Shown in pieces: positions 1 to 64,000 of a stretch of 64,000 nucleotides of DNA. Positions within the stretch are counted from its first letter, which is position 1; the number at the start of each line of letters is the position of its first letter. Position numbers and translations under genes: made by a program. This stretch comes from an uncultured Scytonema sp. (lineage in GTDB: Bacteria > Cyanobacteriota > Cyanobacteriia > Cyanobacteriales > Nostocaceae), in assembly GCA_937873135.1 (NCBI GenBank), contig CALMVQ010000191.1:1-64000 (forward strand), written 5' to 3'. The notes below the pieces were generated by a model that worked only from the letters and a program-made list of their open reading frames with translations, made no database searches and was not told the DNA's origin.

Positions 1-113
1 ATATCACTACGTATTATCTCGTAGTTTTTTTCAGAAATCAAATATGATTCCTATACCACTTTTTAAAGCTTTATGATTAAAAGAAAGTTATTTTTTGATT
101 AAAATTAGTTTAA

Positions 114-284
114 TTTAAGGATAAAAAGCTCCCAGAGGGGGGAGTCAGAGTCAGATTTTCTGATCGGCGACTAGAGAAATTACAATGGTATTGTGCTGAA
201 AATGATCAGATAATGACAAGAGTGATTGAAGATTTACTTGATACTCTGCCAGAACCGAAAAGACAAAATACCGCAGGTAGTTAA
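114..284 (+). pseudogene. ribbon-helix-helix-like gene remnant
   Basis: An open frame runs from after a stop at 111-113 to TAA at 282-284 and encodes about 56 residues. It includes RVRFSDRRLEKLQWY and TRVIEDLLDTLPEP, which have the strand-then-amphipathic-helix look of Arc/CopG-type DNA-binding proteins. No ATG, GTG or TTG lies at a sensible place, so the 5' end seems lost or mutated. It could be a decayed antitoxin or plasmid-type regulator. No partner gene is visible. Confidence 0.3.
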
Positions 285-365
285 AACTGCGAAGTCTGCC
301 GGACAGAATGTTTTGGTGGGCTCGCTTCGCACCCGTGTCGTAAAGTCTGTCGGGAAAAGCTTCCC

Positions 366-413
366 CCGGCGAGCTTCACGTACTACTATCATGTAGTACG
401 TGAAGCTCGCCGG
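366..413. repeat. perfect 21-bp palindrome with 6-nt loop
   Basis: Positions 366-386 are perfectly complementary in inverted order to 393-413, with the loop TATCAT between. The arms begin CCGGCGAGCTTC. No T-run follows, so it does not look like an ordinary terminator. It lies in a gene-poor stretch and could be a REP-like or MITE-derived palindrome. Confidence 0.8.
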
Positions 414-540
414 ATAAAGTACTCTATCCGATAGACTTCACATGCTTGGTAGCTTTCAACTTCTTGCTCTGTTTTAGGTAAAATCTCTAGATATGGGATC
501 TACTCAAAAGAGACTATGGAGAAAACGACTACCCCGGCGC

Positions 541-593
541 TGAATTAAAAATGAAATATTCGTCTTGGAACGTTAAGCACGCCCACGCTCCTT
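541..593 (+). repeat. dispersed repeat, copy 1 (pairs with 3560-3605)
   Basis: The blocks GAATTAAAAAT, TTCGTCTTGG and CACGCCCACGCTCCTT recur in the same order at 3560-3605, with short insertions between them. The two copies flank the hetZ-patU gene pair. The open frame on the minus strand here (545-754) is not convincing as a gene. Confidence 0.6.
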
Positions 594-754
594 ACTTCAA
601 CGGAAGCCAGTGCTGTTCGCGCTCGTGTCTCTAGCGCGCTTTTGAGAAGAGGGAGAAAAAGAGTGCAGGCATAGGAGGGTTGGGAACCTGTGCACTTTCC
701 CAGGCTATGGAAACCGCGAACCCGCTTACTTTCCAAGACGAGAACAATAAGCAA

Positions 755-796
755 TTCTGAATGGTGGCTTTATTTCCGCTACGCTGCCCTAGTACA
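755..796 (-). repeat. MITE-like repeat family, copy A (end fragment)
   Basis: Read on the minus strand, the element end has the GCGGAAATAAAGCCACC core also seen, with changes, at 4001-4031, 7731-7771, 50741-50858 and 55078-55187. The plus strand ends in CTAGTACA. Only one end of the element is recognisable. The remaining bases up to hetZ (797-1012) are AT-rich and show no clear gene. Confidence 0.5.
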
Positions 797-1024
797 AACA
801 ATTTAAGATAACTTTACAAAAATTTAAAAAGTTGATAAATGAAGAAAAAGACTTAAACATACTGATTTATAACACTTTGAGATTAAAAGTCAGCATTTAA
901 ATGTAAAAACCCCTGCATAAGTTCCATTAGCTAAAACGTAATAAACAGAGATGCCATGATGGACATCATTACTTTAAGGTGCAACTGCCTGTAAAAAAGT
1001 TGAGTGGGACATAAGGGGGTTGTG

Positions 1025-2194
1025 ATGCAAACTTTAAAACTGGGTTTCGAGGAACGCAATCTCACCATGACTTCAGAGGCGGAAAAACTGGCGCAATATT
1101 GGCGATCAAGGCTTTCAGCTGAGTGTTCTGAACAAAGCGAAGCTTCCCGAGAAAGTATTATTTGTTGGTTGATAGGAAACGACTCAACACAGTTTGAGAT
1201 ACTTAACCTCTATGAACAGAATATCGCCAAGCAAGCGATGGAATATCGCTATCGGATTTTAGCGAAACGTTATTTGGGACAGAGCAAAGAACGTGCTTAT
1301 CGTAATCTGATGACTCGGTTAGGGAGTTTAGTTACTTTACGTAACAAGATCCAAACTTGGATCTCCCTAAGTCGTGATCGCCAACGGAGCGTGTTGGATG
1401 TCTTACAAGAAGTCGTGCAAGAATTGCTGCAAAGCGATACTTACGTACAGAAGCAAATGGCTTTTATTTCCGAGTTGACAACTGATCGAAAGTTGCAAAA
1501 TGCGCTCCTGTTCGCCAGTGTAGAGGAATATTGTTTACGACCAGTACGCAATCAACCTCTACTAGTTTATCGCTTTGTGAATTATCTGCGTCGGACTCAG
1601 CGTGGTGGCTTAACACAAGTACCAAGCACTGACAATGTTCGGCTAGTCTCTGAAGAAGTTCTTACAGAAGACAATGACAATCCAGTAAATTTGCTTGATT
1701 CTCAAGCGGTCACAGAATATCTTGAAGCACAAGATCGTGAAGATCAACAGGCACTGCGTCAGGAAGTCAAGCAGGAGTTTGAACACTATTTACTTGAAAA
1801 TATTGGTTTGGAGGCTGTGGAATGGTTGCGGCTTTATCTACAAGGCAAGTCTCAGGATGCGATCGCTAAAAAATTAAATAAGCCGATTAATGAAGTTTAC
1901 CGATTGCGAGAAAAAATTAGCTACCATGCAGTGCGTGTTTTTGCTCTCAAAGGTAAACCAGAACTAGTGGATAGTTGGCTGTCAATTTCCTTAGGAGAAA
2001 ATAACTTGGGACTTACGCAAAACCAACTCGGCATCTTATTAGAACAATTGACTGCGATCCAGCGACAGATCTTAGAGTTGCGAAAAGCAGGTGATCCCAT
2101 AGAAGCAGTTGCCCAACAGTTAAAGCTTAAAACTCATCAAGTGATGGGTGAATGGACTAAAATCTTTCTCTTAGCTCAATCTTTAAGAACTTAA
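1025..2194 (+). CDS. hetZ: heterocyst differentiation protein HetZ
   Basis: This is a 389-residue protein matching HetZ in length, composition and order of features. It has a helical N-terminal region, the segment RYLGQSKERAYRNLMTRL, and helix-turn-helix-like stretches in the C-terminal half (around QDAIAKKLNKPINEVYRLRE and the last 50 residues). In Anabaena, HetZ is a DNA-binding regulator acting just below HetR that is needed to start heterocyst differentiation. I chose the ATG at 1025 because AAGGGGG lies 5 nt upstream. A GTG at 1004 would overlap that ribosome-binding site. patU follows in the same direction after 180 bp, as in other heterocystous genomes. Confidence 0.9.
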   Translation: MQTLKLGFEERNLTMTSEAEKLAQYWRSRLSAECSEQSEASRESIICWLIGNDSTQFEILNLYEQNIAKQAMEYRYRILAKRYLGQSKERAYRNLMTRLGSLVTLRNKIQTWISLSRDRQRSVLDVLQEVVQELLQSDTYVQKQMAFISELTTDRKLQNALLFASVEEYCLRPVRNQPLLVYRFVNYLRRTQRGGLTQVPSTDNVRLVSEEVLTEDNDNPVNLLDSQAVTEYLEAQDREDQQALRQEVKQEFEHYLLENIGLEAVEWLRLYLQGKSQDAIAKKLNKPINEVYRLREKISYHAVRVFALKGKPELVDSWLSISLGENNLGLTQNQLGILLEQLTAIQRQILELRKAGDPIEAVAQQLKLKTHQVMGEWTKIFLLAQSLRT

Positions 2195-2213
2195 CAGTGA
2201 GTCAATTATGTTC

Positions 2214-2241
2214 TAATGGCTAATAGCTAATAGCTATTAGC
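2214..2241 (+). repeat. STRR heptanucleotide array (4 units)
   Basis: The four units are TAATGGC, TAATAGC, TAATAGC and TATTAGC, placed just after the hetZ stop. The array belongs to the short tandemly repeated repetitive sequences common in filamentous cyanobacteria. Confidence 0.75.
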
Positions 2242-2374
2242 TGCCTTCACAAGTATTTCACAATTTAAGTAAAATTTCTAGACATTTTATTTACAAAAGG
2301 CTCATGGTTTATTTATTTAAAATTAAGGAACTAAAAGGCAAAATAGTACCTAACGAAACATAAAAAACAAACAT

Positions 2375-3547
2375 ATGTTGTCTTCAGAGGGCAAATCTAT
2401 CGATACCGAAGAAATGAGTAAGCAAGTGTTACTTGCTATACCTCCTCAGTGCGCTCAAGGAATTGATCGGGAACAAATCTTCAAGCTGATTGAAAGTGTC
2501 TTGTCCTTTGAAGCTTGCCTCTACCACCAAATTCTACCTTTAGCAATGGAAAACAATCAACTGTTGCTGGGGATGGTTGATCAAAAAGACAGTGCAGCAT
2601 TAGATTATGTAAATCGAATTTTCTCTTTTGAAAATCGCCTGTTAGTAACTCAAAATATAACAGCCGAATCTCACCGGACGATACTCTCAGCTTACCTTAA
2701 CTATAAGAATACGTCAGTGCCAAGTGACAAACAAGGACATCAGCCTTTGATAAATGTTACCCCTGGGCATGAAGCAGATTTTACTACAGACAATCCTCAT
2801 AAAGCAGAGGAAGCGCGGGGAAATGTTTCTTCTACTTTACCATCTCTCACTGAACCAGTTGCTAAAGTCGCCTCACTGTTTGTAAATAAAAAAACAACTG
2901 TACCCTACGAGCATTTACCTATTCTGCAAATCTCAGTTCCGGAGTATTTTAGTGCTGTTGAGGTGCTGCCAACACTACCACCCAAAAAATTACTAGAAGA
3001 ATTATTAGCACACATTTTAGCTGGGGGAATTGGTCGGTTGTATTTGGAAAGACAACCTTACCACGGCAAGATACTTTGGAGTCAAAACGGAGTGCTACAG
3101 TCTGTATTAGAAAAACTGCCTCTCTTTGTTTTCCAAGGAGTCCTCAATGAATTGAAGCGATTTGCTTCCCTACCTGTGATCACACTAACAGAGCCAAAAC
3201 AGATAGAGAAGGAATGCCTGTATCAAGAAAACCATTTGTTGTTGCGCTTGCGAGTCATGCCAGGAATACATGGCGAAGAGGCAACACTACAAGTGTTGCG
3301 GGGAGCAGCATTAAAGTTTTATCAACAACAACAGTTAGCGCGTCTCTCTAACGATGCTACGGTAATTTGCCAGCAATTAAGGTACAAGTTACATGAATTA
3401 CAACAACGATTTCTCTTCAATCGTAATTTGAACTCTAAGCAATTAAAGATTGCTGCTACCCTGAACTCACTACTAGACGAATTAGATCTTCAAGTTAAAA
3501 TACTCTCAGAAACTTCAGATTCCTCAAATCAAGAGAAGAAGGACTAG
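2375..3547 (+). CDS. patU: heterocyst pattern protein PatU (undivided form)
   Basis: This is a 390-residue protein directly downstream of hetZ. The N-terminal ~115 residues form one conserved block (CAQGIDREQIFKLIESVLSF onward). A low-complexity linker of about 70 residues follows, then a C-terminal block from about residue 185 (HLPILQISVPEYFSAVEVLP). In Anabaena sp. PCC 7120 the locus is split into patU5 and patU3. Here one uninterrupted frame spans both, the arrangement described for Nostoc punctiforme. PatU affects heterocyst spacing and opposes hetZ function. The start ATG at 2375 has no obvious Shine-Dalgarno. Co-transcription with hetZ is an inference from order and spacing. Confidence 0.85.
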   Translation: MLSSEGKSIDTEEMSKQVLLAIPPQCAQGIDREQIFKLIESVLSFEACLYHQILPLAMENNQLLLGMVDQKDSAALDYVNRIFSFENRLLVTQNITAESHRTILSAYLNYKNTSVPSDKQGHQPLINVTPGHEADFTTDNPHKAEEARGNVSSTLPSLTEPVAKVASLFVNKKTTVPYEHLPILQISVPEYFSAVEVLPTLPPKKLLEELLAHILAGGIGRLYLERQPYHGKILWSQNGVLQSVLEKLPLFVFQGVLNELKRFASLPVITLTEPKQIEKECLYQENHLLLRLRVMPGIHGEEATLQVLRGAALKFYQQQQLARLSNDATVICQQLRYKLHELQQRFLFNRNLNSKQLKIAATLNSLLDELDLQVKILSETSDSSNQEKKD

Positions 3548-3559
3548 AATCCCTGCGCG

Positions 3560-3605
3560 GAATTAAAAATTCGTCTTGGCACCCTTACGCACGCCCACGC
3601 TCCTT
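3560..3605 (+). repeat. dispersed repeat, copy 2 (pairs with 541-593)
   Basis: It carries GAATTAAAAAT, TTCGTCTTGG and CACGCCCACGCTCCTT in the same order as 541-593. It starts 13 bp after the patU stop, so the two copies bracket hetZ-patU. Confidence 0.6.
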
Positions 3606-4525
3606 CCTCAGCGCGGGGGAAACAGAACGTAGTTCCACGTGATAGTTTAAGGTCATGAACAATTTGTCAATAAGTAATAGTGCTTAAAATCTGGCAAAAA
3701 ATCTGGGTTGAAAACACAATTTTCACCTGGCGATGGCGAGTGGATTTAAACCGATCATTTATTCAGGTACTGAAAATCACTACAGATGTGAATTGAATAC
3801 CTCGAACTTTGTTCAATTTTAAGGATAATTACGAATTGACAAAAGTTATTTATTTTTAACCTGTCACGAATGACGTATTTCTGATCTGCGGCTCAGACTT
3901 CTCTCCGGATAGAACTGCCAAGAGAAACCAACCTCGCGCTTCAGAGCCGCGAAATTCAAAATTAAAACAATTCATTCATCGGCTTTTCGAGGATGATAAA
4001 TAGTTGCTTGATTTCCGCCGCTCTGTACTAATACCAAGAGACAGGAGACAAAAGTAATCTTTTTCTCTACTTGTTCTCCCTGTGCTTCCCCATGTATTTC
4101 TCACAATTCCCTTTTTAAGTAAAACCGCTGATTACCCTTCAAGAATTGTTGTGTTGTAATAGAAGCATAGACCGAAAAACCCAGCTTTGAAGCGGTGACA
4201 ATTGTGTAAATATTAATACTATAGTCGGTCATTGATTGCAGTGTAAAAAATTAATATAACAGTAACCAGTACGTAATCGCTCATTGAGGATTATGAAAAA
4301 CATAATAATTTTCCTAATTACCCATTACCTATTAGTAGCCCTAACTATATAGCTAGCAACTTAAATTAGTAGGTAAGCATTCAGCCGTTAGCTAGGGCGC
4401 TAATAAGAGTTGTAGGATGAACAATTGTATAGAATTCTTTTCATAGTAATTACTAATAGCTGAATGATTACGTTAGTAGCCAATCATTCTTTCTAAACGT
4501 AAATCCATATTTTTGCTAATATTTC
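3606..4525. other. long intergenic region upstream of the Crp/Fnr gene
   Basis: There is no convincing coding frame in these 920 bp. The region holds a MITE-like end (4001-4031) and a short STRR-type run near 4315-4335. TGACAA at about 4196 and TATAGT about 18 nt further on are a possible promoter. The length suggests a long leader or decayed DNA. Confidence 0.5.
4001..4031 (-). repeat. MITE-like repeat family, copy B (end fragment)
   Basis: The minus strand reads TTAGTACAGAGCGGCGGAAAT, slightly diverged from the full copies at 50741 and 55078, and is followed by CAAGCAAC. Only one end is present. Confidence 0.45.
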
Positions 4526-5206
4526 ATGCAGATAGAGGTTTTTAGTACATTTCCGTTAATAAGTACCGCCGATCCACAAACTTTGGAATACCTGCTTTCG
4601 GTAGCAATTGAACACGACTACCCAACTGGAAGAGCCGTTTTGATGGAAGATGCTTGGGGAAACGCAGTTTATTTCGTCGTTTCTGGTTGGGTTAAAGTTC
4701 GGCGAAATATAGGTAAAGATTCCGTTGCCCTAGCAATTTTAGGTCGAGGAGATTTTTTTGGCGAAATGGCGATTTTGGATGAATCTCCACGATCAACTGA
4801 TGTCATTGCTCTTTCTCCTGTAAAGTTGCTGAGCATTTCTAGAGAACGCTTTATTCAAATATTATTTAAAAACCCGCATTTACATCACCGCATGTTACAA
4901 CTGATGGTAAGGCGTTTGCGGCATATTAATGTCCGTTTACAAATGAGATCTTCTCCACCAGCAGTAAAACTTGCCCATACTTTGGTCAATTTGGGCGAAA
5001 GCTACGGGCAGGAATCATCCAATGGAAGAGAAATTTTTAACATTCCTTTCAAAGATTTAGCAGATGTTACAGAAATTGGTGTTGAAGAAACTACTAAAAT
5101 TATGGAAAAATTGCATGAGAAAGGTTGGGTAAAAATTGACAGTACCAATCAGGTAGTCCACCTCGCTAACTTCAAGCAGTTGCTCAATTTAGCAGGCAAA
5201 GTCTAA
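4526..5206 (+). CDS. Crp/Fnr family transcriptional regulator
   Basis: This 226-residue protein has the two-domain Crp layout. Residues about 10-125 form a cyclic-nucleotide-binding-type beta roll with GDFFGEMAILDESPRSTDV, close to the phosphate-binding cassette of cAMP-binding members. Residues about 145-215 form a winged helix-turn-helix (FKDLADVTEIGVEETTKIME). The PRST motif keeps the Arg-Ser pair that contacts cyclic nucleotide phosphate in true Crp proteins, so ligand binding is plausible but not proven. It stands alone, 980 bp from patU. Targets cannot be read from the window. Confidence 0.88.
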   Translation: MQIEVFSTFPLISTADPQTLEYLLSVAIEHDYPTGRAVLMEDAWGNAVYFVVSGWVKVRRNIGKDSVALAILGRGDFFGEMAILDESPRSTDVIALSPVKLLSISRERFIQILFKNPHLHHRMLQLMVRRLRHINVRLQMRSSPPAVKLAHTLVNLGESYGQESSNGREIFNIPFKDLADVTEIGVEETTKIMEKLHEKGWVKIDSTNQVVHLANFKQLLNLAGKV

Positions 5207-5232
5207 CAAGCAGATAGGGAATGGGTAATTGA

Positions 5233-5314
5233 GAATGGGGAATAAATAAACCTCATTCCCCATTCGCTATTACTCATAATCCAAATTGACTGTAGACTAT
5301 TGACTATTAGACTT
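5233..5314. repeat. hairpin plus STRR heptads downstream of Crp/Fnr gene
   Basis: GAATGGGGAAT at 5233-5243 pairs with ATTCCCCATTC at 5255-5265. Heptads such as CATTCCC, CATTCGC and TATTACT, then TGACTGT, AGACTAT, TGACTAT and TAGACTT (5287-5314), follow. The hairpin may end the upstream transcript, but it has no T-run. Confidence 0.6.
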
Positions 5315-5427
5315 ATTTGTAAAAGTACCTGGCGGAAGGAATTCGTTCAGAATTCCTTTGTCTTAGGAAATAAACAGACTTATGCAAGTAGTCTAGAAGT
5401 CTACTGGCTAATAACACATAATTACAG

Positions 5428-7212
5428 ATGACTGAAGCAACTGCACGTCGCCTTAATTCCCGTATCCTGGAAAGCATACCGCTCATACATTACCAGGTGG
5501 AAATGCCCCAACCAGAAACGCACTTGTTTGAGGTTACTTTGCGCCTTGTAAGCTACCCATCTTCAATACTGGATCTGAAACTACCAGTTTGGACACCAGG
5601 TTCCTATCTAGTGCGGGAATACGCCAAGCATTTGCAGGATTTTGCGGCTTTTGCAGGCAAGAAGCCTTTGTCTTGGCAGAAAATTAGTAAAAATCACTGG
5701 CAGGTTGAAACAAGTGGTTTTTCAGAAGTCATTGTGCATTACAGAATTTTTGCAAATGAGCTATCCGTTCGGACAAATCACTTGGATACAACTCATGGCT
5801 ATTTTAATGGTGCAGGGCTGTTTTTGAGACTACCTGGTTGGGAGAAGCAACCAATTCAAGTCAATATCGTACCCTCATACCCAGAATGGCAGGTGACTAC
5901 GCCTTTACCATTAGTCACCGGAGAAGTCAACACTTTTTGTGCTTCAGATTTTGACACCCTTGTAGACAGTCCCTTTGAGATTGGTTGCCACGAATTATAT
6001 CACTTTGAGGTCTTGGGAAAACCTCATGAATTGGCAATTTGGGGACAGGGTAATTTTCAAGTCCAGAGAATAATTGCCGATCTCAAGAAAATTATTGAAG
6101 TAGAAGCGCGGTTGTTCGGTGGTTTACCATATGAACAATATCTGTTTCTGCTACATTTATTCTCTCAAGCTTACGGTGGTTTGGAGCATAAAAATTGCTG
6201 CTCACTCATTTATCAGCGTTTTGGATTTCGCGAGCGCGATAAGTATGAGCGCTTTATGCAACTTATAGCACACGAGTTTTTTCACTTATGGAACGTTAAG
6301 CGCATTCGTCCCAAAGCGTTAGAAGTTTTCGATTACGACTCCGAAAACTACACTCCCTCTTTATGGTTTTGTGAGGGAACAACAAGTTACTACGACTTGT
6401 TGATTCCTTTACAGGCAGGAATTTATGATGCTAAATCATTTTTAAATAACTGGGGTAAGGAAATTAGTAAGTTTCTTAATACACCGGGACGCAAGGTACA
6501 ATCTCTCTCAGAATCGAGTTTTGATGCTTGGATCAAGCTCTATCGTCAAGATGCCAATAGTGGTAATAGCCAAATCTCCTACTATTTAAAAGGGGAAATG
6601 GTATCCTTATTGCTAGATTTACTGATTCGCGCCCTGCATGGCAATAAGCGATCGCTCGATCACGTCATGCAGACAATGTGGCAAAAATTTGGCATTGAAG
6701 AAGTAGGCTATACTCCAGAACAATTGCAACAAGTGATTGAATCTGTAGCGGGAATAGATTTATCGGACTTCTTTAAACGTTACATTGATGGGACTGACGA
6801 GTTGCCTTTCAATGATTATCTGGAACCTTTCGGTTTGCAGATAGTCGCAGAAGCGGAGGAAGAACCTTACTTGGGAATCCGGGTAAATACGGAAAATGGA
6901 CGGGAATTAATTAAGTTTGTTGATGCCAATTCACCTGCACAATTAGTGGGGATCGATCCTGGAGATGAGTTACTGGCAATTAATGGCTTCAAGGTGACAG
7001 CAAGTCAATTGAGCGAGCGCCTCAAAGATTACCAATCAAGCAATTCCATCCAAGTTACGGTTTTCCATCAAGACGAACTCCGTACCTTTTCTGTTACCTT
7101 AGGTTCACCTCGTCCCACAAGGTATCAAGTGAAACTTGTTGCTCATCCTGACTCTCTACAACAGCAGAATTTTGCTGGGTGGCTAGGTGTGCCAATTACA
7201 ACACTTAAATAA
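5428..7212 (+). CDS. M61 family glycyl aminopeptidase-like protein with PDZ domain
   Basis: This 594-residue protein has the M61 layout. An N-terminal beta domain spans residues 15-190. A gluzincin-type catalytic domain carries HEFFH at residues 282-286, with a glutamate at about 316 (FCEGTTSYYD) as the likely third zinc ligand. A PDZ domain lies at about 480-560 (SPAQLVGIDPGDELLAINGF). No signal peptide is visible, so it is probably cytoplasmic. Family members release N-terminal Gly or Ala from peptides; the cellular role in cyanobacteria is not established. The rubredoxin gene follows after 99 bp. Confidence 0.9.
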   Translation: MTEATARRLNSRILESIPLIHYQVEMPQPETHLFEVTLRLVSYPSSILDLKLPVWTPGSYLVREYAKHLQDFAAFAGKKPLSWQKISKNHWQVETSGFSEVIVHYRIFANELSVRTNHLDTTHGYFNGAGLFLRLPGWEKQPIQVNIVPSYPEWQVTTPLPLVTGEVNTFCASDFDTLVDSPFEIGCHELYHFEVLGKPHELAIWGQGNFQVQRIIADLKKIIEVEARLFGGLPYEQYLFLLHLFSQAYGGLEHKNCCSLIYQRFGFRERDKYERFMQLIAHEFFHLWNVKRIRPKALEVFDYDSENYTPSLWFCEGTTSYYDLLIPLQAGIYDAKSFLNNWGKEISKFLNTPGRKVQSLSESSFDAWIKLYRQDANSGNSQISYYLKGEMVSLLLDLLIRALHGNKRSLDHVMQTMWQKFGIEEVGYTPEQLQQVIESVAGIDLSDFFKRYIDGTDELPFNDYLEPFGLQIVAEAEEEPYLGIRVNTENGRELIKFVDANSPAQLVGIDPGDELLAINGFKVTASQLSERLKDYQSSNSIQVTVFHQDELRTFSVTLGSPRPTRYQVKLVAHPDSLQQQNFAGWLGVPITTLK

Positions 7213-7311
7213 GGTTTACGGAAAAAGAAAATTTGGCTTTTTTCTTTTTCCTCGAAAATTTACAATGTAAAGTATTGAACTAAGGAAAATAATCGAGAAC
7301 TGGAGAACACA

Positions 7312-7473
7312 ATGAAAAAGTATGTATGTAACGTTTGCGCATACGAGTACGATCCTGAGGCAGGAGATCCTGACAGCGGGATAGAAGCAGGTACACCTTT
7401 TGAAGACATCCCAGATGATTGGGTATGTCCCGTTTGCGCGGCAGGAAAAGAGGAATTTGAACCAGTCGAATAA
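7312..7473 (+). CDS. rubredoxin (53 aa)
   Basis: This small gene starts at ATG 7312 with GGAG 6 nt upstream and stops at TAA 7471-7473. The product is a classical soluble rubredoxin with two CxxC-type iron ligand pairs, CNVC near the N terminus and CPVC near the C terminus, and the typical [12 protein letters not shown] and [11 protein letters not shown] segments. It would carry single electrons through a mononuclear Fe-Cys4 site. Unlike RubA of photosystem biogenesis it has no membrane anchor, so it is a different rubredoxin. The partner oxidoreductase is unknown. Confidence 0.95.
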
Positions 7474-7572
7474 AAAATTCAAAATTTGGGGAGGAATATA
7501 GTTTTAGACATTAACCTTGTTGCAGGGTGCAGCTATCTAAGAGGTATCAATAAATAATGAGTGTACTTTGGG

Positions 7573-7603
7573 TGTAGAGACGCTTCAAAAGCTCGTCTCT
7601 ACA
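7573..7603. repeat. 10-bp inverted repeat in 338-bp intergenic region
   Basis: TGTAGAGACG (7573-7582) pairs with CGTCTCTACA (7594-7603) across an 11-nt loop. This is a common palindrome type in filamentous cyanobacteria. The rest of 7474-7811 holds the MITE-like end at 7731-7771 and no gene. Confidence 0.7.
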
Positions 7604-7730
7604 TTAATCAAAATTCTTTGTGTCGAGATGGACAAGCCAGAGCCACAAAGCGACGCCCGCATATAAGTCCTACTTCTAAAAGCATCTGGGCGCATAGCTG
7701 AAAAAAAGCTGAATCTACCTGCGGAAGAGT

Positions 7731-7771
7731 AATTCCGAATTGTAGCTTTATTTTCGGGACTGCTATACTAG
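7731..7771 (-). repeat. MITE-like repeat family, copy C (end fragment)
   Basis: The minus strand contains CTAGTATAGCAGTCCC followed by GAAAATAAAGCTAC, a diverged version of the CTAGTACAG...CGGAAATAAACCACC core. Confidence 0.4.
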
Positions 7772-7811
7772 CCTAGAATAGAAATAATTTGATCTTGAAC
7801 ATAGGAATTTT

Positions 7812-9095
7812 TTGTCTTTGCGACCTTTAAAAGTTGTTGTGGTTGGAGGTGGGGCAGCAGGTTTTTTTAGTGCAATCACAGCGGCTATTGCCAATCGCCA
7901 CGCTCAAGTCACTATAATCGAAGCCAGTCGCCAACCACTGGCTAAAGTCCGTATTTCTGGTGGCGGACGCTGCAACGTCACTCACGCTTGTTTTGATTCG
8001 TCTGTACTGGTGCAAAATTATCCTAGAGGCGGGAAAGCTCTACTAGGTGCTTTCACTCGCTTTCAACCCAGGGATACAGTCGCTTGGTTCGCTAATCGAG
8101 GAGTAGAGTTAAAAACTGAAGCTGATGGACGGATGTTTCCAATTACAGACAGTTCGGAAACTATTGTAAATTGTTTGATGAATGCAGTAAAAGCATACAG
8201 CATAGAACTGCATACAGGAGTACCTGTTGTTTCGGCACGATCGCTTCAATCATCCTCTGCTCAGTTTGCGCTCTTGTTGAAGTCAGGAGAGACATTGGAA
8301 TGCGATCGCCTGCTTCTAGCCACAGGCAGCAATCCTGTAGGTTATAAAATAGCCCAAGATATGGGACATAAAATTGAACCACCAGTCCCCTCATTATTTA
8401 CCTTTAACATTCCCGAACCTAAGCTGTTAGAGTTGGCTGGTGTGAGCGTTGAGTCCGTGCGCTTGCGTTTGAGCGTACCCGGAAAACCTCCGCTAGAACA
8501 AATTGGACCATTGCTCATTACCCATTGGGGTCTAAGTGGTCCTGCAGTATTAAAACTCTCTGCGTGGGGTGCAAGAGTATTGCGCTCAAGCAACTATCAA
8601 GCTACTTTAGCAATTGATTGGCTACCTGATCACCAGCATGAAGAACTACGAAAGAATTTGTTAGCAGTTAAGAATGAATGGGGAAGGAAACCAATAGGAT
8701 TACATCGCGGTGTGAATTTACCTCACCGTCTCTGGCAATACATTATTTCCCGTGTAGGAATCGCCAAAGAAGACCGTTGGGCAGAATTATCTGGTAAGAC
8801 AATGAATCAGTTGCTACAAGAACTTTCACAAGCACAATACTTTGTCAATGGCAAAGGAGCCTTTAAGGAAGAATTTGTCACTTGTGGCGGTGTCAATTTG
8901 AAAGAAGTCAACTTTAAGACAATGGAAAGTAAATTAGTTCCAGGACTTTACTTTGCTGGAGAAATCTTGGATATAGATGGTGTCACAGGTGGCTTTAACT
9001 TTCAAAGTGCTTGGACAACTGGAGATTTAGCCGGTTTGGGAGCGGTTAGAGATCCCCGACAACTTTTACGGATACAGCTGGCGAATGAGGGGTGA
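7812..9095 (+). CDS. HI0933-family (BaiN/YhiN-like) FAD-dependent oxidoreductase
   Basis: This 427-residue flavoprotein has an N-terminal Rossmann fold (VVVVGGGAAGFFSAI), the family motif ISGGGRCNVTH near residue 55, and a C-terminal FAD segment (LYFAGEILDIDGVTGGFNFQ). These three blocks define the HI0933/YhiN group of NAD(P)/FAD-dependent enzymes, whose physiological substrate is mostly unknown. The start appears to be TTG at 7812, with AGGA 5 nt before it. No ATG exists upstream of the Rossmann strand. It converges with the ComB-like gene. Confidence 0.9.
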   Translation: MSLRPLKVVVVGGGAAGFFSAITAAIANRHAQVTIIEASRQPLAKVRISGGGRCNVTHACFDSSVLVQNYPRGGKALLGAFTRFQPRDTVAWFANRGVELKTEADGRMFPITDSSETIVNCLMNAVKAYSIELHTGVPVVSARSLQSSSAQFALLLKSGETLECDRLLLATGSNPVGYKIAQDMGHKIEPPVPSLFTFNIPEPKLLELAGVSVESVRLRLSVPGKPPLEQIGPLLITHWGLSGPAVLKLSAWGARVLRSSNYQATLAIDWLPDHQHEELRKNLLAVKNEWGRKPIGLHRGVNLPHRLWQYIISRVGIAKEDRWAELSGKTMNQLLQELSQAQYFVNGKGAFKEEFVTCGGVNLKEVNFKTMESKLVPGLYFAGEILDIDGVTGGFNFQSAWTTGDLAGLGAVRDPRQLLRIQLANEG

Positions 9096-9249
9096 TACCC
9101 CTCATCAACGATGATAAATCAACTATTTCGTTGCTGTTTCAAGACGCGATCGCCTGTGCGAGTCTCGTCTCGAAAAGCCGATAAAATCGTTGGGGCGTGG
9201 GGTCAGACCCACCATTCGCGCCTCAGCATCCTCTAAGAAGTCGGGGATC

Positions 9250-9999
9250 TTAACTAAGAGGAATGACGGTGTTAACTAAAACTCCTGGTTCTCGCTGCAT
9301 GGGCAAGACATCTAAAATATCGGTTTGAGAACAATATTTTAGGTCTTCAAGACAATCTAGTCTTAATAGACGTTTGCCGTGACTTGCCAGGTGGAAAAGT
9401 TCCAACAAGTTGTCTTGCCACTGGGAGTAAAGTGCGATCGCACTAATTACTTCATCATTACCCGCTAATTCGTCTTGTGACAAGTTGCCTTTCTGCATTA
9501 TGCTGTAGGCGATCGCACCCGCACAAACCGTGTCTTCTAGAGAAAAACTACCTTCCCAACCCGAACCGACAATCCACACTGTTTCCGGTTGCTGTTGCCA
9601 AAGATATTCCACCACTGTAGCACGGTTGATTAAGGCCGCAGCTAGCACGACTTTGGCATTTTGTACTCGTTGTAAGGCACGGGTTCCATTGGTAGTACTG
9701 ATAAACAAACGCTTTCCCTGCACGCGTTCTGGAGTGCAATCTAAGGGAGAGTTCCCCATATCAAAGCCTGTAACTTTCGCACCACCGCGTTCTCCAGCTC
9801 TTAAGCGCTTTTCTACAGGCCAAGATTCGCTCTTCTGCAAGAGTTGGTCTAAATCGCTAAAGACTTGGACTGCTTCACCGCCAACTGCCAAAACTGTCGC
9901 CATTGTAGTGGTAGCTCGCAGCACATCGACTGCGATCGCGCATTCTGGTACTTCATCTGTTGGGGTCAACTCTGGAGTATGGTAAACGAATAGCTTCAT
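9250..9999 (-). CDS. ComB family 2-phosphosulfolactate phosphatase-like protein
   Basis: This 249-residue protein has the ComB signature blocks in order: [12 protein letters not shown] (about 21-33), [28 protein letters not shown] (about 102-110) and [18 protein letters not shown]. ComB hydrolyses 2-phosphosulfolactate to sulfolactate in coenzyme M synthesis. Cyanobacteria are not known to make coenzyme M, so the true substrate may be another phosphorylated sulfonate or hydroxy acid. The start ATG at 9999 lacks a clear Shine-Dalgarno. It is a stand-alone gene, convergent with the flavoprotein gene. Confidence 0.88.
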
Positions 10000-10170
10000 G
10001 TGCTGAGGAGACCTGATTTAATACTACCGACAAGATAACATTCATTTTAACCAGTGGATGTCACACTATGACTGAGGAAGACGTGCTGAGATCAAAAAAA
10101 ATCTTTTCCGATGTCCTTTTTCCCCATGTCCTGTGTGTCCTTAAGACTACCAACCCTATCTATAATAGCT

Positions 10171-10590
10171 ATGGCACCTCTACCTGACTACCGTCCTAAA
10201 CAGTTATCTGTAGGTCCTTTGGAAGCAGAAATTTTAAATATTGCTTGGGAACTGGGCTCAGCTACAGTTAAAGATATACATGATCGTATTCTCGCTGACC
10301 CTAACCGAGAATTAGCTTATACTTCTGTAACCACAGTCCTGCGTCGCTTAACTGAAAAAGGTTGGCTTGCCTGCGACACAAAAGGGCGGGCATTCTATTG
10401 GCGACCATTGTTAACAAAGCAGCAGGCAGATGTCATCAAAGCACACGAACAATTACAGCGATTTCTAGCGGTTGGCAACCCCGATGTGATTGCTGCTTTT
10501 GCAGATAGCCTCGATGACGCAGCAAGTGAGCAAATACAAGCGATCGCCAAACGCATTCAAGCCGCACGGCAAGCAAGGGAGGAAGAATAA
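10171..10590 (+). CDS. BlaI/MecI/CopY family transcriptional repressor
   Basis: A 139-residue protein results from the ATG at 10171; the frame opens further upstream but without family-like sequence. The N-terminal winged helix is typical of BlaI (LGPLEAEILNIAWELGSATV is nearly the family pattern, then YTSVTTVLRRLTEKGWL). The C-terminal half is a dimerisation helix region. The stop overlaps the start of the M56 peptidase gene by one base (TAATG), so the two are translationally coupled. In BlaI-BlaR1 systems the membrane peptidase relieves repression. No clear palindromic operator was found in the short upstream region. Confidence 0.9.
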   Translation: MAPLPDYRPKQLSVGPLEAEILNIAWELGSATVKDIHDRILADPNRELAYTSVTTVLRRLTEKGWLACDTKGRAFYWRPLLTKQQADVIKAHEQLQRFLAVGNPDVIAAFADSLDDAASEQIQAIAKRIQAARQAREEE

Positions 10591-11429
10591 TGCATTTAAT
10601 GATGATTTTAGCTACTTTAGCCGTTGCCTACTCAACAAGATACAAATGGACTGAATTTCAAGGTTCTTGGAGTGTAAGGTGGCGACAAGCGCTATTTTTG
10701 TTTCTCTTTCCTCCCTTGCTCATTTTCATGACCGTCGTATCCTTGTTATGCATGGGACCTCAAGGTAAAATGGGCGGGTTACAAACAGGCTGGTTCAGCT
10801 ACGTACTGGCATATGGATGTCTTGCTTATTTTCACATTCTGTGCATTAAACACGCGTGGCAAGGATGGTTATCTGTCAAATCTGCCCGCAACTGTCCTGT
10901 TGTCAATTGTGCAGGCAGACAAGTCCGGTTGCTAAACACAGGCGCATTGTTTGCAGGTCAAATTGGTTTTTGGCAACCTGAACTCGTCCTCAGCCAAGGA
11001 TTGCTACAAACTCTCTCACCAGCTCATTTAGAAACTGTTTTAGCGCATGAGCAGGGGCATTATCATTATCGGGATACATTCTGGTTTTTCTGGTTGGGTT
11101 GGGTACGTTCCTGCACAGCTTGGTTGCCCAATACAGATGCTTTGTGGCAAGAACTATTAGTCCTGCGCGAATTACGTGCCGACGCACACGCAGCATCACA
11201 GGTAGACCCCCTACTCCTCGCCGAATCTCTTCTTTACGTCGTCAGCAATCAGCCTGTATCCTCAGAAATTTGCTGTGCGGCATTAGGATCTTCTAGTGCA
11301 GATCGCTTAGAACAGAGAATAGATGCTTTATTAGCACAACCAGAACTAACCCCGGAAACTCAAACCCAGTCTTGGAATAGCTTTCTGTTAGCTTTATTAC
11401 CTTTGCTAACAGTAATATTTCATACTTAA
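10590..11429 (+). CDS. M56 family membrane metallopeptidase (BlaR1-like, no sensor domain)
   Basis: This 279-residue membrane protein has hydrophobic segments near residues 1-15, 32-56 and 70-90 and at the C terminus. A cytoplasmic zinc protease segment carries HEQGH at 153-157. The M56 family includes BlaR1 and MecR1, which sense beta-lactam and trigger cleavage of BlaI or MecI. This protein is less than half the length of BlaR1 and ends after the last membrane helix, with no penicillin-binding sensor domain. The signal is therefore probably not a beta-lactam bound by this protein. It is coupled to the BlaI-like gene by a one-base overlap. Confidence 0.87.
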   Translation: MHLMMILATLAVAYSTRYKWTEFQGSWSVRWRQALFLFLFPPLLIFMTVVSLLCMGPQGKMGGLQTGWFSYVLAYGCLAYFHILCIKHAWQGWLSVKSARNCPVVNCAGRQVRLLNTGALFAGQIGFWQPELVLSQGLLQTLSPAHLETVLAHEQGHYHYRDTFWFFWLGWVRSCTAWLPNTDALWQELLVLRELRADAHAASQVDPLLLAESLLYVVSNQPVSSEICCAALGSSSADRLEQRIDALLAQPELTPETQTQSWNSFLLALLPLLTVIFHT

Positions 11430-11539
11430 AGCTACAGACAGGATTAATAGCTGTTGCTGGAAATAGGTAATGGCTAAGAAAAATATAGTTAGCCAATTAC
11501 CAATTTCCAGTTGATTCGGCAATTCCTACACACCTGATC

Positions 11540-12454
11540 TCAAAAGCTGAAAAATCGAGCTTGGTCGCCAAAATCACCTTGGATTTTGTCGTAACCAGAA
11601 ATGGGTTCAAAAAGATTAGAAGGTGCGTTCTCTGACTTCGGCTCATTTGTATGCTGTGAGTCAAAGCCTGATTGCAGCATATAAGCGTCTACCAACTCAG
11701 GGGAAATTCGCTGTGCCAGAAGGATTAACTTGCCAGCATCACCGACAATAACCTCACGTTTTGGATGTTCAGCAGCTTCAACGATCACTTTAGCGACAAG
11801 GCTAGGATCATATATTGGAGGTGTTGGCATCGGCTTCACACCTAACTTAGTACGTGCTTTATTAAACAAAGGCGTGTTAATTCCCGCAGGCATAATTTCA
11901 GTCACGCTGATGGAGAGCTTTTCAGACATCAGTTCAACTCGTAGAGATTCTAAAAAGCCATTGACAGCGTGCTTCGATGCGGCATAAGCACTTTGCAACG
12001 GTAGACTCCGCTTTGCCTCCACTGATGTGACGTGGATTAAAGCACCGCGTCCTTCACTCTTCAGATGAGGTAGTGCCACCATCGCACCGTGTACTTGACC
12101 CATTAAGTTAACATCAATAATACGCTTGAATTCCTCCGGCGTTGTTACTTCAAAGGGAGCATATATTTCCACGGCAGCATTGTGTACCCAAGTATCAAGC
12201 CGCCCGTATTCCTCAACTGCTCGATCTGCGATCGCTTTGACTTGCTCGAACTCCGTCACATCAGCCACTACGGCGGTTGCTTGGCCACCCAAACTTCGGA
12301 TCTCCTCCACGAGAGACTCTAATCCTGGCTGACTGCGAGCCGCAACAACTACTTTTGCTCCACGATGGGCAAATTGGAGAGCGGCATTACGCCCGATCCC
12401 ACTCGAAGCCCCAACAAGCACGACAACTTGCTGATTGATCGGCTTAAGTTGCAT
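11540..12454 (-). CDS. short-chain dehydrogenase/reductase (SDR) family protein
   Basis: This is a 304-residue classical SDR. It has the cofactor motif GASSGIGRNAA near the N terminus, NAAVE, a Ser in HVTSVEAK, and the catalytic YAASK. An arginine after the second beta strand (VVAARS) suggests NADP preference. The last 50 residues extend past the usual fold. AAGGAG lies 8 nt upstream of the ATG at 12454. The substrate cannot be inferred. It is a single gene between the M56 and aquaporin genes. Confidence 0.9.
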   Translation of the reverse strand: MQLKPINQQVVVLVGASSGIGRNAALQFAHRGAKVVVAARSQPGLESLVEEIRSLGGQATAVVADVTEFEQVKAIADRAVEEYGRLDTWVHNAAVEIYAPFEVTTPEEFKRIIDVNLMGQVHGAMVALPHLKSEGRGALIHVTSVEAKRSLPLQSAYAASKHAVNGFLESLRVELMSEKLSISVTEIMPAGINTPLFNKARTKLGVKPMPTPPIYDPSLVAKVIVEAAEHPKREVIVGDAGKLILLAQRISPELVDAYMLQSGFDSQHTNEPKSENAPSNLFEPISGYDKIQGDFGDQARFFSF

Positions 12455-12687
12455 GACTCATACTCCTTCAAATTGACTCAATACTTATTTAAATAAGTCA
12501 AAGTAAGTAAAGCTTCATCAGTCGCAAGGTAAATTAACTGCAAGACTCAGACCCCCAAAAAGTCTTACGAAGTCGGGGGTATTATGTAGTGAGCTACGCA
12601 TACTGCGGCAAGGGTCAGCGCTCTTCTCGCGTTGAGTACGCCATAAACACTCGAAGATCCGTGCGAATTTGCTTGAACATTTCCCTA

Positions 12688-13458
12688 TCATTCAATTTCT
12701 GTGAAATGCCTTTGCGCTTTTTCTGTCTCCAATACTTGATAATAAAGCATTCCTGCCAATAAGGCTCCCAGGATTGGTGCTAGCCAGAATAGCCACAATT
12801 GCTGGATTGCCCAACCTCCAACAAACATCGCAGGACCGAGACTACGGGCAGGATTTACTGATGTATTAGTAACAGGAATGCTAATCAAGTGAATTAGTGT
12901 TAAACCCAAACCGATTGCAACTGGAGCAAAACCTATAGGAGCACGGCGATCAGTAGCACCGAGGATAATCATCAAAAACATGAAACTGAGAACTAACTCG
13001 GCGGTGAAACAAGCGAGTAAAGAATAACCACCAGGAGAATGATCGGCTCCAAAGCCGTTAGTTGCGAATGGATTTGAGCCAATCAGTCTGAATCCCGGCT
13101 TACCGGAGGCTACTAAATAGAGAATTCCTGCAGCGACGATCGCCCCAAATACCTGAGAGCCAATATACACGAAAAGCTCTGAAGCCGGAAAACGCTTTGC
13201 CGCCCAAAGACCAATGGAAACTGCAGGGTTAAGATGACAGCCGGAAATGTGACCGATCGCATAAGCCATCGTCAATACTGTCAAACCAAACGCTAAGGAA
13301 ACACCAACTAATCCAATGCCTAAAGGGTAGCGTGTATTCTCAGCAAGTTTTGCACCAGTTGTTGTGAACGCTGCTGCTAATACTGCACTGCCACAACCAC
13401 CAAACACTAGCCAAAAAGTTCCGATAAACTCTGCTAGGCAACGCTTAAACAGTGACAT
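12688..13458 (-). CDS. aqpZ: aquaporin Z-like water channel (MIP family)
   Basis: A 256-residue MIP channel results from the ATG at 13458. A TTG 48 bases further upstream would add a tail unlike the family. Both NPA boxes are present, at residues 77-79 (GCHLNPAVS) and 202-204 ([12 protein letters not shown]), with six hydrophobic helices around them. The segment [17 protein letters not shown] is typical of the bacterial AqpZ branch, which passes water rather than glycerol. In cyanobacteria AqpZ takes part in the osmotic response. The 229 bp between this gene and the SDR hold only a short GACCCCC/GGGGGT hairpin near 12550-12580. Confidence 0.92.
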
Positions 13459-13839
13459 TTTATTAGCTCTAACAACATAGAATAAGTTATAAATAAATAT
13501 TATCAATGGTTATGATTTTTAGTTATTTTGTTCTGAATCTTTTAATGATATTTGTTTTTGAATAACCAAGTAAATTATTAATACTATTCATGATTTACCA
13601 ATATTAAATATATAGCAATCCACACAATTTGTGTCATAAAAATTACTCGAGGCTACTGCCATAACCTATTGCTAAAGAAGACGACAGGAAGACAGTGGTG
13701 AAATTCAAGCTCATGGGAGTAATGTATAATTTACTTTTTTCACAAGACATTTTTGAACATGAACCATCATGAGAAGTATAAGAGTGTTCGCATTTTCATT
13801 TAGGAATGTTACGGCAGTCAAAAATTAGTGGCAAAACCA
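13459..13839. other. AT-rich intergenic region upstream of aqpZ
   Basis: No gene is seen. The first 150 bp are very AT-rich and presumably hold the aqpZ promoter, but I cannot point to clear -35/-10 boxes. Confidence 0.4.
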
Positions 13840-13872
13840 AGATACCCGACTTCTTTAAGAAGTCGGGTATCT
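13840..13872. terminator. strong palindrome, possible bidirectional terminator
   Basis: AGATACCCGACTTCTT (13840-13855) and AAGAAGTCGGGTATCT (13857-13872) are perfect inverted copies. It lies downstream of the aminotransferase gene (minus strand) and upstream of aqpZ. Related half-elements (AAGAAGTCGGGGATCT near 9237 and AGATCCCCGAC near 9050) sit between other genes, so this is also a dispersed palindrome family. Confidence 0.6.
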
Positions 13873-13938
13873 AAATCTACCATCCAAGCTTTTTTAATTT
13901 TTAATTTTTAATTGTGCAAAGATAGCATCATAAAAGTG

Positions 13939-15147
13939 CTAATCTACATTTTCAGCAACCAACTCCATCAACGCTTTTGCTAAATACTCGTACTGCTCCA
14001 AGTTATTGTAAATCTGAGCCGATACCCGCACCAGTAGCCGAGGTGTTTCTTGCCAGGGAACAATCGGCACTTCAATCCCAAACCTATCAAACAACTCATC
14101 ATGTATAGACATAAAATTGCGGTTTTCTAAAGCAGCTGGGAGTGGTACAACTGCCATTGAGCCGATCATCTCATCTGGACATGGTACCGAAACTCCTAGC
14201 ACTTCACAAAGTCGTTGCCTTGCCTCCAACACTAACTGATGATTTCGTTGCATCAACTCAGCCCAGCCACCAGGTAACAGCGAACCCATGAAGGCGATCG
14301 CTTCTGGGACACACATATAAGCTGTAGGATCGTCGGTTCCCATCCAATCAAATTCCAACTGAAAGCGTGTTTTATCAGTTCGTGGTGAGTTTGCGCCGTG
14401 GCTAATTGTTAATGGCCGAATTTCTGGCTGTTTATCTCGGCGCACGTACAAAAACCCTGCTCCCTTCGGCGCACACAGCCACTTATGACAATTTCCAGTG
14501 TAATAAGTTGCACCAATATATCGTAAATTTAAGGGTATCATTCCCAGCGCATGAGCACCATCTACAAGTGTATCCACACCGCGTTTTTGCAACTCCTGCA
14601 CCAATATTTGAAGAGGGAAGATTAATCCTGTCTGGCTGGTAATATGATCCAAAAGTGCCAATCGAGTCTTTGATGAAACTTGTTCCAACACTGCCTCTAC
14701 CACTTGCTGTGGTGAGGTGATGGGGAAAGGAATTTTTGCCACCACAACCCGTACACCAGTGCGACTGGCAATGAAGTCAAGTGCATTGCGGCAAGCGTTG
14801 TACTCGTGGTTAGTCGTGAGTATTTCGTCGTCAGGTAAGAACGAGAGGGAACGCAACACCGAATTAACGCCCGTCGTCGCATTGGGAACAAATACTAATT
14901 CTTCAGAATTGGCACCAACGAACGCTGCCAATTTACTTCTAGCATCGTCCAGCAACCCTTCCCACTCTCTGCCAAAAAAACGTAGGGGTTCTTCTTCTAA
15001 CCGCGTCCGCAGGCATTGTTGGGCTTTTAGTACTGCTCGAGGACAAGCACCAAATGACCCATGATTAAGAAATATTACAGTCGGGTCTAGCAGCCAAAGC
15101 TTACCCCAGTCAGTTGTTGAGTTGAGCGGGAGGACAACTTTTGACAT
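13939..15147 (-). CDS. class V aminotransferase-fold PLP enzyme, isopenicillin N epimerase-like
   Basis: This 402-residue enzyme of fold type I has LNHGSFGACP at the N terminus, the PLP aspartate region LVDGAHALGMIPLNL, and the Schiff-base lysine in GNCHKWLCAPKG. The order and spacing match isopenicillin N epimerase-like proteins and related cysteine desulfurase-like enzymes. Cyanobacteria carry such genes without penicillin pathways, so the substrate is unknown; racemase, epimerase or lyase chemistry on an amino acid is all that can be said. Start ATG is at 15147. It is a single gene. Confidence 0.88.
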   Translation of the reverse strand: MSKVVLPLNSTTDWGKLWLLDPTVIFLNHGSFGACPRAVLKAQQCLRTRLEEEPLRFFGREWEGLLDDARSKLAAFVGANSEELVFVPNATTGVNSVLRSLSFLPDDEILTTNHEYNACRNALDFIASRTGVRVVVAKIPFPITSPQQVVEAVLEQVSSKTRLALLDHITSQTGLIFPLQILVQELQKRGVDTLVDGAHALGMIPLNLRYIGATYYTGNCHKWLCAPKGAGFLYVRRDKQPEIRPLTISHGANSPRTDKTRFQLEFDWMGTDDPTAYMCVPEAIAFMGSLLPGGWAELMQRNHQLVLEARQRLCEVLGVSVPCPDEMIGSMAVVPLPAALENRNFMSIHDELFDRFGIEVPIVPWQETPRLLVRVSAQIYNNLEQYEYLAKALMELVAENVD

Positions 15148-15490
15148 AAATATTCACGGATTTCATCTTTTAGATTTTAGTCGAGACAAGACGCGACTTT
15201 CCTACGAGGGCAGAGCAGTATGAAGCTCTGGCTCAAATTTCACAGAACTTGGAGGTCGTGTCCAAGGCATCATGTTATACCAAGAGCAAAAAAAGAATGC
15301 GACAGATCTCCATGTAGGGGTGAACGGTGAGACAGCCCTGTTCGCCCTTGCGATTGATTCATGTGTTGCAAACATTTTTTAAATTGCTATTAACTATTAG
15401 ACTTCACTATGGCAGGCTGACTCCTATAGTGAAGCCCAAAGCTATAGACGAGGGTTGCTTACATCCCTACAAAATCTAAAATTTTTTAAC
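15148..15490. other. intergenic region with small palindromes
   Basis: No gene is seen. CTTCACTAT (15402-15410) pairs with ATAGTGAAG (15426-15434). A GTGAACGG...CTGTTCGCCC element at about 15324-15351 is related to the palindrome at 59857-59876. Confidence 0.5.
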
Positions 15491-15561
<71 letters not shown>

Positions 15562-15739
15562 TCACGATTATTAATCTTAAACGTAAATCATCTAAATGGC
15601 AAGTACTTTAGCAAAAATTTTCAACTTTTTTTTATGACGCTTAAGCTTTATAATAAAAGTACCCTTAATTGACACACTTTAAAGCTACTCTGAACTAACG
15701 ACAGAGAAGCTCTACGTGCTAAAATTGAGATTGAGCAAC

Positions 15740-16291
15740 TTATTTCAATCCCAATCTCAATTCTGCTAAGCGTTGCCGTGCCTTGTCATTAATGGCATGA
15801 GCTAAAAACCTGCTTTTAGATTGTTTCCTTTGCTGGTATTTATACCTTGCCCGACAAATGCTAGCTTCAACATCGCAGCACAATTGGATGGCAGAAATCC
15901 ATTCAGCCCCGTACCCATTTACCGTCAACTGCTGTGCCCGGTCTGATGTGGCAACAATGATTCGCGAAATCACAGATTGGGCTATTTGAGGTCTTGCAGT
16001 TGCACAAAACTTTTCAATATATGTGTCTGCCGTTTGACCAAAATCTGTATAATAAACTGAAAGAAGTTCTGTGATAACTTCTTTGTGGCTACAACTATTT
16101 TGGTAATGAGCATCGAACACAACTTGAGTGTGGTAACCCTGAAATGCACTATAGCTAATCAAAGCTTCAACTAGTTCCCAACGTGCTGCTTCGAGTCCCG
16201 CACTATCACGAGTTTTTTTCAAGCAAGGCCAAGCGCCTATAATATTGTAGCCGTCTACTAATAGAACGGCTGTGAGTGAAGAACGCGACAT
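15740..16291 (-). CDS. NYN domain protein, YacP/Rae1-like putative endoribonuclease
   Basis: This 183-residue protein has the PIN-like NYN fold pattern: VLLVDGYNIIGAWP at the start (metal-binding Asp), VVFDAHYQ, the acidic segment TADTYIEKF and ATSDRAQQ. These are the conserved acidic positions of the YacP family, whose Bacillus member Rae1 cleaves mRNA on the ribosome. The chloroplast and cyanobacterial members have unknown targets. It lies just downstream of tRNA-Asn on the same strand, which may mean shared transcription. Confidence 0.85.
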   Translation of the reverse strand: MSRSSLTAVLLVDGYNIIGAWPCLKKTRDSAGLEAARWELVEALISYSAFQGYHTQVVFDAHYQNSCSHKEVITELLSVYYTDFGQTADTYIEKFCATARPQIAQSVISRIIVATSDRAQQLTVNGYGAEWISAIQLCCDVEASICRARYKYQQRKQSKSRFLAHAINDKARQRLAELRLGLK

Positions 16292-16456
16292 GGTTTTCGA
16301 TCACAATTTTCAAGAGTTGACAAGATTCATTCATAACTTTTATAGTAATTCAAGGTTTGCTTGTAACACTATGTTACAAATAAAGAAAAATGGAAATGGG
16401 AATAGGTAATGAGTAATTGGGCATTGAGCAAAGCTTGAAAAAACAGTCGTCAAGCC

Positions 16457-16498
16457 CATTACCCATTACCTATTAGCTATTACTCATTACCCATTAGC
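16457..16498. repeat. STRR heptad array forming the 3' end of a gene (6 units)
   Basis: The units in order are CATTACC, CATTACC, TATTAGC, TATTACT, CATTACC and CATTAGC. Positions 16480-16498 lie inside the ABC ATPase gene and supply its last codons (LMGNE) and stop. The upstream stretch 16401-16423 is a near-inverted copy, so the region can also form a long imperfect hairpin. Confidence 0.8.
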
Positions 16499-17169
16499 TC
16501 ATGGTCATGCAATTCCATCAAACGTTGTTTTAGCCGTAGCGTCTCACCTCGATCCACAAGAATTCCTCTTTCCAGCAAAAAAGCTCCATCGCAGTAGTTC
16601 AACTCCTCTAGACGATGTGTAACCCAGAGGGCTGTGATGCCCCGAGTTTTCACTAGACGGCGGACACTAGCGACCAATTCTATTTGACTATCTGGATCGA
16701 GCAAAGCAGTCGGTTCATCTAGTAGTAAGACTTCACAGCGACGGGCTAAGGCACCGGCGATCGCTACCCGTTGTTTCTGTCCACCACTCAAAGCATAGAT
16801 AGGGCGTCGCTGTAGCGGCAGTAAATTGACGGCTTCCAGTGCCTCTGCAACCCGTGTTCTCACAGCAACTATTGGCAGTTTTTCCTCCACCAATCCAAAA
16901 GCCACATCGGCACCAACAGTCGGCATGACGAGTTGATGATCGGGATTTTGAAAGACAAAACCAAGGGGAGGTAAAACCCGTGTTTCGCCTGACTGAGGAG
17001 ATAATAGCCCTGCTAGCAATTTGAGTAATGTTGATTTACCACTGCCATTTGTACCCAATAGCATCCAAAATTCACCCTTGGGTACTTCCAGAGAGCAAGA
17101 TTTTATAACTTCCTTTCCAGATGGCCAGCTAAAGTTTAGATCTTTTATTTCAATGCCCAATTCCGCCAT
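16480..17169 (-). CDS. ABC transporter ATP-binding protein, ECF/CbiO-like
   Basis: This 229-residue ATPase has Walker A GTNGSGKST, the Q-loop region GFVFQNPDHQLVMP, the signature ALSGGQKQRVAIAGAL, Walker B VLLLDEPTALLD and the switch His in LWVTHRLEEL. The NPDHQ Q-loop is typical of energy-coupling-factor (CbiO/EcfA-type) ATPases for metal or vitamin uptake. No permease or substrate-binding protein is nearby. It follows the UPF0367 gene after 15 nt, so the two are probably co-transcribed. ATG at 17169 is preferred over GTG at 17175. The last five residues come from an STRR repeat. Confidence 0.88.
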   Translation of the reverse strand: MAELGIEIKDLNFSWPSGKEVIKSCSLEVPKGEFWMLLGTNGSGKSTLLKLLAGLLSPQSGETRVLPPLGFVFQNPDHQLVMPTVGADVAFGLVEEKLPIVAVRTRVAEALEAVNLLPLQRRPIYALSGGQKQRVAIAGALARRCEVLLLDEPTALLDPDSQIELVASVRRLVKTRGITALWVTHRLEELNYCDGAFLLERGILVDRGETLRLKQRLMELHDHELMGNE

Positions 17170-17184
17170 TTGCACACCAGTTCT

Positions 17185-17457
17185 TTACTCTGCAGCGAGA
17201 GCAAAGAAACCAGGAGGTCTGCCACCACCAGCAACTGTACCCTCTTTCTGAGATAGTTGTACCCCTGAAATTTCGCTGATACGGACGGCAACTTTCTTCT
17301 CGACCTTTCCCTCTGACTTTAATTCCAGAATGTCAGTCTTGCCAGAACGCATCGCTGTCAAAATTTCTTGATAAATAGCCTCAGCTTCCTCTTCTGACTT
17401 AATTTGTACTGAAATGGGTAAAGCCGTGTTTTTTACACTCAGGTCAATAGTCAACAT
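17185..17457 (-). CDS. UPF0367 family small conserved protein
   Basis: A 90-residue protein results from the ATG at 17457 (MLTIDLSVKNTALP). A GTG 12 bases upstream is less likely, since the family begins close to this Met. It contains AEAIYQEILTAMRSG, EKKVAVRISEISGVQLSQKEGTV and GGRPPGFF, the pattern I recall for the cyanobacterial UPF0367 family of unknown function. It lies divergent to psbD and upstream of the ABC ATPase. The same neighbourhood with a psbD copy occurs, as I recall it, in Anabaena PCC 7120. Confidence 0.8.
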   Translation of the reverse strand: MLTIDLSVKNTALPISVQIKSEEEAEAIYQEILTAMRSGKTDILELKSEGKVEKKVAVRISEISGVQLSQKEGTVAGGGRPPGFFALAAE

Positions 17458-17816
17458 TGTGGCATTCACTAAATTTAACTGTAGGTCTAATTTTAGCGTT
17501 GCCCAGTGGATTCCTGTAGGGAGAGGTTAAGGGGAACAGGGATGCTGAGAATAATGACTTTTGTCTCCTGCTTCCTGCACCCTAACTCATGGCTCCCGCT
17601 CCGCCTAAATCTGAAGTTTAACTATTAAATTTTCATTAAAATTAAAATTTATGTAGAAAAATGAGTAATTTATGTCTAATATGATTAGAGAAGGTTAAAA
17701 AAAGTTAACAAAGTAACCAACTTCAGTTAACTCTCCGTCTTGAGACGGCAGTAAGCGTGCTAGTTTAGAGACAAGAGTAATTTTCCCGTAATTATAAGAT
17801 TTGGAGATTTGATGAA
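17458..17816 (+). promoter_or_regulatory. divergent promoter region upstream of psbD
   Basis: This 359-bp region separates UPF0367 from psbD. TATGAT at 17680-17685 is a good -10 candidate for psbD, leaving a leader of about 125 nt, but no strong -35 box is present at the matching distance. GGAG at 17803-17806 lies 10 nt before the psbD ATG. Confidence 0.4.
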
Positions 17817-18875
17817 ATGACCATCGCAGTTGGACGTGCGCCCAGTAGAAGAGGGTGGTTTGACGTTCTAGACGACTGGTTGAAGCGCGATCGCTTTGTA
17901 TTTGTAGGTTGGTCGGGAATATTACTATTTCCCTGCGCCTTCCTAGCATTGGGCGGTTGGCTGACCGGTACAACATTCGTAACATCTTGGTACACCCATG
18001 GGTTGGCATCATCCTACTTGGAAGGATGTAACTTCCTCACAGTGGCAGTATCGACACCAGCAGACAGCATGGGACATTCGCTGTTGCTGTTGTGGGGACC
18101 AGAAGCCCAAGGAGACTTTACCCGGTGGGTTCAGTTAGGAGGCCTGTGGCCATTCGTAGCGCTTCACGGAGCGTTTGGATTGATTGGCTTCATGCTGAGA
18201 CAATTTGAAATTGCGCGGTTGGTAGGAATACGTCCATATAACGCGATCGCCTTTTCCGGACCGATTGCAGTATTCGTCAGCGTATTCTTGATGTACCCCC
18301 TGGGACAATCATCCTGGTTCTTTGCACCAAGCTTTGGTGTCGCCGCAATCTTCCGATTCATACTATTCCTACAAGGTTTCCACAACTGGACACTGAATCC
18401 CTTCCACATGATGGGAGTGGCAGGTATCCTAGGTGGTGCCTTGCTGTGTGCCATTCACGGTGCGACAGTGGAAAACACCTTGTTTGAAGATGGAGAAGGA
18501 TCTAACACCTTCCGTGCCTTCAATCCGACACAAGCTGAAGAAACTTACTCGATGGTGACGGCAAACCGTTTCTGGTCACAGATTTTCGGAATTGCTTTCT
18601 CTAACAAGCGCTGGTTACACTTCTTCATGTTGTTTGTGCCAGTCACTGGATTGTGGATGAGTGCAGTTGGTATCGTTGGTTTGGCACTCAACCTGCGAGC
18701 TTACGACTTCGTGTCGCAAGAATTGCGGGCAGCAGAAGATCCAGAATTTGAAACTTTCTATACCAAGAACATTTTGCTGAACGAAGGTATCCGCGCTTGG
18801 ATGGCTCCTCAAGATCAGCCTCACGAACAGTTTATCTTCCCCGAAGAAGTTCTGCCTCGTGGTAACGCTTTGTAA
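17817..18875 (+). CDS. psbD: photosystem II D2 protein
   Basis: This 352-residue protein is recognisable end to end as D2: the start [20 protein letters not shown], five hydrophobic helices, the His ligands in [11 protein letters not shown] (P680) and FHMMGVAG, and the C terminus [12 protein letters not shown]2 binds the reaction-centre chlorophylls, the pheophytin and plastoquinone QA. In most cyanobacteria one psbD overlaps psbC by a few bases. Here a terminator follows 38 bp after the stop and there is no psbC, so this is a monocistronic copy, presumably the second psbD of the genome. Confidence 0.97.
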
Positions 18876-18912
18876 TAGCAGTTCGATTTTCAGCATATTT
18901 TAGCTGACCTTT

Positions 18913-18938
18913 CCCCCGCTTTGCTGCGGGGGTTTTTT
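18913..18938 (+). terminator. intrinsic terminator of psbD
   Basis: CCCCCGC (18913-18919), the six-base loop TTTGCT, GCGGGGG (18926-18932) and then six T form a textbook Rho-independent terminator. Confidence 0.95.
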
Positions 18939-19042
18939 ATATTGTGAATGGGGATATAGCAGTTCTCGTTTGTAGGAGGTACAGCGAATTTGGGGCATAT
19001 GTTTTCAAAATGTCCCTCCCTACGGCTAAGGCACTTACAAGA

Positions 19043-19141
19043 AAAAAAATACCCAACCTTGTCAAGCGCCCTCCGGGCGCTTGACGACCTCCACCCGCCA
19101 ACTCCTACACCAACTAGTTATTGAAGGTTGGGTATTTTTTT
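19043..19141. repeat. nested double hairpin with A-run and T-run ends
   Basis: An outer 18-bp perfect inverted repeat (19043-19060 with 19124-19141) starts with seven A and ends with seven T around the core TACCCAACCTT. Inside, GTCAAGCGCCC (19061-19071) pairs with GGGCGCTTGAC (19075-19085) across TCC. A single-stranded stretch of 38 nt remains. It could terminate transcription from both sides, or be a small non-autonomous element. Confidence 0.8.
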
Positions 19142-19360
19142 ATTTGGATCTCCCTAAGAGAAGTCGCTCCCTTTAAGCGAACTTCAACGAGACACTTCCC
19201 ACTTCAAAGTATTCACAACTGAAATTTTGGCAAAATAGAAATTTATAATCGGTAATTATCCACTATGCTGTGCTATCCTTAATAAAGGAAGACAAACCCA
19301 GGGCCAAAAGCTCTGCCCTTTTGAAATTAAGACCGCTTAGGCAACAAGGAGGTGATGCCC

Positions 19361-19432
19361 ATGATAGAAAGTAGTAAATGCATGGGTCATCAGGTTGCAG
19401 TATGTCGGCTGTGCGCCGGAGCTGTTCTCTAA
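19361..19432 (+). CDS. putative 23-aa cysteine-containing peptide
   Basis: ATG 19361 lies 8 nt after the AAGGAGG Shine-Dalgarno. An in-frame ATG at 19355 is only 2 nt away and too close. The product would be short, with three cysteines (SSKCMGHQ, VCRLC) and a hydrophobic end. Start codon and stem overlap, so folding would hide the start. It may be a leader peptide or a real small protein. The ideal ribosome-binding site is the main support. Confidence 0.4.
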   Translation: MIESSKCMGHQVAVCRLCAGAVL

Positions 19433-19531
19433 AGTTAGCCTAGTTTTCTTGTAAAACTAAGTTTAACCAAGTTGTTAGGCATGCTAGGAGATCCGTCCGG
19501 CAGTCTGACTGTAACCTGAAGACCCGCTAGA

Positions 19532-19577
19532 CCGCTCCTAAATAGATCGGATGATCTATTTAGGAGCGGATAGTTTT
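19532..19577 (+). terminator. terminator of the putative RNA
   Basis: Positions 19532-19548 pair perfectly with 19553-19569 (arms start CCGCTCCTAAATAG) around a GGAT loop, followed by ATAGTTTTA. The T-run is short but the 17-bp stem is very strong. Confidence 0.75.
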
Positions 19578-20488
19578 ATATATGGGTAATTTCTTAAAAC
19601 TGCCCAATTATCACATGAGCGAAAAATCCCTTGTTGAAGTTCAATTAAGAGCAAGATGGTCTTAGTTAATTTCTGCTCGCATTTGTTTTTCACAATACAT
19701 GACTTAAGTAGGTTGACTGAAAATCGTAGGGCGCAAGCCCCTGGCTTTAGACCTGTTCATTACTAACATCTCCTGAAAGCCTTATATGGCAATCATCACA
19801 AAAAATCTTTCTCTGGTTAGAACCAAATTGCATTTTCTCATTAAATTTGTATATTGAGAATAGTCTACGAGGAAATCAGGGTTCTAGAACGTCACTTTTT
19901 ATGAGGTGCTGATTTTTGAAAAAATGTTGGTAATGACTTGGGCTTTAGACATGGGGTAAGCCTGTAGGGAATTTATTCCCCATCAAAAAAGTATCGTCAT
20001 TAATCATAGATTCATGCAGAACCTTTTTTAAAGGCGATCCAACAATGAATAATATGTCAAAAGGTAGTTACTTCGACAGATGTCTATAGAGTATTAGAAC
20101 AGTATACTGAACTTTTCGTTGAGAAGTAGAGACAAGATCATCACTCTGAAGACTTGACGTTTGTACAAATGTGCGCTATAGAGTATAAACTCTTTACTTC
20201 GTTGTCTGCATACACAGATTGAAGATGTGACAGTTCACAAGGCGAACGATCTTATCTTGCCACCAATTTTGGGTAATTTATAATTACGAAATATACAGCT
20301 ATGTTTTTGCATAAGTTAATTGCATGGTTCATTTACCAAAAGTTAATTAATTCTTAGCTTGGCAAAAACTAAAATCGTATACGAGGCAAATATGTCTTAA
20401 CCTATAAAGTTCCAACAAGAAGTCATGTTTTCGAGAAGAGTTGCAGAAAACAAAATTATCTAAATAAGGTGTGAGGAGAATAGTGAAG
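19578..20488. other. long upstream region of the porin gene
   Basis: No gene is seen in 910 bp. The region is AT-rich, with no clear operator that I can name. Porin genes of this type often have long leaders, so part of it may be transcribed. Confidence 0.4.
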
Positions 20489-22321
20489 ATGTCTAATATC
20501 TTGTGGAAATCCTTGGTGGTTAGTCCGGCGGTTCTAGGAGTAATGCTAGCTTCAACAGGCGCGATCGCGGCTCAAAACCCCAGCAAATCGGGAGTTGTGG
20601 CAAAGGCAGAAGTACTGCAATCTAGCAACCAAGATGCTTTTACACTGACATCAGGATCAGCAGCAACTTCTGAGACAAAAATACAGATAGCTCCAGTCCA
20701 GAAGTTGGCTGATGCACAAAAGCAAACAGAAGTCAACGTATTAGATCAAGTTAATAAATATAGTAATGAAGGGAGTATCAACTCTCAATCCCAAGTGACA
20801 TCTGTTTCCCAGTTCTCAGATGTACAACCTACAGATTGGGCATTCCAAGCTTTGCAGTCTTTGGTTGAACGTTACGGTTGTATTGCTGGTTATCCTAATG
20901 GAACCTATCGCGGTAACCGTGCGTTGACACGTTATGAGTTTGCCGCAGGTTTGAACGCTTGCTTAGACAGAGTTAACGAACTGATTGCCACAGCAACTTC
21001 TGACATTGTCAAAAAAGAAGACTTGGCGACATTGCAGCGCCTGCAAGAAGAATTCTCGGCTGAACTAGCAACTCTGCGCGGTCGTGTAGATGCTTTAGAA
21101 TCCCGCACAGCCGAACTGGAAGCAAATCAGTTCTCTACTACCACCAAACTGGTTGGTGAAGCAATTTTTGCGCTTTCCGATCCTTTGGCAAACAGATCTA
21201 ATGATCGAAACAACAGTGTTTTCCAAGACAGAATCCGTTTAGACTTGCAAACCAGCTTCACGGGTAAGGACGTTTTGCATACCCGGCTCGCGACAGGAAA
21301 TGGCAATAGATTTGACTTGGGTGCTGCGGCAAGACCAGGTGCTGCTGGTGCCAACGGTACATTTGAAGGGACTCAAACTTATCAAATTAACGGTGATACC
21401 ACCAACAGCAACAGAGTTAATTTAGACTGGCTATCATATTACGTACCCATAGGACCAGCCAACCTTTACATTGCCGCAACTGGTGCTATTCATAGCGATT
21501 ATGCTGCTACTGTTAACCCCTACTTTGAGGACTATGACGGCGGTAACGGTGCTCTGTCCACATTAGCTTCCAGAAGTCCTATTTATGACATTGGTGGTGG
21601 TGCAGGTGCAGCGCTTACTTTCAACTTGGGTAAGGGAGGCGGTATCCTGAAACCGAGTTCAATCACTGTAGGTTACTTAGCGTCTTCTCCTAACAATCCT
21701 GCCCTTGGTCAAGGTATATTCAATGGTAACTACGCCGCCTTAGGACAGATTAACTTTAATCTCGGTAGCCGCTTCGCTATAGCAGGAACCTACGTTCACG
21801 GTTATCACCACGGTGGTAGTGCGATCTTTGACGAGGGTGGATACTTAGGCAATTACACTGCAGCCAATGGTGTAAGAGGTATTGGTGTCGTAGGTACCAG
21901 ACAGGCAAACGAGACAATTGGTGCGGCCGAAAGTAACTCCTACGGTATTGAAGCAGCGTTCAGACCTAGCGACAAAATCTCCATTAGTGGCTATGCTGCT
22001 TACCATGATGTCTCGGGTAGAGTGACTAGAGATGATAACTTCGAGGCTTGGAGTTATGGTATTGGGTTAGCCCTACCCGATCTGGGTAAGAAGGGTAACG
22101 TTTTAGGTCTTTTCGCTGGTGCAGAACCTTATGCTCTTAACCGAAGAGGTGTAGCTGGTGGTGGTAGAGATATCCCATACCACCTAGAAGGGTTCTACAA
22201 GTACCGTGTGAACGACAACATTTCCATCACCCCTGGTATTATCTGGTTGACGGCTCCTGGTCAGAACGAAGGTAACGATAGTGCAATTGTTGGTACAGTG
22301 AGAACAACATTCACCTTCTAA
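20489..22321 (+). CDS. SLH-domain outer-membrane porin (OprB-like, iron-uptake-porin type)
   Basis: A 610-residue protein results from the ATG at 20489; an in-frame GTG at 20483 is also possible, and GAGGAGA lies upstream of both. A signal peptide ends near AIAAQ. Residues about 110-165 form one SLH domain (FSDVQPTDWAFQALQSLVER, YPNGTYRGNRALTRYEFAAG). A coiled coil follows (about 175-220), then an OprB-type beta barrel ending in FTF, the aromatic C terminus of outer-membrane barrels. Such proteins anchor to pyruvylated cell-wall polymer and form the main cyanobacterial channel for small solutes and inorganic ions. A clean terminator follows at 22358. Confidence 0.92.
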   Translation: MSNILWKSLVVSPAVLGVMLASTGAIAAQNPSKSGVVAKAEVLQSSNQDAFTLTSGSAATSETKIQIAPVQKLADAQKQTEVNVLDQVNKYSNEGSINSQSQVTSVSQFSDVQPTDWAFQALQSLVERYGCIAGYPNGTYRGNRALTRYEFAAGLNACLDRVNELIATATSDIVKKEDLATLQRLQEEFSAELATLRGRVDALESRTAELEANQFSTTTKLVGEAIFALSDPLANRSNDRNNSVFQDRIRLDLQTSFTGKDVLHTRLATGNGNRFDLGAAARPGAAGANGTFEGTQTYQINGDTTNSNRVNLDWLSYYVPIGPANLYIAATGAIHSDYAATVNPYFEDYDGGNGALSTLASRSPIYDIGGGAGAALTFNLGKGGGILKPSSITVGYLASSPNNPALGQGIFNGNYAALGQINFNLGSRFAIAGTYVHGYHHGGSAIFDEGGYLGNYTAANGVRGIGVVGTRQANETIGAAESNSYGIEAAFRPSDKISISGYAAYHDVSGRVTRDDNFEAWSYGIGLALPDLGKKGNVLGLFAGAEPYALNRRGVAGGGRDIPYHLEGFYKYRVNDNISITPGIIWLTAPGQNEGNDSAIVGTVRTTFTF

Positions 22322-22357
22322 AACGTCACAATCTATTTGCATTCTCAAGCAATGATT

Positions 22358-22387
22358 CCCCGCCATATAGCGGGGCTTTTTGTTTTT
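22358..22387 (+). terminator. intrinsic terminator of the porin gene
   Basis: CCCCGC (22358-22363), loop CATATA, GCGGGG (22370-22375), then CTTTTTGTTTTT. The 97-aa open frame running across it is not a gene. The rest of 22322-22660 shows nothing recognisable. Confidence 0.92.
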
Positions 22388-22660
22388 GGTAACGAAAAGC
22401 AAACCCTAGTGAAGAACCGGAGTATAATAGAAGTAAGTGAGGAGTTAAGACTTGATATGACGGTTGCCCTTAGAGTTATAAATGCCATCCGGGTAACAAC
22501 TCGTTCACAATTTAGAAATCAGGAGATATCATCACTCTACTTCGATTCAAGTGTATTTTCTGAGGCTCTCCAATCGCCACAATTCAAAACTCCGCGCCTT
22601 CTATACAGACAAGACATGTCGCGTCTGTAAATCTCCTAACTCCTAACTTATTTGCCGCCT

Positions 22661-23098
22661 GTGGAAATATCGTGTAAATCGGAATACGCAATTCTTGCTT
22701 TATTAGAACTGACAATTCAATACCAAAGCGGAGAACCCATACAAATTAGACAAATTGCTGCACAACAAAATATACCAGATCGCTATCTAGAACAACTACT
22801 TGCGACTTTAAGACGTGGAGGTTTAGTGAAGAGCCAACGCGGGTCGAAAGGCGGTTATTCATTGGCACGAGAACCCTGGAAAATAACACTTTTTGAAGTT
22901 TTAGGATATTTAGAAGGGTTAGATGTGCGGACATGTGATGAAGAAGTTAAACTCAAAACTGTAGATAGTGCTGTTATAGAAGAAATTCGACAAGAAGCGT
23001 ATCGAGCAGCTAACTCAATTTTGCAAAAATATACACTCGCTGATTTGTGCGAAAAACGAGATTCACTCAGGCAGTTGGATATTATGTATTACATTTAA
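22661..23098 (+). CDS. Rrf2 family transcriptional regulator
   Basis: This protein of about 145 residues has the Rrf2 winged-helix domain (CKSEYAILALLELT, then IRQIAAQQNIPDRYLEQLLATLRRGGLVKSQRGSKGGYSLAR). The dimer helix and C-terminal segment follow. The likely start is GTG at 22661, giving MEISCKSEYA in line with family members; TTG at 22652 is the alternative. Only two cysteines lie after the DNA-binding domain (TCDEE and LCEKR), one fewer than the three ligands of IscR, so an IscR-type Fe-S cluster is doubtful. A CymR-like sulfur role is possible but unproven. Confidence 0.88.
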   Translation: MEISCKSEYAILALLELTIQYQSGEPIQIRQIAAQQNIPDRYLEQLLATLRRGGLVKSQRGSKGGYSLAREPWKITLFEVLGYLEGLDVRTCDEEVKLKTVDSAVIEEIRQEAYRAANSILQKYTLADLCEKRDSLRQLDIMYYI

Positions 23099-23348
23099 TT
23101 CAAAGGTTATGCCTGGTTTAACAATATGATATCGGAGAAATGTATGATCTAACATAGGTGTCTTATTAAGCAACTTATTTCTTTGCTATAATCGGCAGCG
23201 GAATGAAAAATTTTAATATCCTTTTTTCCAACTCCTGTATGGATCGATTGGACACATATACACTTAGATATTATGTCAATTAATATCCAGATGTTATATA
23301 AATTCAACTTGCTCCTAATCTTTAGTCCCAATTTTTAAGTCAGCAGCA

Positions 23349-24041
23349 ATGGCTGATTATAACTACTACGAAACTCTCAAAGTTAACCCGAATGCGAGTC
23401 AAGCCGAAATTAAGCAAGCTTATCGTCGCTTGGTAAAGTTATTTCATCCCGACAGCAATCAGGAAACAGCAAACCATGATCGGATTATTCGCATCAATGC
23501 AGCATATGAGGTTTTGGGCGATGCACACAGTCGTCTAAATTATGACAAAAAGTTGCGAAATGGTTTTCCACAAGGCAAAAGCGATCGCCAACAGCGGACA
23601 GCCGCAGCTCAACAAAAATATCAGGCTACACGAAAAACAGGAAGGGATGTTGATGAACAAGTTGAGGAATGGCTACGCTCAATTTATCATCCCGTAAATC
23701 GCATAATTTTTCGTATTCTCAATTCCCTACAAGAGCAAATTGAGAAATTAGCAGCAGATCCTTTTGATGATGAACTGTTACAGGAATTTCTGGATTACTT
23801 AGAAAACTGTCGAGATGATCTCAAAAAAGCACAAGCGTCTTTTCGTTCTCTGCCCAATCCCCCAAGTTTAGCGAGATCTGCCGCTCACCTTTACTACTGC
23901 CTGAATCAAATTGGTGACGGATTAGATGAGTTAGAATATTTTCCTGCAAGCTACGATGAGAGCTACTTGCACGCAGGACAAGAAATGTTCCGCATTGCTG
24001 TAGGATTGCACTGTGAAGCCCAAGAATCTGTAGTTAATTGA
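23349..24041 (+). CDS. J-domain (DnaJ-like) protein
   Basis: This 230-residue protein has a J domain at residues 3-66 with the HPD motif at 33-35 (LFHPDSN), so it should stimulate a DnaK ATPase. There is no glycine-rich or zinc-finger region, so it is a type III J protein. The C-terminal half is helical, acidic and specific to cyanobacteria (VEEWLRSIYHPVNRIIF, LEYFPASYDESYLHAGQEMF). The client is unknown. The pterin synthase gene follows after 109 bp. Confidence 0.92.
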   Translation: MADYNYYETLKVNPNASQAEIKQAYRRLVKLFHPDSNQETANHDRIIRINAAYEVLGDAHSRLNYDKKLRNGFPQGKSDRQQRTAAAQQKYQATRKTGRDVDEQVEEWLRSIYHPVNRIIFRILNSLQEQIEKLAADPFDDELLQEFLDYLENCRDDLKKAQASFRSLPNPPSLARSAAHLYYCLNQIGDGLDELEYFPASYDESYLHAGQEMFRIAVGLHCEAQESVVN

Positions 24042-24150
24042 TTGTTGTTTTTTGTTGGTGTTTGATGTAGACGACCAACAAAGAATAAAATTAGTTATGC
24101 TGGAAACAGTAAAAGGTTAAGAAATTTTACATTTTTCTCCCAGTATACTC

Positions 24151-25023
24151 ATGCAATCTATTGTTAATCGCCGTGCTCAGTTTTCCGCAAGCCATCGGTA
24201 TTGGTTACCAGAACTGAGTGAAGCAGAAAATATAGAGAAATTCGGTGCTTGCTCCCGATTTCCCGGACACGGCCATAACTATATCTTATTTGTCTCCCTG
24301 AGTGGAGAGTTAGATGAATATGGCATGGTGTTAAACTTGTCTAATGTGAAACAAGTCATCAAGCAGGAAATTACCAATCAACTTGACTTTTCGTATCTAA
24401 ACGATACATGGCCGGAATTTCAACAAACTCTGCCTACGACAGAGAACATAGCGAGAGTTATCTTTGAACGGCTTGCGCCCCACTTACCTCTGATCCGCGT
24501 TCAACTGTTTGAGAATTCTGAACTTTTTGCCGATTATACAGGAAATGGAATGGAAGCTTACCTCACACTCAGCACTCACTTTAGCGCTGCCCATCGACTG
24601 GCAAATCCTCGTCTCAGTAGCGAAGAAAACTTCCAGATTTATGGTAAATGTGCTCGTCCCAATGGTCACGGGCACAATTATCATTTAGAAGTGACAGTCA
24701 TTGGAGAGATTGACTCACGCACAGGTATGATTGTTGATTTAGGTGCGCTCAATCAGGTAATAGAAGATTATGTCATTGAACCCTTTGATCATACCTTCTT
24801 AAATAAAGATGTTCCTTACTTTGCTGAAGTTGTCCCCACTGCGGAGAATATCGCGCTTTACATCAGCAATTTAGTGCGATCGCCCATACAGGAACTGGGA
24901 GCCAAACTTTACAAAGTTAAATTAATCGAAAGTCCGAATAACTCTTGTGAAATCTATTGTACTGAACCAGAATCAGATTTACTAGCTACTCGAGAAAAGC
25001 AGTCAGTCTTAACACGTCTGTAA
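24151..25023 (+). CDS. double-domain 6-pyruvoyl-tetrahydropterin synthase/QueD family protein
   Basis: Two complete PTPS/QueD-fold domains are fused in 290 residues. Domain 1 has zinc ligands His15, His40 and His42 and Cys34 (CSRFPGHGH). Domain 2 has His148, His173 and His175 and Cys167 (CARPNGHGH). Each domain also keeps the TxENIA box (TTENIARVIF, TAENIALYIS). The spacing CX5HGH is that of 6-pyruvoyl-tetrahydropterin synthases, while QueD proper has CX3HGH. This points to biopterin-type pteridine synthesis (cyanobacteria make glycosylated pterins) rather than queuosine. Ordinary family members are about 120-150 residues and act as oligomers. Nothing else of a pterin pathway is nearby. Confidence 0.9.
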   Translation: MQSIVNRRAQFSASHRYWLPELSEAENIEKFGACSRFPGHGHNYILFVSLSGELDEYGMVLNLSNVKQVIKQEITNQLDFSYLNDTWPEFQQTLPTTENIARVIFERLAPHLPLIRVQLFENSELFADYTGNGMEAYLTLSTHFSAAHRLANPRLSSEENFQIYGKCARPNGHGHNYHLEVTVIGEIDSRTGMIVDLGALNQVIEDYVIEPFDHTFLNKDVPYFAEVVPTAENIALYISNLVRSPIQELGAKLYKVKLIESPNNSCEIYCTEPESDLLATREKQSVLTRL

Positions 25024-25125
25024 TTATAGCAAATTAAGCATTCAGCACAACAGAAGTCCGCTATGAATGGAATGAAGTCATCCGTGCTAATGGCTAAGTA
25101 CTTACGTACCAATTTAAAATCAGCA

Positions 25126-25157
25126 AGCAGTTAACGCCTTGATGGTTGACTGCTTTT
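25126..25157 (+). terminator. probable terminator after the pterin synthase
   Basis: AGCAGTTAAC (25126-25135) pairs with GTTGACTGCT (25145-25154) with one wobble pair, followed by a short T-run. The rest of the 336-bp gap to 25360 is AT-rich and would hold the precursor-gene promoter. Confidence 0.6.
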
Positions 25158-25359
25158 AATTATGGACGAAAATTCAATAAGTTTGGACATAAGTCTCTCA
25201 ATTGAGTCTGTATTATAACTTGCTCATCTAAAAATTTTAATGTTGGATATGTAAAGAGGTAAATATCCAACAAAAATTTGTTTGCTTACCTTTATGGCAC
25301 TTTGATCAAAGCATTTCAGCATTTAATGCTTTCGTCTATTGGAGATTTAGGAGGATTTT

Positions 25360-25656
25360 ATGAGCCATCCTTTCGAGCTAGAACTTTCTGATTTAGAAGC
25401 TGTTGAGCTAAGTTTTGAAGAACAATTAACGTCTGAAGACGCTGGAAAAGTTCAAGGTGGTTTTGTTCCCATTGCTACCACTCAAGCCTTAGGCGAGGAA
25501 GGTGGTGGCGGTTACCATCCCATACCCAAACCCACTCCCAGTGAAACCCTTACTGCTGTAAAATGGGGTGAGTCTGGTGAGGGTGGCGGTGGCGCTACTA
25601 CTTATGCCATAACAGCAAGGTTTGGCGAAGTAGGTGAGGAAGGTGGTTATTTATAA
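25360..25656 (+). CDS. graspetide-type RiPP precursor peptide
   Basis: This 98-residue peptide starts at ATG 25360 with AGGAGG 5 nt upstream. Residues 1-34 look like an acidic helical leader ending in a double glycine (SEDAGKVQGG). The rest is a repetitive core rich in Thr, Gly and Glu. Repeat 1 is TTQALGEEGGGG (40-51), repeat 2 TLTAVKWGESGEGGGG (63-78) and repeat 3 TTYAITARFGEVGEEGG (80-96). Thr clusters followed by Glu clusters are what ATP-grasp ligases join by ester bonds in graspetides such as plesiocin and microviridin. The PFFARFL leader motif and TxKxPSD core of microviridins are absent. The ATP-grasp gene lies 205 bp downstream. No transporter or leader peptidase is adjacent. Confidence 0.8.
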   Translation: MSHPFELELSDLEAVELSFEEQLTSEDAGKVQGGFVPIATTQALGEEGGGGYHPIPKPTPSETLTAVKWGESGEGGGGATTYAITARFGEVGEEGGYL

Positions 25657-25682
25657 TTTTTCTGATTATGAATCTTAGAATC

Positions 25683-25742
25683 GGCACTACCAACCTGCAA
25701 AAAAATGAGGATTTGAGAAAATGGCGGTAGTGCCTTTTTTGA
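25683..25742 (+). terminator. terminator or attenuator between precursor and ATP-grasp genes
   Basis: GGCACTACC (25683-25691) pairs with GGTAGTGCC (25726-25734), followed directly by six T. The loop is long (34 nt). Partial read-through would give more precursor than enzyme transcript. Confidence 0.7.
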
Positions 25743-25861
25743 AAATTTATTTGTATTAAGGACTTTAGTCCTCATCTTTTTGAGGGCTGAAGCTGTGACT
25801 ACAAACAATAGCAAAGTAACTTTGATGGAGTGCTAGGCTTTTCAAGTTTTCAAATATTGTA

Positions 25862-26764
25862 ATGAATATTCTAATTCTTGGTAGTTCTAGGGATGTTGAG
25901 GCAACACATGTGATGAATGCTTTGACACAAGCAGGTGCAGTGGTAAATTACTTAGACACTCTGTTGTTCCCAACTCAGATACAGCTGTCTTGGGAGCCGA
26001 ATACTCAAGCAGGATGCTTGACACTGGCAGGAGGATATCAGCTGAATCTTCAAGATATCAAGAGCGTTTATTGGCGTAATTTCTGCACTCCATACATTCC
26101 CTCATTAAAAGATCCCACTCAGCAAAAAATTGCTTTCAGCGATTCCATGAGTGTATTGCGTTCACTGATACAAGCTTGCCCAGCATTGTGGGTTAATTCC
26201 TGGCAAGCATATCAGTTTCACAAGGAAAAACCCTTACAGCTTAGTAAAGTTAAAGAAATAGGAGTGAAAATTCCAGCTACCTTGATCGGCAACGATCCAG
26301 ATCGAGTGATCGAATTTTCTGAATCTCACCCCAAAATAATTTTTAAGCCAGTCTATGGAGGTACCCATACCCAATTGTTAACAGACTTCCATTTAGACCG
26401 CAAGCGACTAAGTTTGGCACTCAAACTTTCTCCAGTGACAATCCAGGAGTATATTCCCGGCACTAATATTCGTAGTTATGTAATCGCAGATTCGGTTTAT
26501 TCTGCGGAAATTCGCACTCACTCCATAGACTTCCGAGAAGATTCCACAGCTGAGTTGGTTCCGGTAGATCTCCCAGAATCAGTTCAACAGCAGTGTCTAG
26601 CCATTGCTAAAGCATTGATGCTAGAGTGGACGGCTATTGATTGGCGTTTAAATCCAGAGGGTGAATACGTATTCCTAGAAGCTAATCCCAGTCCTATGTT
26701 TGTGAACTTTGAACATCAAACTGGTTTTCCCATCACTCAGGAACTAGTTAAGTTGTTAATGTAA
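25862..26764 (+). CDS. ATP-grasp ligase, graspetide-type (MvdC/MvdD-like)
   Basis: This 300-residue protein has an MvdD-like pre-ATP-grasp region at residues 1-110 (MNILILGSSRDVEATHVMNA, SVYWRNF) and an ATP-grasp fold after it. The fold includes the ATP lysine in KIIFKPVYGG, the hinge VTIQEYIPG, and the metal-binding end VFLEANPSPMFVNFE. This matches ligases that form omega-ester or omega-amide links in RiPP precursors. It follows the precursor gene across a terminator-like hairpin. No second ligase or N-acetyltransferase (the microviridin pattern) is present, so one enzyme may do all cross-links. No clear Shine-Dalgarno precedes ATG 25862. Confidence 0.83.
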   Translation: MNILILGSSRDVEATHVMNALTQAGAVVNYLDTLLFPTQIQLSWEPNTQAGCLTLAGGYQLNLQDIKSVYWRNFCTPYIPSLKDPTQQKIAFSDSMSVLRSLIQACPALWVNSWQAYQFHKEKPLQLSKVKEIGVKIPATLIGNDPDRVIEFSESHPKIIFKPVYGGTHTQLLTDFHLDRKRLSLALKLSPVTIQEYIPGTNIRSYVIADSVYSAEIRTHSIDFREDSTAELVPVDLPESVQQQCLAIAKALMLEWTAIDWRLNPEGEYVFLEANPSPMFVNFEHQTGFPITQELVKLLM

Positions 26765-27471
26765 TATCATGTTCGCCTAATTAATTATAAAAAAAATATA
26801 TGCCCTTTGTTGCGCTTTAGCGCTCTAATTATTTAATCGCGCTAAAGCGCAACTACAAACTTTCCGCATGAGTGTTCAACCGAACTTTATCTAAGCTGCC
26901 CTTGTAAAGGGGTTCTTTTATTATGGGTGATTTTACGGACATCATATTAATCCTTGCTTATTGATAATAAGTTAAGCATAGACGCTTTGCGACAAGCCTG
27001 TTCGGATTAGAGACAGAAAATTGCCCGACGCGCAATCTATTAACAGATGAGCAAACTTTTACTTTATTGGCAAGATGTTTTGGCTTTCCAATTTTATATA
27101 ATCTTTGTTTCTTCAATAATTCCCCTAAAGTAAATTACCTAAAAATAATTCAAAAGAAATGCCAAAAATCTGCCGATTGAGTGATTTCTTGTCAATCATA
27201 AAATATAAGGACACATATTGGATTTTATTTTGATAGTATGGCAAGCAGAATATGAGTTCGTGTTCATATTTGATTAGAAGGTGAAGAAAAACGTGTTGAG
27301 GAACTTGATTAGACACATGTTTTTATACCAATGAATACAAAGTTTTGAAAACATGACAGGTGATAAATCTTATATCTGAGTACAAGTTGAGTCTATCTTT
27401 GGGTTTAATTATTGAAAATTCAGCAATACTTAAACTTTCCTTAACTATATAAAAATAAAAAAAGTATAAAA
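26765..27471. other. AT-rich intergenic region after the graspetide locus
   Basis: There is no gene in 707 bp. It contains the palindrome at 26809-26853 and otherwise AT-rich sequence. The 63-aa minus-strand frame near 27125 is not convincing. Confidence 0.5.
26809..26853. repeat. 15-bp inverted repeat, GCGCTAAAGCGC type
   Basis: GTTGCGCTTTAGCGC (26809-26823) pairs with GCGCTAAAGCGCAAC (26839-26853) across a 15-nt loop. There is no T-run. Confidence 0.8.
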
Positions 27472-28503
27472 ATGTTCAAAAGAAGGACGAGAAATCAACA
27501 ATCGGTATCTACTATGTCACCACAACAGATTGATTCGCAAAAGTCCCTAGTTAGTGTGATTATCCCCACTTACAATCGTCCAACTTATCTTAAACAGGCG
27601 ATCGCTAGTGCTATTGCCCAAACGTATAAAAATATCGAGATTATTATTTCTGACGATTGTAGTCCTGAGAATCCACAGAAAATCATTGAATCTTTTCAAG
27701 ATCCGCGAATTCGATTCCGCCGCAATACAAAGAATTTAGGAATATCCATAAATGTGATCGAAGCATTCAAGCAGGCACGAGGTGAATATGTAACAAGTCT
27801 GAATGATGATGATATTTGGAATGAAGACTTTTTAGAAAAGCTCGTTCCGCAGCTAGATGCAAATCCCGATCTCGTATTGGCTTTTAGCGATCACCATGTC
27901 ATGGATTCAGATGGCAATATTGATAATGTAGCCACAGAAGAAAATACCAAGCAATGGAAACGAGATCAGCTCACTGAAGGAGTTTACCAACCTTTTTGTG
28001 AAATTGGGATAGTGCATCAGGCTGTGCCCAGTGCTGTAGCGACAGTTATTCGTAGGGATGCTATTGAGTGGAAAGATTTTCAAATACAAATGGGACCTTT
28101 CTGGGATCTGTATCTAACGTATCTTGCTTGTCGTAATGGTGGTGGAGCATATTACTGTCCGGAAAGATTAACTAAGTACCGCGTGCATTCACAATCAGAA
28201 ACTATGATTAGCGGCAAGGTTAATGCTGTTGCCAAGATCCGGAAAAGTAAAGCTAGCCTTTTTTGTTACCGAGAGTTTATGGAAGATGAACGGCTGCAAC
28301 AGTTCAAAAGCTATTTCCGGGAGCAATGGTTGCAGGCACATACCACTTTAGCTATTGGATTGTTGCGCTCAGAAAAAGTGTCAGAAGCACGACCCTATCT
28401 TTTACATGCTCTCAAACAGCAGAAGTTTAATATTCGAACCATCGCCGCACTCATTCTCTCGTTCATACCCAAGCCAGTAGCACGTAGATTGCTGACCAAT
28501 TAA
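27472..28503 (+). CDS. family 2 glycosyltransferase
   Basis: This 343-residue GT-A enzyme has SVIIPTYNRPTYLKQA at about 28-43, the nucleotide-sugar aspartates SDDCS (60-64) and the metal motif NDDD at 111-114. The acceptor region and a C-terminal helical tail follow. Sugar and acceptor cannot be told. Its last three coding bases overlap the end of the convergent PrsW gene. It could belong to the neighbouring methyltransferase gene or stand alone. Confidence 0.9.
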   Translation: MFKRRTRNQQSVSTMSPQQIDSQKSLVSVIIPTYNRPTYLKQAIASAIAQTYKNIEIIISDDCSPENPQKIIESFQDPRIRFRRNTKNLGISINVIEAFKQARGEYVTSLNDDDIWNEDFLEKLVPQLDANPDLVLAFSDHHVMDSDGNIDNVATEENTKQWKRDQLTEGVYQPFCEIGIVHQAVPSAVATVIRRDAIEWKDFQIQMGPFWDLYLTYLACRNGGGAYYCPERLTKYRVHSQSETMISGKVNAVAKIRKSKASLFCYREFMEDERLQQFKSYFREQWLQAHTTLAIGLLRSEKVSEARPYLLHALKQQKFNIRTIAALILSFIPKPVARRLLTN

Positions 28504-29456
28504 ATATATTTGCGAGGTTTAGCGCGTCGTAAATATTGATAAATAAGCCAAGCGAGAAATCCAAAAATCAGATTTAGGGTTAAATTTCTGAGTATAAATA
28601 GCAGAATATCTGGATAAAAAAGCTGCGATGGACTTAAAGGTTCGAGCTTTTTTGCTAATAGAAACAGTCCGAAAAAAGCATTTCCACCCAGCATGAGGGC
28701 AAATACAACCAAACCTTGCTGCCAGTAGCGGCGATAAGGCGTGTTCCCAGAAATTAGGACAAGCGGAATTTTTGCTTGCACTCTCCGCAGTAATTGTTCT
28801 AATCTCCAAAACATCCATAAAAAAAATGGAAACAATCCGTAGCTGAGAAGACGCAGGGGTAACGTAAAACTACCAGCACTAGATAGAGTATTCACTAAAG
28901 CGTGACAGATGACCGAATTTAGCCAACTGCTGGCAAGTAATTTCCTGTTTTTATCATGTGAGCGAATATTTGACCCAATAGATATTCCTAAAGCATATCC
29001 CCAAGGAGCAGAGAGCAGAGCATGAACAGGTGTCCCAATCAATCTTTCTAAAATTGATGCTGTGTCATAAGAAAGATAAATCCAACTTTCTTCAGCGTCA
29101 AATCCTAAAGCAGCAGCTATAGTGAACAGAAAAATAGTACTGGGGCGTAATTGATACCGACGCTGAAGATAATAGGTAGGAACAATAACCGCTATCAACT
29201 TGCAGCTTTCTTCAATTGGACTGATTTCTAGAAGCTGCCGTAAAGCAACACCTAAGAATACTCGCTGCATTTTTTGCCAGTCCACAACTAAGTTAACTGC
29301 TGTTTCAAATACCCATTCCAGGCTGAGGGCAAGTAAACCGGATATTGCCCCGAAAATCAACAATAACAGCAACCGTAACAGAGAAGGGGCAGTAGGAATT
29401 CGATAATAATAATAGACTACAAGCAGTAATGGTGGTATGACCGCCCACAGCGCCAT
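28500..29456 (-). CDS. PrsW family intramembrane metalloprotease
   Basis: This 318-residue protein has about eight membrane helices and the PrsW motifs: EESCK at 82-86, FDAEES at 119-124, HALLS from His145, and CHALVNT with His185. In Bacillus, PrsW starts regulated proteolysis of the anti-sigma factor RsiW. Here the substrate is unknown. It lies 9 bp after the methyltransferase gene on the same strand, so the two probably form an operon. It overlaps the convergent glycosyltransferase stop by 4 bases. Confidence 0.85.
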   Translation of the reverse strand: MALWAVIPPLLLVVYYYYRIPTAPSLLRLLLLLIFGAISGLLALSLEWVFETAVNLVVDWQKMQRVFLGVALRQLLEISPIEESCKLIAVIVPTYYLQRRYQLRPSTIFLFTIAAALGFDAEESWIYLSYDTASILERLIGTPVHALLSAPWGYALGISIGSNIRSHDKNRKLLASSWLNSVICHALVNTLSSAGSFTLPLRLLSYGLFPFFLWMFWRLEQLLRRVQAKIPLVLISGNTPYRRYWQQGLVVFALMLGGNAFFGLFLLAKKLEPLSPSQLFYPDILLFILRNLTLNLIFGFLAWLIYQYLRRAKPRKYI

Positions 29457-29465
29457 GCTATGTCT

Positions 29466-30380
29466 CTATATTTGAGCAATTATCGTGCGGTGACGGTGAC
29501 TGTTAGCAGTTATTGTGGGGTAATTAAAACCCAGATCAATAAGCGCTTGTTCAATATCTAAGGAAAAATATTCATCTAAATATGGTTCAGTACTTTTGAG
29601 TAGTGTCAAAATATAAGGTGGCATTTTCTTGAAAACTTCAGATTTGGGATTCATATCCATCATTGCTAAAAAGCCACCAGGACGTAATAAACGTCGCGCC
29701 TCAGCAAAAATGTTCTGAGTTGCCAACTGAGGTAATTCATGACACACCAAAAAAATGGAAACTAAATCAAATGAAGCGTCTCGTAGCCCAGTTGATTCGG
29801 CAGCAGCATGGAGCCAGTTAATTTTATAATGTTGCTGCTGCATCCGATATCGAGCAACAGCTAGGAAGTAGGGAGATAAGTCTACACCCGTCATTCTGGC
29901 GTGGGGATAAACATTTTGCAGTGCAAAAGTACTCATACCGACACTGCATCCTAAGTCCAAGATATCTTGTGGTTCATGAGGAATTTGCTTTTTTAGAATA
30001 TCGTGGTAACTTTGGCGCAGTTTCGGATCGCCTTGCGCGGCACTACCAGGCCAAATGTTAGCATGGACAGCATAAGCAGCTGACTCTACCTCAAAAGCCG
30101 CTTGCCAGCTCAGATTTCCTGTCTCGTAGGCGTGGAATGACCGCAAGTAGTAATCTGGGTAAATTAAATGGGGGTTTTGCACTCCTGCTAAATCTGTTTC
30201 CCAGTCACGCGCTTGTAGTGTCTGTACTTCTTTAGTCCAGTACACTCCTATTTTCTCAGCACGTTTCACCATCATTTTCCTAGCTTGATGCTTTGCTAGG
30301 TTGGCTATAGGTTTGACAGCTAGTACCCCATTTACTAAGCGTGACACTAATCCAGGAGTATTATTGAGTACTTCGTTCAT
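29466..30380 (-). CDS. class I SAM-dependent methyltransferase
   Basis: This 304-residue protein has a Rossmann-type methyltransferase domain at about residues 130-260: motif I ILDLGCSVGMSTFAL, the acidic end of strand 2 TGVDLSPYFLAVA, and LLRPGGFLAMMD. An N-terminal extension of about 130 residues (HLIYPDYYLRSFHAYETGNLSW) is shared with a cyanobacterial subgroup and may bind the substrate, which is unknown. It is upstream of prsW on the same strand. Confidence 0.88.
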   Translation of the reverse strand: MNEVLNNTPGLVSRLVNGVLAVKPIANLAKHQARKMMVKRAEKIGVYWTKEVQTLQARDWETDLAGVQNPHLIYPDYYLRSFHAYETGNLSWQAAFEVESAAYAVHANIWPGSAAQGDPKLRQSYHDILKKQIPHEPQDILDLGCSVGMSTFALQNVYPHARMTGVDLSPYFLAVARYRMQQQHYKINWLHAAAESTGLRDASFDLVSIFLVCHELPQLATQNIFAEARRLLRPGGFLAMMDMNPKSEVFKKMPPYILTLLKSTEPYLDEYFSLDIEQALIDLGFNYPTITANSHRHRTIIAQI

Positions 30381-30575
30381 ATGAAGGAGTTAGGAGACAG
30401 GAGACAGGAATGAGAATCCAAAATAATGATATCTCCTAACCTAACGCTCGCACTGCAATTTAAAAAAAGTCCATAGTTACCGTCAAGACTTCCCTTGGAA
30501 GTTTGCCCTACTCCGTGCCTCCACAGAAAGACGCGATCAGACGAAGTCTCTACAACTCCATGCCTCCTAACTTGA

Positions 30576-32237
30576 CTAATTTCCAGTTTTCGGTTTTAGT
30601 GCTAACAGCATTTCGACTTGGCTGGTTGAATTGTCAGGACTGATAGCAGTCACTCCCAGACCTCGAATAGAACTTAGAATGGTCATAGATTCAGGAGTAA
30701 TAGGCTGCTGTTGTAGGGTGGCAAAGTTCTTTAATAAAGGGACAGCTTTGTCCATATCCAAGTAGAGGTAACCGCCATTTGGCTTTGGCAAAGAGTTGGT
30801 TACAGCTTTAAAGTTTTCGCTACTATCTAACATACTATTTTTAGGAGATGCGATCGCCTCTGCTATTGGACCACCAAGAGCCACAAATACGGTATCTTGG
30901 TTTAGCCAACCGTGTGATAGTAAAGCTCCTTGTTGGGGAATTTGCCATTCCGTGACATCTTTACCGCCGATATTTGTTTGAGCAATGTTTACTTGTTGTA
31001 TTTTGACGAGGTTATCGAGTTTTGCGAAGGTGGCTTCAGCTGTCTTGCGATCGCTTGTATGAAATATGAAAGCGCCCCCAACACCAATCGATGCTAATAC
31101 ACCTTGATTGGATGGAATCGCGGCGAACCCAAATTCTCCATCCATCCAGCCAAAAACATCTTTATCTAAGTCAATATTGGCTATCTGGAATGAGGAACGA
31201 GTTTGCTGAAGGGCTTGACTCAGTTCTCTTGAATCTTTTGACTGTTCCACCAAACCTGCCCACCATCGAGAAATCCCCTGTCCACTAACAAGAGCAATGG
31301 TATCAGCTGGTAATTGAGATACCACTTGATTGGGAGTATTTTGATACTGGTATTTTACAAGTTGTGGATCTAGGTTGGCGATCGCCTTCATGCGCAATCC
31401 CGCATTATCGATCCCTACACCCGCCTCCAGAGATTTTACCTGTTTTAACTGTGCTAAGGTTTGTGGAGGTAACTGCGACGCCTGGGGACTTGCGGCGATT
31501 AATTGCTGTACCATAACTGCATAGTTTGGCACATACATTTGTGCTACCGTGTTTTCGAGATTCACTCCTTTAGAGAGAAAATTGTTTGCGCCTTCTTGAC
31601 TTGCAAAAGAAGGCTCTCCTTTAAAAGTATTAATAACTTTTTCTACCGCCTGTTGTTGAGTAGCAAATACGACTTGATCATTCAGAACTGCGCTGTATGT
31701 CAACTTGCCATTGTTTGTTGTTTCTATAATCTTTTCTCCTTTATAATCAGTTTCTTTTGCAGTAACGTCTTTTCTTTCCTTTAATTTGTTAGCAAAATTC
31801 AGAGCGCTTAGTTTATCCTTGATCCCTACTATTTTTAAAATATTGAGTTCTTGTGGCACTTGCGGAGTTTTTTGTGTTGTCTGGGCTGACTCTGGTGGAA
31901 GTATCGCAATCATCACACCCCCAACCCAAGGTTTCAAATCTTTTTCGTAAGAAATATTGCTATCGCCGATGACTTGCTTGGTATAATCTTCTAAATCTTT
32001 TGCTAAAATATTTTGTGCTTCAGGAGTCCCAAACTGTTGTAACTTAGACCAAGCTTTCGAGTCAGTAGAAATGTATGTTGCCATTATTGCTTGAGCCGGT
32101 ACTAATTTGGCGCTCTTCGTCGCACCTAACATTTCTCCAGTTGGACCATTCAAATACATGTAGGCAGCGACACTTCCTGCTACCACTACTGCAGCACCAA
32201 CAGCAGGGATTAAAAATTTCGTTTTTCTTTCCGGCAT
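30576..32237 (-). CDS. DUF3352 domain protein, membrane-anchored
   Basis: A 553-residue protein results from the ATG at 32237, with GAGG 9 nt upstream; a start 54 bases earlier lacks this signal. A positively charged start (MPERKTKF) and one hydrophobic helix (about 9-28) suggest a signal anchor with the rest in the periplasm or thylakoid lumen. The body matches the cyanobacterial DUF3352 family (LVPAQAIMATYISTDSKAWS, LPADTIALVSGQG, NGGYLYLDMDKA). The function is unknown. Confidence 0.85.
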   Translation of the reverse strand: MPERKTKFLIPAVGAAVVVAGSVAAYMYLNGPTGEMLGATKSAKLVPAQAIMATYISTDSKAWSKLQQFGTPEAQNILAKDLEDYTKQVIGDSNISYEKDLKPWVGGVMIAILPPESAQTTQKTPQVPQELNILKIVGIKDKLSALNFANKLKERKDVTAKETDYKGEKIIETTNNGKLTYSAVLNDQVVFATQQQAVEKVINTFKGEPSFASQEGANNFLSKGVNLENTVAQMYVPNYAVMVQQLIAASPQASQLPPQTLAQLKQVKSLEAGVGIDNAGLRMKAIANLDPQLVKYQYQNTPNQVVSQLPADTIALVSGQGISRWWAGLVEQSKDSRELSQALQQTRSSFQIANIDLDKDVFGWMDGEFGFAAIPSNQGVLASIGVGGAFIFHTSDRKTAEATFAKLDNLVKIQQVNIAQTNIGGKDVTEWQIPQQGALLSHGWLNQDTVFVALGGPIAEAIASPKNSMLDSSENFKAVTNSLPKPNGGYLYLDMDKAVPLLKNFATLQQQPITPESMTILSSIRGLGVTAISPDNSTSQVEMLLALKPKTGN

Positions 32238-32773
32238 TGTTATTATCCTCTTTATGCACAAATTGCCTGTGATCGCCAGTATAAGCGTCATTACATTCTG
32301 ACGAATTCTCGGTATTTACTGATAAAATAAGTAATCATACACACTTTCTTGTTTGAATGGCTCCGAGAAATACTACAAAATCATGAAGACCAAATCCGAT
32401 ACGGATATGTTCTTCATAGAAAAAAATTAATTTGAAGAACAACAGCAAGTTATTCTAAATCTATATGACAAATCAGGAGCATTTTCCCCCAATGAGAACC
32501 GATTCTAAGCATTAAGCATCATAAGTTGTCAGCCAGCATGATTTGTAGGAACTCGATTTGTGTCACCTATGTCTACAAAATTCTTTTCATAGCTGACAGC
32601 ACGAGTGATAAGAGTGATAAATACTAACAATACATTTTTTAACTTAAAGACAGTAAAGTTGCTTTCATATAGAGCGTACATCAGGAGTTAATTTAGGAAA
32701 TACATGCGGCGTCGCGGTTTTCCTTAACTATATCAAGTTCGAGTTGTCAGGATTACAAGGTCAGTAAGCATCA
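32238..32773. other. divergent intergenic region
   Basis: These 536 bp lie between the divergent DUF3352 and M1 aminopeptidase genes. No gene or clear regulatory motif was recognised. The sequence is AT-rich. Confidence 0.4.
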
Positions 32774-35371
32774 ATGTTGCAGTATTCTTTTGATACAGAA
32801 AATAATCGGCACAAATCCTTTGAGTTACCAGGAGCAAAACCACACTACAATCCCGATCGCCCCGGACAAGTAGACCATATTTTCCTGGATCTTTGCCTGG
32901 ATATCCCCAATCAAAGTTACCACGGTACTTGTAACATCACTTTAACACCTATTTGCAATGGTGTTGAGCGTCTAACTTTAGATGCTGTCAACCTAAACAT
33001 TCAATCTGTGGAAGTTGATGGAACAACGCAAAAGTTTGACTACGATGGGCAACAGTTGTCGATTGGATTAAATCCAGCAACACAGGTAGACAAGCAAATT
33101 ACCATAGCGATCACTTATTCAGTTGAAAAACCTCAACGTGGGATCTACTTTATCCAACCAAGTACAGACTATCCCCACAAGCCCACTCAAGTTTGGACTC
33201 AGGGAGAAGATGAAGACTCTCGCTTCTGGTTTCCTTGTTTCGACTATCCGGGACAACTGTCAACCTCAGAAATTCGAGTCCGAGTCCCCAAACCTCTAAT
33301 TGTTATTTCCAACGGTGAATTAATAGCTACACAAGATGATGGCGAATACAAAATCTATCACTGGTTGCAGCAGCAAGTCCATCCTACCTACTTAATGACA
33401 ATAGCCGTAGGGGACTTTGCTGAACTTCAGGATCAATGGCAGGAAAAACCCGTAACCTACTATGTAGAAAAGGGACGCGAGGAAGATGCTAGACGCAGTA
33501 TGGGAAAAACTCCTCGAATGATTGAGTTTTTGAGCGAAAAATACGGTTATCCTTACGCTTTTCCCAAATACGCCCAAGTCTGCGTTGATGACTTCATCTT
33601 TGGGGGGATGGAAAATACTTCCACAACACTGTTAACTGATCGATGTTTGCTGGATGAAAGAGCAGCATTAGATAATCGGAACACTGAGAGTTTAGTTGTT
33701 CATGAATTGGCACATCAGTGGTTTGGTGATTTGATAGTCATCAAGCATTGGTCTCATGCTTGGATTAAAGAGGGGATGGCATCCTACTCAGAGGTGATGT
33801 GGACAGAACACGAATATGGTAAACAAGAAGCAGCATATTATCGTTTACTAGAAGCTCAAAGTTATTTAGCTGAAGACAGCGATCGCTATCGCCGCCCAAT
33901 GGTGACACACGTCTACCGGGAAGCGATCGAACTTTATGACCGTCATATATATGAAAAAGGGTCTTGTGTTTATCACATGATTCGGACGGAATTGGGAGAA
34001 GAATTGTTTTGGAAAGCAATTCAATTATTTGTACAAAGTAATACTTTCAAAACTGTAGAGACTGTAGATTTACTTAGGGCTATAGAACAGGCAACCGGGC
34101 GTAATCTCTTGTTCCTGTTTGACCAATATGTTTATCGTGGAGGTCATCCTGATTTTAAAGTGGCTTACTCTTGGGATGGAGATTCACATTTGGCGAAAGT
34201 GACAGTGACTCAAAATGGCGCAACACCAGGAAGTAATTCCAGCAGTGATTTGTTTGACTTAAAGATCCCGATTGGTTTTGGGTATGTCGAAGACAAGGTC
34301 GTTAGTGATTCCCAATCCAAAATCTTCACAGTACGGGTTCATGAGTACGAACAAAGTTTCTACTTCCCACTGTCAGAAAAGCCAAACTTTATCAGTTTTG
34401 ATGTCGGAAACAATTACCTGAAAACAGTATTTTTAGAATACCCGGTACCGGAATTAAAAGCGCAGCTGGAATTTGACCCCGATCCGATTTCTCGAACCTA
34501 TGCAGCCACAGCTTTAGCAAAAAAAGGTGGTTTGGAAGCAGTGAAGGCACTGTCAGCAGCACTAAAAAACGATCCCTTCTGGGGTGTGCGTGCTGAAGTG
34601 GCTAAACAATTGGTAGAAATCAAGTTAGAACAAGCTTTTGATGGGTTAGTGGCTGGATTGCAAGATGAGAATGCTTTAGTTAGGCGATCTGTCGTGGAGG
34701 CACTTGCGAAAATTAAAACCCGTGGAAGCTACAAAGCTGTAGCAGAACTTGTCCAAAAAGGAGATCCCAGTTATTACGTCGAAGCAGCAGCAGCTCGTAC
34801 TATCGGTGCCATCGCGGCAATAGGAGAAGATAAAGCTCACGAAGAAAACGTACTCAAGCTGCTCTCCGAGATTTTGTCAGAAAAGGCAGGTTGGAATGAA
34901 GTGTTACGGAGTGGTGCGATCGCAGGTTTAGCCGCACTCAAAACTTCGGAAGCAGCTTTAAATTTGATTGCAGAATATATTAAAGTTGGTGTGCCACAAC
35001 CCTTGCGTTTGGCGGCTATTCGTGCGCTCGGAAAAATTTCGATAGGTCAAAGTGCTGCAAACTTAGAAAAAATTTTAGAGCGATTGGCAGAAATATCCCT
35101 TGAACCCTTCTATTTAACCCAAATTGCTGTAGCCACAGCTTTGGGACAGATGGAAACTCCCAAGGCAATCAATATTTTGCAAGCGTTAGCTAACCAAACA
35201 CCGGATGGGCGCGTGCGTCGCTATGCTGAAGAAGAGATTTCCAAAGTGCAAAAGAATGTTAGTACAGAAAGTACACTTCTTCAGTTACGTTCTGAATTAG
35301 ATCAACTCAAACAACAAAATCAAGAACTTAGAAGCCGTTTGGAAAACTTGGAAGCGAAATCAAAGGAGTAA
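32774..35371 (+). CDS. M1 family metallopeptidase with C-terminal HEAT repeats
   Basis: This 865-residue protein has an N-terminal beta domain, the substrate-binding GGMENTST and the zinc site HELAH at 310-314, with the third ligand Glu333 exactly 18 residues later (HEXXH-X18-E). The region from about residue 560 holds HEAT/PBS-lyase-type repeats (LKNDPFWGVRAEVAKQL, LQDENALVRRSVVEALAKI). A coiled coil ends the protein (LRSELDQLKQQNQELRSRLE). It should act as an aminopeptidase. The HEAT part replaces the ERAP1_C-like domain of other M1 enzymes. A terminator follows. Confidence 0.93.
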   Translation: MLQYSFDTENNRHKSFELPGAKPHYNPDRPGQVDHIFLDLCLDIPNQSYHGTCNITLTPICNGVERLTLDAVNLNIQSVEVDGTTQKFDYDGQQLSIGLNPATQVDKQITIAITYSVEKPQRGIYFIQPSTDYPHKPTQVWTQGEDEDSRFWFPCFDYPGQLSTSEIRVRVPKPLIVISNGELIATQDDGEYKIYHWLQQQVHPTYLMTIAVGDFAELQDQWQEKPVTYYVEKGREEDARRSMGKTPRMIEFLSEKYGYPYAFPKYAQVCVDDFIFGGMENTSTTLLTDRCLLDERAALDNRNTESLVVHELAHQWFGDLIVIKHWSHAWIKEGMASYSEVMWTEHEYGKQEAAYYRLLEAQSYLAEDSDRYRRPMVTHVYREAIELYDRHIYEKGSCVYHMIRTELGEELFWKAIQLFVQSNTFKTVETVDLLRAIEQATGRNLLFLFDQYVYRGGHPDFKVAYSWDGDSHLAKVTVTQNGATPGSNSSSDLFDLKIPIGFGYVEDKVVSDSQSKIFTVRVHEYEQSFYFPLSEKPNFISFDVGNNYLKTVFLEYPVPELKAQLEFDPDPISRTYAATALAKKGGLEAVKALSAALKNDPFWGVRAEVAKQLVEIKLEQAFDGLVAGLQDENALVRRSVVEALAKIKTRGSYKAVAELVQKGDPSYYVEAAAARTIGAIAAIGEDKAHEENVLKLLSEILSEKAGWNEVLRSGAIAGLAALKTSEAALNLIAEYIKVGVPQPLRLAAIRALGKISIGQSAANLEKILERLAEISLEPFYLTQIAVATALGQMETPKAINILQALANQTPDGRVRRYAEEEISKVQKNVSTESTLLQLRSELDQLKQQNQELRSRLENLEAKSKE

Positions 35372-35416
35372 GCTATTAGCGATTAGCGGTTCAACTCAGA
35401 ATTTAAATTTTTCCAA

Positions 35417-35447
35417 ATCCTCATTCTTAAAGGATGAGGATTTTTTT
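35417..35447 (+). terminator. intrinsic terminator of the M1 peptidase gene
   Basis: ATCCTCAT (35417-35424) pairs with ATGAGGAT (35434-35441), and a run of seven T begins at 35441. Confidence 0.85.
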
Positions 35448-36241
35448 GTCTCACAGACTCGAGGGTGATAAGGCAGAAGTAAGTAGGTAGGCACTATAAT
35501 TTCAAGGTATGTAACGAAACGTAAACTTGGTTAAAACTCTCTTCCCTTCAGCATAGCTGCCCTCTGCCTTCTGCCTTACCTCAACGACAATTTTTCATGC
35601 CCACCTACTTATGTTCAAGGCAGCTATGAGTCACGGGAAACTCTATAAATGAATTAATTTCAGGAATTTCAATCAGGACGCCGTATTCGCGGATCGCTGT
35701 GCGTCTCTACCATCCGGAATTGCTGATTACCTGCAAGTCAAGGTTTTTGCATCTTTGATTCCACATAACAGTACTAGAGGACTATCGCCATTTATGAAGT
35801 GATTGTAAAGTCTCTTTAATAAATGTTTGTATAGGATGGATCTAAATAGAGGTATCCTATCATACTTCTGAGATTAATAAGAAAAAAAAGATACTAGGAA
35901 ATATAAATTTATAGTAAAGATTTGATGAAGTTAGGGATATTTAAACTCAGAAATATTACGATTTGATGTGTATTAAGTTCATATGTAAAGATAGCAAAGT
36001 ATACGCATGTTTTTGAGAAAGTCAAGGAAATCCTAAGGGATTATACAATTATTGTGTTCCAAAAGTAAGTTTGGATTGGCGCTCATATACTAAGTATAGC
36101 TAGGTGAATCTTACTATTGGAGGAATTCAACATTGATAAAAATATTTAATTTGTAGAAATACTGAACTCATTTGTTAAAGCTCTTCTAATTTTGGCTAAA
36201 CTGCTCTCTGTTTGGATGCAACTTAATCCAAGGTCGGTGTT
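35448..36241. other. long upstream region of the polysaccharide island
   Basis: There is no gene in about 790 bp. Repetitive words (AAGGCAGAAG, CTTCTGCCTT, AAGTAGGTAGGCA and TGCCCACCTACTTA) cluster at 35470-35612. The promoter of the whole downstream island is likely here. See 36112-36130 for a duplicated gene fragment. Confidence 0.45.
36112..36130 (+). repeat. 19-bp duplicate of the downstream glycosyltransferase start region
   Basis: TACTATTGGAGGAATTCAA occurs here and at 36292-36310 inside the next gene, where it encodes TIGGIQ. The flanks are partly similar (AATATTTTT-type tracts after it). It contains GGAGG but no start codon at a usable distance. Confidence 0.7.
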
Positions 36242-37459
36242 ATGCGTAAACCAGTTCTCACAATTTTCTACCAGTTCAATCCCTGGAACACTACTATTGG
36301 AGGAATTCAAACACTTATCAATATTTTTATTAAGTATGCTCCAAGCGAGTTCGAGGTCAGACTCGTAGGTACAGGAGACAATCCAAATCAACCTTTGGGT
36401 AGATGGCAAGAAGCAGAATTTGCAGGTAGGGAGATCAGCTTTCTGCCTTTATTTATGTTGCAGAATGATAACTTTAGAAGTTTGATTCCGACAACGCTTA
36501 AGTATACAACTGCTCTCATAGGGCAATGCTTTGCTTCCGACTTCATGCACTTTTACAGATTGGAACCAACTATAGCTACCCTTCATTGGTCAGGAGAAAA
36601 AACGCTTTTTATCCAAAACGACATAGAGGCGCAGATGAAATCTGCTGCAGATGATAAAAATGCAATTCTCTGGCGACGATTTCCTGCCGGGTATTTTGCT
36701 CTTGAACGTCTGTTAGTTGGACAATTTAACCAGATTTTCTCGTGTAATACAGATGCATTAGAACTTTACCAAAAACGTTATCCGAAAATCAAAAACCGTG
36801 TTCACTTCCTGAAAAACACCTTCGATGAGGAAATTTTTTATCCGTTGTCTGTAGAAGAACGCGATCGCCAAAGACGCAACCTGGCATTGAAGCTGGATCT
36901 TTCAGAAGATACACGGTTCGTCCTGTTTGCCGGTCGTCTGCATCCTCAAAAAGATCCAATTCTGCTAGTACGTGCACAGGCAGCGCTTGAAGAACCGAAC
37001 ATTCACTTGTTGATTGCAGGTGATGGTGAGTTAGCCAGTCAAGTCCGTTCGGAAATTGGTCAATTGGGGCTGTCTGAACGGGTGACAATGCTAGGAGCAC
37101 TGCGCCAAACCGAACTTGCCGATTTACACCGGATATGTAACTGTTTGGTTTTAACAAGTGCTTTTGAAGGTTTGCCTTTTGTGGTTCTGGAGGCGCTTGC
37201 CTGCGGAACACCAATCGTCACAACTCGATCTGGTGAAACCCCAAAACTCCTTTCTCCTGACAATGGAGTTATTGTAGCGGAACGGACACCAGCTTGCATA
37301 GCAGATGCTTTGCGTCAAGTCGTACTGCATCCAGATAATTATCCCATAGCATCGTGTGTGCGGAAAGCCCAGCCTTATGCCGCCCGCACTGTTGTGAATG
37401 AAGTCTACAGCCAAATGTGGCAGCGTTGGGAGCAACGGCTCTCATCTGCTAGCACCTGA
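36242..37459 (+). CDS. family 4-type glycosyltransferase
   Basis: This is a 405-residue GT-B enzyme. The N-terminal domain opens with LTIFYQFNPWNTTIGGIQTL, whose glycine loop contacts the acceptor or sugar donor. The C-terminal domain has FVLFAGRLHPQKDP and the E-x7-E donor motif with Glu309 and Glu317 (EGLPFVVLE). It is the first gene of the surface-polysaccharide island, 44 bp before the next transferase. The specific sugar is unknown. Confidence 0.9.
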   Translation: MRKPVLTIFYQFNPWNTTIGGIQTLINIFIKYAPSEFEVRLVGTGDNPNQPLGRWQEAEFAGREISFLPLFMLQNDNFRSLIPTTLKYTTALIGQCFASDFMHFYRLEPTIATLHWSGEKTLFIQNDIEAQMKSAADDKNAILWRRFPAGYFALERLLVGQFNQIFSCNTDALELYQKRYPKIKNRVHFLKNTFDEEIFYPLSVEERDRQRRNLALKLDLSEDTRFVLFAGRLHPQKDPILLVRAQAALEEPNIHLLIAGDGELASQVRSEIGQLGLSERVTMLGALRQTELADLHRICNCLVLTSAFEGLPFVVLEALACGTPIVTTRSGETPKLLSPDNGVIVAERTPACIADALRQVVLHPDNYPIASCVRKAQPYAARTVVNEVYSQMWQRWEQRLSSAST

Positions 37460-37503
37460 TGATTTACCCAGCACAGCAACACTAGAGAGCAAAACGAGAA
37501 CAG

Positions 37504-38691
37504 ATGAAAATAGCTGTTATTGGTGCAAAAGGTCTACCACCCAAGCAAGGTGGCATTGAGCATTATTGTGCGGAAGTCTATCCCCGTATGGTGGAACAGG
37601 GTCATAGTGTGGATTTATTTGCCCGTTCCTCTTACACAGACTGTTCCTGGCAAGACCCTTATGACTACAAGGGGGTTCAAGTCATCTCCTTACCAGGTTT
37701 GCACCTTAGAGGAGTGGACGCCTTTATTACCTCAGCACTAGGGGCGATGGCTGCCACGGCAAAAAAATACGATATTGTTCATTTTCACGCACTGGGTCCA
37801 TCTCTGTTTACTTGTTTACCGAAAATCTCTAATTCCACAAAGGTCGTTGTGACCTGTCAGGGACTAGATTGGCAACGGGCAAAGTGGGGCAGCTTTTCGA
37901 CTCGCATTATTAAGATGGGGGAACAAGCCGCAGTCCGTTTTGCCGATGAAATCATTGTAGTGTCAGAAGCGCTTTCTACCTACTTTTCACAAACTTATGC
38001 CAGGAAGACAATTCACATACCTAATGCTCCTGCTAACTACGGGGAATCAGACCCAAATTTTGGCTACGGCACCCAACTCGGTCTAAAGCAGGGACGCTAT
38101 ATTCTGTTTTTAGGCAGACTGGTACCGGAAAAACGTCCTGACTTGCTTGTTGATGCCTTTTGTGATTTGAACCCAGTAGGATGGAAACTTGTTCTAGCTG
38201 GAGGCGTAAGCGATACAAAATCGTTCACATCAAAGCTGTTAGAAAAGGTGGCAAATAATCGAAACATCGTATTTGCTGGTGAACTTCGAGGATCTCGTCT
38301 TTGGGAGATTGTCCGAGGATCTGGTTTGTTTTCACTGCCTTCCGATTTGGAGGGGTTACCTCTGGCAATGTTAGAGGCGATGCGGGAAGGAATCCCAGTA
38401 CTTGCAAGCAATATCCCACCTCACCAGCAACTCGTGAGTGAAGGGCGGGGAATGCTTTTTGAAGCAGGAAACCGCAAATCATGTATTCGTAACTTAGATT
38501 GGGCAATTCACCATCATCGAGAACTAGCAGCAATGGCAAAAAATGCACAAAGACATGTGCAGCATAACTATAGCTGGGATCGCATTACTTCAGAAACCTT
38601 AAAAATCTACAAAACATTGCATGAGTCCGAGCAAGTAGAAATATTGGAGCATAACCAAGAGGGACTCGCCGAAGTCATTGGGAAAAAATAG
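37504..38691 (+). CDS. family 4-type glycosyltransferase
   Basis: This is a 395-residue GT-B enzyme with MKIAVIGAKGLPPKQGGIEHY at the start, a form also found in rhamnosyltransferases with a DUF1972-like N-terminal domain. RYILFLGRLVPEKRPD and EGLPLAMLE follow in the donor domain. It lies 44 bp after the preceding transferase in the same operon. The acceptor is not predictable. Confidence 0.9.
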   Translation: MKIAVIGAKGLPPKQGGIEHYCAEVYPRMVEQGHSVDLFARSSYTDCSWQDPYDYKGVQVISLPGLHLRGVDAFITSALGAMAATAKKYDIVHFHALGPSLFTCLPKISNSTKVVVTCQGLDWQRAKWGSFSTRIIKMGEQAAVRFADEIIVVSEALSTYFSQTYARKTIHIPNAPANYGESDPNFGYGTQLGLKQGRYILFLGRLVPEKRPDLLVDAFCDLNPVGWKLVLAGGVSDTKSFTSKLLEKVANNRNIVFAGELRGSRLWEIVRGSGLFSLPSDLEGLPLAMLEAMREGIPVLASNIPPHQQLVSEGRGMLFEAGNRKSCIRNLDWAIHHHRELAAMAKNAQRHVQHNYSWDRITSETLKIYKTLHESEQVEILEHNQEGLAEVIGKK

Positions 38692-38871
38692 GTGGTTTCT
38701 GGTAGCACGCAACTACGAAACCATTAGCCCGCAAATAGATGGCCTAAAAAAATCGCTTCGTATAAAAATAACACAACAGGGAACTACTACTGAATAATAA
38801 ATAACAGTCTTAAACCGAATTGTCGATTAACTGATTTAACTTAACTGTCTCAAAAAACAAGGGTCTACGTA

Positions 38872-41028
38872 ATGGAAAAAGGCATTTCATACTTACTAGC
38901 TGTCATGCAACGGCGAAGTTTGCCCGCCCTAGCGACATTCGCAGCTGTAATTGGTGGGGCGATCGCCTACCTTACGGTCACCCCGCACCTGTACTCGGCA
39001 TCAGGACGATTGATTTTGGACGACAAGAGGGTAAGTATTTCCGATTTAGGTCGTGATCTTACCCAAGTGCGCTCAAGTACACCAGGTGGTTCTAATCCTT
39101 TGGCTGACGAAGCAGAATTAATCAAGTCACAACGTGTTCTCAAACGAGCGCTGACTGAACATATTGACCCTAATGTGAAACCAAAGCTCACGATTGAGGA
39201 TCTGAACCGAAACTTGAGCGTCAAAATTGTTCCGGCTACCAACATTCTTCAGGTAAGTTATCAAGGCAAAGATCCAGTCATGGCTGCCAAGCTGGTGAAT
39301 GCAGTTTCTCAAGCAATGGTTGAGGATAGCACTCAAGTTATCCGTAAAGAAGCTGCAAGTGCAGTGAAATTTTTGCAAAAAGAGGTGCCTGAGGCTCGCA
39401 ATCGTTTAGAAAAGACGGAAATTGCTGAAAACAAATACAGACAATCGAGTGGCATTATTGCTCTTGACGATCAGACGAAAAGCTTAGTCGCGAGTGTCGC
39501 TTCTTTAGAAGAGCAGCAGCGAACCTTATCTACACAACTCCAAGAGGCGAAGTCGCGGGACGTATCATTACGGCAAATCACCGACGCCAAAGCTCTAAAC
39601 AGCGCCTACGCAAATGTACGCGGTGGTCAAGATGAAGAACTTAAGAAGTTACGAGCCAAGTTGTCAGAGTTACAGACGCAGATTGTTGAAGCTCGGTTGC
39701 GTTTTACAGAGGACCATCCGACTGTAATCAAGCTAGTTCAGGAACGGAATACTCTACAGTCAGTCTACGCGAAAACCTTAGGAAGCGTGTCACCAGGGAG
39801 TCAGGACATCGCTCCCAAGACTGTCGCAGGCGATCAAATCAGTCAAGATCTGACATCCAAACTCATCGTCAATGAAATCGAGCGATCGGCAATTGAAAAC
39901 AAGCTCAAAGTTGTGCAGTCCGATCTCAACAATCTCCATGCCCGCCTTGCAGCTCTACCAATGAAGCAGCAGCCACTGACTGCATTAGTCCGCACACGTC
40001 AAGAAGCCACAGAATCTGTAAAGTTACTGCAAAGCAAACTTGAAGAAGCACGGATTGCTGAAGCTCAACTTGTAGGCAATATCCAAATTATTGAGGCGGC
40101 TCAACCACCGACTAAACCCACTTCACCCAAGCAGAAAGTTGTATTAGTTGTGGCGGCTGCCTTTGGAAGTGTCTTAGCGATTGGCATTGTGCTGCTGTTA
40201 GAAGTCATGGACAATACACTGCGCGATGCTGCCGAAGCAGAAGAACTGCTGAAGCTGCCATTGTTAGGAGTATTACCTCGTTTAACAGCGCAGACTCTCT
40301 CTCTTGCGCCTGCTGAAAGATTTTTAGATAATGTTGGCTCTGTTGAGCCTTACCGGATGCTCTTCAAAACGCTTGAGTTTCGCAATTCTGACCGATTGCG
40401 ATCGCTTGTTGTCACAAGCACTATATCTGGAGAGGGTAAGTCGGTCGTTGCCTCGCACTTAGCTGCCGTCGCCGCTATGTTATCTTGGCGAACATTGATC
40501 ATTGATGCCGATCTACGCAGACCAGTACAACATAACTTGTTCAAATTATTCCCTAAACCAGGGATTATAGATGTGATTGAGGGAGGATTATCTTTACAAC
40601 AAGCAGTGCAGGCAACAGAGATTGAGAACCTTGATATATTGACTTGTGGAGAACTACGCAGACGCCCCTCGCAGTTGCTCGATTCTGTGGCGATGAAGTC
40701 TCTTATCGAAGACGCATCACAAGAATATGATTTAGTGATTATAGATACTCCGCCTTTAAGTGCTTGCGCTGATGCCTCTAGCTTGAGTCGTCACTGTGAC
40801 GGAGTTGTTTTAGTCACACGTCCCGGCTTCACACTTAAGGAGGTATTATCAAGAGCAGTATCAGAGTTAACGAAAAATCGCATTCCGATATTAGGTATGG
40901 TGGTGAATGGAATGACTAATTTAACAGAAAAGTATTACCGCTATCCTGTAAATGGTTACCAGCCCAAAAAGCGTTTGACAGGTCTTGGAGGTTACCGTCA
41001 AAGGTTTGTAGAACGAGATGAGGTTTAG
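38872..41028 (+). CDS. Wzc-like polysaccharide co-polymerase / tyrosine autokinase
   Basis: This 718-residue protein joins a Wzz-type chain-length domain (membrane helices at about 17-37 and 420-445, with a long coiled coil between) to a cytoplasmic BY-kinase domain. The kinase has Walker A SGEGKS with Lys523, Walker A' LIIDADLRRP and Walker B LVIIDTPP. The C-terminal tail has three tyrosines close together (YYRYPVNGY) as likely autophosphorylation sites. Such proteins set chain length and gate export in Wzx/Wzy-type pathways. It is followed after 6 bp by the O-antigen ligase/polymerase gene, so the pair is almost certainly co-translated. Confidence 0.92.
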   Translation: MEKGISYLLAVMQRRSLPALATFAAVIGGAIAYLTVTPHLYSASGRLILDDKRVSISDLGRDLTQVRSSTPGGSNPLADEAELIKSQRVLKRALTEHIDPNVKPKLTIEDLNRNLSVKIVPATNILQVSYQGKDPVMAAKLVNAVSQAMVEDSTQVIRKEAASAVKFLQKEVPEARNRLEKTEIAENKYRQSSGIIALDDQTKSLVASVASLEEQQRTLSTQLQEAKSRDVSLRQITDAKALNSAYANVRGGQDEELKKLRAKLSELQTQIVEARLRFTEDHPTVIKLVQERNTLQSVYAKTLGSVSPGSQDIAPKTVAGDQISQDLTSKLIVNEIERSAIENKLKVVQSDLNNLHARLAALPMKQQPLTALVRTRQEATESVKLLQSKLEEARIAEAQLVGNIQIIEAAQPPTKPTSPKQKVVLVVAAAFGSVLAIGIVLLLEVMDNTLRDAAEAEELLKLPLLGVLPRLTAQTLSLAPAERFLDNVGSVEPYRMLFKTLEFRNSDRLRSLVVTSTISGEGKSVVASHLAAVAAMLSWRTLIIDADLRRPVQHNLFKLFPKPGIIDVIEGGLSLQQAVQATEIENLDILTCGELRRRPSQLLDSVAMKSLIEDASQEYDLVIIDTPPLSACADASSLSRHCDGVVLVTRPGFTLKEVLSRAVSELTKNRIPILGMVVNGMTNLTEKYYRYPVNGYQPKKRLTGLGGYRQRFVERDEV

Positions 41029-41034
41029 GTAAAG

Positions 41035-42510
41035 ATGTTGACCAATGAACCAAATCGTCACTCTCGTGTCATCTGGCTTAGTTTGGCTGGTATAAGTATT
41101 GGTGCAGTTGCAGGGTTTACAGCAGGTGTTAACCCTATTTATCTATTTTTAGCTGTAGTTGCAGTCCCAATAGTTGTTTACTTCTTTACGCATTTTGAGC
41201 AAGCTGTACTGAATTTATTGGCAGTGCGTACTTGTCTCGATCCTTTTTCAGGTAAGCAAATACCAGCCATATATGCTCTTGGGATGGACGGCTTAACTTT
41301 GCTCTACGTCACCGTAACACTCCTGCGTGGTCGGCGAATCTACACTGACAGTTTTTGGTGGTTTTTTGTCGGTTGGGTATTGTTACAAGGATTGTGGGTT
41401 ATACTCTTACCTTTGGAAGGGGTAGGGCTAAATGCTGACTATCTACCAGGAAGTATCCGTGAGTGGATACGTCTGTTTAGTTGGGTGATGATCTACTTGC
41501 TGGTTATGCAACTGAAGGATCGATTGCCTCCTCAAAAAGCGATCGCTTGGCTGTTTTTATCACTCGTGATCCCGGTGACAGTGGCGCTAATGCAGATGTT
41601 TGTCCCTTTTCTCCTGCCTGACTTTTTGAACGGGGGTGGTGCTATTGGTGCAATGCCAGTTGCGGAAATATCTCGCATTAAAGGGACAATGGGGCACCCG
41701 AATGCATTTGCCACAACGCTGTTACTGTTTATCTCTCTTACTTACTGGAAGCTAACGAACTCCTTTTCAAAGTTCCCGTGGTTTTTGATCATGGGCTTAC
41801 TGGCATTATGCTTTGTAAGTACTAAAGCCTTAACTGGCTTGACAATGCTTGCTGCTTTTGTTCTAGTTTTGGTGATGCCGAGATTGAGCTTTCTCAACTT
41901 GATTGGCGGAGCGCTCTTTTTTGCTGTCATTATCGGGTTGTTTGCTAATTCAGATTTTGGACGAGAACGCTTGGGATCGCTGAGCAATACACCACTCTTG
42001 AATCCAGATCTTGATACGTCGCGCGCAATTCTTTTATCTCAAGGAGATAATAATAGCTTTAACTGGCGGCTTGCTCAATGGACTTTTCTGATGAGCAAGA
42101 TTTTCCCGCAGTCTCCGTTTCTTGGTTTTGGTTTGGGATTAAGCATTGAGGCTGGTGGTAATGGTTATCTTCCCCATAATGATTACATCCGCGCTCTGAT
42201 AGAAGGAGGAATTACTGGATTTGTGACTTATATGGCCTTTTTCGTAGCTCAAGGTATACGTCTGATTCAGTTAATTAGAGCGGCACCTCCTAAAAGTCCA
42301 CAGCGTAACTTGTGCGTCATCCTGTTAGCTGTGATGTTTGCCATGTTAGCAGGGATGCTGAGTGACAACATCTGGAGTCATACTATTCTCTTTTCCTACT
42401 GGTTTACGGCTTTGGCGATCGCTGGTTGGAACTGGAACGATGCACCATCTAGTTTGGGGACGCATGAATCCAGAAAAAACAGCGTTAGCCTTATAACTAG
42501 ATCCTCATAA
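41035..42510 (+). CDS. O-antigen ligase/polymerase family membrane protein (Wzy/WaaL-like)
   Basis: This 491-residue protein has roughly ten to twelve membrane helices and the Wzy_C pattern: a large loop with GTMGHPNAFATTLLL and PHNDYIRALIEGGITGF, the His-containing motif of WaaL/Wzy enzymes. It either polymerises repeat units or joins a finished glycan to its carrier; the two cannot be told apart by sequence. Tight coupling to the Wzc-like gene favours polymerisation. The 298 bp after it show no gene. Confidence 0.88.
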   Translation: MLTNEPNRHSRVIWLSLAGISIGAVAGFTAGVNPIYLFLAVVAVPIVVYFFTHFEQAVLNLLAVRTCLDPFSGKQIPAIYALGMDGLTLLYVTVTLLRGRRIYTDSFWWFFVGWVLLQGLWVILLPLEGVGLNADYLPGSIREWIRLFSWVMIYLLVMQLKDRLPPQKAIAWLFLSLVIPVTVALMQMFVPFLLPDFLNGGGAIGAMPVAEISRIKGTMGHPNAFATTLLLFISLTYWKLTNSFSKFPWFLIMGLLALCFVSTKALTGLTMLAAFVLVLVMPRLSFLNLIGGALFFAVIIGLFANSDFGRERLGSLSNTPLLNPDLDTSRAILLSQGDNNSFNWRLAQWTFLMSKIFPQSPFLGFGLGLSIEAGGNGYLPHNDYIRALIEGGITGFVTYMAFFVAQGIRLIQLIRAAPPKSPQRNLCVILLAVMFAMLAGMLSDNIWSHTILFSYWFTALAIAGWNWNDAPSSLGTHESRKNSVSLITRSS

Positions 42511-42808
42511 CCAGTTAAAATCAATTTTAAATGAGGCTGAATTCATTTTTTAGCGATTTTTTCCACGGGGAGGAGCCAGTTGCAGGCAACAGATAAGTTT
42601 GAGTACAGGCGATCGCCGAGCGGAATTTCAGGGGGTATTACCCATTGATACAAATAGCTTCGGGGAGTGTAGGATGTAAGGTGTCATGATCTTTAACTAT
42701 TAGCTTGTATGACTTATAAAAGGTTGAGTCTTGTTACTTAATATCTCCAAGAATACAATATCTAGCTGATAACTAACTACTTTTATGTCATTTTTGAGAA
42801 ATTAGAAA

Positions 42809-43399
42809 ATGAAGAACTTTATTAATTATATTTTCCAAGATTGGGAAGTGAATAAAGAAGGAAGTTCAAAATCCCGTTTCATATTATTAATGTTCCGCTC
42901 AACGCAGATACTAGGACGTTTGCCCGTACCTTTTCTATCTGGTTTTTTCCGCAACTTCTATACACTAATTGTGGAGTGGCTATTAGGCATTGAATTGCCT
43001 TGGGATACCAAAATAGGATCAGACCTTAGACTGATTCACGGTGTTGGTTTAGTCGTGAATAATGGAACCATAATTGGTCATAATTGTATTATCAGACATT
43101 CGACAACCATTGGTAACAAAAAACTTCCAGATGGTTCATATAGTGGCTCACCCAAAATAGGAGACAATGTGGAAGTTGGTTCTAATGTAGTGATTATTGG
43201 ACCGATTACTATTGGGAATAATGCTGTCATTGGAGCAGGTTCGGTTGTAGTGAAAGATGTTCCAGAAGGGGCTGTGGCTGTAGGAAACCCAGCGAAAGTG
43301 ATTAGGGTATTAAATTTAACTTCAGCACGAACCGATCATTCTGAAGAGGATAATTCAGCCCAAGCACGACTTCCGGACACAACTTCATGTATATATTAG
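42809..43399 (+). CDS. hexapeptide-repeat O-acetyltransferase (CysE/WcaB-like)
   Basis: This 196-residue protein is a left-handed beta-helix acyltransferase. The hexapeptide repeats run from about residue 70 to 155 (IGHNCIIRHSTTIGN, IGDNVEVGSNVVIIGPITIGNNAVIGAGSVVVKDVP), with the His of RLIHGVG and GNPAK at the end, as in serine acetyltransferases and in WcaB-type polysaccharide acetyltransferases. The location inside a polysaccharide island and the hydrophobic N-terminal half argue for acetylation of a sugar rather than serine. Confidence 0.87.
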   Translation: MKNFINYIFQDWEVNKEGSSKSRFILLMFRSTQILGRLPVPFLSGFFRNFYTLIVEWLLGIELPWDTKIGSDLRLIHGVGLVVNNGTIIGHNCIIRHSTTIGNKKLPDGSYSGSPKIGDNVEVGSNVVIIGPITIGNNAVIGAGSVVVKDVPEGAVAVGNPAKVIRVLNLTSARTDHSEEDNSAQARLPDTTSCIY

Positions 43400-43486
43400 A
43401 TTTTGCAAGCGTAATTGACGAAACCGTTTGGGTTGTCAGAAATCGCTTTAGCCTAATTTTATAACTAAACTATTTGAGACAAAAAT

Positions 43487-44476
43487 ATGCTGAAGGTTTC
43501 TGTTGTTATTCCCGCATACAATTCCATGCAGTATCTCCCAGAAACCTTGGAGAGTGTTCTAAATCAAACTTTTACTGAATTTGAAGTCTTAATTATTAAT
43601 GATGGGAGTTCTGACAACACTGTGGAATGGGCGAGTGCAATCAAAGACTCGCGAGTGAAATTAATTTCACAAGAAAACCAAGGTCTACCAGGAGCTCGCA
43701 ATACTGGTATTTATCATGCTCAAGCTGATTATATTGCGTTTTTGGATGCAGATGATCTGTGGGAGCCAACGAAATTAGCCAAGCAAGTCTCTTGTTTGGA
43801 CAAGTATCCGGAGGTTGGCTTGGTACATGCTTGGATGGCTTTAGTGGACGTGGGGGGAAAATCTACTGGTCGCGTACTGAAGTCCAATGTCGAAGGATGT
43901 GCATGGGAACAAATTGTTCAGTGGAATACAATTGCTTGTCCTTCGGTCATGGTTCGTCGTTGTTGTTTTGATAGAGTGGGTGTCTTTGACCGATGTTTAC
44001 GTTCTGTCGAAGATTGGGATATGTGGATTCGGATAGCTGTTGAGTATCCTTTTGCAGTGATTAAAGAACCTCTAGCATATTATAGACAAGTTCCTAATAG
44101 TATGTCTAAAAACTGTCAAGTGATGGAAGAAGCATTTCATCAAGTCATTGAAAAAACATTTCAATCGGCACCATCAGAAACTTGGTACTTGAAGAATCGC
44201 AGTTACAGTTATGCAAACCTTTGTTTGGCTTGGAAAGCTTTGCAAAGTAGTAATAATTACAAACTTGCAATCCACTATCGCAGTTTAGCGGTTGCACATA
44301 ACTCTCAAACACGCTATTCACGCGAGTATATTCGGTTAAGTTTGGCGATCGCAGCACTGCAATTGTTTGGATTTGATGGTTACAGCAAACTGCTAAAGTT
44401 AACTTATGCTCTACGACGACGTATTTCAAATGTGACACGGGATGCAAAAATAGTTGAGGATACGCACTCTGTGTAA
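43487..44476 (+). CDS. family 2 glycosyltransferase (paralogue pair member 1)
   Basis: This 329-residue GT-A enzyme has SVVIPAYNSMQYLPETLESV at the start, NDGSSDN near residue 40 and the metal motif DADD at 87-90. It is closely similar along most of its length to the gene at 46136, so the two arose by duplication. A GT4 gene now sits between them. The C-terminal ~100 residues are helical and resemble the same part of its paralogue. Confidence 0.93.
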   Translation: MLKVSVVIPAYNSMQYLPETLESVLNQTFTEFEVLIINDGSSDNTVEWASAIKDSRVKLISQENQGLPGARNTGIYHAQADYIAFLDADDLWEPTKLAKQVSCLDKYPEVGLVHAWMALVDVGGKSTGRVLKSNVEGCAWEQIVQWNTIACPSVMVRRCCFDRVGVFDRCLRSVEDWDMWIRIAVEYPFAVIKEPLAYYRQVPNSMSKNCQVMEEAFHQVIEKTFQSAPSETWYLKNRSYSYANLCLAWKALQSSNNYKLAIHYRSLAVAHNSQTRYSREYIRLSLAIAALQLFGFDGYSKLLKLTYALRRRISNVTRDAKIVEDTHSV

Positions 44477-44575
44477 GCAGTGACCTCAAAATATATAATT
44501 TAGAAGCGACTTAGGAACAATGTACGGAGCCATTTTTATGTTAAGTATGTGGATGAAATTGTGGAAACATCAACA

Positions 44576-45946
44576 ATGCTGGAATATGAAAGCACCGAGT
44601 TGCCAATAAAAAGTCACAAATTACAGTCAGGAATCGCACTGCTGCACTGTATAGACTTAATAGATGATTTTTTAGATCACATCAATATTTCATTTGAAAC
44701 TTTCTGCAATGAGTTTATTGGAAGCTGGATGTTTGGTTACATCAATGCTTTGAAACAGGTTGGTGTCAGGACAGTACTGTTCTGTATTTCCGCCCGTTTT
44801 ACTGAACCCAGACGCTTCACCCACGCTCCAACTGGAACGACAATTTGTGTATTACCTGTTCCTAAAAGGTATCTTATATACCGTGCCATTCGACACAAGG
44901 CACTAAATCTTTATGGTGCAAATAAGGGCCAGACATTTAGAGACATCCAAGACCCCAATATTCACCGTCATTCCCTACTGACAAAATTTAAGAATGTTGC
45001 TCAAAGTATAGGTTCTTATTTATCGACGCCTGTAGAGTTACTAGCTCAAGAGATTCGACGTGAAGGTTGTCAAGCTATTTTGTGCCAAGAGTATGAGTAC
45101 GCCCGTTTTGACACTTGTGTACTTTTAGGACAACGAATGCGTCTACCAGTGTTCGCGACTTTCCAAGGAGCCGATCAGACACATAGTTGGCTCGAATACC
45201 CTGTTCGAGATTTGGCGTTTCGGGAATGTACGGGTGTGATTATCTCTACAAAAACAGAGATTGAGCGGGTTAGTTCTCGTTACAAAATAGAATCAACCAA
45301 GATCGCACATATTTTCGATCCCATGGATGCGGTAAGATGGAGTGCTATAGACCGCAGTGAGGCACGATTAGCGCTTGACATTCCTCTTGATGCTAAGGTA
45401 GTGGTGTGTCACGGGCGGATTGATTTTTATCGCAAGGGGTTAGACATTCTTTTAACTGTTTGGGATCGAATCTGCCGCGATCGCCCGGATCAAGACCTCC
45501 GACTCCTGCTTGTAGGGACAGGTCCGGACGCTGACAAACTCGATAAATGCATTGCAACTATGCAGTTGCGAGGGGTTATGTGGCGGGACGAATTTGTGAA
45601 CGATCACACTATACTTCAGCGTTACTTGTCAGCAGCTGACGTTTATACCCTTTCATCCCGCCAAGAAGGCTTTCCCATAGCACCATTGGAAGCAATGGCT
45701 TGTGGTCTACCGATAGTAGCCACTGATGTTCCGGGTATACCAGACATTCTGGAAGGAGGCGCGGTTTCCGGTGGACTTGTCGTGCCACGGGAAGATGCAA
45801 CCGCATTAGCGTCTGCTCTGGGTAATGTTTTGGACAATGACGTTTGGAGAATCCAGTTAGGTAAGCTTGCTCGTTGTCGAGTTGAGGAGTACTTCTCGCC
45901 TGGGGTAATAGGCAAGCAACTGCGAGACTTTATGTTGATACAGTAG
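44576..45946 (+). CDS. family 4-type glycosyltransferase
   Basis: A protein of about 456 residues results from the ATG at 44576; GTG at 44549 would add nine. It is a GT-B enzyme with VVVCHGRIDFYRKGLDILL and the donor-binding SRQEGFPIAPLEAMACGLP in the C-terminal domain. The long N-terminal domain has a distinctive QEYEYARFD and TFQGADQTHSWLEYP. It separates the two GT2 paralogues. Confidence 0.88.
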   Translation: MLEYESTELPIKSHKLQSGIALLHCIDLIDDFLDHINISFETFCNEFIGSWMFGYINALKQVGVRTVLFCISARFTEPRRFTHAPTGTTICVLPVPKRYLIYRAIRHKALNLYGANKGQTFRDIQDPNIHRHSLLTKFKNVAQSIGSYLSTPVELLAQEIRREGCQAILCQEYEYARFDTCVLLGQRMRLPVFATFQGADQTHSWLEYPVRDLAFRECTGVIISTKTEIERVSSRYKIESTKIAHIFDPMDAVRWSAIDRSEARLALDIPLDAKVVVCHGRIDFYRKGLDILLTVWDRICRDRPDQDLRLLLVGTGPDADKLDKCIATMQLRGVMWRDEFVNDHTILQRYLSAADVYTLSSRQEGFPIAPLEAMACGLPIVATDVPGIPDILEGGAVSGGLVVPREDATALASALGNVLDNDVWRIQLGKLARCRVEEYFSPGVIGKQLRDFMLIQ

Positions 45947-46135
45947 TCAGCATGAAGGATTTAAGTGTTTTCTTGAAGCACTTTTTTAGTTTTAAACTAT
46001 AGCACGTCGGAGTCGAAAAATGTTTTTATTTTCAAAAGTTTAAACTTGGGGGTACCTCATGATACACCTGCAAGTTGTGCAAAATTCAGGAGAATTATGA
46101 CCCCTGAATTCTTCTAGTAAACAAGGAGATGAAAT

Positions 46136-47092
46136 ATGCCAAAGGTTTCTGTTGTCATTCCCGCCTACAATGCGATGAATTATTTGCCAAAAACTCTAGA
46201 AAGTGTTTTACAACAAACTTTCACAGATTTTGAAATTTTGATTGTGAATGATGGCAGTTCCGATCAGATTGTAGAATGGGCAGCTGGCGTCACAGATTCG
46301 CGAGTCAAACTGATTTCGCAGAGAAACCAAGGTGTATCGACAGCTCGCAATCAAGGTATTATCCATGCTCAAGGAGAGTATGTGGCATTTCTAGATGCGG
46401 ATGATTTATGGAAGCCAACTAAGTTAGAAAAGCAAGTGCATTATCTGGCAGATCGTTCAGAAGTAGGGTTAGTTTATACCTGGACAACTCTGATTGATAC
46501 TTTGGGTGAGCCAACTGGGAGAGTTTTTGCGTCCCATGTAGAAGGTGATGTCTGGAAGCAACTGATTGAAAATGACATGATTTCTACTGGCAGTTCAACG
46601 ATGATTCGTCGTGGTTGTTTTGACGAAGTAGGAGTCTTCGATCCCAGTCTCGCTTTTGCAGAAGATTGGGATATGTGGCTTCGGATCGCCGCTCGTTATT
46701 CGTTTGGAGTAGTCAAAGAACCTTTAACCTGCTATCGACAGCATCCTAATAATGCGACTAAAAATCGTCAGAAGATGATCCAGAGTCTTCGTATAGTGAT
46801 CGAAAAAACATTTCAATCTGTGCCATTAGATTTGCTGCATTTAAGAAATCGAGCTTATGCAAATTTTCAGCAGGGTTTAGCATGGCTCGCTATAGATAAA
46901 GGAGACTACAAACAGGCAATTCATTATCGTACCTTAGCTTTTCAACACCATCCACAAGTCTGTTTATCGGAAAAATTCATGCGCTTGAGTGTGGCGATCG
47001 CAATGCTTCGTTTGTTTGGTCCTCATGGATACGATGGAGTGCGAAACCTCACTCATCTCCTGCATCAACGTCTATTAGGTTTTTTCAGCTAA
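46136..47092 (+). CDS. family 2 glycosyltransferase (paralogue pair member 2)
   Basis: This 318-residue GT-A enzyme has SVVIPAYNAMNYLPKTLESV, NDGSSDQ and DADD at 87-90. AAGGAG lies 7 nt before the ATG. It is the duplicate of the gene at 43487: aligned by eye, about two thirds of the first 110 residues are identical. Differences cluster after residue 95, the acceptor side, so they may add different linkages. An AATTCAGG/CCTGAATT hairpin (46083-46110) lies in the gap before it. Confidence 0.93.
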   Translation: MPKVSVVIPAYNAMNYLPKTLESVLQQTFTDFEILIVNDGSSDQIVEWAAGVTDSRVKLISQRNQGVSTARNQGIIHAQGEYVAFLDADDLWKPTKLEKQVHYLADRSEVGLVYTWTTLIDTLGEPTGRVFASHVEGDVWKQLIENDMISTGSSTMIRRGCFDEVGVFDPSLAFAEDWDMWLRIAARYSFGVVKEPLTCYRQHPNNATKNRQKMIQSLRIVIEKTFQSVPLDLLHLRNRAYANFQQGLAWLAIDKGDYKQAIHYRTLAFQHHPQVCLSEKFMRLSVAIAMLRLFGPHGYDGVRNLTHLLHQRLLGFFS

Positions 47093-47185
47093 TTCCTATG
47101 TATTTAACCTTCTTCAGTTAATAGTCAGCGACAAATGGTCGCAGCGTGAATACTCAACAAACCTGCAACAACCAATAAGAAAGAT

Positions 47186-47213
47186 TGCTGATAACTGATA
47201 GTTGACTGCTGAA
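47186..47213 (+). repeat. STRR heptads (4 units)
   Basis: The units TGCTGAT, AACTGAT, AGTTGAC and TGCTGAA lie between the GT2 and GT4 genes. Confidence 0.6.
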
Positions 47214-47264
47214 TACTTGCGCTAATTCCTAATTTTTGTATTTTCAGGGAAGACGCTTACTACC

Positions 47265-48500
47265 ATGCACATTATTGTCTTAGAACCATATCCTTCCTCT
47301 CGCCGTGGGGGACAAGAATTAGTACTGTTAGACATCTGTCGCGGTCTAGCCAGGCGAGGGCATAAGATCGCTTTGCTTTACACTAAAGAAGAGAATCTTC
47401 TCGAGCAATATCGAGAGTTTTGTTACTGTGTCATCAAGGTTCGCCAATTTATCAACTCTCAGCCGCAACATATTCTGAGTTTTTTAGCTGATATTTGGAA
47501 AGTTACTAGAAAAATTCCCAAAACTGAAAATAGTATTGTCCTCTGCAATCAAGCCACAGACACTCCCTTTGCTTCAGCTTTAGCTTTATCAAAAAATATT
47601 CCTTTAGTTTGTTATCTCCATTATCCTCCCGTAGCTCCGCCATCCTCGGCATGGATGGGCAATAAAGGAATAAAGCGCTGGAAATATTTCCTTTTGGGGA
47701 CAATTCATAAATATCAGTGGAGTTTTGCTATAAAAAAGGTAAAACATTTCATCACAGTTTCAAATCAAACTAAGTTAGACTGGGTGAATAGCGGCTATCA
47801 AGAGGAGATGGAGCGGAAAATTGATGTTGTCTATAACGGGATTGACCTAGAAACTTACAAAAATACAACTAATTTTTCAACATTGAGGAATCTTTGGAAT
47901 GTTTCTGAAGATGTTAAAACGATCTTGTATGTCGGGAGAATAGATAAAGAAAAAGGATTAGAAATCCTGCTCAAAGCTTTTGCTTTGTTGCGACAAACTA
48001 ATGCTAATACTCAATTATTAATTGCTGGAAAACCTTTAATCCAAGGAGAAGAATACAAACAATCCTTAGAAAAACTCGTAATTGAGTTGGGTATACAGAA
48101 TCATGTGAAATTCCTCGGTTATGTCACGGATACTACAAGTCTTTATCAAATTAGTAACATAACAGTTCTACCTAGTATATGGCCAGAGCCTTTCGGACGA
48201 ACAATTGTTGAGTCAATGGCGAGTGGAACTCCTGTAGTCGCCAGCCGCATTGGCGGGATTGCGGAAATTCTCACAGGAGAATTTCAAATTGGACTTTTTG
48301 AGCCGGGAAACGAGCAAGATTTATCAGCGACTCTCAATCGCCTACTACATTGGAAAGATCGAGATCCCAATCTAGCCCAGAGATGTCGCCAGCATATTGT
48401 GTCCCAATTTAGTATGGACACAATGGTTGATGCAATTGAAAAAGTTATGAAACACAGATTGATACAAACAAGCAGTCAGCAATTAGCAGTCAACAATTAG
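47265..48500 (+). CDS. family 4-type glycosyltransferase (paralogue pair member 1)
   Basis: This 411-residue GT-B enzyme has MHIIVLEPYPSSRRGGQELV at the start, TILYVGRIDKEKGLEILLKA and the donor motif PSIWPEPFGRTIVESMASG. It is closely related over its full length to the next gene (48587). The last residues (SSQQLAVNN) and the stop are encoded by an STRR repeat, so the original C terminus seems to have been replaced or extended. Confidence 0.93.
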   Translation: MHIIVLEPYPSSRRGGQELVLLDICRGLARRGHKIALLYTKEENLLEQYREFCYCVIKVRQFINSQPQHILSFLADIWKVTRKIPKTENSIVLCNQATDTPFASALALSKNIPLVCYLHYPPVAPPSSAWMGNKGIKRWKYFLLGTIHKYQWSFAIKKVKHFITVSNQTKLDWVNSGYQEEMERKIDVVYNGIDLETYKNTTNFSTLRNLWNVSEDVKTILYVGRIDKEKGLEILLKAFALLRQTNANTQLLIAGKPLIQGEEYKQSLEKLVIELGIQNHVKFLGYVTDTTSLYQISNITVLPSIWPEPFGRTIVESMASGTPVVASRIGGIAEILTGEFQIGLFEPGNEQDLSATLNRLLHWKDRDPNLAQRCRQHIVSQFSMDTMVDAIEKVMKHRLIQTSSQQLAVNN

Positions 48501-48501
48501 C
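48474..48501 (+). repeat. STRR heptads forming the 3' end of a glycosyltransferase gene
   Basis: The units AGTCAGC, AATTAGC, AGTCAAC and AATTAGC run through the last nine codons and the TAG stop (48498-48500). Confidence 0.75.
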
Positions 48502-48586
48502 TCTTCAAGTTTCGAGAGCGTCTAGTCATGTTTTTTTTAATCTGAATTCTTTGGTTTTGTGAGATTTGTAAGGGGTGCTAAGTTTT

Positions 48587-49852
48587 ATGCATATTATAGT
48601 TTTAGAGCCAGAACCTTCCTCTACTCGGGGTGGACAAGAAGTCGTTCTATTTGACTTCTGTCGCGGTTTGCAACAGCGGGGACATCAGATCACTCTCATC
48701 TATACTAAAGAAGGAAATTTACTTAAGCATTATCAAGAATTTTGTCGGCAAACATTAAAGATAAATAGATTTATCATTTATCGACCGTGGCATCTTTTTA
48801 GTTTTGTAGCCGATCTTAAAAAAGTTCTCGAAAAAGTTCCACTTATTAAAAATACTATTATCCTTTGTAATCAATTTCAAGACACTCCTTTCGGACATGC
48901 TCTCGCTTTAGCACAAAACATTCCTTTAGTTTGTTATCTCCATTTACCTCCTCCACTTATTGTGCCTACATGGCAGTGGAACAAGGGACCAAAAGGAGTC
49001 AAGCACTTTATTTCGCTCTCAAATATTCAATTTCAGTGGAATTTAGGATTGAAAGGTGTACAGCATTTTATTGCCGTTTCAAATCAAACGAAATTAGATT
49101 GGGTGAAGCGTGGCTATAAAGAAGATATAATTGATGTAGTTCACAACGGAATTCACTTAGATGTATATAAGCCTTTAAACAAATATTCTCTCATGAGAAA
49201 GGAATGGAATATTCCTGAAGATATTCGAGTGATATCTTATGTGGGCAGGATAGATCAAGTAAAAGGGTTAGAAACACTGCTAAAAGCTTTTGCTTCGTTG
49301 TTATTGAGTACTAAAGCTAAGTTATTAATTGCTGGAAAGCCTTTAAATCAAGGAGAAGAATACCAAAAATCATTGGAACAACTCGCAACCAATTTGGGAA
49401 TTGAAAATCATGTAAACTTCCTCGGTCATATTACGAATACAACCAGTCTTTATCAAATCAGTGATATCACAGTTTTACCCAGTCTGTGGTCCGAACCTTT
49501 TGGGCGAGTCATTGTTGAGTCAATGGCGAGTGGAACTCCTGTAGTCGCAAGCCGAATTGGTGGAATTTCAGAAGTTTTAACAGGAGAGTTTAAAAATGGA
49601 CTTTTTGAGCCGGGAAACGAGCGAGACTTATCAGCGACTCTCAGCCGAATAATGGATTGGAGAGATTGCGATCCTCATTTAGCCCAGAGGTGTCGCCAGC
49701 ATATTATCTCTAAATTTGGTGTAGACAAAATGGTTGATGGGATTGAAAAAGTCTTAGAAAAGATAAGTTGTAAACCAGAGCGATCGCAAAATTATCCAAA
49801 ATCTCATTTATTATTGATGCAGCATACGGGGGGCGATCTAGATGAGCGGTAA
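48587..49852 (+). CDS. family 4-type glycosyltransferase (paralogue pair member 2)
   Basis: A 421-residue GT-B enzyme results from the ATG at 48587; AAGGGG lies 11 nt upstream, and a GTG at 48575 overlaps that signal. MHIIVLEPEPSSTRGGQEVV, SYVGRIDQVKGLETLLKA and PSLWSEPFGRVIVESMASG mirror the preceding gene. Its C terminus is longer and free of STRR, and its end overlaps the permease gene by 11 bp, so the two are translationally coupled. Confidence 0.93.
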   Translation: MHIIVLEPEPSSTRGGQEVVLFDFCRGLQQRGHQITLIYTKEGNLLKHYQEFCRQTLKINRFIIYRPWHLFSFVADLKKVLEKVPLIKNTIILCNQFQDTPFGHALALAQNIPLVCYLHLPPPLIVPTWQWNKGPKGVKHFISLSNIQFQWNLGLKGVQHFIAVSNQTKLDWVKRGYKEDIIDVVHNGIHLDVYKPLNKYSLMRKEWNIPEDIRVISYVGRIDQVKGLETLLKAFASLLLSTKAKLLIAGKPLNQGEEYQKSLEQLATNLGIENHVNFLGHITNTTSLYQISDITVLPSLWSEPFGRVIVESMASGTPVVASRIGGISEVLTGEFKNGLFEPGNERDLSATLSRIMDWRDCDPHLAQRCRQHIISKFGVDKMVDGIEKVLEKISCKPERSQNYPKSHLLLMQHTGGDLDER

Positions 49853-50669
49853 AGAACTTATCATTGAGGCAGGTAGAACTGAGAGTCAATATTGGAAAGA
49901 TCTGTGGAAATACAGAGAATTATTCTACTTTCTCGCATGGCGAGATATTTTGGTACGCTATAAGCAGACTGTTATTGGGATGGCATGGGCATTGATTCGG
50001 CCCTTCTTAACGATGCTGGTGTTTACATTTGTGTTTAGTACTCTGGCAAAGCTACCCAGTGAAGGTAATGCGCCTTACCCAATTCTGGTGTTTGCAGCTC
50101 TACTGCCTTGGCAGTTTTTCTCTGGAGCGCTGACAGAATGCAGTAACAGTTTGGTGAACAACGCCAACTTGCTTTCTAAGGTTTACTTTCCGCGTTTGAT
50201 CGTGCCAACGAGTGCAGTGATTGTCAGCTTTGTAGACTTCTTGATTTCTGGGATGATTTTGTTGGGGTTGATGGCTTACTACAACTTTATTCCTGATTGG
50301 CGCATTCTGACACTGCCACTATTTATTCTCATTGCCTTTGCTGCGTCAATTGGGGCAGGGTTATGGCTTGCGGCGTTGACTGTGGAGTATCGCGATTTCC
50401 GTATTATCGTACCGTTTATTGTCCAGTTTGGTTTGTACATTTCGCCTGTAGGTTTCAGCAGCAGTAGGATACCCGAACAGTGGCGGCTACTGTATTCACT
50501 CAACCCAATGGTAGGAGTCATTGACGGTTTCCGTTGGGCAATTTTGCACGGCTCCTCACAGATATATTTACCGGGTTTTGCACTGTCTCTGGTAATAGTG
50601 GCGTTGCTGCTCTGGAGTGGGATTTGGTACTTTCGCAAGATGGAACGTACTTTTGCTGATGTGATTTAG
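49842..50669 (+). CDS. ABC-2 type polysaccharide export permease (Wzm-like)
   Basis: This 275-residue membrane protein has six predicted helices. The N-terminal cytoplasmic segment YRELFYFLAWRDILVRYKQTV and the helix NPMVGVIDGFRWAIL are typical of Wzm/TagG permeases that export lipid-linked polysaccharide. Its ATPase partner is the Wzt-like gene 365 bp downstream. Such a gap between the two subunits is unusual and is filled by a mobile-type repeat (50741-50858). Confidence 0.92.
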   Translation: MSGKELIIEAGRTESQYWKDLWKYRELFYFLAWRDILVRYKQTVIGMAWALIRPFLTMLVFTFVFSTLAKLPSEGNAPYPILVFAALLPWQFFSGALTECSNSLVNNANLLSKVYFPRLIVPTSAVIVSFVDFLISGMILLGLMAYYNFIPDWRILTLPLFILIAFAASIGAGLWLAALTVEYRDFRIIVPFIVQFGLYISPVGFSSSRIPEQWRLLYSLNPMVGVIDGFRWAILHGSSQIYLPGFALSLVIVALLLWSGIWYFRKMERTFADVI

Positions 50670-50740
50670 ACCTATATCAATCCTAATATCGGTCGTGAGA
50701 ATTATTTTTTGAATGAACCACAAGGCAGTAAGCTCGTAAG

Positions 50741-50858
50741 CTAGCACAGAACGGCGGAAATAAACCACCCATCTGAAATAGGTAAAAAGCTTACAAAGTA
50801 GGTGTTCAAACTTTTTACTTTTTACTTTTTACTTTTTACTTTTGCCTTGTTGTACTAG
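50741..50858 (+). repeat. MITE-like element, full copy D
   Basis: This 118-bp element starts CTAGCACAGAACGGCGGAAA and continues TAAACCACCCATCTGAAATAG. It has a run of CTTTTTA heptads and ends TTGTTGTACTAG. The ends are short inverted repeats (CTAGYACA/TGTACTAG). A near copy is at 55078-55187. It separates the wzm- and wzt-like genes. The rest of 50670-51033 holds no gene. Confidence 0.75.
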
Positions 50859-51033
50859 TGCTCTCATGAGTCTTTCCCACGACACCCAGACGACTGGCGC
50901 TCTTGTTTCCCCGGCAGTCTCGCCCCTGCCGCGTCAAGAATTTTGAATGAACCGTTCCTGTAAAGAAACAGAGAGAATCTTACGAATCATTTAGCACTGC
51001 TATAGCTCTAAAAATTATATAGGAATCAGGGAG

Positions 51034-52329
51034 ATGTCAAATACTGTTATTAAGGTGGAAAATTTAGCTAAAAAGTACGTTCTTGGATATCAGGAGGAAG
51101 GAATTTACAGTTATAAGACTTTTCGGGGAGCAATGACGGAAGCGGCAAAATCTCTGAAGAATGTTCTCAACCCTAATTTCAGAAAAGAAGTTGAGGACAC
51201 CCGAAAGGAGTTTTGGGCGCTGAAAGATGTGTCTTTTGAGATTAAGCAGGGTGACAAAATTGGCATTATTGGGCGCAATGGTGCTGGAAAATCAACACTT
51301 CTCAAAGTTCTCAGTAGAATTACTGAGCCTACGCGTGGCTCAGTCCGGATCAAAGGGCGAGTTGCTAGTTTATTGGAAGTTGGTACGGGTTTTCACCCAG
51401 AACTAACTGGCAGAGAGAACATTTTTCTGAATGGTGCAATTCTGGGGATGAGTAAAGTTGAAATTCAACGCAAGTTTGATGAGATTGTCGAGTTTTCGGA
51501 GATTGAAAAGTTTTTAGATACCCCAGTTAAGCGCTATTCTTCTGGTATGTATGTGCGTTTGGCTTTTGCTGTAGCTGCTCACTTAGAACCAGAAATATTG
51601 ATTGTAGATGAAGTGTTAGCAGTAGGGGATGCTACTTTCCAGAAAAAATGCCTTGGCAAAATGGGAGAGGTTGCAGAAGGTGGTCGGACAATCATATTTG
51701 TTAGCCATAATATGCAAGCAGTCAGGCGGTTGTGTTCTCAAGCAATTTATCTAGAAAAGGGAATTAGCAAGACAATTAACAATGTTGAAGATGCAATCCA
51801 ACGCTATTCTGCTCAATCTTCTACGTCCAACTTTGATATTAACCTAGATTTGCTGCGGAGAACAAATAGTGAATTTGGACAAAAGGCTCGTTTACTTCGG
51901 ATTCGGTTAGCCCCAGAAACTAGTCTTAGCTATGGGCAACCAATAGAACTCATCTTTACTATTCAGTGTTTTCGTGAAGTATCAGATTTAGCTATTGGAA
52001 TTGGTTTTGATACTGTAGATGGTAATAGAGTCATGACTCTTGACTCCGATCACGACCAACCTACATTAGAGTTACCAATTGGTATCCACGAAGTTCACTT
52101 TTATATAGATAGAAATCCACTGCATCCAAATGTCTATTCATTATCTATGGCAATACATTCAAATACTTATCCTTTAGATGCTGTTGCTGGTACCTTGACT
52201 TGGGAAGTTAGTTCTGGACCGACAGACTTAGTAGGCGATAGAGGTTATGGCGCTTGTCGTTTACCAGTTCAGGTGACTGTCGCTCCTCCATTGCATGAGC
52301 CATCATACACAGCAAACTTAAAGATGTAA
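51034..52329 (+). CDS. polysaccharide export ABC ATPase (Wzt-like) with C-terminal carbohydrate-binding domain
   Basis: This 431-residue protein has an N-terminal ATPase with Walker A GRNGAGKST (Lys86), the Wzt-specific stretch VASLLEVGTGFHPELTGREN, signature YSSGMYVRLAFAVA and Walker B ILIVDEVLAVGD. From about residue 265 a Wzt_C-type beta-sandwich follows (IELIFTIQCFREVSDLAIGIGF), which in other systems reads the chain-end modification of the glycan before export. This implies a capped O-polysaccharide. Methyltransferase and acetyltransferase candidates lie in the same island. Confidence 0.92.
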   Translation: MSNTVIKVENLAKKYVLGYQEEGIYSYKTFRGAMTEAAKSLKNVLNPNFRKEVEDTRKEFWALKDVSFEIKQGDKIGIIGRNGAGKSTLLKVLSRITEPTRGSVRIKGRVASLLEVGTGFHPELTGRENIFLNGAILGMSKVEIQRKFDEIVEFSEIEKFLDTPVKRYSSGMYVRLAFAVAAHLEPEILIVDEVLAVGDATFQKKCLGKMGEVAEGGRTIIFVSHNMQAVRRLCSQAIYLEKGISKTINNVEDAIQRYSAQSSTSNFDINLDLLRRTNSEFGQKARLLRIRLAPETSLSYGQPIELIFTIQCFREVSDLAIGIGFDTVDGNRVMTLDSDHDQPTLELPIGIHEVHFYIDRNPLHPNVYSLSMAIHSNTYPLDAVAGTLTWEVSSGPTDLVGDRGYGACRLPVQVTVAPPLHEPSYTANLKM

Positions 52330-52475
52330 ACTAAAACTTCTCTTTCTTCTCTTGGTGTGGCAGTTAAATCCGTGATTAGAAGTTATCTGATCGCAAAGCT
52401 TGAAAATGTATTGAACAAACCCTAGAGAACACAGGCGAAGAAGAAGAGCTTTTACCTGATTGCTGATGAAGAATT

Positions 52476-53765
52476 ATGAAAATTGTTTATGACATATCAG
52501 TTTTAGCATACGGTCATTATTTCAATGCGAAGGCGGGAATCTTTAGAGCCGTTGAAAATTTAGCTTACGAACTGAAGAACGCAAAAGAGTGTGACCTATT
52601 TTTCTACGTCAGTGGAGATGCTTATAACATATTTACCGCTCTCAACTACCTTGAGTCTAATCCAGAGTTGGTAACAGTACCTCTATTTCACAAAAACTGG
52701 AAGTTGAGACGAAGTCTTAACGATACTCTGTGCTTCCTCAATTCCAAAATTGATACTACCTCAAAACTACAGAAAATACCGCTACAAGCTTTTAGGAAAA
52801 TAGTGATTGATGTTGTTCGTCGGACGGAAGTCTTTTCTGAACGAATTGATGCTAAAAGTTTGGCAGAATTTGATATATATCACTCGCCTTTCTATGCAAT
52901 ACCGCCACAAGTTAGAGAAACAAGTCATATAAAAAAGTTTCTCACAGTGAATGATATGATTCCATTTTTGTACCCAGAGTTTTTTGAAGGTAGTCAACAA
53001 AATATTGATAATGTTGTACAAGCATTAAAAAGTCTAGACTTGGACTCATGGGTTTTATGTATATCTCAATCGACTAAAAACGATTTGTGCAACTACTCAA
53101 AAAATATCGCCCCAGAAAGGATTTTTGTAACTCCCTTAGCAGCATCACAACTTTTCTATCACTGCTCGGATGCTCAAAAGATTGAAGCGACTCGTCGCAA
53201 ATATAATATTCCGAATGCACCATATATTCTTAGTTTAGGTACACTAGAACCTAGAAAAAATGTTGTTCAGACAATCCGATGTTTTATCAAACTAGTTGAA
53301 CAGCAAAATATTAAAGATCTATATCTGGTATTAGCTGGAGCAAAAGGTTGGAGCTACGAGAAAATTTTTGCAGAAATTTCCAGCAATCATAATTTGAAAG
53401 ACAAAATTATTGTTACAGGCTATGTCGCTGATGAAGATTTAGCGCCACTCTATAGTGGTGCGCTTGCTTTTGTTTATCCCTCATTTTACGAGGGCTTTGG
53501 TTTACCACCTTTAGAAGCTATGCAATGTGGTATTCCCGTTATCACCTCAAACACTTCCTCCTTACCTGAGGTTGTTGGTGATGCTGGAATTATGCTTGCT
53601 CCCAAAGATGTTGATGGACTGTGTCACAGTATGTTTGAGCTCTATAGCAATCTCTCTTTACGTCAGTCTCTGGCTGATAAATCTCTAGAACAGGCAAAAA
53701 AATTTAGTTGGGAGAAATGCACTTCTTCAACGATCGCTGCCTACAAAACTGCTTTATCTACCTAA
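52476..53765 (+). CDS. family 4-type glycosyltransferase
   Basis: This is a 429-residue GT-B enzyme. The N terminus [20 protein letters not shown] is the retaining GT4 form with an AGI loop. The C-terminal domain has [13 protein letters not shown] and [18 protein letters not shown] (E-x7-E). Its gene lies 24 bp before the next transferase gene. Confidence 0.92.
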
Positions 53766-53789
53766 ATATCAGGTACAAAAATCGAAATT

Positions 53790-55073
53790 ATGAGAATTGC
53801 AATTTGGCATAACTTACCTAGTGGAGGCGGCAAAAGAGCTTTATATTATCATGTCCTCGGTTTGTTAGAGCGCGGTCATACCTTGGAATCTTGGTGTCCG
53901 CCAACAGCAGATCGAACTTATTTGTCACTAAGCAATATTATTAAAGAAAATATAGTCCCACTTCATCAACCTGTAGAAAAGTCGGGTTTGGTGGGCAACA
54001 TTTTGAGTCCCTATCAAAGAATTGTTGATAGAATTCGGGCGCTGGAGCAACACTGTCAACAGTGTGCTGATGAAATTAATCGTGGTGATTTTGACATACT
54101 TTTTGCAAATTCCTGTTGTTTTTTTCGGACTTCAGCAATTGGTCGATATGTCAATATACCAAAAGTTATTTATTTAGGAGAACCTAATCGATGGTTGTAT
54201 GAAGCCATGCCGCAATTACCTTGGTTAGCTTTACCTTCAATCAAAGCCTGGTGGTCTTCACCTAAATATTTACAGGCGTTTTTAAACAACCTGATTGAAG
54301 TCCAGGGAATTCGAGTGCAAGCTCGTGAAGAGTTATACAATATCCAAGCCTTTGATTTAATTCTTGTCAATTCTCTTTTCAGTCGTGAAAGTGTTTGCAG
54401 AACTTATGGCTTAGACTCCAAGGTTTGTTATTTGGGAATTGATAGCGACATGTTCAAACCGTTGAATTTACCACGAGAGAATATAGTTGTTGGTTTGGGA
54501 TCGATTTATATTGGAAAGGGTCTGGAACGAGCAGTTCACGCTATTGCCACAATAGAGAAAGATCGAAGACCTTCTTTAATTTGGATTGGCAATTTCTCAG
54601 AAGCAAGTTATCAGCATCAAATTGCTCAACTTGCACTCTCTCTAGAGGTTTATTTTGTCACTAAAGTCAATATTTCCGATTCGGAAGTGGTCAATCTACT
54701 TAACCAAGCCTCGGTAATGATTTACACGCCAGTATTAGAACCCTTTGGTTTGGCACCCCTGGAAGCTAATGCCTGTGAAACTCCTGTGGTGGCGATCGCC
54801 GAAGGTGGAGTCAGAGAAAGCATCAAAGATGGCATTAACGGTTTTTTAATTAACAATAATAATCCCGTGGAAATCGGTCAGGCAATTTCAAGATTGCTTT
54901 GTGATCGCGAATTAGCCCATCGAATAGGTAAGCAAGCAAGAAGCTACGTTTTAGAAAAATGGAGTCTGGAGAAAGCAATTGACCAACTTGAGGAATATCT
55001 CCACCAGACAAGAGTCAAAAGAATTTTTTCGCATACAACCACACCAAAAACTGTACAGGCGGGTTTCATCTAG
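53790..55073 (+). CDS. family 4-type glycosyltransferase
   Basis: This is a 427-residue GT-B enzyme with IWHNLPSGGGKRALYYHVLG at the start and PVLEPFGLAPLEANACETP in the donor domain. The domain between (KVIYLGEPNRWLYEAMPQLP) is not shared with its neighbours. It is co-directional and closely spaced with the preceding gene. A MITE-like element follows directly. Confidence 0.9.
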   Translation: MRIAIWHNLPSGGGKRALYYHVLGLLERGHTLESWCPPTADRTYLSLSNIIKENIVPLHQPVEKSGLVGNILSPYQRIVDRIRALEQHCQQCADEINRGDFDILFANSCCFFRTSAIGRYVNIPKVIYLGEPNRWLYEAMPQLPWLALPSIKAWWSSPKYLQAFLNNLIEVQGIRVQAREELYNIQAFDLILVNSLFSRESVCRTYGLDSKVCYLGIDSDMFKPLNLPRENIVVGLGSIYIGKGLERAVHAIATIEKDRRPSLIWIGNFSEASYQHQIAQLALSLEVYFVTKVNISDSEVVNLLNQASVMIYTPVLEPFGLAPLEANACETPVVAIAEGGVRESIKDGINGFLINNNNPVEIGQAISRLLCDRELAHRIGKQARSYVLEKWSLEKAIDQLEEYLHQTRVKRIFSHTTTPKTVQAGFI

Positions 55074-55077
55074 ATAA

Positions 55078-55187
55078 CTAGTACAGATCGGCGGAAATAA
55101 ACCACCCATCTGAAATAGTTAAAACCCTTACAAAATAAGGTTCTTTCTTTTTACTTTTTACTTTTTACTTTTGCCTTGTTGTACTAG
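55078..55187 (+). repeat. MITE-like element, full copy E
   Basis: This 110-bp element has perfect 8-bp inverted ends, CTAGTACA and TGTACTAG. Inside are CGGCGGAAATAAACCACCC, ATCTGAAATAG and three CTTTTTA-type heptads. It is nearly the same as 50741-50858 apart from small indels in the middle. Confidence 0.8.
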
Positions 55188-55250
55188 TCAGCCGAAAAGA
55201 TCCCTTTATTAAACCCGTCCCTACCAACAACAAACAATTAACAATTAACT

Positions 55251-56369
55251 ATGGAAACTCGTCTCATTGCTTTTTATCTTCCGCAATATCACCCAATTCC
55301 AGAAAATGATGAGTGGTGGGGTAAAGGTTTTACAGAGTGGACTAACGTTACCAAGGCGAAACCTTTGTTTCGAGGGCACTATCAACCTCACTTACCTGCA
55401 GATTTAGGATTCTATGATCTCCGAGTGCCAGAAACCCGCATTCATCAAGCAGAAATAGCGCGTGCGTATGGTATTGAAGGATTCTGTTACTGGCATTACT
55501 GGTTTGGTAACGGTAGACGTATCTTGGAAAGACCGTTTAACGAAGTTCTTAAGTCGAAGCAACCTAATTTTCCCTTTTGCCTGGGATGGGCAAACGAGAC
55601 ATGGACGGGAATATGGCACGGTAGCCCAAACAAGATTTTGATGAAGCAAACTTATCCAGGCAAAGAAGATTATAAAGCTCACTTTTACAGTTTACTCCCT
55701 GCTTTTACAGATGAGAGGTGTATCAAAATAGATGGTAAACCGATCTTTGTCGTGTTCAGACCAGATAAATTGCCAGATTCCAAGGAGTTTACTGATTGCT
55801 GGCGTGAATTAGCCTTAGAAGTCGGACTTTCTGGTATTTATTTTATAGGTATGGCAGGAAGTGAACTTTGGGAGTACGAAAGAGAAGGATTTGATGCTTT
55901 CACTCTGCATATTCCTGGAGATATTTTAGGTCGCATCCCTCGAAGTCTTGCTGACAAAGTTTGCTATAAAATTACGAGAAAAAACTTTAGGGAGTTTTTG
56001 CGAGACACCTTTTCTATTCCCAGAACATATGACTACCGTCAGATCGTTCAATATGCTTTTCCGCAAGTCCCTCCCAACAGAAAGTTCTTCCCTTGCGTAA
56101 TTCCAAATTGGGATAATACCCCACGAAGTGGTGTGAATGGAGTCGTCTTTCAAAATTCAACTCCTGAGCTTTTTAGAAGTCAATTGAGAAATGGACTAGC
56201 AATAGCTTCAAGTCAAAAGCCGGAAGAAAGATTAATCTTTATTAAGTCTTGGAATGAGTGGGCAGAAGGTAATTATCTTGAACCAGATCGAGAACATGGA
56301 ACCGCTTATCTTGAAGTGGTCGCTGAAGTATTATCTAGCTCATCTGAATTGCTAAGTGCCACATCTTGA
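55251..56369 (+). CDS. WbsX-like (GH99-like) polysaccharide biosynthesis protein
   Basis: This 372-residue protein matches the WbsX family: IAFYLPQYHPIPENDEWWGK, GFTEWTNVTKAKPLF, GIEGFCYWHYWF, the FCLGWANETWTGIWHG block and KSWNEWAEGNYLEPD at the C terminus. The fold is a TIM barrel related to GH99 endo-mannosidases. WbsX proteins occur in O-antigen clusters and are annotated as glycosyltransferases or hydrolases without firm biochemistry. It may trim or transfer a glycan during assembly. Confidence 0.9.
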   Translation: METRLIAFYLPQYHPIPENDEWWGKGFTEWTNVTKAKPLFRGHYQPHLPADLGFYDLRVPETRIHQAEIARAYGIEGFCYWHYWFGNGRRILERPFNEVLKSKQPNFPFCLGWANETWTGIWHGSPNKILMKQTYPGKEDYKAHFYSLLPAFTDERCIKIDGKPIFVVFRPDKLPDSKEFTDCWRELALEVGLSGIYFIGMAGSELWEYEREGFDAFTLHIPGDILGRIPRSLADKVCYKITRKNFREFLRDTFSIPRTYDYRQIVQYAFPQVPPNRKFFPCVIPNWDNTPRSGVNGVVFQNSTPELFRSQLRNGLAIASSQKPEERLIFIKSWNEWAEGNYLEPDREHGTAYLEVVAEVLSSSSELLSATS

Positions 56370-56378
56370 TGAAAACTT

Positions 56379-57665
56379 ATGAGCAAATCTGTCAAAGTCC
56401 AGATTATCAGTCGGAGTATTCTAGTTGAAAATACGAGCGGGAACTCTACATATATTTTGAGTTTTCTACGCTACTTGCGACAAGTAGGTTGTGAAATTGA
56501 GTATATACTCCTTGATTCATCATCTAATGGCAGATTTCCTTGGTATATCATTCCTTCTGCTTTGTTAAAACTTGCTAAGGTATCGGCTAAAAATCACTTG
56601 AGAATAGGTCGTGTTCTGGTGAGATTTAACTCAGTTTCAGATTTGCTGATTGAAACGTTGCGACCAGCATATGATCGCTTACCAATCACCTGGAAAAATA
56701 TTTACCGTTCTGGGAGGGATAAACAACAACAACAGCCTAAACATCTTACGACCTCTCAACCTTGGGATGTTCCGCTCACACCAGAGGAAATCGCTTTTGC
56801 CAATTCACGGTTTGTTAAATTTAACCCAGATGTGGCGATCGCTAATTACGCTTTTTTAGGAAGTATTTTAGACTCCCCTTTTTTAAACCACACAGTATTA
56901 AAAGTTATACTGACCCACGATGTACGTCATCAAAGATCTACTGGGTTAAAAGAATTAGGACTTGTTTCTTTTGAGTCAGATTGGAGTCGGGAACGGGAAA
57001 CTCAAGAGTTGTCTAAAGCTCAAGTCCTGTTAGCAATTCAGGAAGAAGATGCTCACCTTTTTAAGGAAATGGTTCCGCAATCTGAAGTCATTTGTCTGCC
57101 TATGTCGGTGGAATCTCACTCTCATACCGTCAAGCAAATCCCAGGTCGATGCTTATTTGTCGGTAGTGCCACAGATCACAACCACTACGGTCTTCAGTGG
57201 TTTCTAGAAAATGTATGGCCTCTTATTATACAGTTAATTCCTGATGGCAGCCTCCATGTATGCGGTACTGTCTGTAACTTTGTTCAAGGAACTTTTCCAA
57301 ATGTTCATCTTTTAGGAAGGGTGGAGGATTTGAAACCGGAATATGGTGCGGCGTCCGTTTGTTTAGTTCCCTTGCTAGCTGGGAGTGGGTTAAAGATTAA
57401 ACTTGTGGAGGCAATGTCCTACAGTCGTGCTTGTGTTTCGACTAGTGTGGGTGTTCAAGGACTGCGTGAAATTGTCGGGAAAACGACTCTGGTGGCAGAT
57501 ACACCTGAAGATTTTGCCATGCATGTGCATACGCTTTTAAATAATCCAGATAAACGACGATGGATGGAGGTACAAGCTTATGAGTTTGTGACACAAAAGC
57601 TTTCTCCGCAGGCCGTTTATCAGCCTTTTATGAATTACGTTTATCAGTACTTGCATTCAGGTTAA
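56379..57665 (+). CDS. family 4-like glycosyltransferase
   Basis: This is a 428-residue GT-B-type protein. The N-terminal domain contains ILTHDVRHQRS. The donor domain has CLFVGSATDHNHYGLQWFLE and PLLAGSGLKIKLVEAMSYSR, where the usual first glutamate of E-x7-E is replaced (GSGLKIKLVE), as in the GT4 subgroup with a GSG-K-E pattern. It starts 9 bp after the WbsX-like gene, so the two are co-transcribed. The gap after it holds a CACTGTGAG/CTCACAGTG hairpin (57711-57739). Confidence 0.85.
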   Translation: MSKSVKVQIISRSILVENTSGNSTYILSFLRYLRQVGCEIEYILLDSSSNGRFPWYIIPSALLKLAKVSAKNHLRIGRVLVRFNSVSDLLIETLRPAYDRLPITWKNIYRSGRDKQQQQPKHLTTSQPWDVPLTPEEIAFANSRFVKFNPDVAIANYAFLGSILDSPFLNHTVLKVILTHDVRHQRSTGLKELGLVSFESDWSRERETQELSKAQVLLAIQEEDAHLFKEMVPQSEVICLPMSVESHSHTVKQIPGRCLFVGSATDHNHYGLQWFLENVWPLIIQLIPDGSLHVCGTVCNFVQGTFPNVHLLGRVEDLKPEYGAASVCLVPLLAGSGLKIKLVEAMSYSRACVSTSVGVQGLREIVGKTTLVADTPEDFAMHVHTLLNNPDKRRWMEVQAYEFVTQKLSPQAVYQPFMNYVYQYLHSG

Positions 57666-57911
57666 ATCTAAGGGAAGCAACAAGACAAGGCAGTGCCTTG
57701 CTGAACCAGTCACTGTGAGTAGAAAACCCGCTCACAGTGAAGGAGTGAAAGGGTTCCCCGGCAGTCGCGCATCTGCTGCACCTTCGCCTTTCTTGCGTCT
57801 GGTCAAAGTAGCGTCTCCGATGAATGAGAAGAGAAGGACGCCAAGATAAAGATTCATAGAAGAAAGTTACATAACCATTTTGATGATCAACACTATACTA
57901 AAGGTATAAAT

Positions 57912-59747
57912 ATGAACATAGTAAGTAGAATACAGTTTCCACAGACGGATGTAGCTTCTGAGTTATATTTCAAGGTTGATAAGTCGTCTACAGATTTTTC
58001 TGCAAGTGTAGGCGCAGCTAGCCTTTGGCATCGCCAGGTTCCTCTACATCAAGGTAGTACAATTTCTTTTAATACGTATTTTAACTCCTTTTATGAATCT
58101 TTTTATACAAAATATACAATTCTTAGCTCACTATACTATTTACTGAAGCTTGAGGGTGATTTTGAAGTTGCTGTTTATCGAGATGAAGGGAGTAAAAAAG
58201 AGCTTCTTTTTTCTCATAAATTTGAGCAATGTCAATTATCTGATTACGTGAAGGTTTCTTTGCCAGAACTTCGGCAAGATCAAGAGGCAGGTCGAATTTA
58301 TCTGGAAATAACTTGTTTGAGTGAGCAAGGTTTGTTTTCAGAAGGGTTACTTGTCACAGAACAAGAAAAGCAGAGAGATGTGTCATTTGGTATCATCACT
58401 TGCACTTTTAAGAAAGAATTTTATGTCAAAAAGACAGTGAATGCTATTTTACAAGATAGTTTATTACAGGATAAACAATTTAAAGTTTTTGTAGTGGATA
58501 ATGGAAAAACTTTGAATGGAGGTGATTTTGAATCAGAAAAAGTGAAGCTTATTTCTAATCGTAATGTAGGTGGCGCAGGGGGTTTTACGAAAGGATTAAT
58601 TGAGGCGTTGCAGGAGGGAATTTATTCTCACTTTTTGTTTATGGATGACGATATAGAGTTAGATAGTGAAGTCATCTACAAACTTTTTTCGTTGTATGAG
58701 TATGCCAAGCAAGATTTCGCCATATCTGGCAGTATGCTAGATTTATACAAAAAGCATATTCTGTATGAAGCAGGAGCAGTCTATAACAAATGTTTTGATA
58801 ATACAGGAAATTTGCAATATTATCCGTTTGAAATTACTTCTCTCAAGCGGAATCTTGATTTGAGAGATCCTTTAGTACTCAACTTACTATTGTCAGAAGA
58901 TAATATAGATTACGGCTCGTTTTGGTTTTTTGCATTTTCTAAAGAAGTGATTGAGAGTATTGGGTTGCCATTTCCATTCTTTATGAAAATAGACGATATA
59001 GAGTTTGGTTTACGAGTCAAACAATATCTTGATAATAGAATAGTAGCTTTTCCATCATTTGCTGTATGGCACGAACCATTTTATGCGAAGAAACCTGTTT
59101 GGGATGTTTACTATTGCACGCGAAATCAACTCATAACGAATTCAATTCATGATTCGCTGACATACTTGAGGACGATAAAAATTTTAACTAAGTGTATTAT
59201 TTATAACCTATTAAGGTTTGATTATAACTCTGCACAAATGTATGTCAAAGGTTTTAACGATTATATGGAGGGTGCTAATTTTATTAGAAGTCATGACTCG
59301 GAAATTCTACATTCTAAGATTTTTGCAGACAGTAAAAGTTATAAGAGTCAATCTATAGTGACTAATTTAGAATTGAATGGGGAAGATTATCAAGTTACAA
59401 AAACAGGAAGACTGAAAAAAATATTTACATTATTAACACTTAATGGTCATTTACTGCCTAGATTTTTAATAAGTGATGAGAGTGCAGTTATTCGGCAGGG
59501 ATTTACAGAACAGGACTCAGTTTGTAAAGCATTTGCTAAAAAAAGAATTATTTTTGTCATGGAGAAGAATCCTCAATCTTATCAAAATGAACTAGATAAC
59601 AAAGCAGGTATTAATATCTTATTAAGCTGGATAAAATCTGCCCTAAAAAGTCGTTTGAAATGGTCTGCAATCAATGCAGAGTGGAAAAAAGCGACTCAGG
59701 AGTTGACTTCTATAAAATTTTGGCAGGATTACCTTGAACCTCATTAA
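57912..59747 (+). CDS. GlfT2-like galactofuranosyltransferase (family 2)
   Basis: This 611-residue protein has an N-terminal beta-sandwich (about 1-155), a GT-A domain (FGIITCTFKKEFYVKKTVNA, VVDNGKTL, SNRNVGGAGGFTKGL, FMDDDIEL with the metal aspartates) and a long helical C-terminal part with YYCTRNQLI. The same layout occurs in mycobacterial GlfT2 and related bacterial Galf transferases. The UDP-galactopyranose mutase gene lies 340 bp downstream and supports UDP-Galf as donor. Its codon use looks more AT-rich than its neighbours by eye, hinting at separate origin. Confidence 0.85.
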   Translation: MNIVSRIQFPQTDVASELYFKVDKSSTDFSASVGAASLWHRQVPLHQGSTISFNTYFNSFYESFYTKYTILSSLYYLLKLEGDFEVAVYRDEGSKKELLFSHKFEQCQLSDYVKVSLPELRQDQEAGRIYLEITCLSEQGLFSEGLLVTEQEKQRDVSFGIITCTFKKEFYVKKTVNAILQDSLLQDKQFKVFVVDNGKTLNGGDFESEKVKLISNRNVGGAGGFTKGLIEALQEGIYSHFLFMDDDIELDSEVIYKLFSLYEYAKQDFAISGSMLDLYKKHILYEAGAVYNKCFDNTGNLQYYPFEITSLKRNLDLRDPLVLNLLLSEDNIDYGSFWFFAFSKEVIESIGLPFPFFMKIDDIEFGLRVKQYLDNRIVAFPSFAVWHEPFYAKKPVWDVYYCTRNQLITNSIHDSLTYLRTIKILTKCIIYNLLRFDYNSAQMYVKGFNDYMEGANFIRSHDSEILHSKIFADSKSYKSQSIVTNLELNGEDYQVTKTGRLKKIFTLLTLNGHLLPRFLISDESAVIRQGFTEQDSVCKAFAKKRIIFVMEKNPQSYQNELDNKAGINILLSWIKSALKSRLKWSAINAEWKKATQELTSIKFWQDYLEPH

Positions 59748-59856
59748 GGAGAACAGGGCGATACGGCTTAAGCCGTTGCCAAGGGCATCGCGGCGGAATT
59801 TTTGTCCAAATTTAATTAAAAAAACATACTAAGTTAATCGGCACAAATCAACGTAG

Positions 59857-59984
59857 GGGCGAACGGCTGTTCGCCCTCTTAAGGAAAAGTTCGCCCTTTT
59901 AAGGAAAATAGTAGGTTGGGTTGAATGAAGTGAAACCCAACAAACCGTGAAAAATGTTGGGTGAGGTTCCTCAACCCAACCTAC
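59857..59984. repeat. cluster of palindromic repeats in 340-bp intergenic region
   Basis: GGGCGAAC (59857-59864) pairs with GTTCGCCC (59869-59876). GTAGGTTGGGTTGA (59911-59924) pairs with TCAACCCAACCTAC (59971-59984) and encloses an inner ACCCAACA/TGTTGGGT stem. Both are dispersed palindrome types seen in many cyanobacteria. No gene lies between 59748 and 60087. Confidence 0.8.
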
Positions 59985-60087
59985 GCAGATGAAGGGTTTT
60001 TGGCGCTAACAGCAACCGTATTAATTCATAGAGAGTGAACACTGCTGTAATACAAATTTCATAATTCATATAAGTGAGGAAGGTTGC

Positions 60088-61215
60088 ATGAAAGTAGATT
60101 GGCTGATTGTCGGCGCTGGATATTCAGGTTGTGTGCTAGCCGAACGGATTGCAACTCAGACTCAACAACGAGTGCTGATTGTGGAAAGAAGAGACCACAT
60201 CGGCGGCAATGCGTATGATTTTTACAACGAGCATGGTATTTTAGTACACAAATACGGTCCCCATATTTTCCACACCAAATCCAAAAAAGTTTGGGATTAC
60301 TTATCTCAATTTACTGAATGGCGACACTATTATCATCAAGTGCTTGGTGTCTTGGAAGGGAAAAAGGTTCCCATACCATTTAATCTCAATTCACTTTACA
60401 CCCTATTTCCTCCTCGTTACGCTGAAAAGTTAGAAGAACAGCTTTTAGAACATTTCGGTTTTGGTGTCAAAGTCCCAATTCTAAAGTTACGTGAAAGCGC
60501 TAGTGGTGATTTAGAGTTTTTAGCCAACTACATATATGAAAATGTCTTCTTACGCTACACAATGAAGCAGTGGGAACTGAAGCCAGAGGAATTAGATCGT
60601 GGCGTAACAGGAAGGGTTCCAGTCTATATAAGCCGAGATAATCGCTACTTTCAAGACCCTTACCAAGCCATGCCAAAGCATGGTTATACCGAGATGTTTC
60701 GTCGGATGTTAGCTCATCCCAATATAATGGTCCTTCTAAATGCAGATTATCGTGAAGTTATTAATGATATCAAATTCAATCGGATGATTTATACGGGTCC
60801 GATTGATACTTTTTTTGACTATATGTATGGTGAACTCCCTTATCGTAGTATCCGCTTTCAATTTGATACACTGGATCGAGAGTACTACCAGGAAGTAGGT
60901 ACAGTTAACTACCCCAACGATTATGATATTACCCGTATTACCGAACAAAAGTATCTATCAGGACAAACTTCTCCCAAAACCACATTGGTTATGGAGTATC
61001 CTCAAGCCTACGTACCTGGGAAAAATGACCCTTACTATCCCATTCCGCGTGAAGAAAACCGCGAACGTTATGACTTTTACCTTAAAGAGGTAGAGAAATT
61101 GAACGGTACGGTTATCTTTGCTGGAAGGCTTGCTGAATATAAATATTACGACATGGATCAGGCAGCATTACGTGCTTTAAGTCTGTTTGAGAAGCAATTA
61201 GCTGTTAAAAGTTAG
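60088..61215 (+). CDS. glf: UDP-galactopyranose mutase
   Basis: This 375-residue flavoenzyme has the FAD motif LIVGAGYSGCVLAERIA, VERRDHIGGNAYDF, the conserved HKYGPHIFHTKSKKVWDYL near residues 53-71, QWELKPEEL and the C-terminal FAD segment FAGRLAEYKYYDMDQA. It interconverts UDP-galactopyranose and UDP-galactofuranose, giving the donor for galactofuranose. GAGGAAGG lies just before the ATG. It is paired with the GlfT2-like gene and followed by a methyltransferase gene. Confidence 0.96.
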   Translation: MKVDWLIVGAGYSGCVLAERIATQTQQRVLIVERRDHIGGNAYDFYNEHGILVHKYGPHIFHTKSKKVWDYLSQFTEWRHYYHQVLGVLEGKKVPIPFNLNSLYTLFPPRYAEKLEEQLLEHFGFGVKVPILKLRESASGDLEFLANYIYENVFLRYTMKQWELKPEELDRGVTGRVPVYISRDNRYFQDPYQAMPKHGYTEMFRRMLAHPNIMVLLNADYREVINDIKFNRMIYTGPIDTFFDYMYGELPYRSIRFQFDTLDREYYQEVGTVNYPNDYDITRITEQKYLSGQTSPKTTLVMEYPQAYVPGKNDPYYPIPREENRERYDFYLKEVEKLNGTVIFAGRLAEYKYYDMDQAALRALSLFEKQLAVKS

Positions 61216-61255
61216 CCTATGAGTTTTTTATTTACAGTTTATTTAAGGTTGCGAC

Positions 61256-61876
61256 ATGAGTTCTTCTCCAGTTTGCCTTGATGCCATAGTGGTGCCTCTC
61301 GTTGTCGGAGAAACACTGCTTGATGTTGGATGTGGTTTGGGAAGGTGGGGTAGTCTGATTCAAAATAATTACTGGGAGGCTAACTTACAAAAACCTCCAT
61401 TAATTGATGGATTTGATGCGTTTCCAGCAAATGTAGAATTTTGTTCTCGACATCAATATTATCATCATGTATGGCATCAAGTCATGCCATCACCTCTGTC
61501 GGGTAAATGGGATACAGTTCTAGCGTGTGAAATTATTGAACACGTAGAACAAGAAAAAGTGGCATCTTTTCTCAAAATTTTGGAAAGTGCTGCTAATAAA
61601 AGAGTTATTATTTCTACGCCTAATTATCCATGTCTAAGAGGTGGTTCAGATACCATAGTTGGGTTTAATGATTTTGACGCTCACTTAAGTTATGTATCCC
61701 GTAGTGATTTTCGTCATCGGGGATATAAAATAGTAGGTGCTGGTATACGAAAATGGACTAAATATCCCGGTCTGTTAGTAGAACAATTGATTGCTCCTTG
61801 GAAACCTGGGTTTCAATCAATTTCACAACTAGTCCCTTTTTTGGCAGATTCAATCGTTGCTTATAAGGATATTTGA
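61256..61876 (+). CDS. SAM-dependent methyltransferase
   Basis: This 206-residue protein has a class I fold with TLLDVGCGLGRWGSL (motif I), DGFDAFP, and VLACEIIEHVEQEKV followed by KRVIISTPNYPCLRGG. The small size and place at the end of the island suggest methylation of a sugar or chain end, which would fit the Wzt-type C-terminal reader domain. That link is inference. It is 40 bp downstream of glf. Confidence 0.87.
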   Translation: MSSSPVCLDAIVVPLVVGETLLDVGCGLGRWGSLIQNNYWEANLQKPPLIDGFDAFPANVEFCSRHQYYHHVWHQVMPSPLSGKWDTVLACEIIEHVEQEKVASFLKILESAANKRVIISTPNYPCLRGGSDTIVGFNDFDAHLSYVSRSDFRHRGYKIVGAGIRKWTKYPGLLVEQLIAPWKPGFQSISQLVPFLADSIVAYKDI

Positions 61877-62078
61877 CATCTCCCCGCCTTAAAAAGACGG
61901 CGATTCTACAAGGATGTTGCTACATGGTCTTCTCAAATTACCTCTTTTAAGTGGGTAGAATTTCACAGACTACCTATTAACGAAACTTACTAAGCGTAGA
62001 GGAATTAGAGTAAACAGATAGTTCAAGCAAAGTTTCAGTCCCACCATTTTTAATGGTGGGATAATGTTAACTATGCGG

Positions 62079-63170
62079 TCAGTTGCCAATAGGCGGAGCA
62101 AGAGCTACACGGGGAGTTCCACCGCCACCAACGTTGTCTGGTCGGTTGTTATCGACAATATAAAGTGCTTGGAACAGTTTCATAAAGTCTTCATAAAAAT
62201 CTCCACTTGTGCTTATGAAATCGTAGCCGTAGGTATCATGAAACTCTTCAAGAGATCCTTTTTCCACACCAAAATAATGGCAGTCCCAACCTGCGTCATC
62301 GACAACGTAAGTACCGTAATCCTGCAAGGCATGAAATAGCTTTTTTGCTGGCAGTGTTTGTAAATTAAGACTTTCCTCAGTGACATTCGGAAGAATTGCC
62401 AGTAGAGAACCTTGTACAAGAGCAGGGTTTTTTCCGTGATATTGGTTGGGGGCATTGTTATCTGCAAGTGATGCAGGCCAGCGTTTTCCAGGAATGTCTT
62501 GAGAGTAGTAAAAGTATTTTTCCCCCCAAATCACAACTTTTAATGCGTGCTGAATTGGCTGTTCGCCAATAAGTTCTCCTTTGCGAATGGAACCACCAAT
62601 AGCAGAAAGACCAGAGCCGAAATGCGATCCTCCGAGTCCGTCTCCGTAAATATCTTCATCAGGGGAATAATGGAAACCATAAAGTGGACTTCCATTTTGA
62701 CAGCGAGCTAGGGGTCCAATTTGTACTAAGGTTTTGCCATCAGGCATTAGAAAGGCAGAAGCAGCGTTAGGAGTGTCATACGGCCAATTCGTTGCATCTG
62801 GAACAATTAAGTCATCTGGAATAGGCAATGGAGCAATTCCCACAAGTGTAGTACCTGTACAACGCCCGACATCCCAAGTACCAGGCTCATATAAATCACG
62901 CCAGGGGTCTCCTTCCTTAAGCTTGAATAGGTACTCTAGATCTGCCCCAGCTGATTCTGCCTTTTGAATATTTGCTGGGATATAAATTGCACCTGAACCG
63001 ATGGGCATATTCCAAGGTGAAGTTGATGAAAAGGGCCACAGAAACTTATCCCTTGTGGGTGGTTGGCTAAGAGTTGGCATGCTGAAAATTAAAGCGAGAG
63101 ATACACCAGCGACAAATTTCAACAAAATAGAACGTCGCAAGCGGCTTGTCAAAGAGCGAAAGATGGTCAT
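62079..63170 (-). CDS. secreted protein of unknown family (tandem copy 1)
   Basis: I do not recognise a named family. A 363-residue protein results from the ATG at 63170, with a basic start, a hydrophobic stretch (about 16-32) and a likely signal-peptidase site near LSQ, so it is exported. The mature part begins SSTSPWNMPIGSGAIYIP and contains DVGRCTGTT, GLGGSHFGSGLSAIGGSIR, IQHALKVVIW and VDDAGWDCHYF. It ends with VGGGGTPRVALAPPIGN. The PWN-P-GSGA and later HAL blocks recall secreted proteins of actinobacteria, but I cannot assign a function. A second copy lies upstream (63849 to the window end). Confidence 0.75.
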   Translation of the reverse strand: MTIFRSLTSRLRRSILLKFVAGVSLALIFSMPTLSQPPTRDKFLWPFSSTSPWNMPIGSGAIYIPANIQKAESAGADLEYLFKLKEGDPWRDLYEPGTWDVGRCTGTTLVGIAPLPIPDDLIVPDATNWPYDTPNAASAFLMPDGKTLVQIGPLARCQNGSPLYGFHYSPDEDIYGDGLGGSHFGSGLSAIGGSIRKGELIGEQPIQHALKVVIWGEKYFYYSQDIPGKRWPASLADNNAPNQYHGKNPALVQGSLLAILPNVTEESLNLQTLPAKKLFHALQDYGTYVVDDAGWDCHYFGVEKGSLEEFHDTYGYDFISTSGDFYEDFMKLFQALYIVDNNRPDNVGGGGTPRVALAPPIGN

Positions 63171-63302
63171 CAAAAAGCCACTCCAAATTCATTATTGTGC
63201 CAGGACGGTGGGGTGGCACACTTTTGGTGTGGCTCATGGAAAAAGAGTATGCCAATCACCTGTACCATTCCAGTCAAGATATGTCCGCAAATAACTGTGA
63301 GC

Positions 63303-63386
63303 CATCAGCTATTTGCTATTTGCTATCAGCTATTTGCTATCAGCTATCAGCCATTTAACATCAGTTATTTGCTGTCAACTATCAGC
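63303..63386 (+). repeat. STRR heptanucleotide array (12 units)
   Basis: Twelve consecutive 7-bp units, mostly TATTTGC and TATCAGC with CATCAGC, CATTTAA, CATCAGT and TGTCAAC variants. This is the longest array in the window. The rest of 63171-63792 is AT-rich and without a gene. Confidence 0.9.
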
Positions 63387-63792
63387 ATACATTACTTGTT
63401 TGAATGGCTTCTGTCTAGATGTTTATAATCTTCTTTTATCACTCTTGTGAAAGAAAAATATAGTGCTTATCATCAACTTCAAGAGATGAAAAAAAATTGA
63501 GCGATGCGGAAGCCGCCACTTCATGAAAGTATTCTACTTATTTTCATTTCACTTCAATTGATGTAAAATTGTCTAATATCAACGTTTACAGATTATTCTC
63601 TGCCGAAAGTGACATCAGAGGGATAATCCTACGACTAATCTACCGAAGATGAGCTTAAATAATTAATATCTCACACTGGTTGCTCTTCTGCTTAGCAAAA
63701 TATTAAAAATAAAAATGAATCTATATCTATAAAGTTATAAATCGAAATAAAAAAATAATGGGTCGTAACGTTATGTAGTTAGGGCGGTGATT

Positions 63793-63831
63793 GGGAATGG
63801 GGAAGAAATTATTGCCTTTTTCCCCATTCCC
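63793..63831 (-). terminator. hairpin downstream of the second secreted-protein copy
   Basis: GGGAATGGGGAA (63793-63804) pairs with TTCCCCATTCCC (63820-63831). It sits 17 bp past the stop of the minus-strand partial gene and probably ends its transcript. The arms also resemble the hairpin at 5233-5265. Confidence 0.6.
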
Positions 63832-63848
63832 ATTTCTTAATTGTTTAA

Positions 63849-64000
63849 TCAATTGCCAATGGTTGGAGCAAGAACTACACGGGGAGTTCCACCACCACCA
63901 ACACTTTTCTGTCCATTATTGTCAACAACAGAAAGTGCTTGAAATAGTTTCATAAAATCTTCATAAAATGTTCCACTTTTACCCGAGAAATTGTAGCCGT
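63849..64000 (-). CDS. secreted protein of unknown family (tandem copy 2, 5' part outside window)
   Basis: The last ~50 codons of a paralogue of the 62079-63170 gene are visible. They end VGGGGTPRVVLAPTIGN, with TFYEDFMKLFQAL and VDNNGQ before it, nearly the same as copy 1. The stop is at 63849-63851. The start lies beyond the window. Confidence 0.88.
   Translation of the reverse strand, partial: GYNFSGKSGTFYEDFMKLFQALSVVDNNGQKSVGGGGTPRVVLAPTIGN

Follow-up and report, generated by a model that had tools for sequence, protein, structure and literature searches.

The locus described here lies in a 64,000-nucleotide stretch of DNA, analysed as a whole (the window), and it appears, with good confidence, to be a two-gene graspetide system of the plesiocin type: a small precursor bearing three Thr/Glu repeats is followed by a single ATP-grasp ligase, and the peptide is probably looped by ester bonds. 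The most distinctive element is the third repeat, in which the Thr and Glu residues are more widely spaced than in the plesiocin core; judging by its conservation, it is a real, rare variant, for which we marginally favour a third Thr–Glu bond and, hence, a three-rung topology. Set against the accessible literature, the system is of a known kind and the enlarged repeat appears to be a new form. The graspetide assignment made in the preliminary description is upheld by the domains of the ligase, by its best matches (PsnB and MdnC), and by the conserved leader and Thr/Glu core of the neighbouring gene product. The wider interest lies in the rings themselves: how many rings a graspetide has, and how they are nested, determines its rigidity and its potency against proteases, and the tolerance of one ATP-grasp enzyme for differing ring patterns is a standing question.

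The precursor gene (25360..25656, + strand), recognized as an open reading frame and from its homologues, encodes 98 residues, and a Shine–Dalgarno-like GGAGG is seen in the sequence 5 bases 5' of its ATG (25350..25354, + strand). The graspetide synthetase gene (25862..26764, + strand), assigned from its domains, homology and predicted fold, encodes a 300-residue ATP-grasp protein. Both open reading frames lie where the preliminary description placed them, with a 98-residue precursor that carries a GG site and three Thr/Glu repeats. Between the two genes, a hairpin (GGCACTACC/GGTAGTGCC) with a T run on its 3' side (25683..25740, + strand; −22.9 kcal/mol, z −2.55) could serve as an attenuator; it is not listed by a consensus scan with a loop limit of 8. 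A conserved terminator at this position was considered and rejected: in a crude scan, a stem with a T run was found in 14 of 40 same-strand precursor–ligase pairs, and the intergenic hairpin is, therefore, not a conserved feature. The gene pair itself is not due to chance, as the ligase is present, and the precursor precedes it, in all four genomes of the window's genus, and relatives occur in many other cyanobacteria. These four, referred to below as the four Rhizonema, are the window genome (an assembly of 9.6 Mb in 383 contigs), presumably from a Rhizonema as well, and three others, the contigs of which are titled Rhizonema sp. NSF051, PD37 and PD38. Rhizonema is a genus of lichen cyanobionts.

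The leader (residues 1–34; 25360..25461, + strand), delineated by its conservation, has the putative GG cleavage site at its end; 19 positions from M1 to A28, together with G33 and G34, are invariant across six long-form precursors. Repeat 1 (25477..25500, + strand), TTQALGEE (T40, T41, E46 and E47), fits the family core TTxxxxEE, as does TTLAIGEE at the end of the solved plesiocin precursor; it is, therefore, by its motif, an ordinary plesiocin-type repeat, and two nested ester bonds are predicted from the family motif and the plesiocin chain. Repeats 2 and 3 do not fit this core. Repeat 3 (25597..25641, + strand; T80, T81, T85, E90, E93 and E94) has the long form TTYAITARFGEVGEE, with R87 inside the inner loop parting WGESGEGGGGATTYAITAR and FGEVGEEGGYL, and alignment leads us to predict three nested bonds. 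Repeat 2 (25540..25581, + strand), SETLTAVKWGESGE (S61, T63, T65, E71 and E74), looks like a reduced form of the same type, with one or two bonds predicted from the alignment. In its layout, P60-S61-ETL-T65-AVKWG-E71-SG-E74-G75, S61 occupies the second-Thr site of the long template, and, with P60 and G75 in place of the first Thr and the last Glu, both members of the outermost pair are missing, as nested pairing predicts. The Thr and Glu residue numbers first given for the three repeats were right on recheck, and the longer spacing in repeats 2 and 3, with a possible different ring size, stands, repeat 3 being a conserved, clade-specific form.

Searches with the precursor returned no Pfam or NCBIfam model for the window protein, and no match over cut-off for the precursors of four relatives in NCBIfam and of two in Pfam; hence the precursor family search proposed at the outset gave no established family, and homologues with a conserved leader and core were found instead. 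Against the PDB, the window precursor gave one match (E 1.1, not meaningful), and that of locus L033 gave three chance matches. The chain of the minimal plesiocin precursor, PsnA2(14-38) (PDB code: 7drm), aligned as GKVTGGKGGPYTTLAIGEE and ending in TTLAIGEE, was reached only by a plainer precursor, that of L089, over a short stretch and with a weak score (E 0.42); we accept this match because the core is identical letter for letter and the molecule is a named one.

How ordinary repeat 1 is becomes apparent from 63 unique precursor-like open reading frames near related ligases, 57 of which begin with an HPF-like leader (typically HPFxL, then an acidic stretch and often GG). They hold 203 repeats ending in E[ED]GG, of which 186 are canonical (TT, TS or ST, exactly four residues, then EE or ED; the usual form is TTxAxGEEGG), 10 are long and 7 are of other kinds, a count that leans towards canonical repeats because an open reading frame was included only if it held a canonical or a long motif. 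TTLAIGEEGG alone occurs 23 times in the cyanobacterial set. The earlier view that the core is only loosely like that of plesiocin has, thus, to be abandoned for repeat 1 and for the family, as repeat 1 and these 186 repeats fit TTxxxxEE exactly. In the 10 long repeats, the Thr pair and the Glu pair are separated by 11 residues (five repeats) or 12 residues (five repeats).

The long form, TTxxxT-(4-5)-ExxEEGG, is found only in one ligase clade, which comprises the four Rhizonema ligases, that of Brasilonema angustatum (L009) and a second copy from Rhizonema PD38 (support 98/94, with the bootstrap not settled, in a tree from which 10 of 93 unique rows, being shorter than 240 residues, were omitted). 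The B. angustatum precursor has the long repeats TTNYVTATVGEAAEE and TTHYITAKKGEAAEE; a second PD38 precursor, found by search, has TTEYVTQPHPSEAAEE and TTHYVTQPHPGEAAEE. The second precursor and second ligase of PD38 lie on contigs other than that of the first copy, and these differ from one another, both genes being at contig ends; presumably, the two belong together. A degenerate remnant of the long form is present in another Brasilonema genome. When the Brasilonema precursor was used as the query, matches were obtained in 29 of 388 genomes of the order, a sample that is without the Brasilonema genome carrying the long form, and among the loci returned, long repeats were seen in the window genome and PD37 only. 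By inspection, loci L166–L203 (of which L187, L189, L197, L198, L200 and L202 gave no open reading frame by the pattern used) show no long repeat beyond the window's own.

Within eight distinct long repeats, aligned by codon, T1, T2, T6, E12, E15 and E16 are invariant in the protein, and all of these except T2, for which a single codon is used, are encoded by two or more codons, whereas all nine other non-GG columns change residue. The invariance of the Thr and Glu columns gives a Fisher p of 2e-4, rising to 2e-3 when the two GG columns, themselves invariant, are placed among the other columns; both values overstate the certainty because the long repeats are related. Likewise, the conservation does not represent many independent events, as it is drawn from two genera, six precursors and one remnant. 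The spacings are constant from T2 to T6 (four) and from E12 to E15 (three), and the length varies only between T6 and E12 (4 or 5 residues), as in a stem that is capped by a loop of varying length. Homologues in which the Thr and Glu positions are not kept had been named as speaking against the assignment; these positions are kept.

It is possible, if rather unlikely, that the long repeats differ from plesiocin hairpins only in the length of the loop, two bonds closing each of them and the inner Thr and Glu being left unlinked. The TT and EEGG elements are common to long and canonical repeats, and the short and long versions of repeat 1 occur under ligases that are 97–98% identical between the window genome and its sister genomes, so that least would be asked of the enzyme if both were bicyclic. 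However, T6 and E12 show the same invariance as the outer residues, and the codons of both have changed synonymously, whereas all other loop residues vary; moreover, the 4–5 residues from T6 to E12 are close to the four in the TTxxxxEE ring and in the TKAWFExGG repeats of some relatives. The latter observation concerns L014, L033, L045 and L091, in which a C-terminal repeat with a single Thr has four residues from Thr to Glu, like the proposed inner pair. As for the enzyme, the window genome has a short repeat 1, the positional counterpart of which is long in each of the other three Rhizonema, and given the near identity of the ligases, one enzyme most likely handles both repeat sizes. Only four residues (A50, P77, S93 and T168) distinguish the long-clade ligases, being fixed in the five long-clade rows of the alignment and present in at most 10% of the 26 others, and so no obvious remodelling of the ligase appears to accompany the bigger ring; T168 is within the GG(A/T)HT loop, close to K162, where the confidence of the model is low. 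The sister genomes, with a short or a long repeat 1 and near-identical ligases, thus constitute a natural experiment on adding a ring.

A second possibility, that repeats 2 and 3 are in decay and carry no modification, with repeat 1 alone being processed, we regard as improbable. It could account for the loss of two of the six positions from repeat 2, for the loss of two from repeat 3 of PD38, and for the degenerate remnant in Brasilonema. Nevertheless, repeats 2 and 3 keep their Thr and Glu residues in all three Rhizonema genomes with an intact ligase, and the precursors of B. angustatum and of the second PD38 copy hold long repeats only, in which case the long form must be the substrate. Repeat 3 of the first PD38 precursor has lost its first Thr and E93, not E94; this goes against nested pairing, as the losses are those of T1 and E15 rather than T1 and E16. 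We weigh it lightly because the adjoining ligase (L008:5001-5900) has TAA at codon 9; with a disrupted ligase, and a precursor beside it that is short of a Thr and a Glu, the first PD38 copy may itself be decaying.

Returning to a third bond in repeat 3, we infer a course of biosynthesis from the observed genes, homology, conservation and codon pattern, and from the predicted fold. The ligase would bind the leader helix and use ATP to phosphorylate the side chains of core Glu residues, and Thr side chains would then attack the activated Glu residues to form omega-ester bonds, one water being lost with each. Repeat 1 would give the usual bicyclic hairpin. In the long template, T1–E16 and T2–E15 would correspond to the adjacent bonds of plesiocin, with T6–E12 as an additional inner pair; repeat 3 would, in consequence, form an enlarged hairpin with T85–E90 nested inside T81–E93 and T80–E94, whereas repeat 2 would keep the inner pair T65–E71 and probably one outer pair, S61–E74. 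At most seven bonds would be expected in the product; the calculated mass of the core (residues 35–98) is 6422.13 Da when linear, 6314.07 Da with six bonds and 6296.06 Da with seven. The core is probably released by a C39 peptidase that is specific for GG and has its gene in another part of the genome.

The most likely role of the product is that of a multi-headed serine-protease inhibitor. This is by analogy, all graspetides characterized by then being protease inhibitors according to the accessible part of one account (PMC8939145). The loops of the short repeats, QALG and LALG, are hydrophobic, whereas those of the long repeats, such as ARFG, AKKG and QPHPG, are basic or Pro-rich; in particular, ARFG, AKFG and AKKG each contain a basic residue, in contrast to the mostly hydrophobic canonical loops. 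We give roughly even chances to the fuller proposal of a new topology, in which a three-rung ester ladder is made by the same single ligase as the short repeat of the same chain, and its basic or Pro-rich loops are, for that reason, directed at other proteases. As a guess, the basic loop residue would suit trypsin-like targets.

The ligase contains, over cut-off, the MvdD pre-ATP-grasp domain PF21068 and the RimK domain PF08443, in agreement with the single ATP-grasp ligase with an MvdD-like front domain first described. Among solved proteins, PsnB (PDB code: 7drm; E 5e-26) and MdnC (PDB code: 5ig9; E 6e-24) are nearest to it in sequence. The AlphaFold2 model, built on an alignment of 31 rows, has a mean pLDDT of 87.7, and among the 50 Foldseek matches listed for it, ranks 1–32 are chains of MdnC, PsnB, AMdnB, PruB, CdnC and MdnB (TM by query length 0.67–0.85); ArgX and RimK come after these, and LysX is also below. 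K162, R204, D260, E273 and N275, which we take to be the ATP- and metal-binding residues of the fold, are invariant in the 31 rows. By homology, the protein is, thus, a graspetide synthetase, and its nearest solved relatives are RiPP macrocyclases and not, as had been held to speak against the assignment, ligases of other kinds. Although a RimK-type domain is present, it is highly improbable that the protein is a RimK- or LysX-like amino-acid ligase with an unrelated small open reading frame beside it: RimK and LysX rank below the graspetide ligases among those 50 matches, and precursor-like open reading frames, grouped as BLAST clusters, adjoin the ligase in no fewer than 31 of the 42 loci compared, a lower bound since those under 70 residues were excluded. 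A RimK-like function is, therefore, rejected. (The 42 neighbourhood loci correspond to 40 distinct ones, as L034 and L067, and L035 and L074, share contigs, and their flank lengths differ.) A microviridin relative, for all that the front domain is MvdD-like and MdnC is a top structural match, is less probable still and is rejected on sequence, as there is no PFFARFL leader, no TxKxPSD core (as already noted in the preliminary description) and one ligase rather than two, and as the window ligase passes neither the MvdD nor the MvdC cut-off, whereas separate ligases and a microviridin precursor of the same genome pass theirs. Counting to some extent against the graspetide assignment itself, the window ligase scores under the curated NCBIfam cut-offs (TIGR04187, the best, 151.3 against 350 bits; TIGR04184, 117.8 against 475; TIGR04185, 101.9 against 425).

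Those separate genes are a microviridin-type precursor (L004:517-684) and an MvdC-type ligase (L004:1447-2421), and, on another contig, an MvdD-type ligase (L003:212-1192) followed by an ABC-transporter-like open reading frame; the two ligases are the other two full-length ones returned from the window genome. The window ligase has its fold in common with the microviridin system (MdnA/MdnB/MdnC), which differs in leader, core and ligase number. As the family shows, plesiocin-type systems occur in many cyanobacteria, apart from microviridins.

OEP6-1, fuscimiditide and amycolimiditide have one hairpin with spaced cross-links. In the accessible part of a recent account, these nested stem-loop graspetides have 2–4 nested cross-links per hairpin (PMC12291112), a nesting that resembles the proposed three-rung long repeat; the latter differs in that two adjacent, plesiocin-like bonds and one spaced inner bond are proposed. 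The closest likeness is to plesiocin (PsnA2/PsnB, group 2): a single ATP-grasp ligase is used in both; the leader ends in GKVxGG (GKVTGG in PsnA2 and GKVQGG here); and there are tandem repeats with the core TTxxxxEE, relatives sharing TTLAIGEE exactly and the window having TTQALGEE in repeat 1. Unlike plesiocin, repeats 2 and 3 do not conform to this core, the ligase and PsnB have ~27% of residues in common in the structural alignment, and the window cluster is without a transporter gene. An NHLM-type transporter is often near plesiocin-type group 2 systems, a co-occurrence rather than a strict definition, according to the portion available of PMC13097080; no such transporter is seen among the open reading frames from 18 to 36 kb (11 named by Pfam, the rest judged by eye). 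In the same portion of that source, groups 27, 28 and 35 comprise nothing beyond a ligase and a precursor, and the precursors of groups 34 and 35 are often long and repeated (PMC13097080); of the 43 published groups of graspetides, the cyanobacterial family could be one of groups 27, 28, 34 and 35. We found no earlier description of the long repeat in the accessible literature, nor in the accessible parts of PMC12291112, PMC7823629, PMC9576775, PMC13003496 and PMC12136951. A search for GEEGG with graspetide gave no match, and the best-ranked matches to the repeat motif shared only GEEGG and were unrelated by title; in what could be seen of the literature on biosynthetic gene clusters of Rhizonema, nothing on these graspetides was found.

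With regard to maturation, no C39 peptidase or RiPP transporter is seen in the window locus; the window genome has nine C39 matches, all over cut-off, and one of these peptidases may be used for cleavage at GG. Across the 42 loci, a C39/ABC-transporter cluster spans seven, with the C39 domain in three (L024, L028 and L071) and other ABC-transporter genes or pieces in the flank of four; a conserved dedicated transporter is, therefore, rejected. In B. angustatum, an ABC transporter lies 3 kb upstream, and no C39 domain was seen in it. A PpiC-type isomerase related to TIGR04500 spans nine of the 42 loci; in the accessible text of PMC13097080, a PpiC-type isomerase belongs to the gene cluster of a graspetide ligase that depends on a partner protein. 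RTX-like proteins form a cluster across 10 of the 42 loci, which is given no weight, as its members are linked by low-complexity repeats.

Upstream of the precursor gene are those for an OprB porin, an Rrf2 regulator, a DnaJ-domain protein and a double 6-pyruvoyl-tetrahydropterin-synthase protein; downstream of the ligase gene are those for a family 2 glycosyltransferase, a PrsW-type protease, a methyltransferase, a DUF3352 protein and an M1 aminopeptidase. The earlier statement that neither a transporter nor a second ligase nor a protease is nearby holds for the first two, the open reading frames around the locus including one ligase for the precursor, an arrangement that is common among relatives, if not universal; it fails for the protease, as a PrsW-type membrane protease assigned by Pfam (28500-29456, − strand) is encoded ~1.7 kb downstream and a family M1 aminopeptidase recognized by a domain match (32774-35371, + strand) ~6 kb downstream. 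Among the 42 loci compared, PrsW recurs only in that of a sister Rhizonema (L007). Further along the window (36242-61876) is a polysaccharide cluster, in which a long series of glycosyltransferases is joined by a chain-length/tyrosine-kinase-like protein, a polymerase-like membrane protein and an ABC exporter, named by eye.

The distribution of the ligase is patchy but wide. With the window's own genome counted in each case, 52 pattern matches among GTDB species genomes yielded 32 loci, and relatives were found in 35 of 217 genomes of the family and 33 of 291 sampled genomes of the order (both at E 1e-40), and in 27 of 386 genomes of the phylum (at E 1e-30), including ~2 Mb genomes outside the window's class. 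In three loci from the latter (L093, L094 and L099), proteins of the TTMALGEEGG type lack the HPF leader; a (GTPGPGVHLDEGQEGKKIQ)n repeat is present in L094, and nine repeats in a 396-residue open reading frame of L099.

Perhaps a more surprising lead than the long repeat is provided by large proteins of 320–600 residues, encoded near members of the ligase family, in which an HPF leader and 7–11 TTxxxxEEGG repeats are joined to other regions (L070:8393-9817, L072:8732-10102, L075:9242-10513 on the − strand, L076:7821-9623 on the − strand and L030:4064-5026). The L076 protein has Calx-beta, and there are FDExxYLxxYxDV-like stretches in L070 and L072 and looser ones in L075. These fusions suggest that a graspetide ligase may cross-link parts of large, perhaps surface, proteins. 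In L014, L016, L020, L036, L048 and L170, a stretch with two Cys residues and a Ser-Glu, CISAPCPGSExGG, is conserved between the repeats and is possibly a further cross-linked or disulfide loop. Finally, in L169, L176 and L194, precursors of the family and the detected ligase are encoded on separate contigs, with two precursors in tandem in L176.
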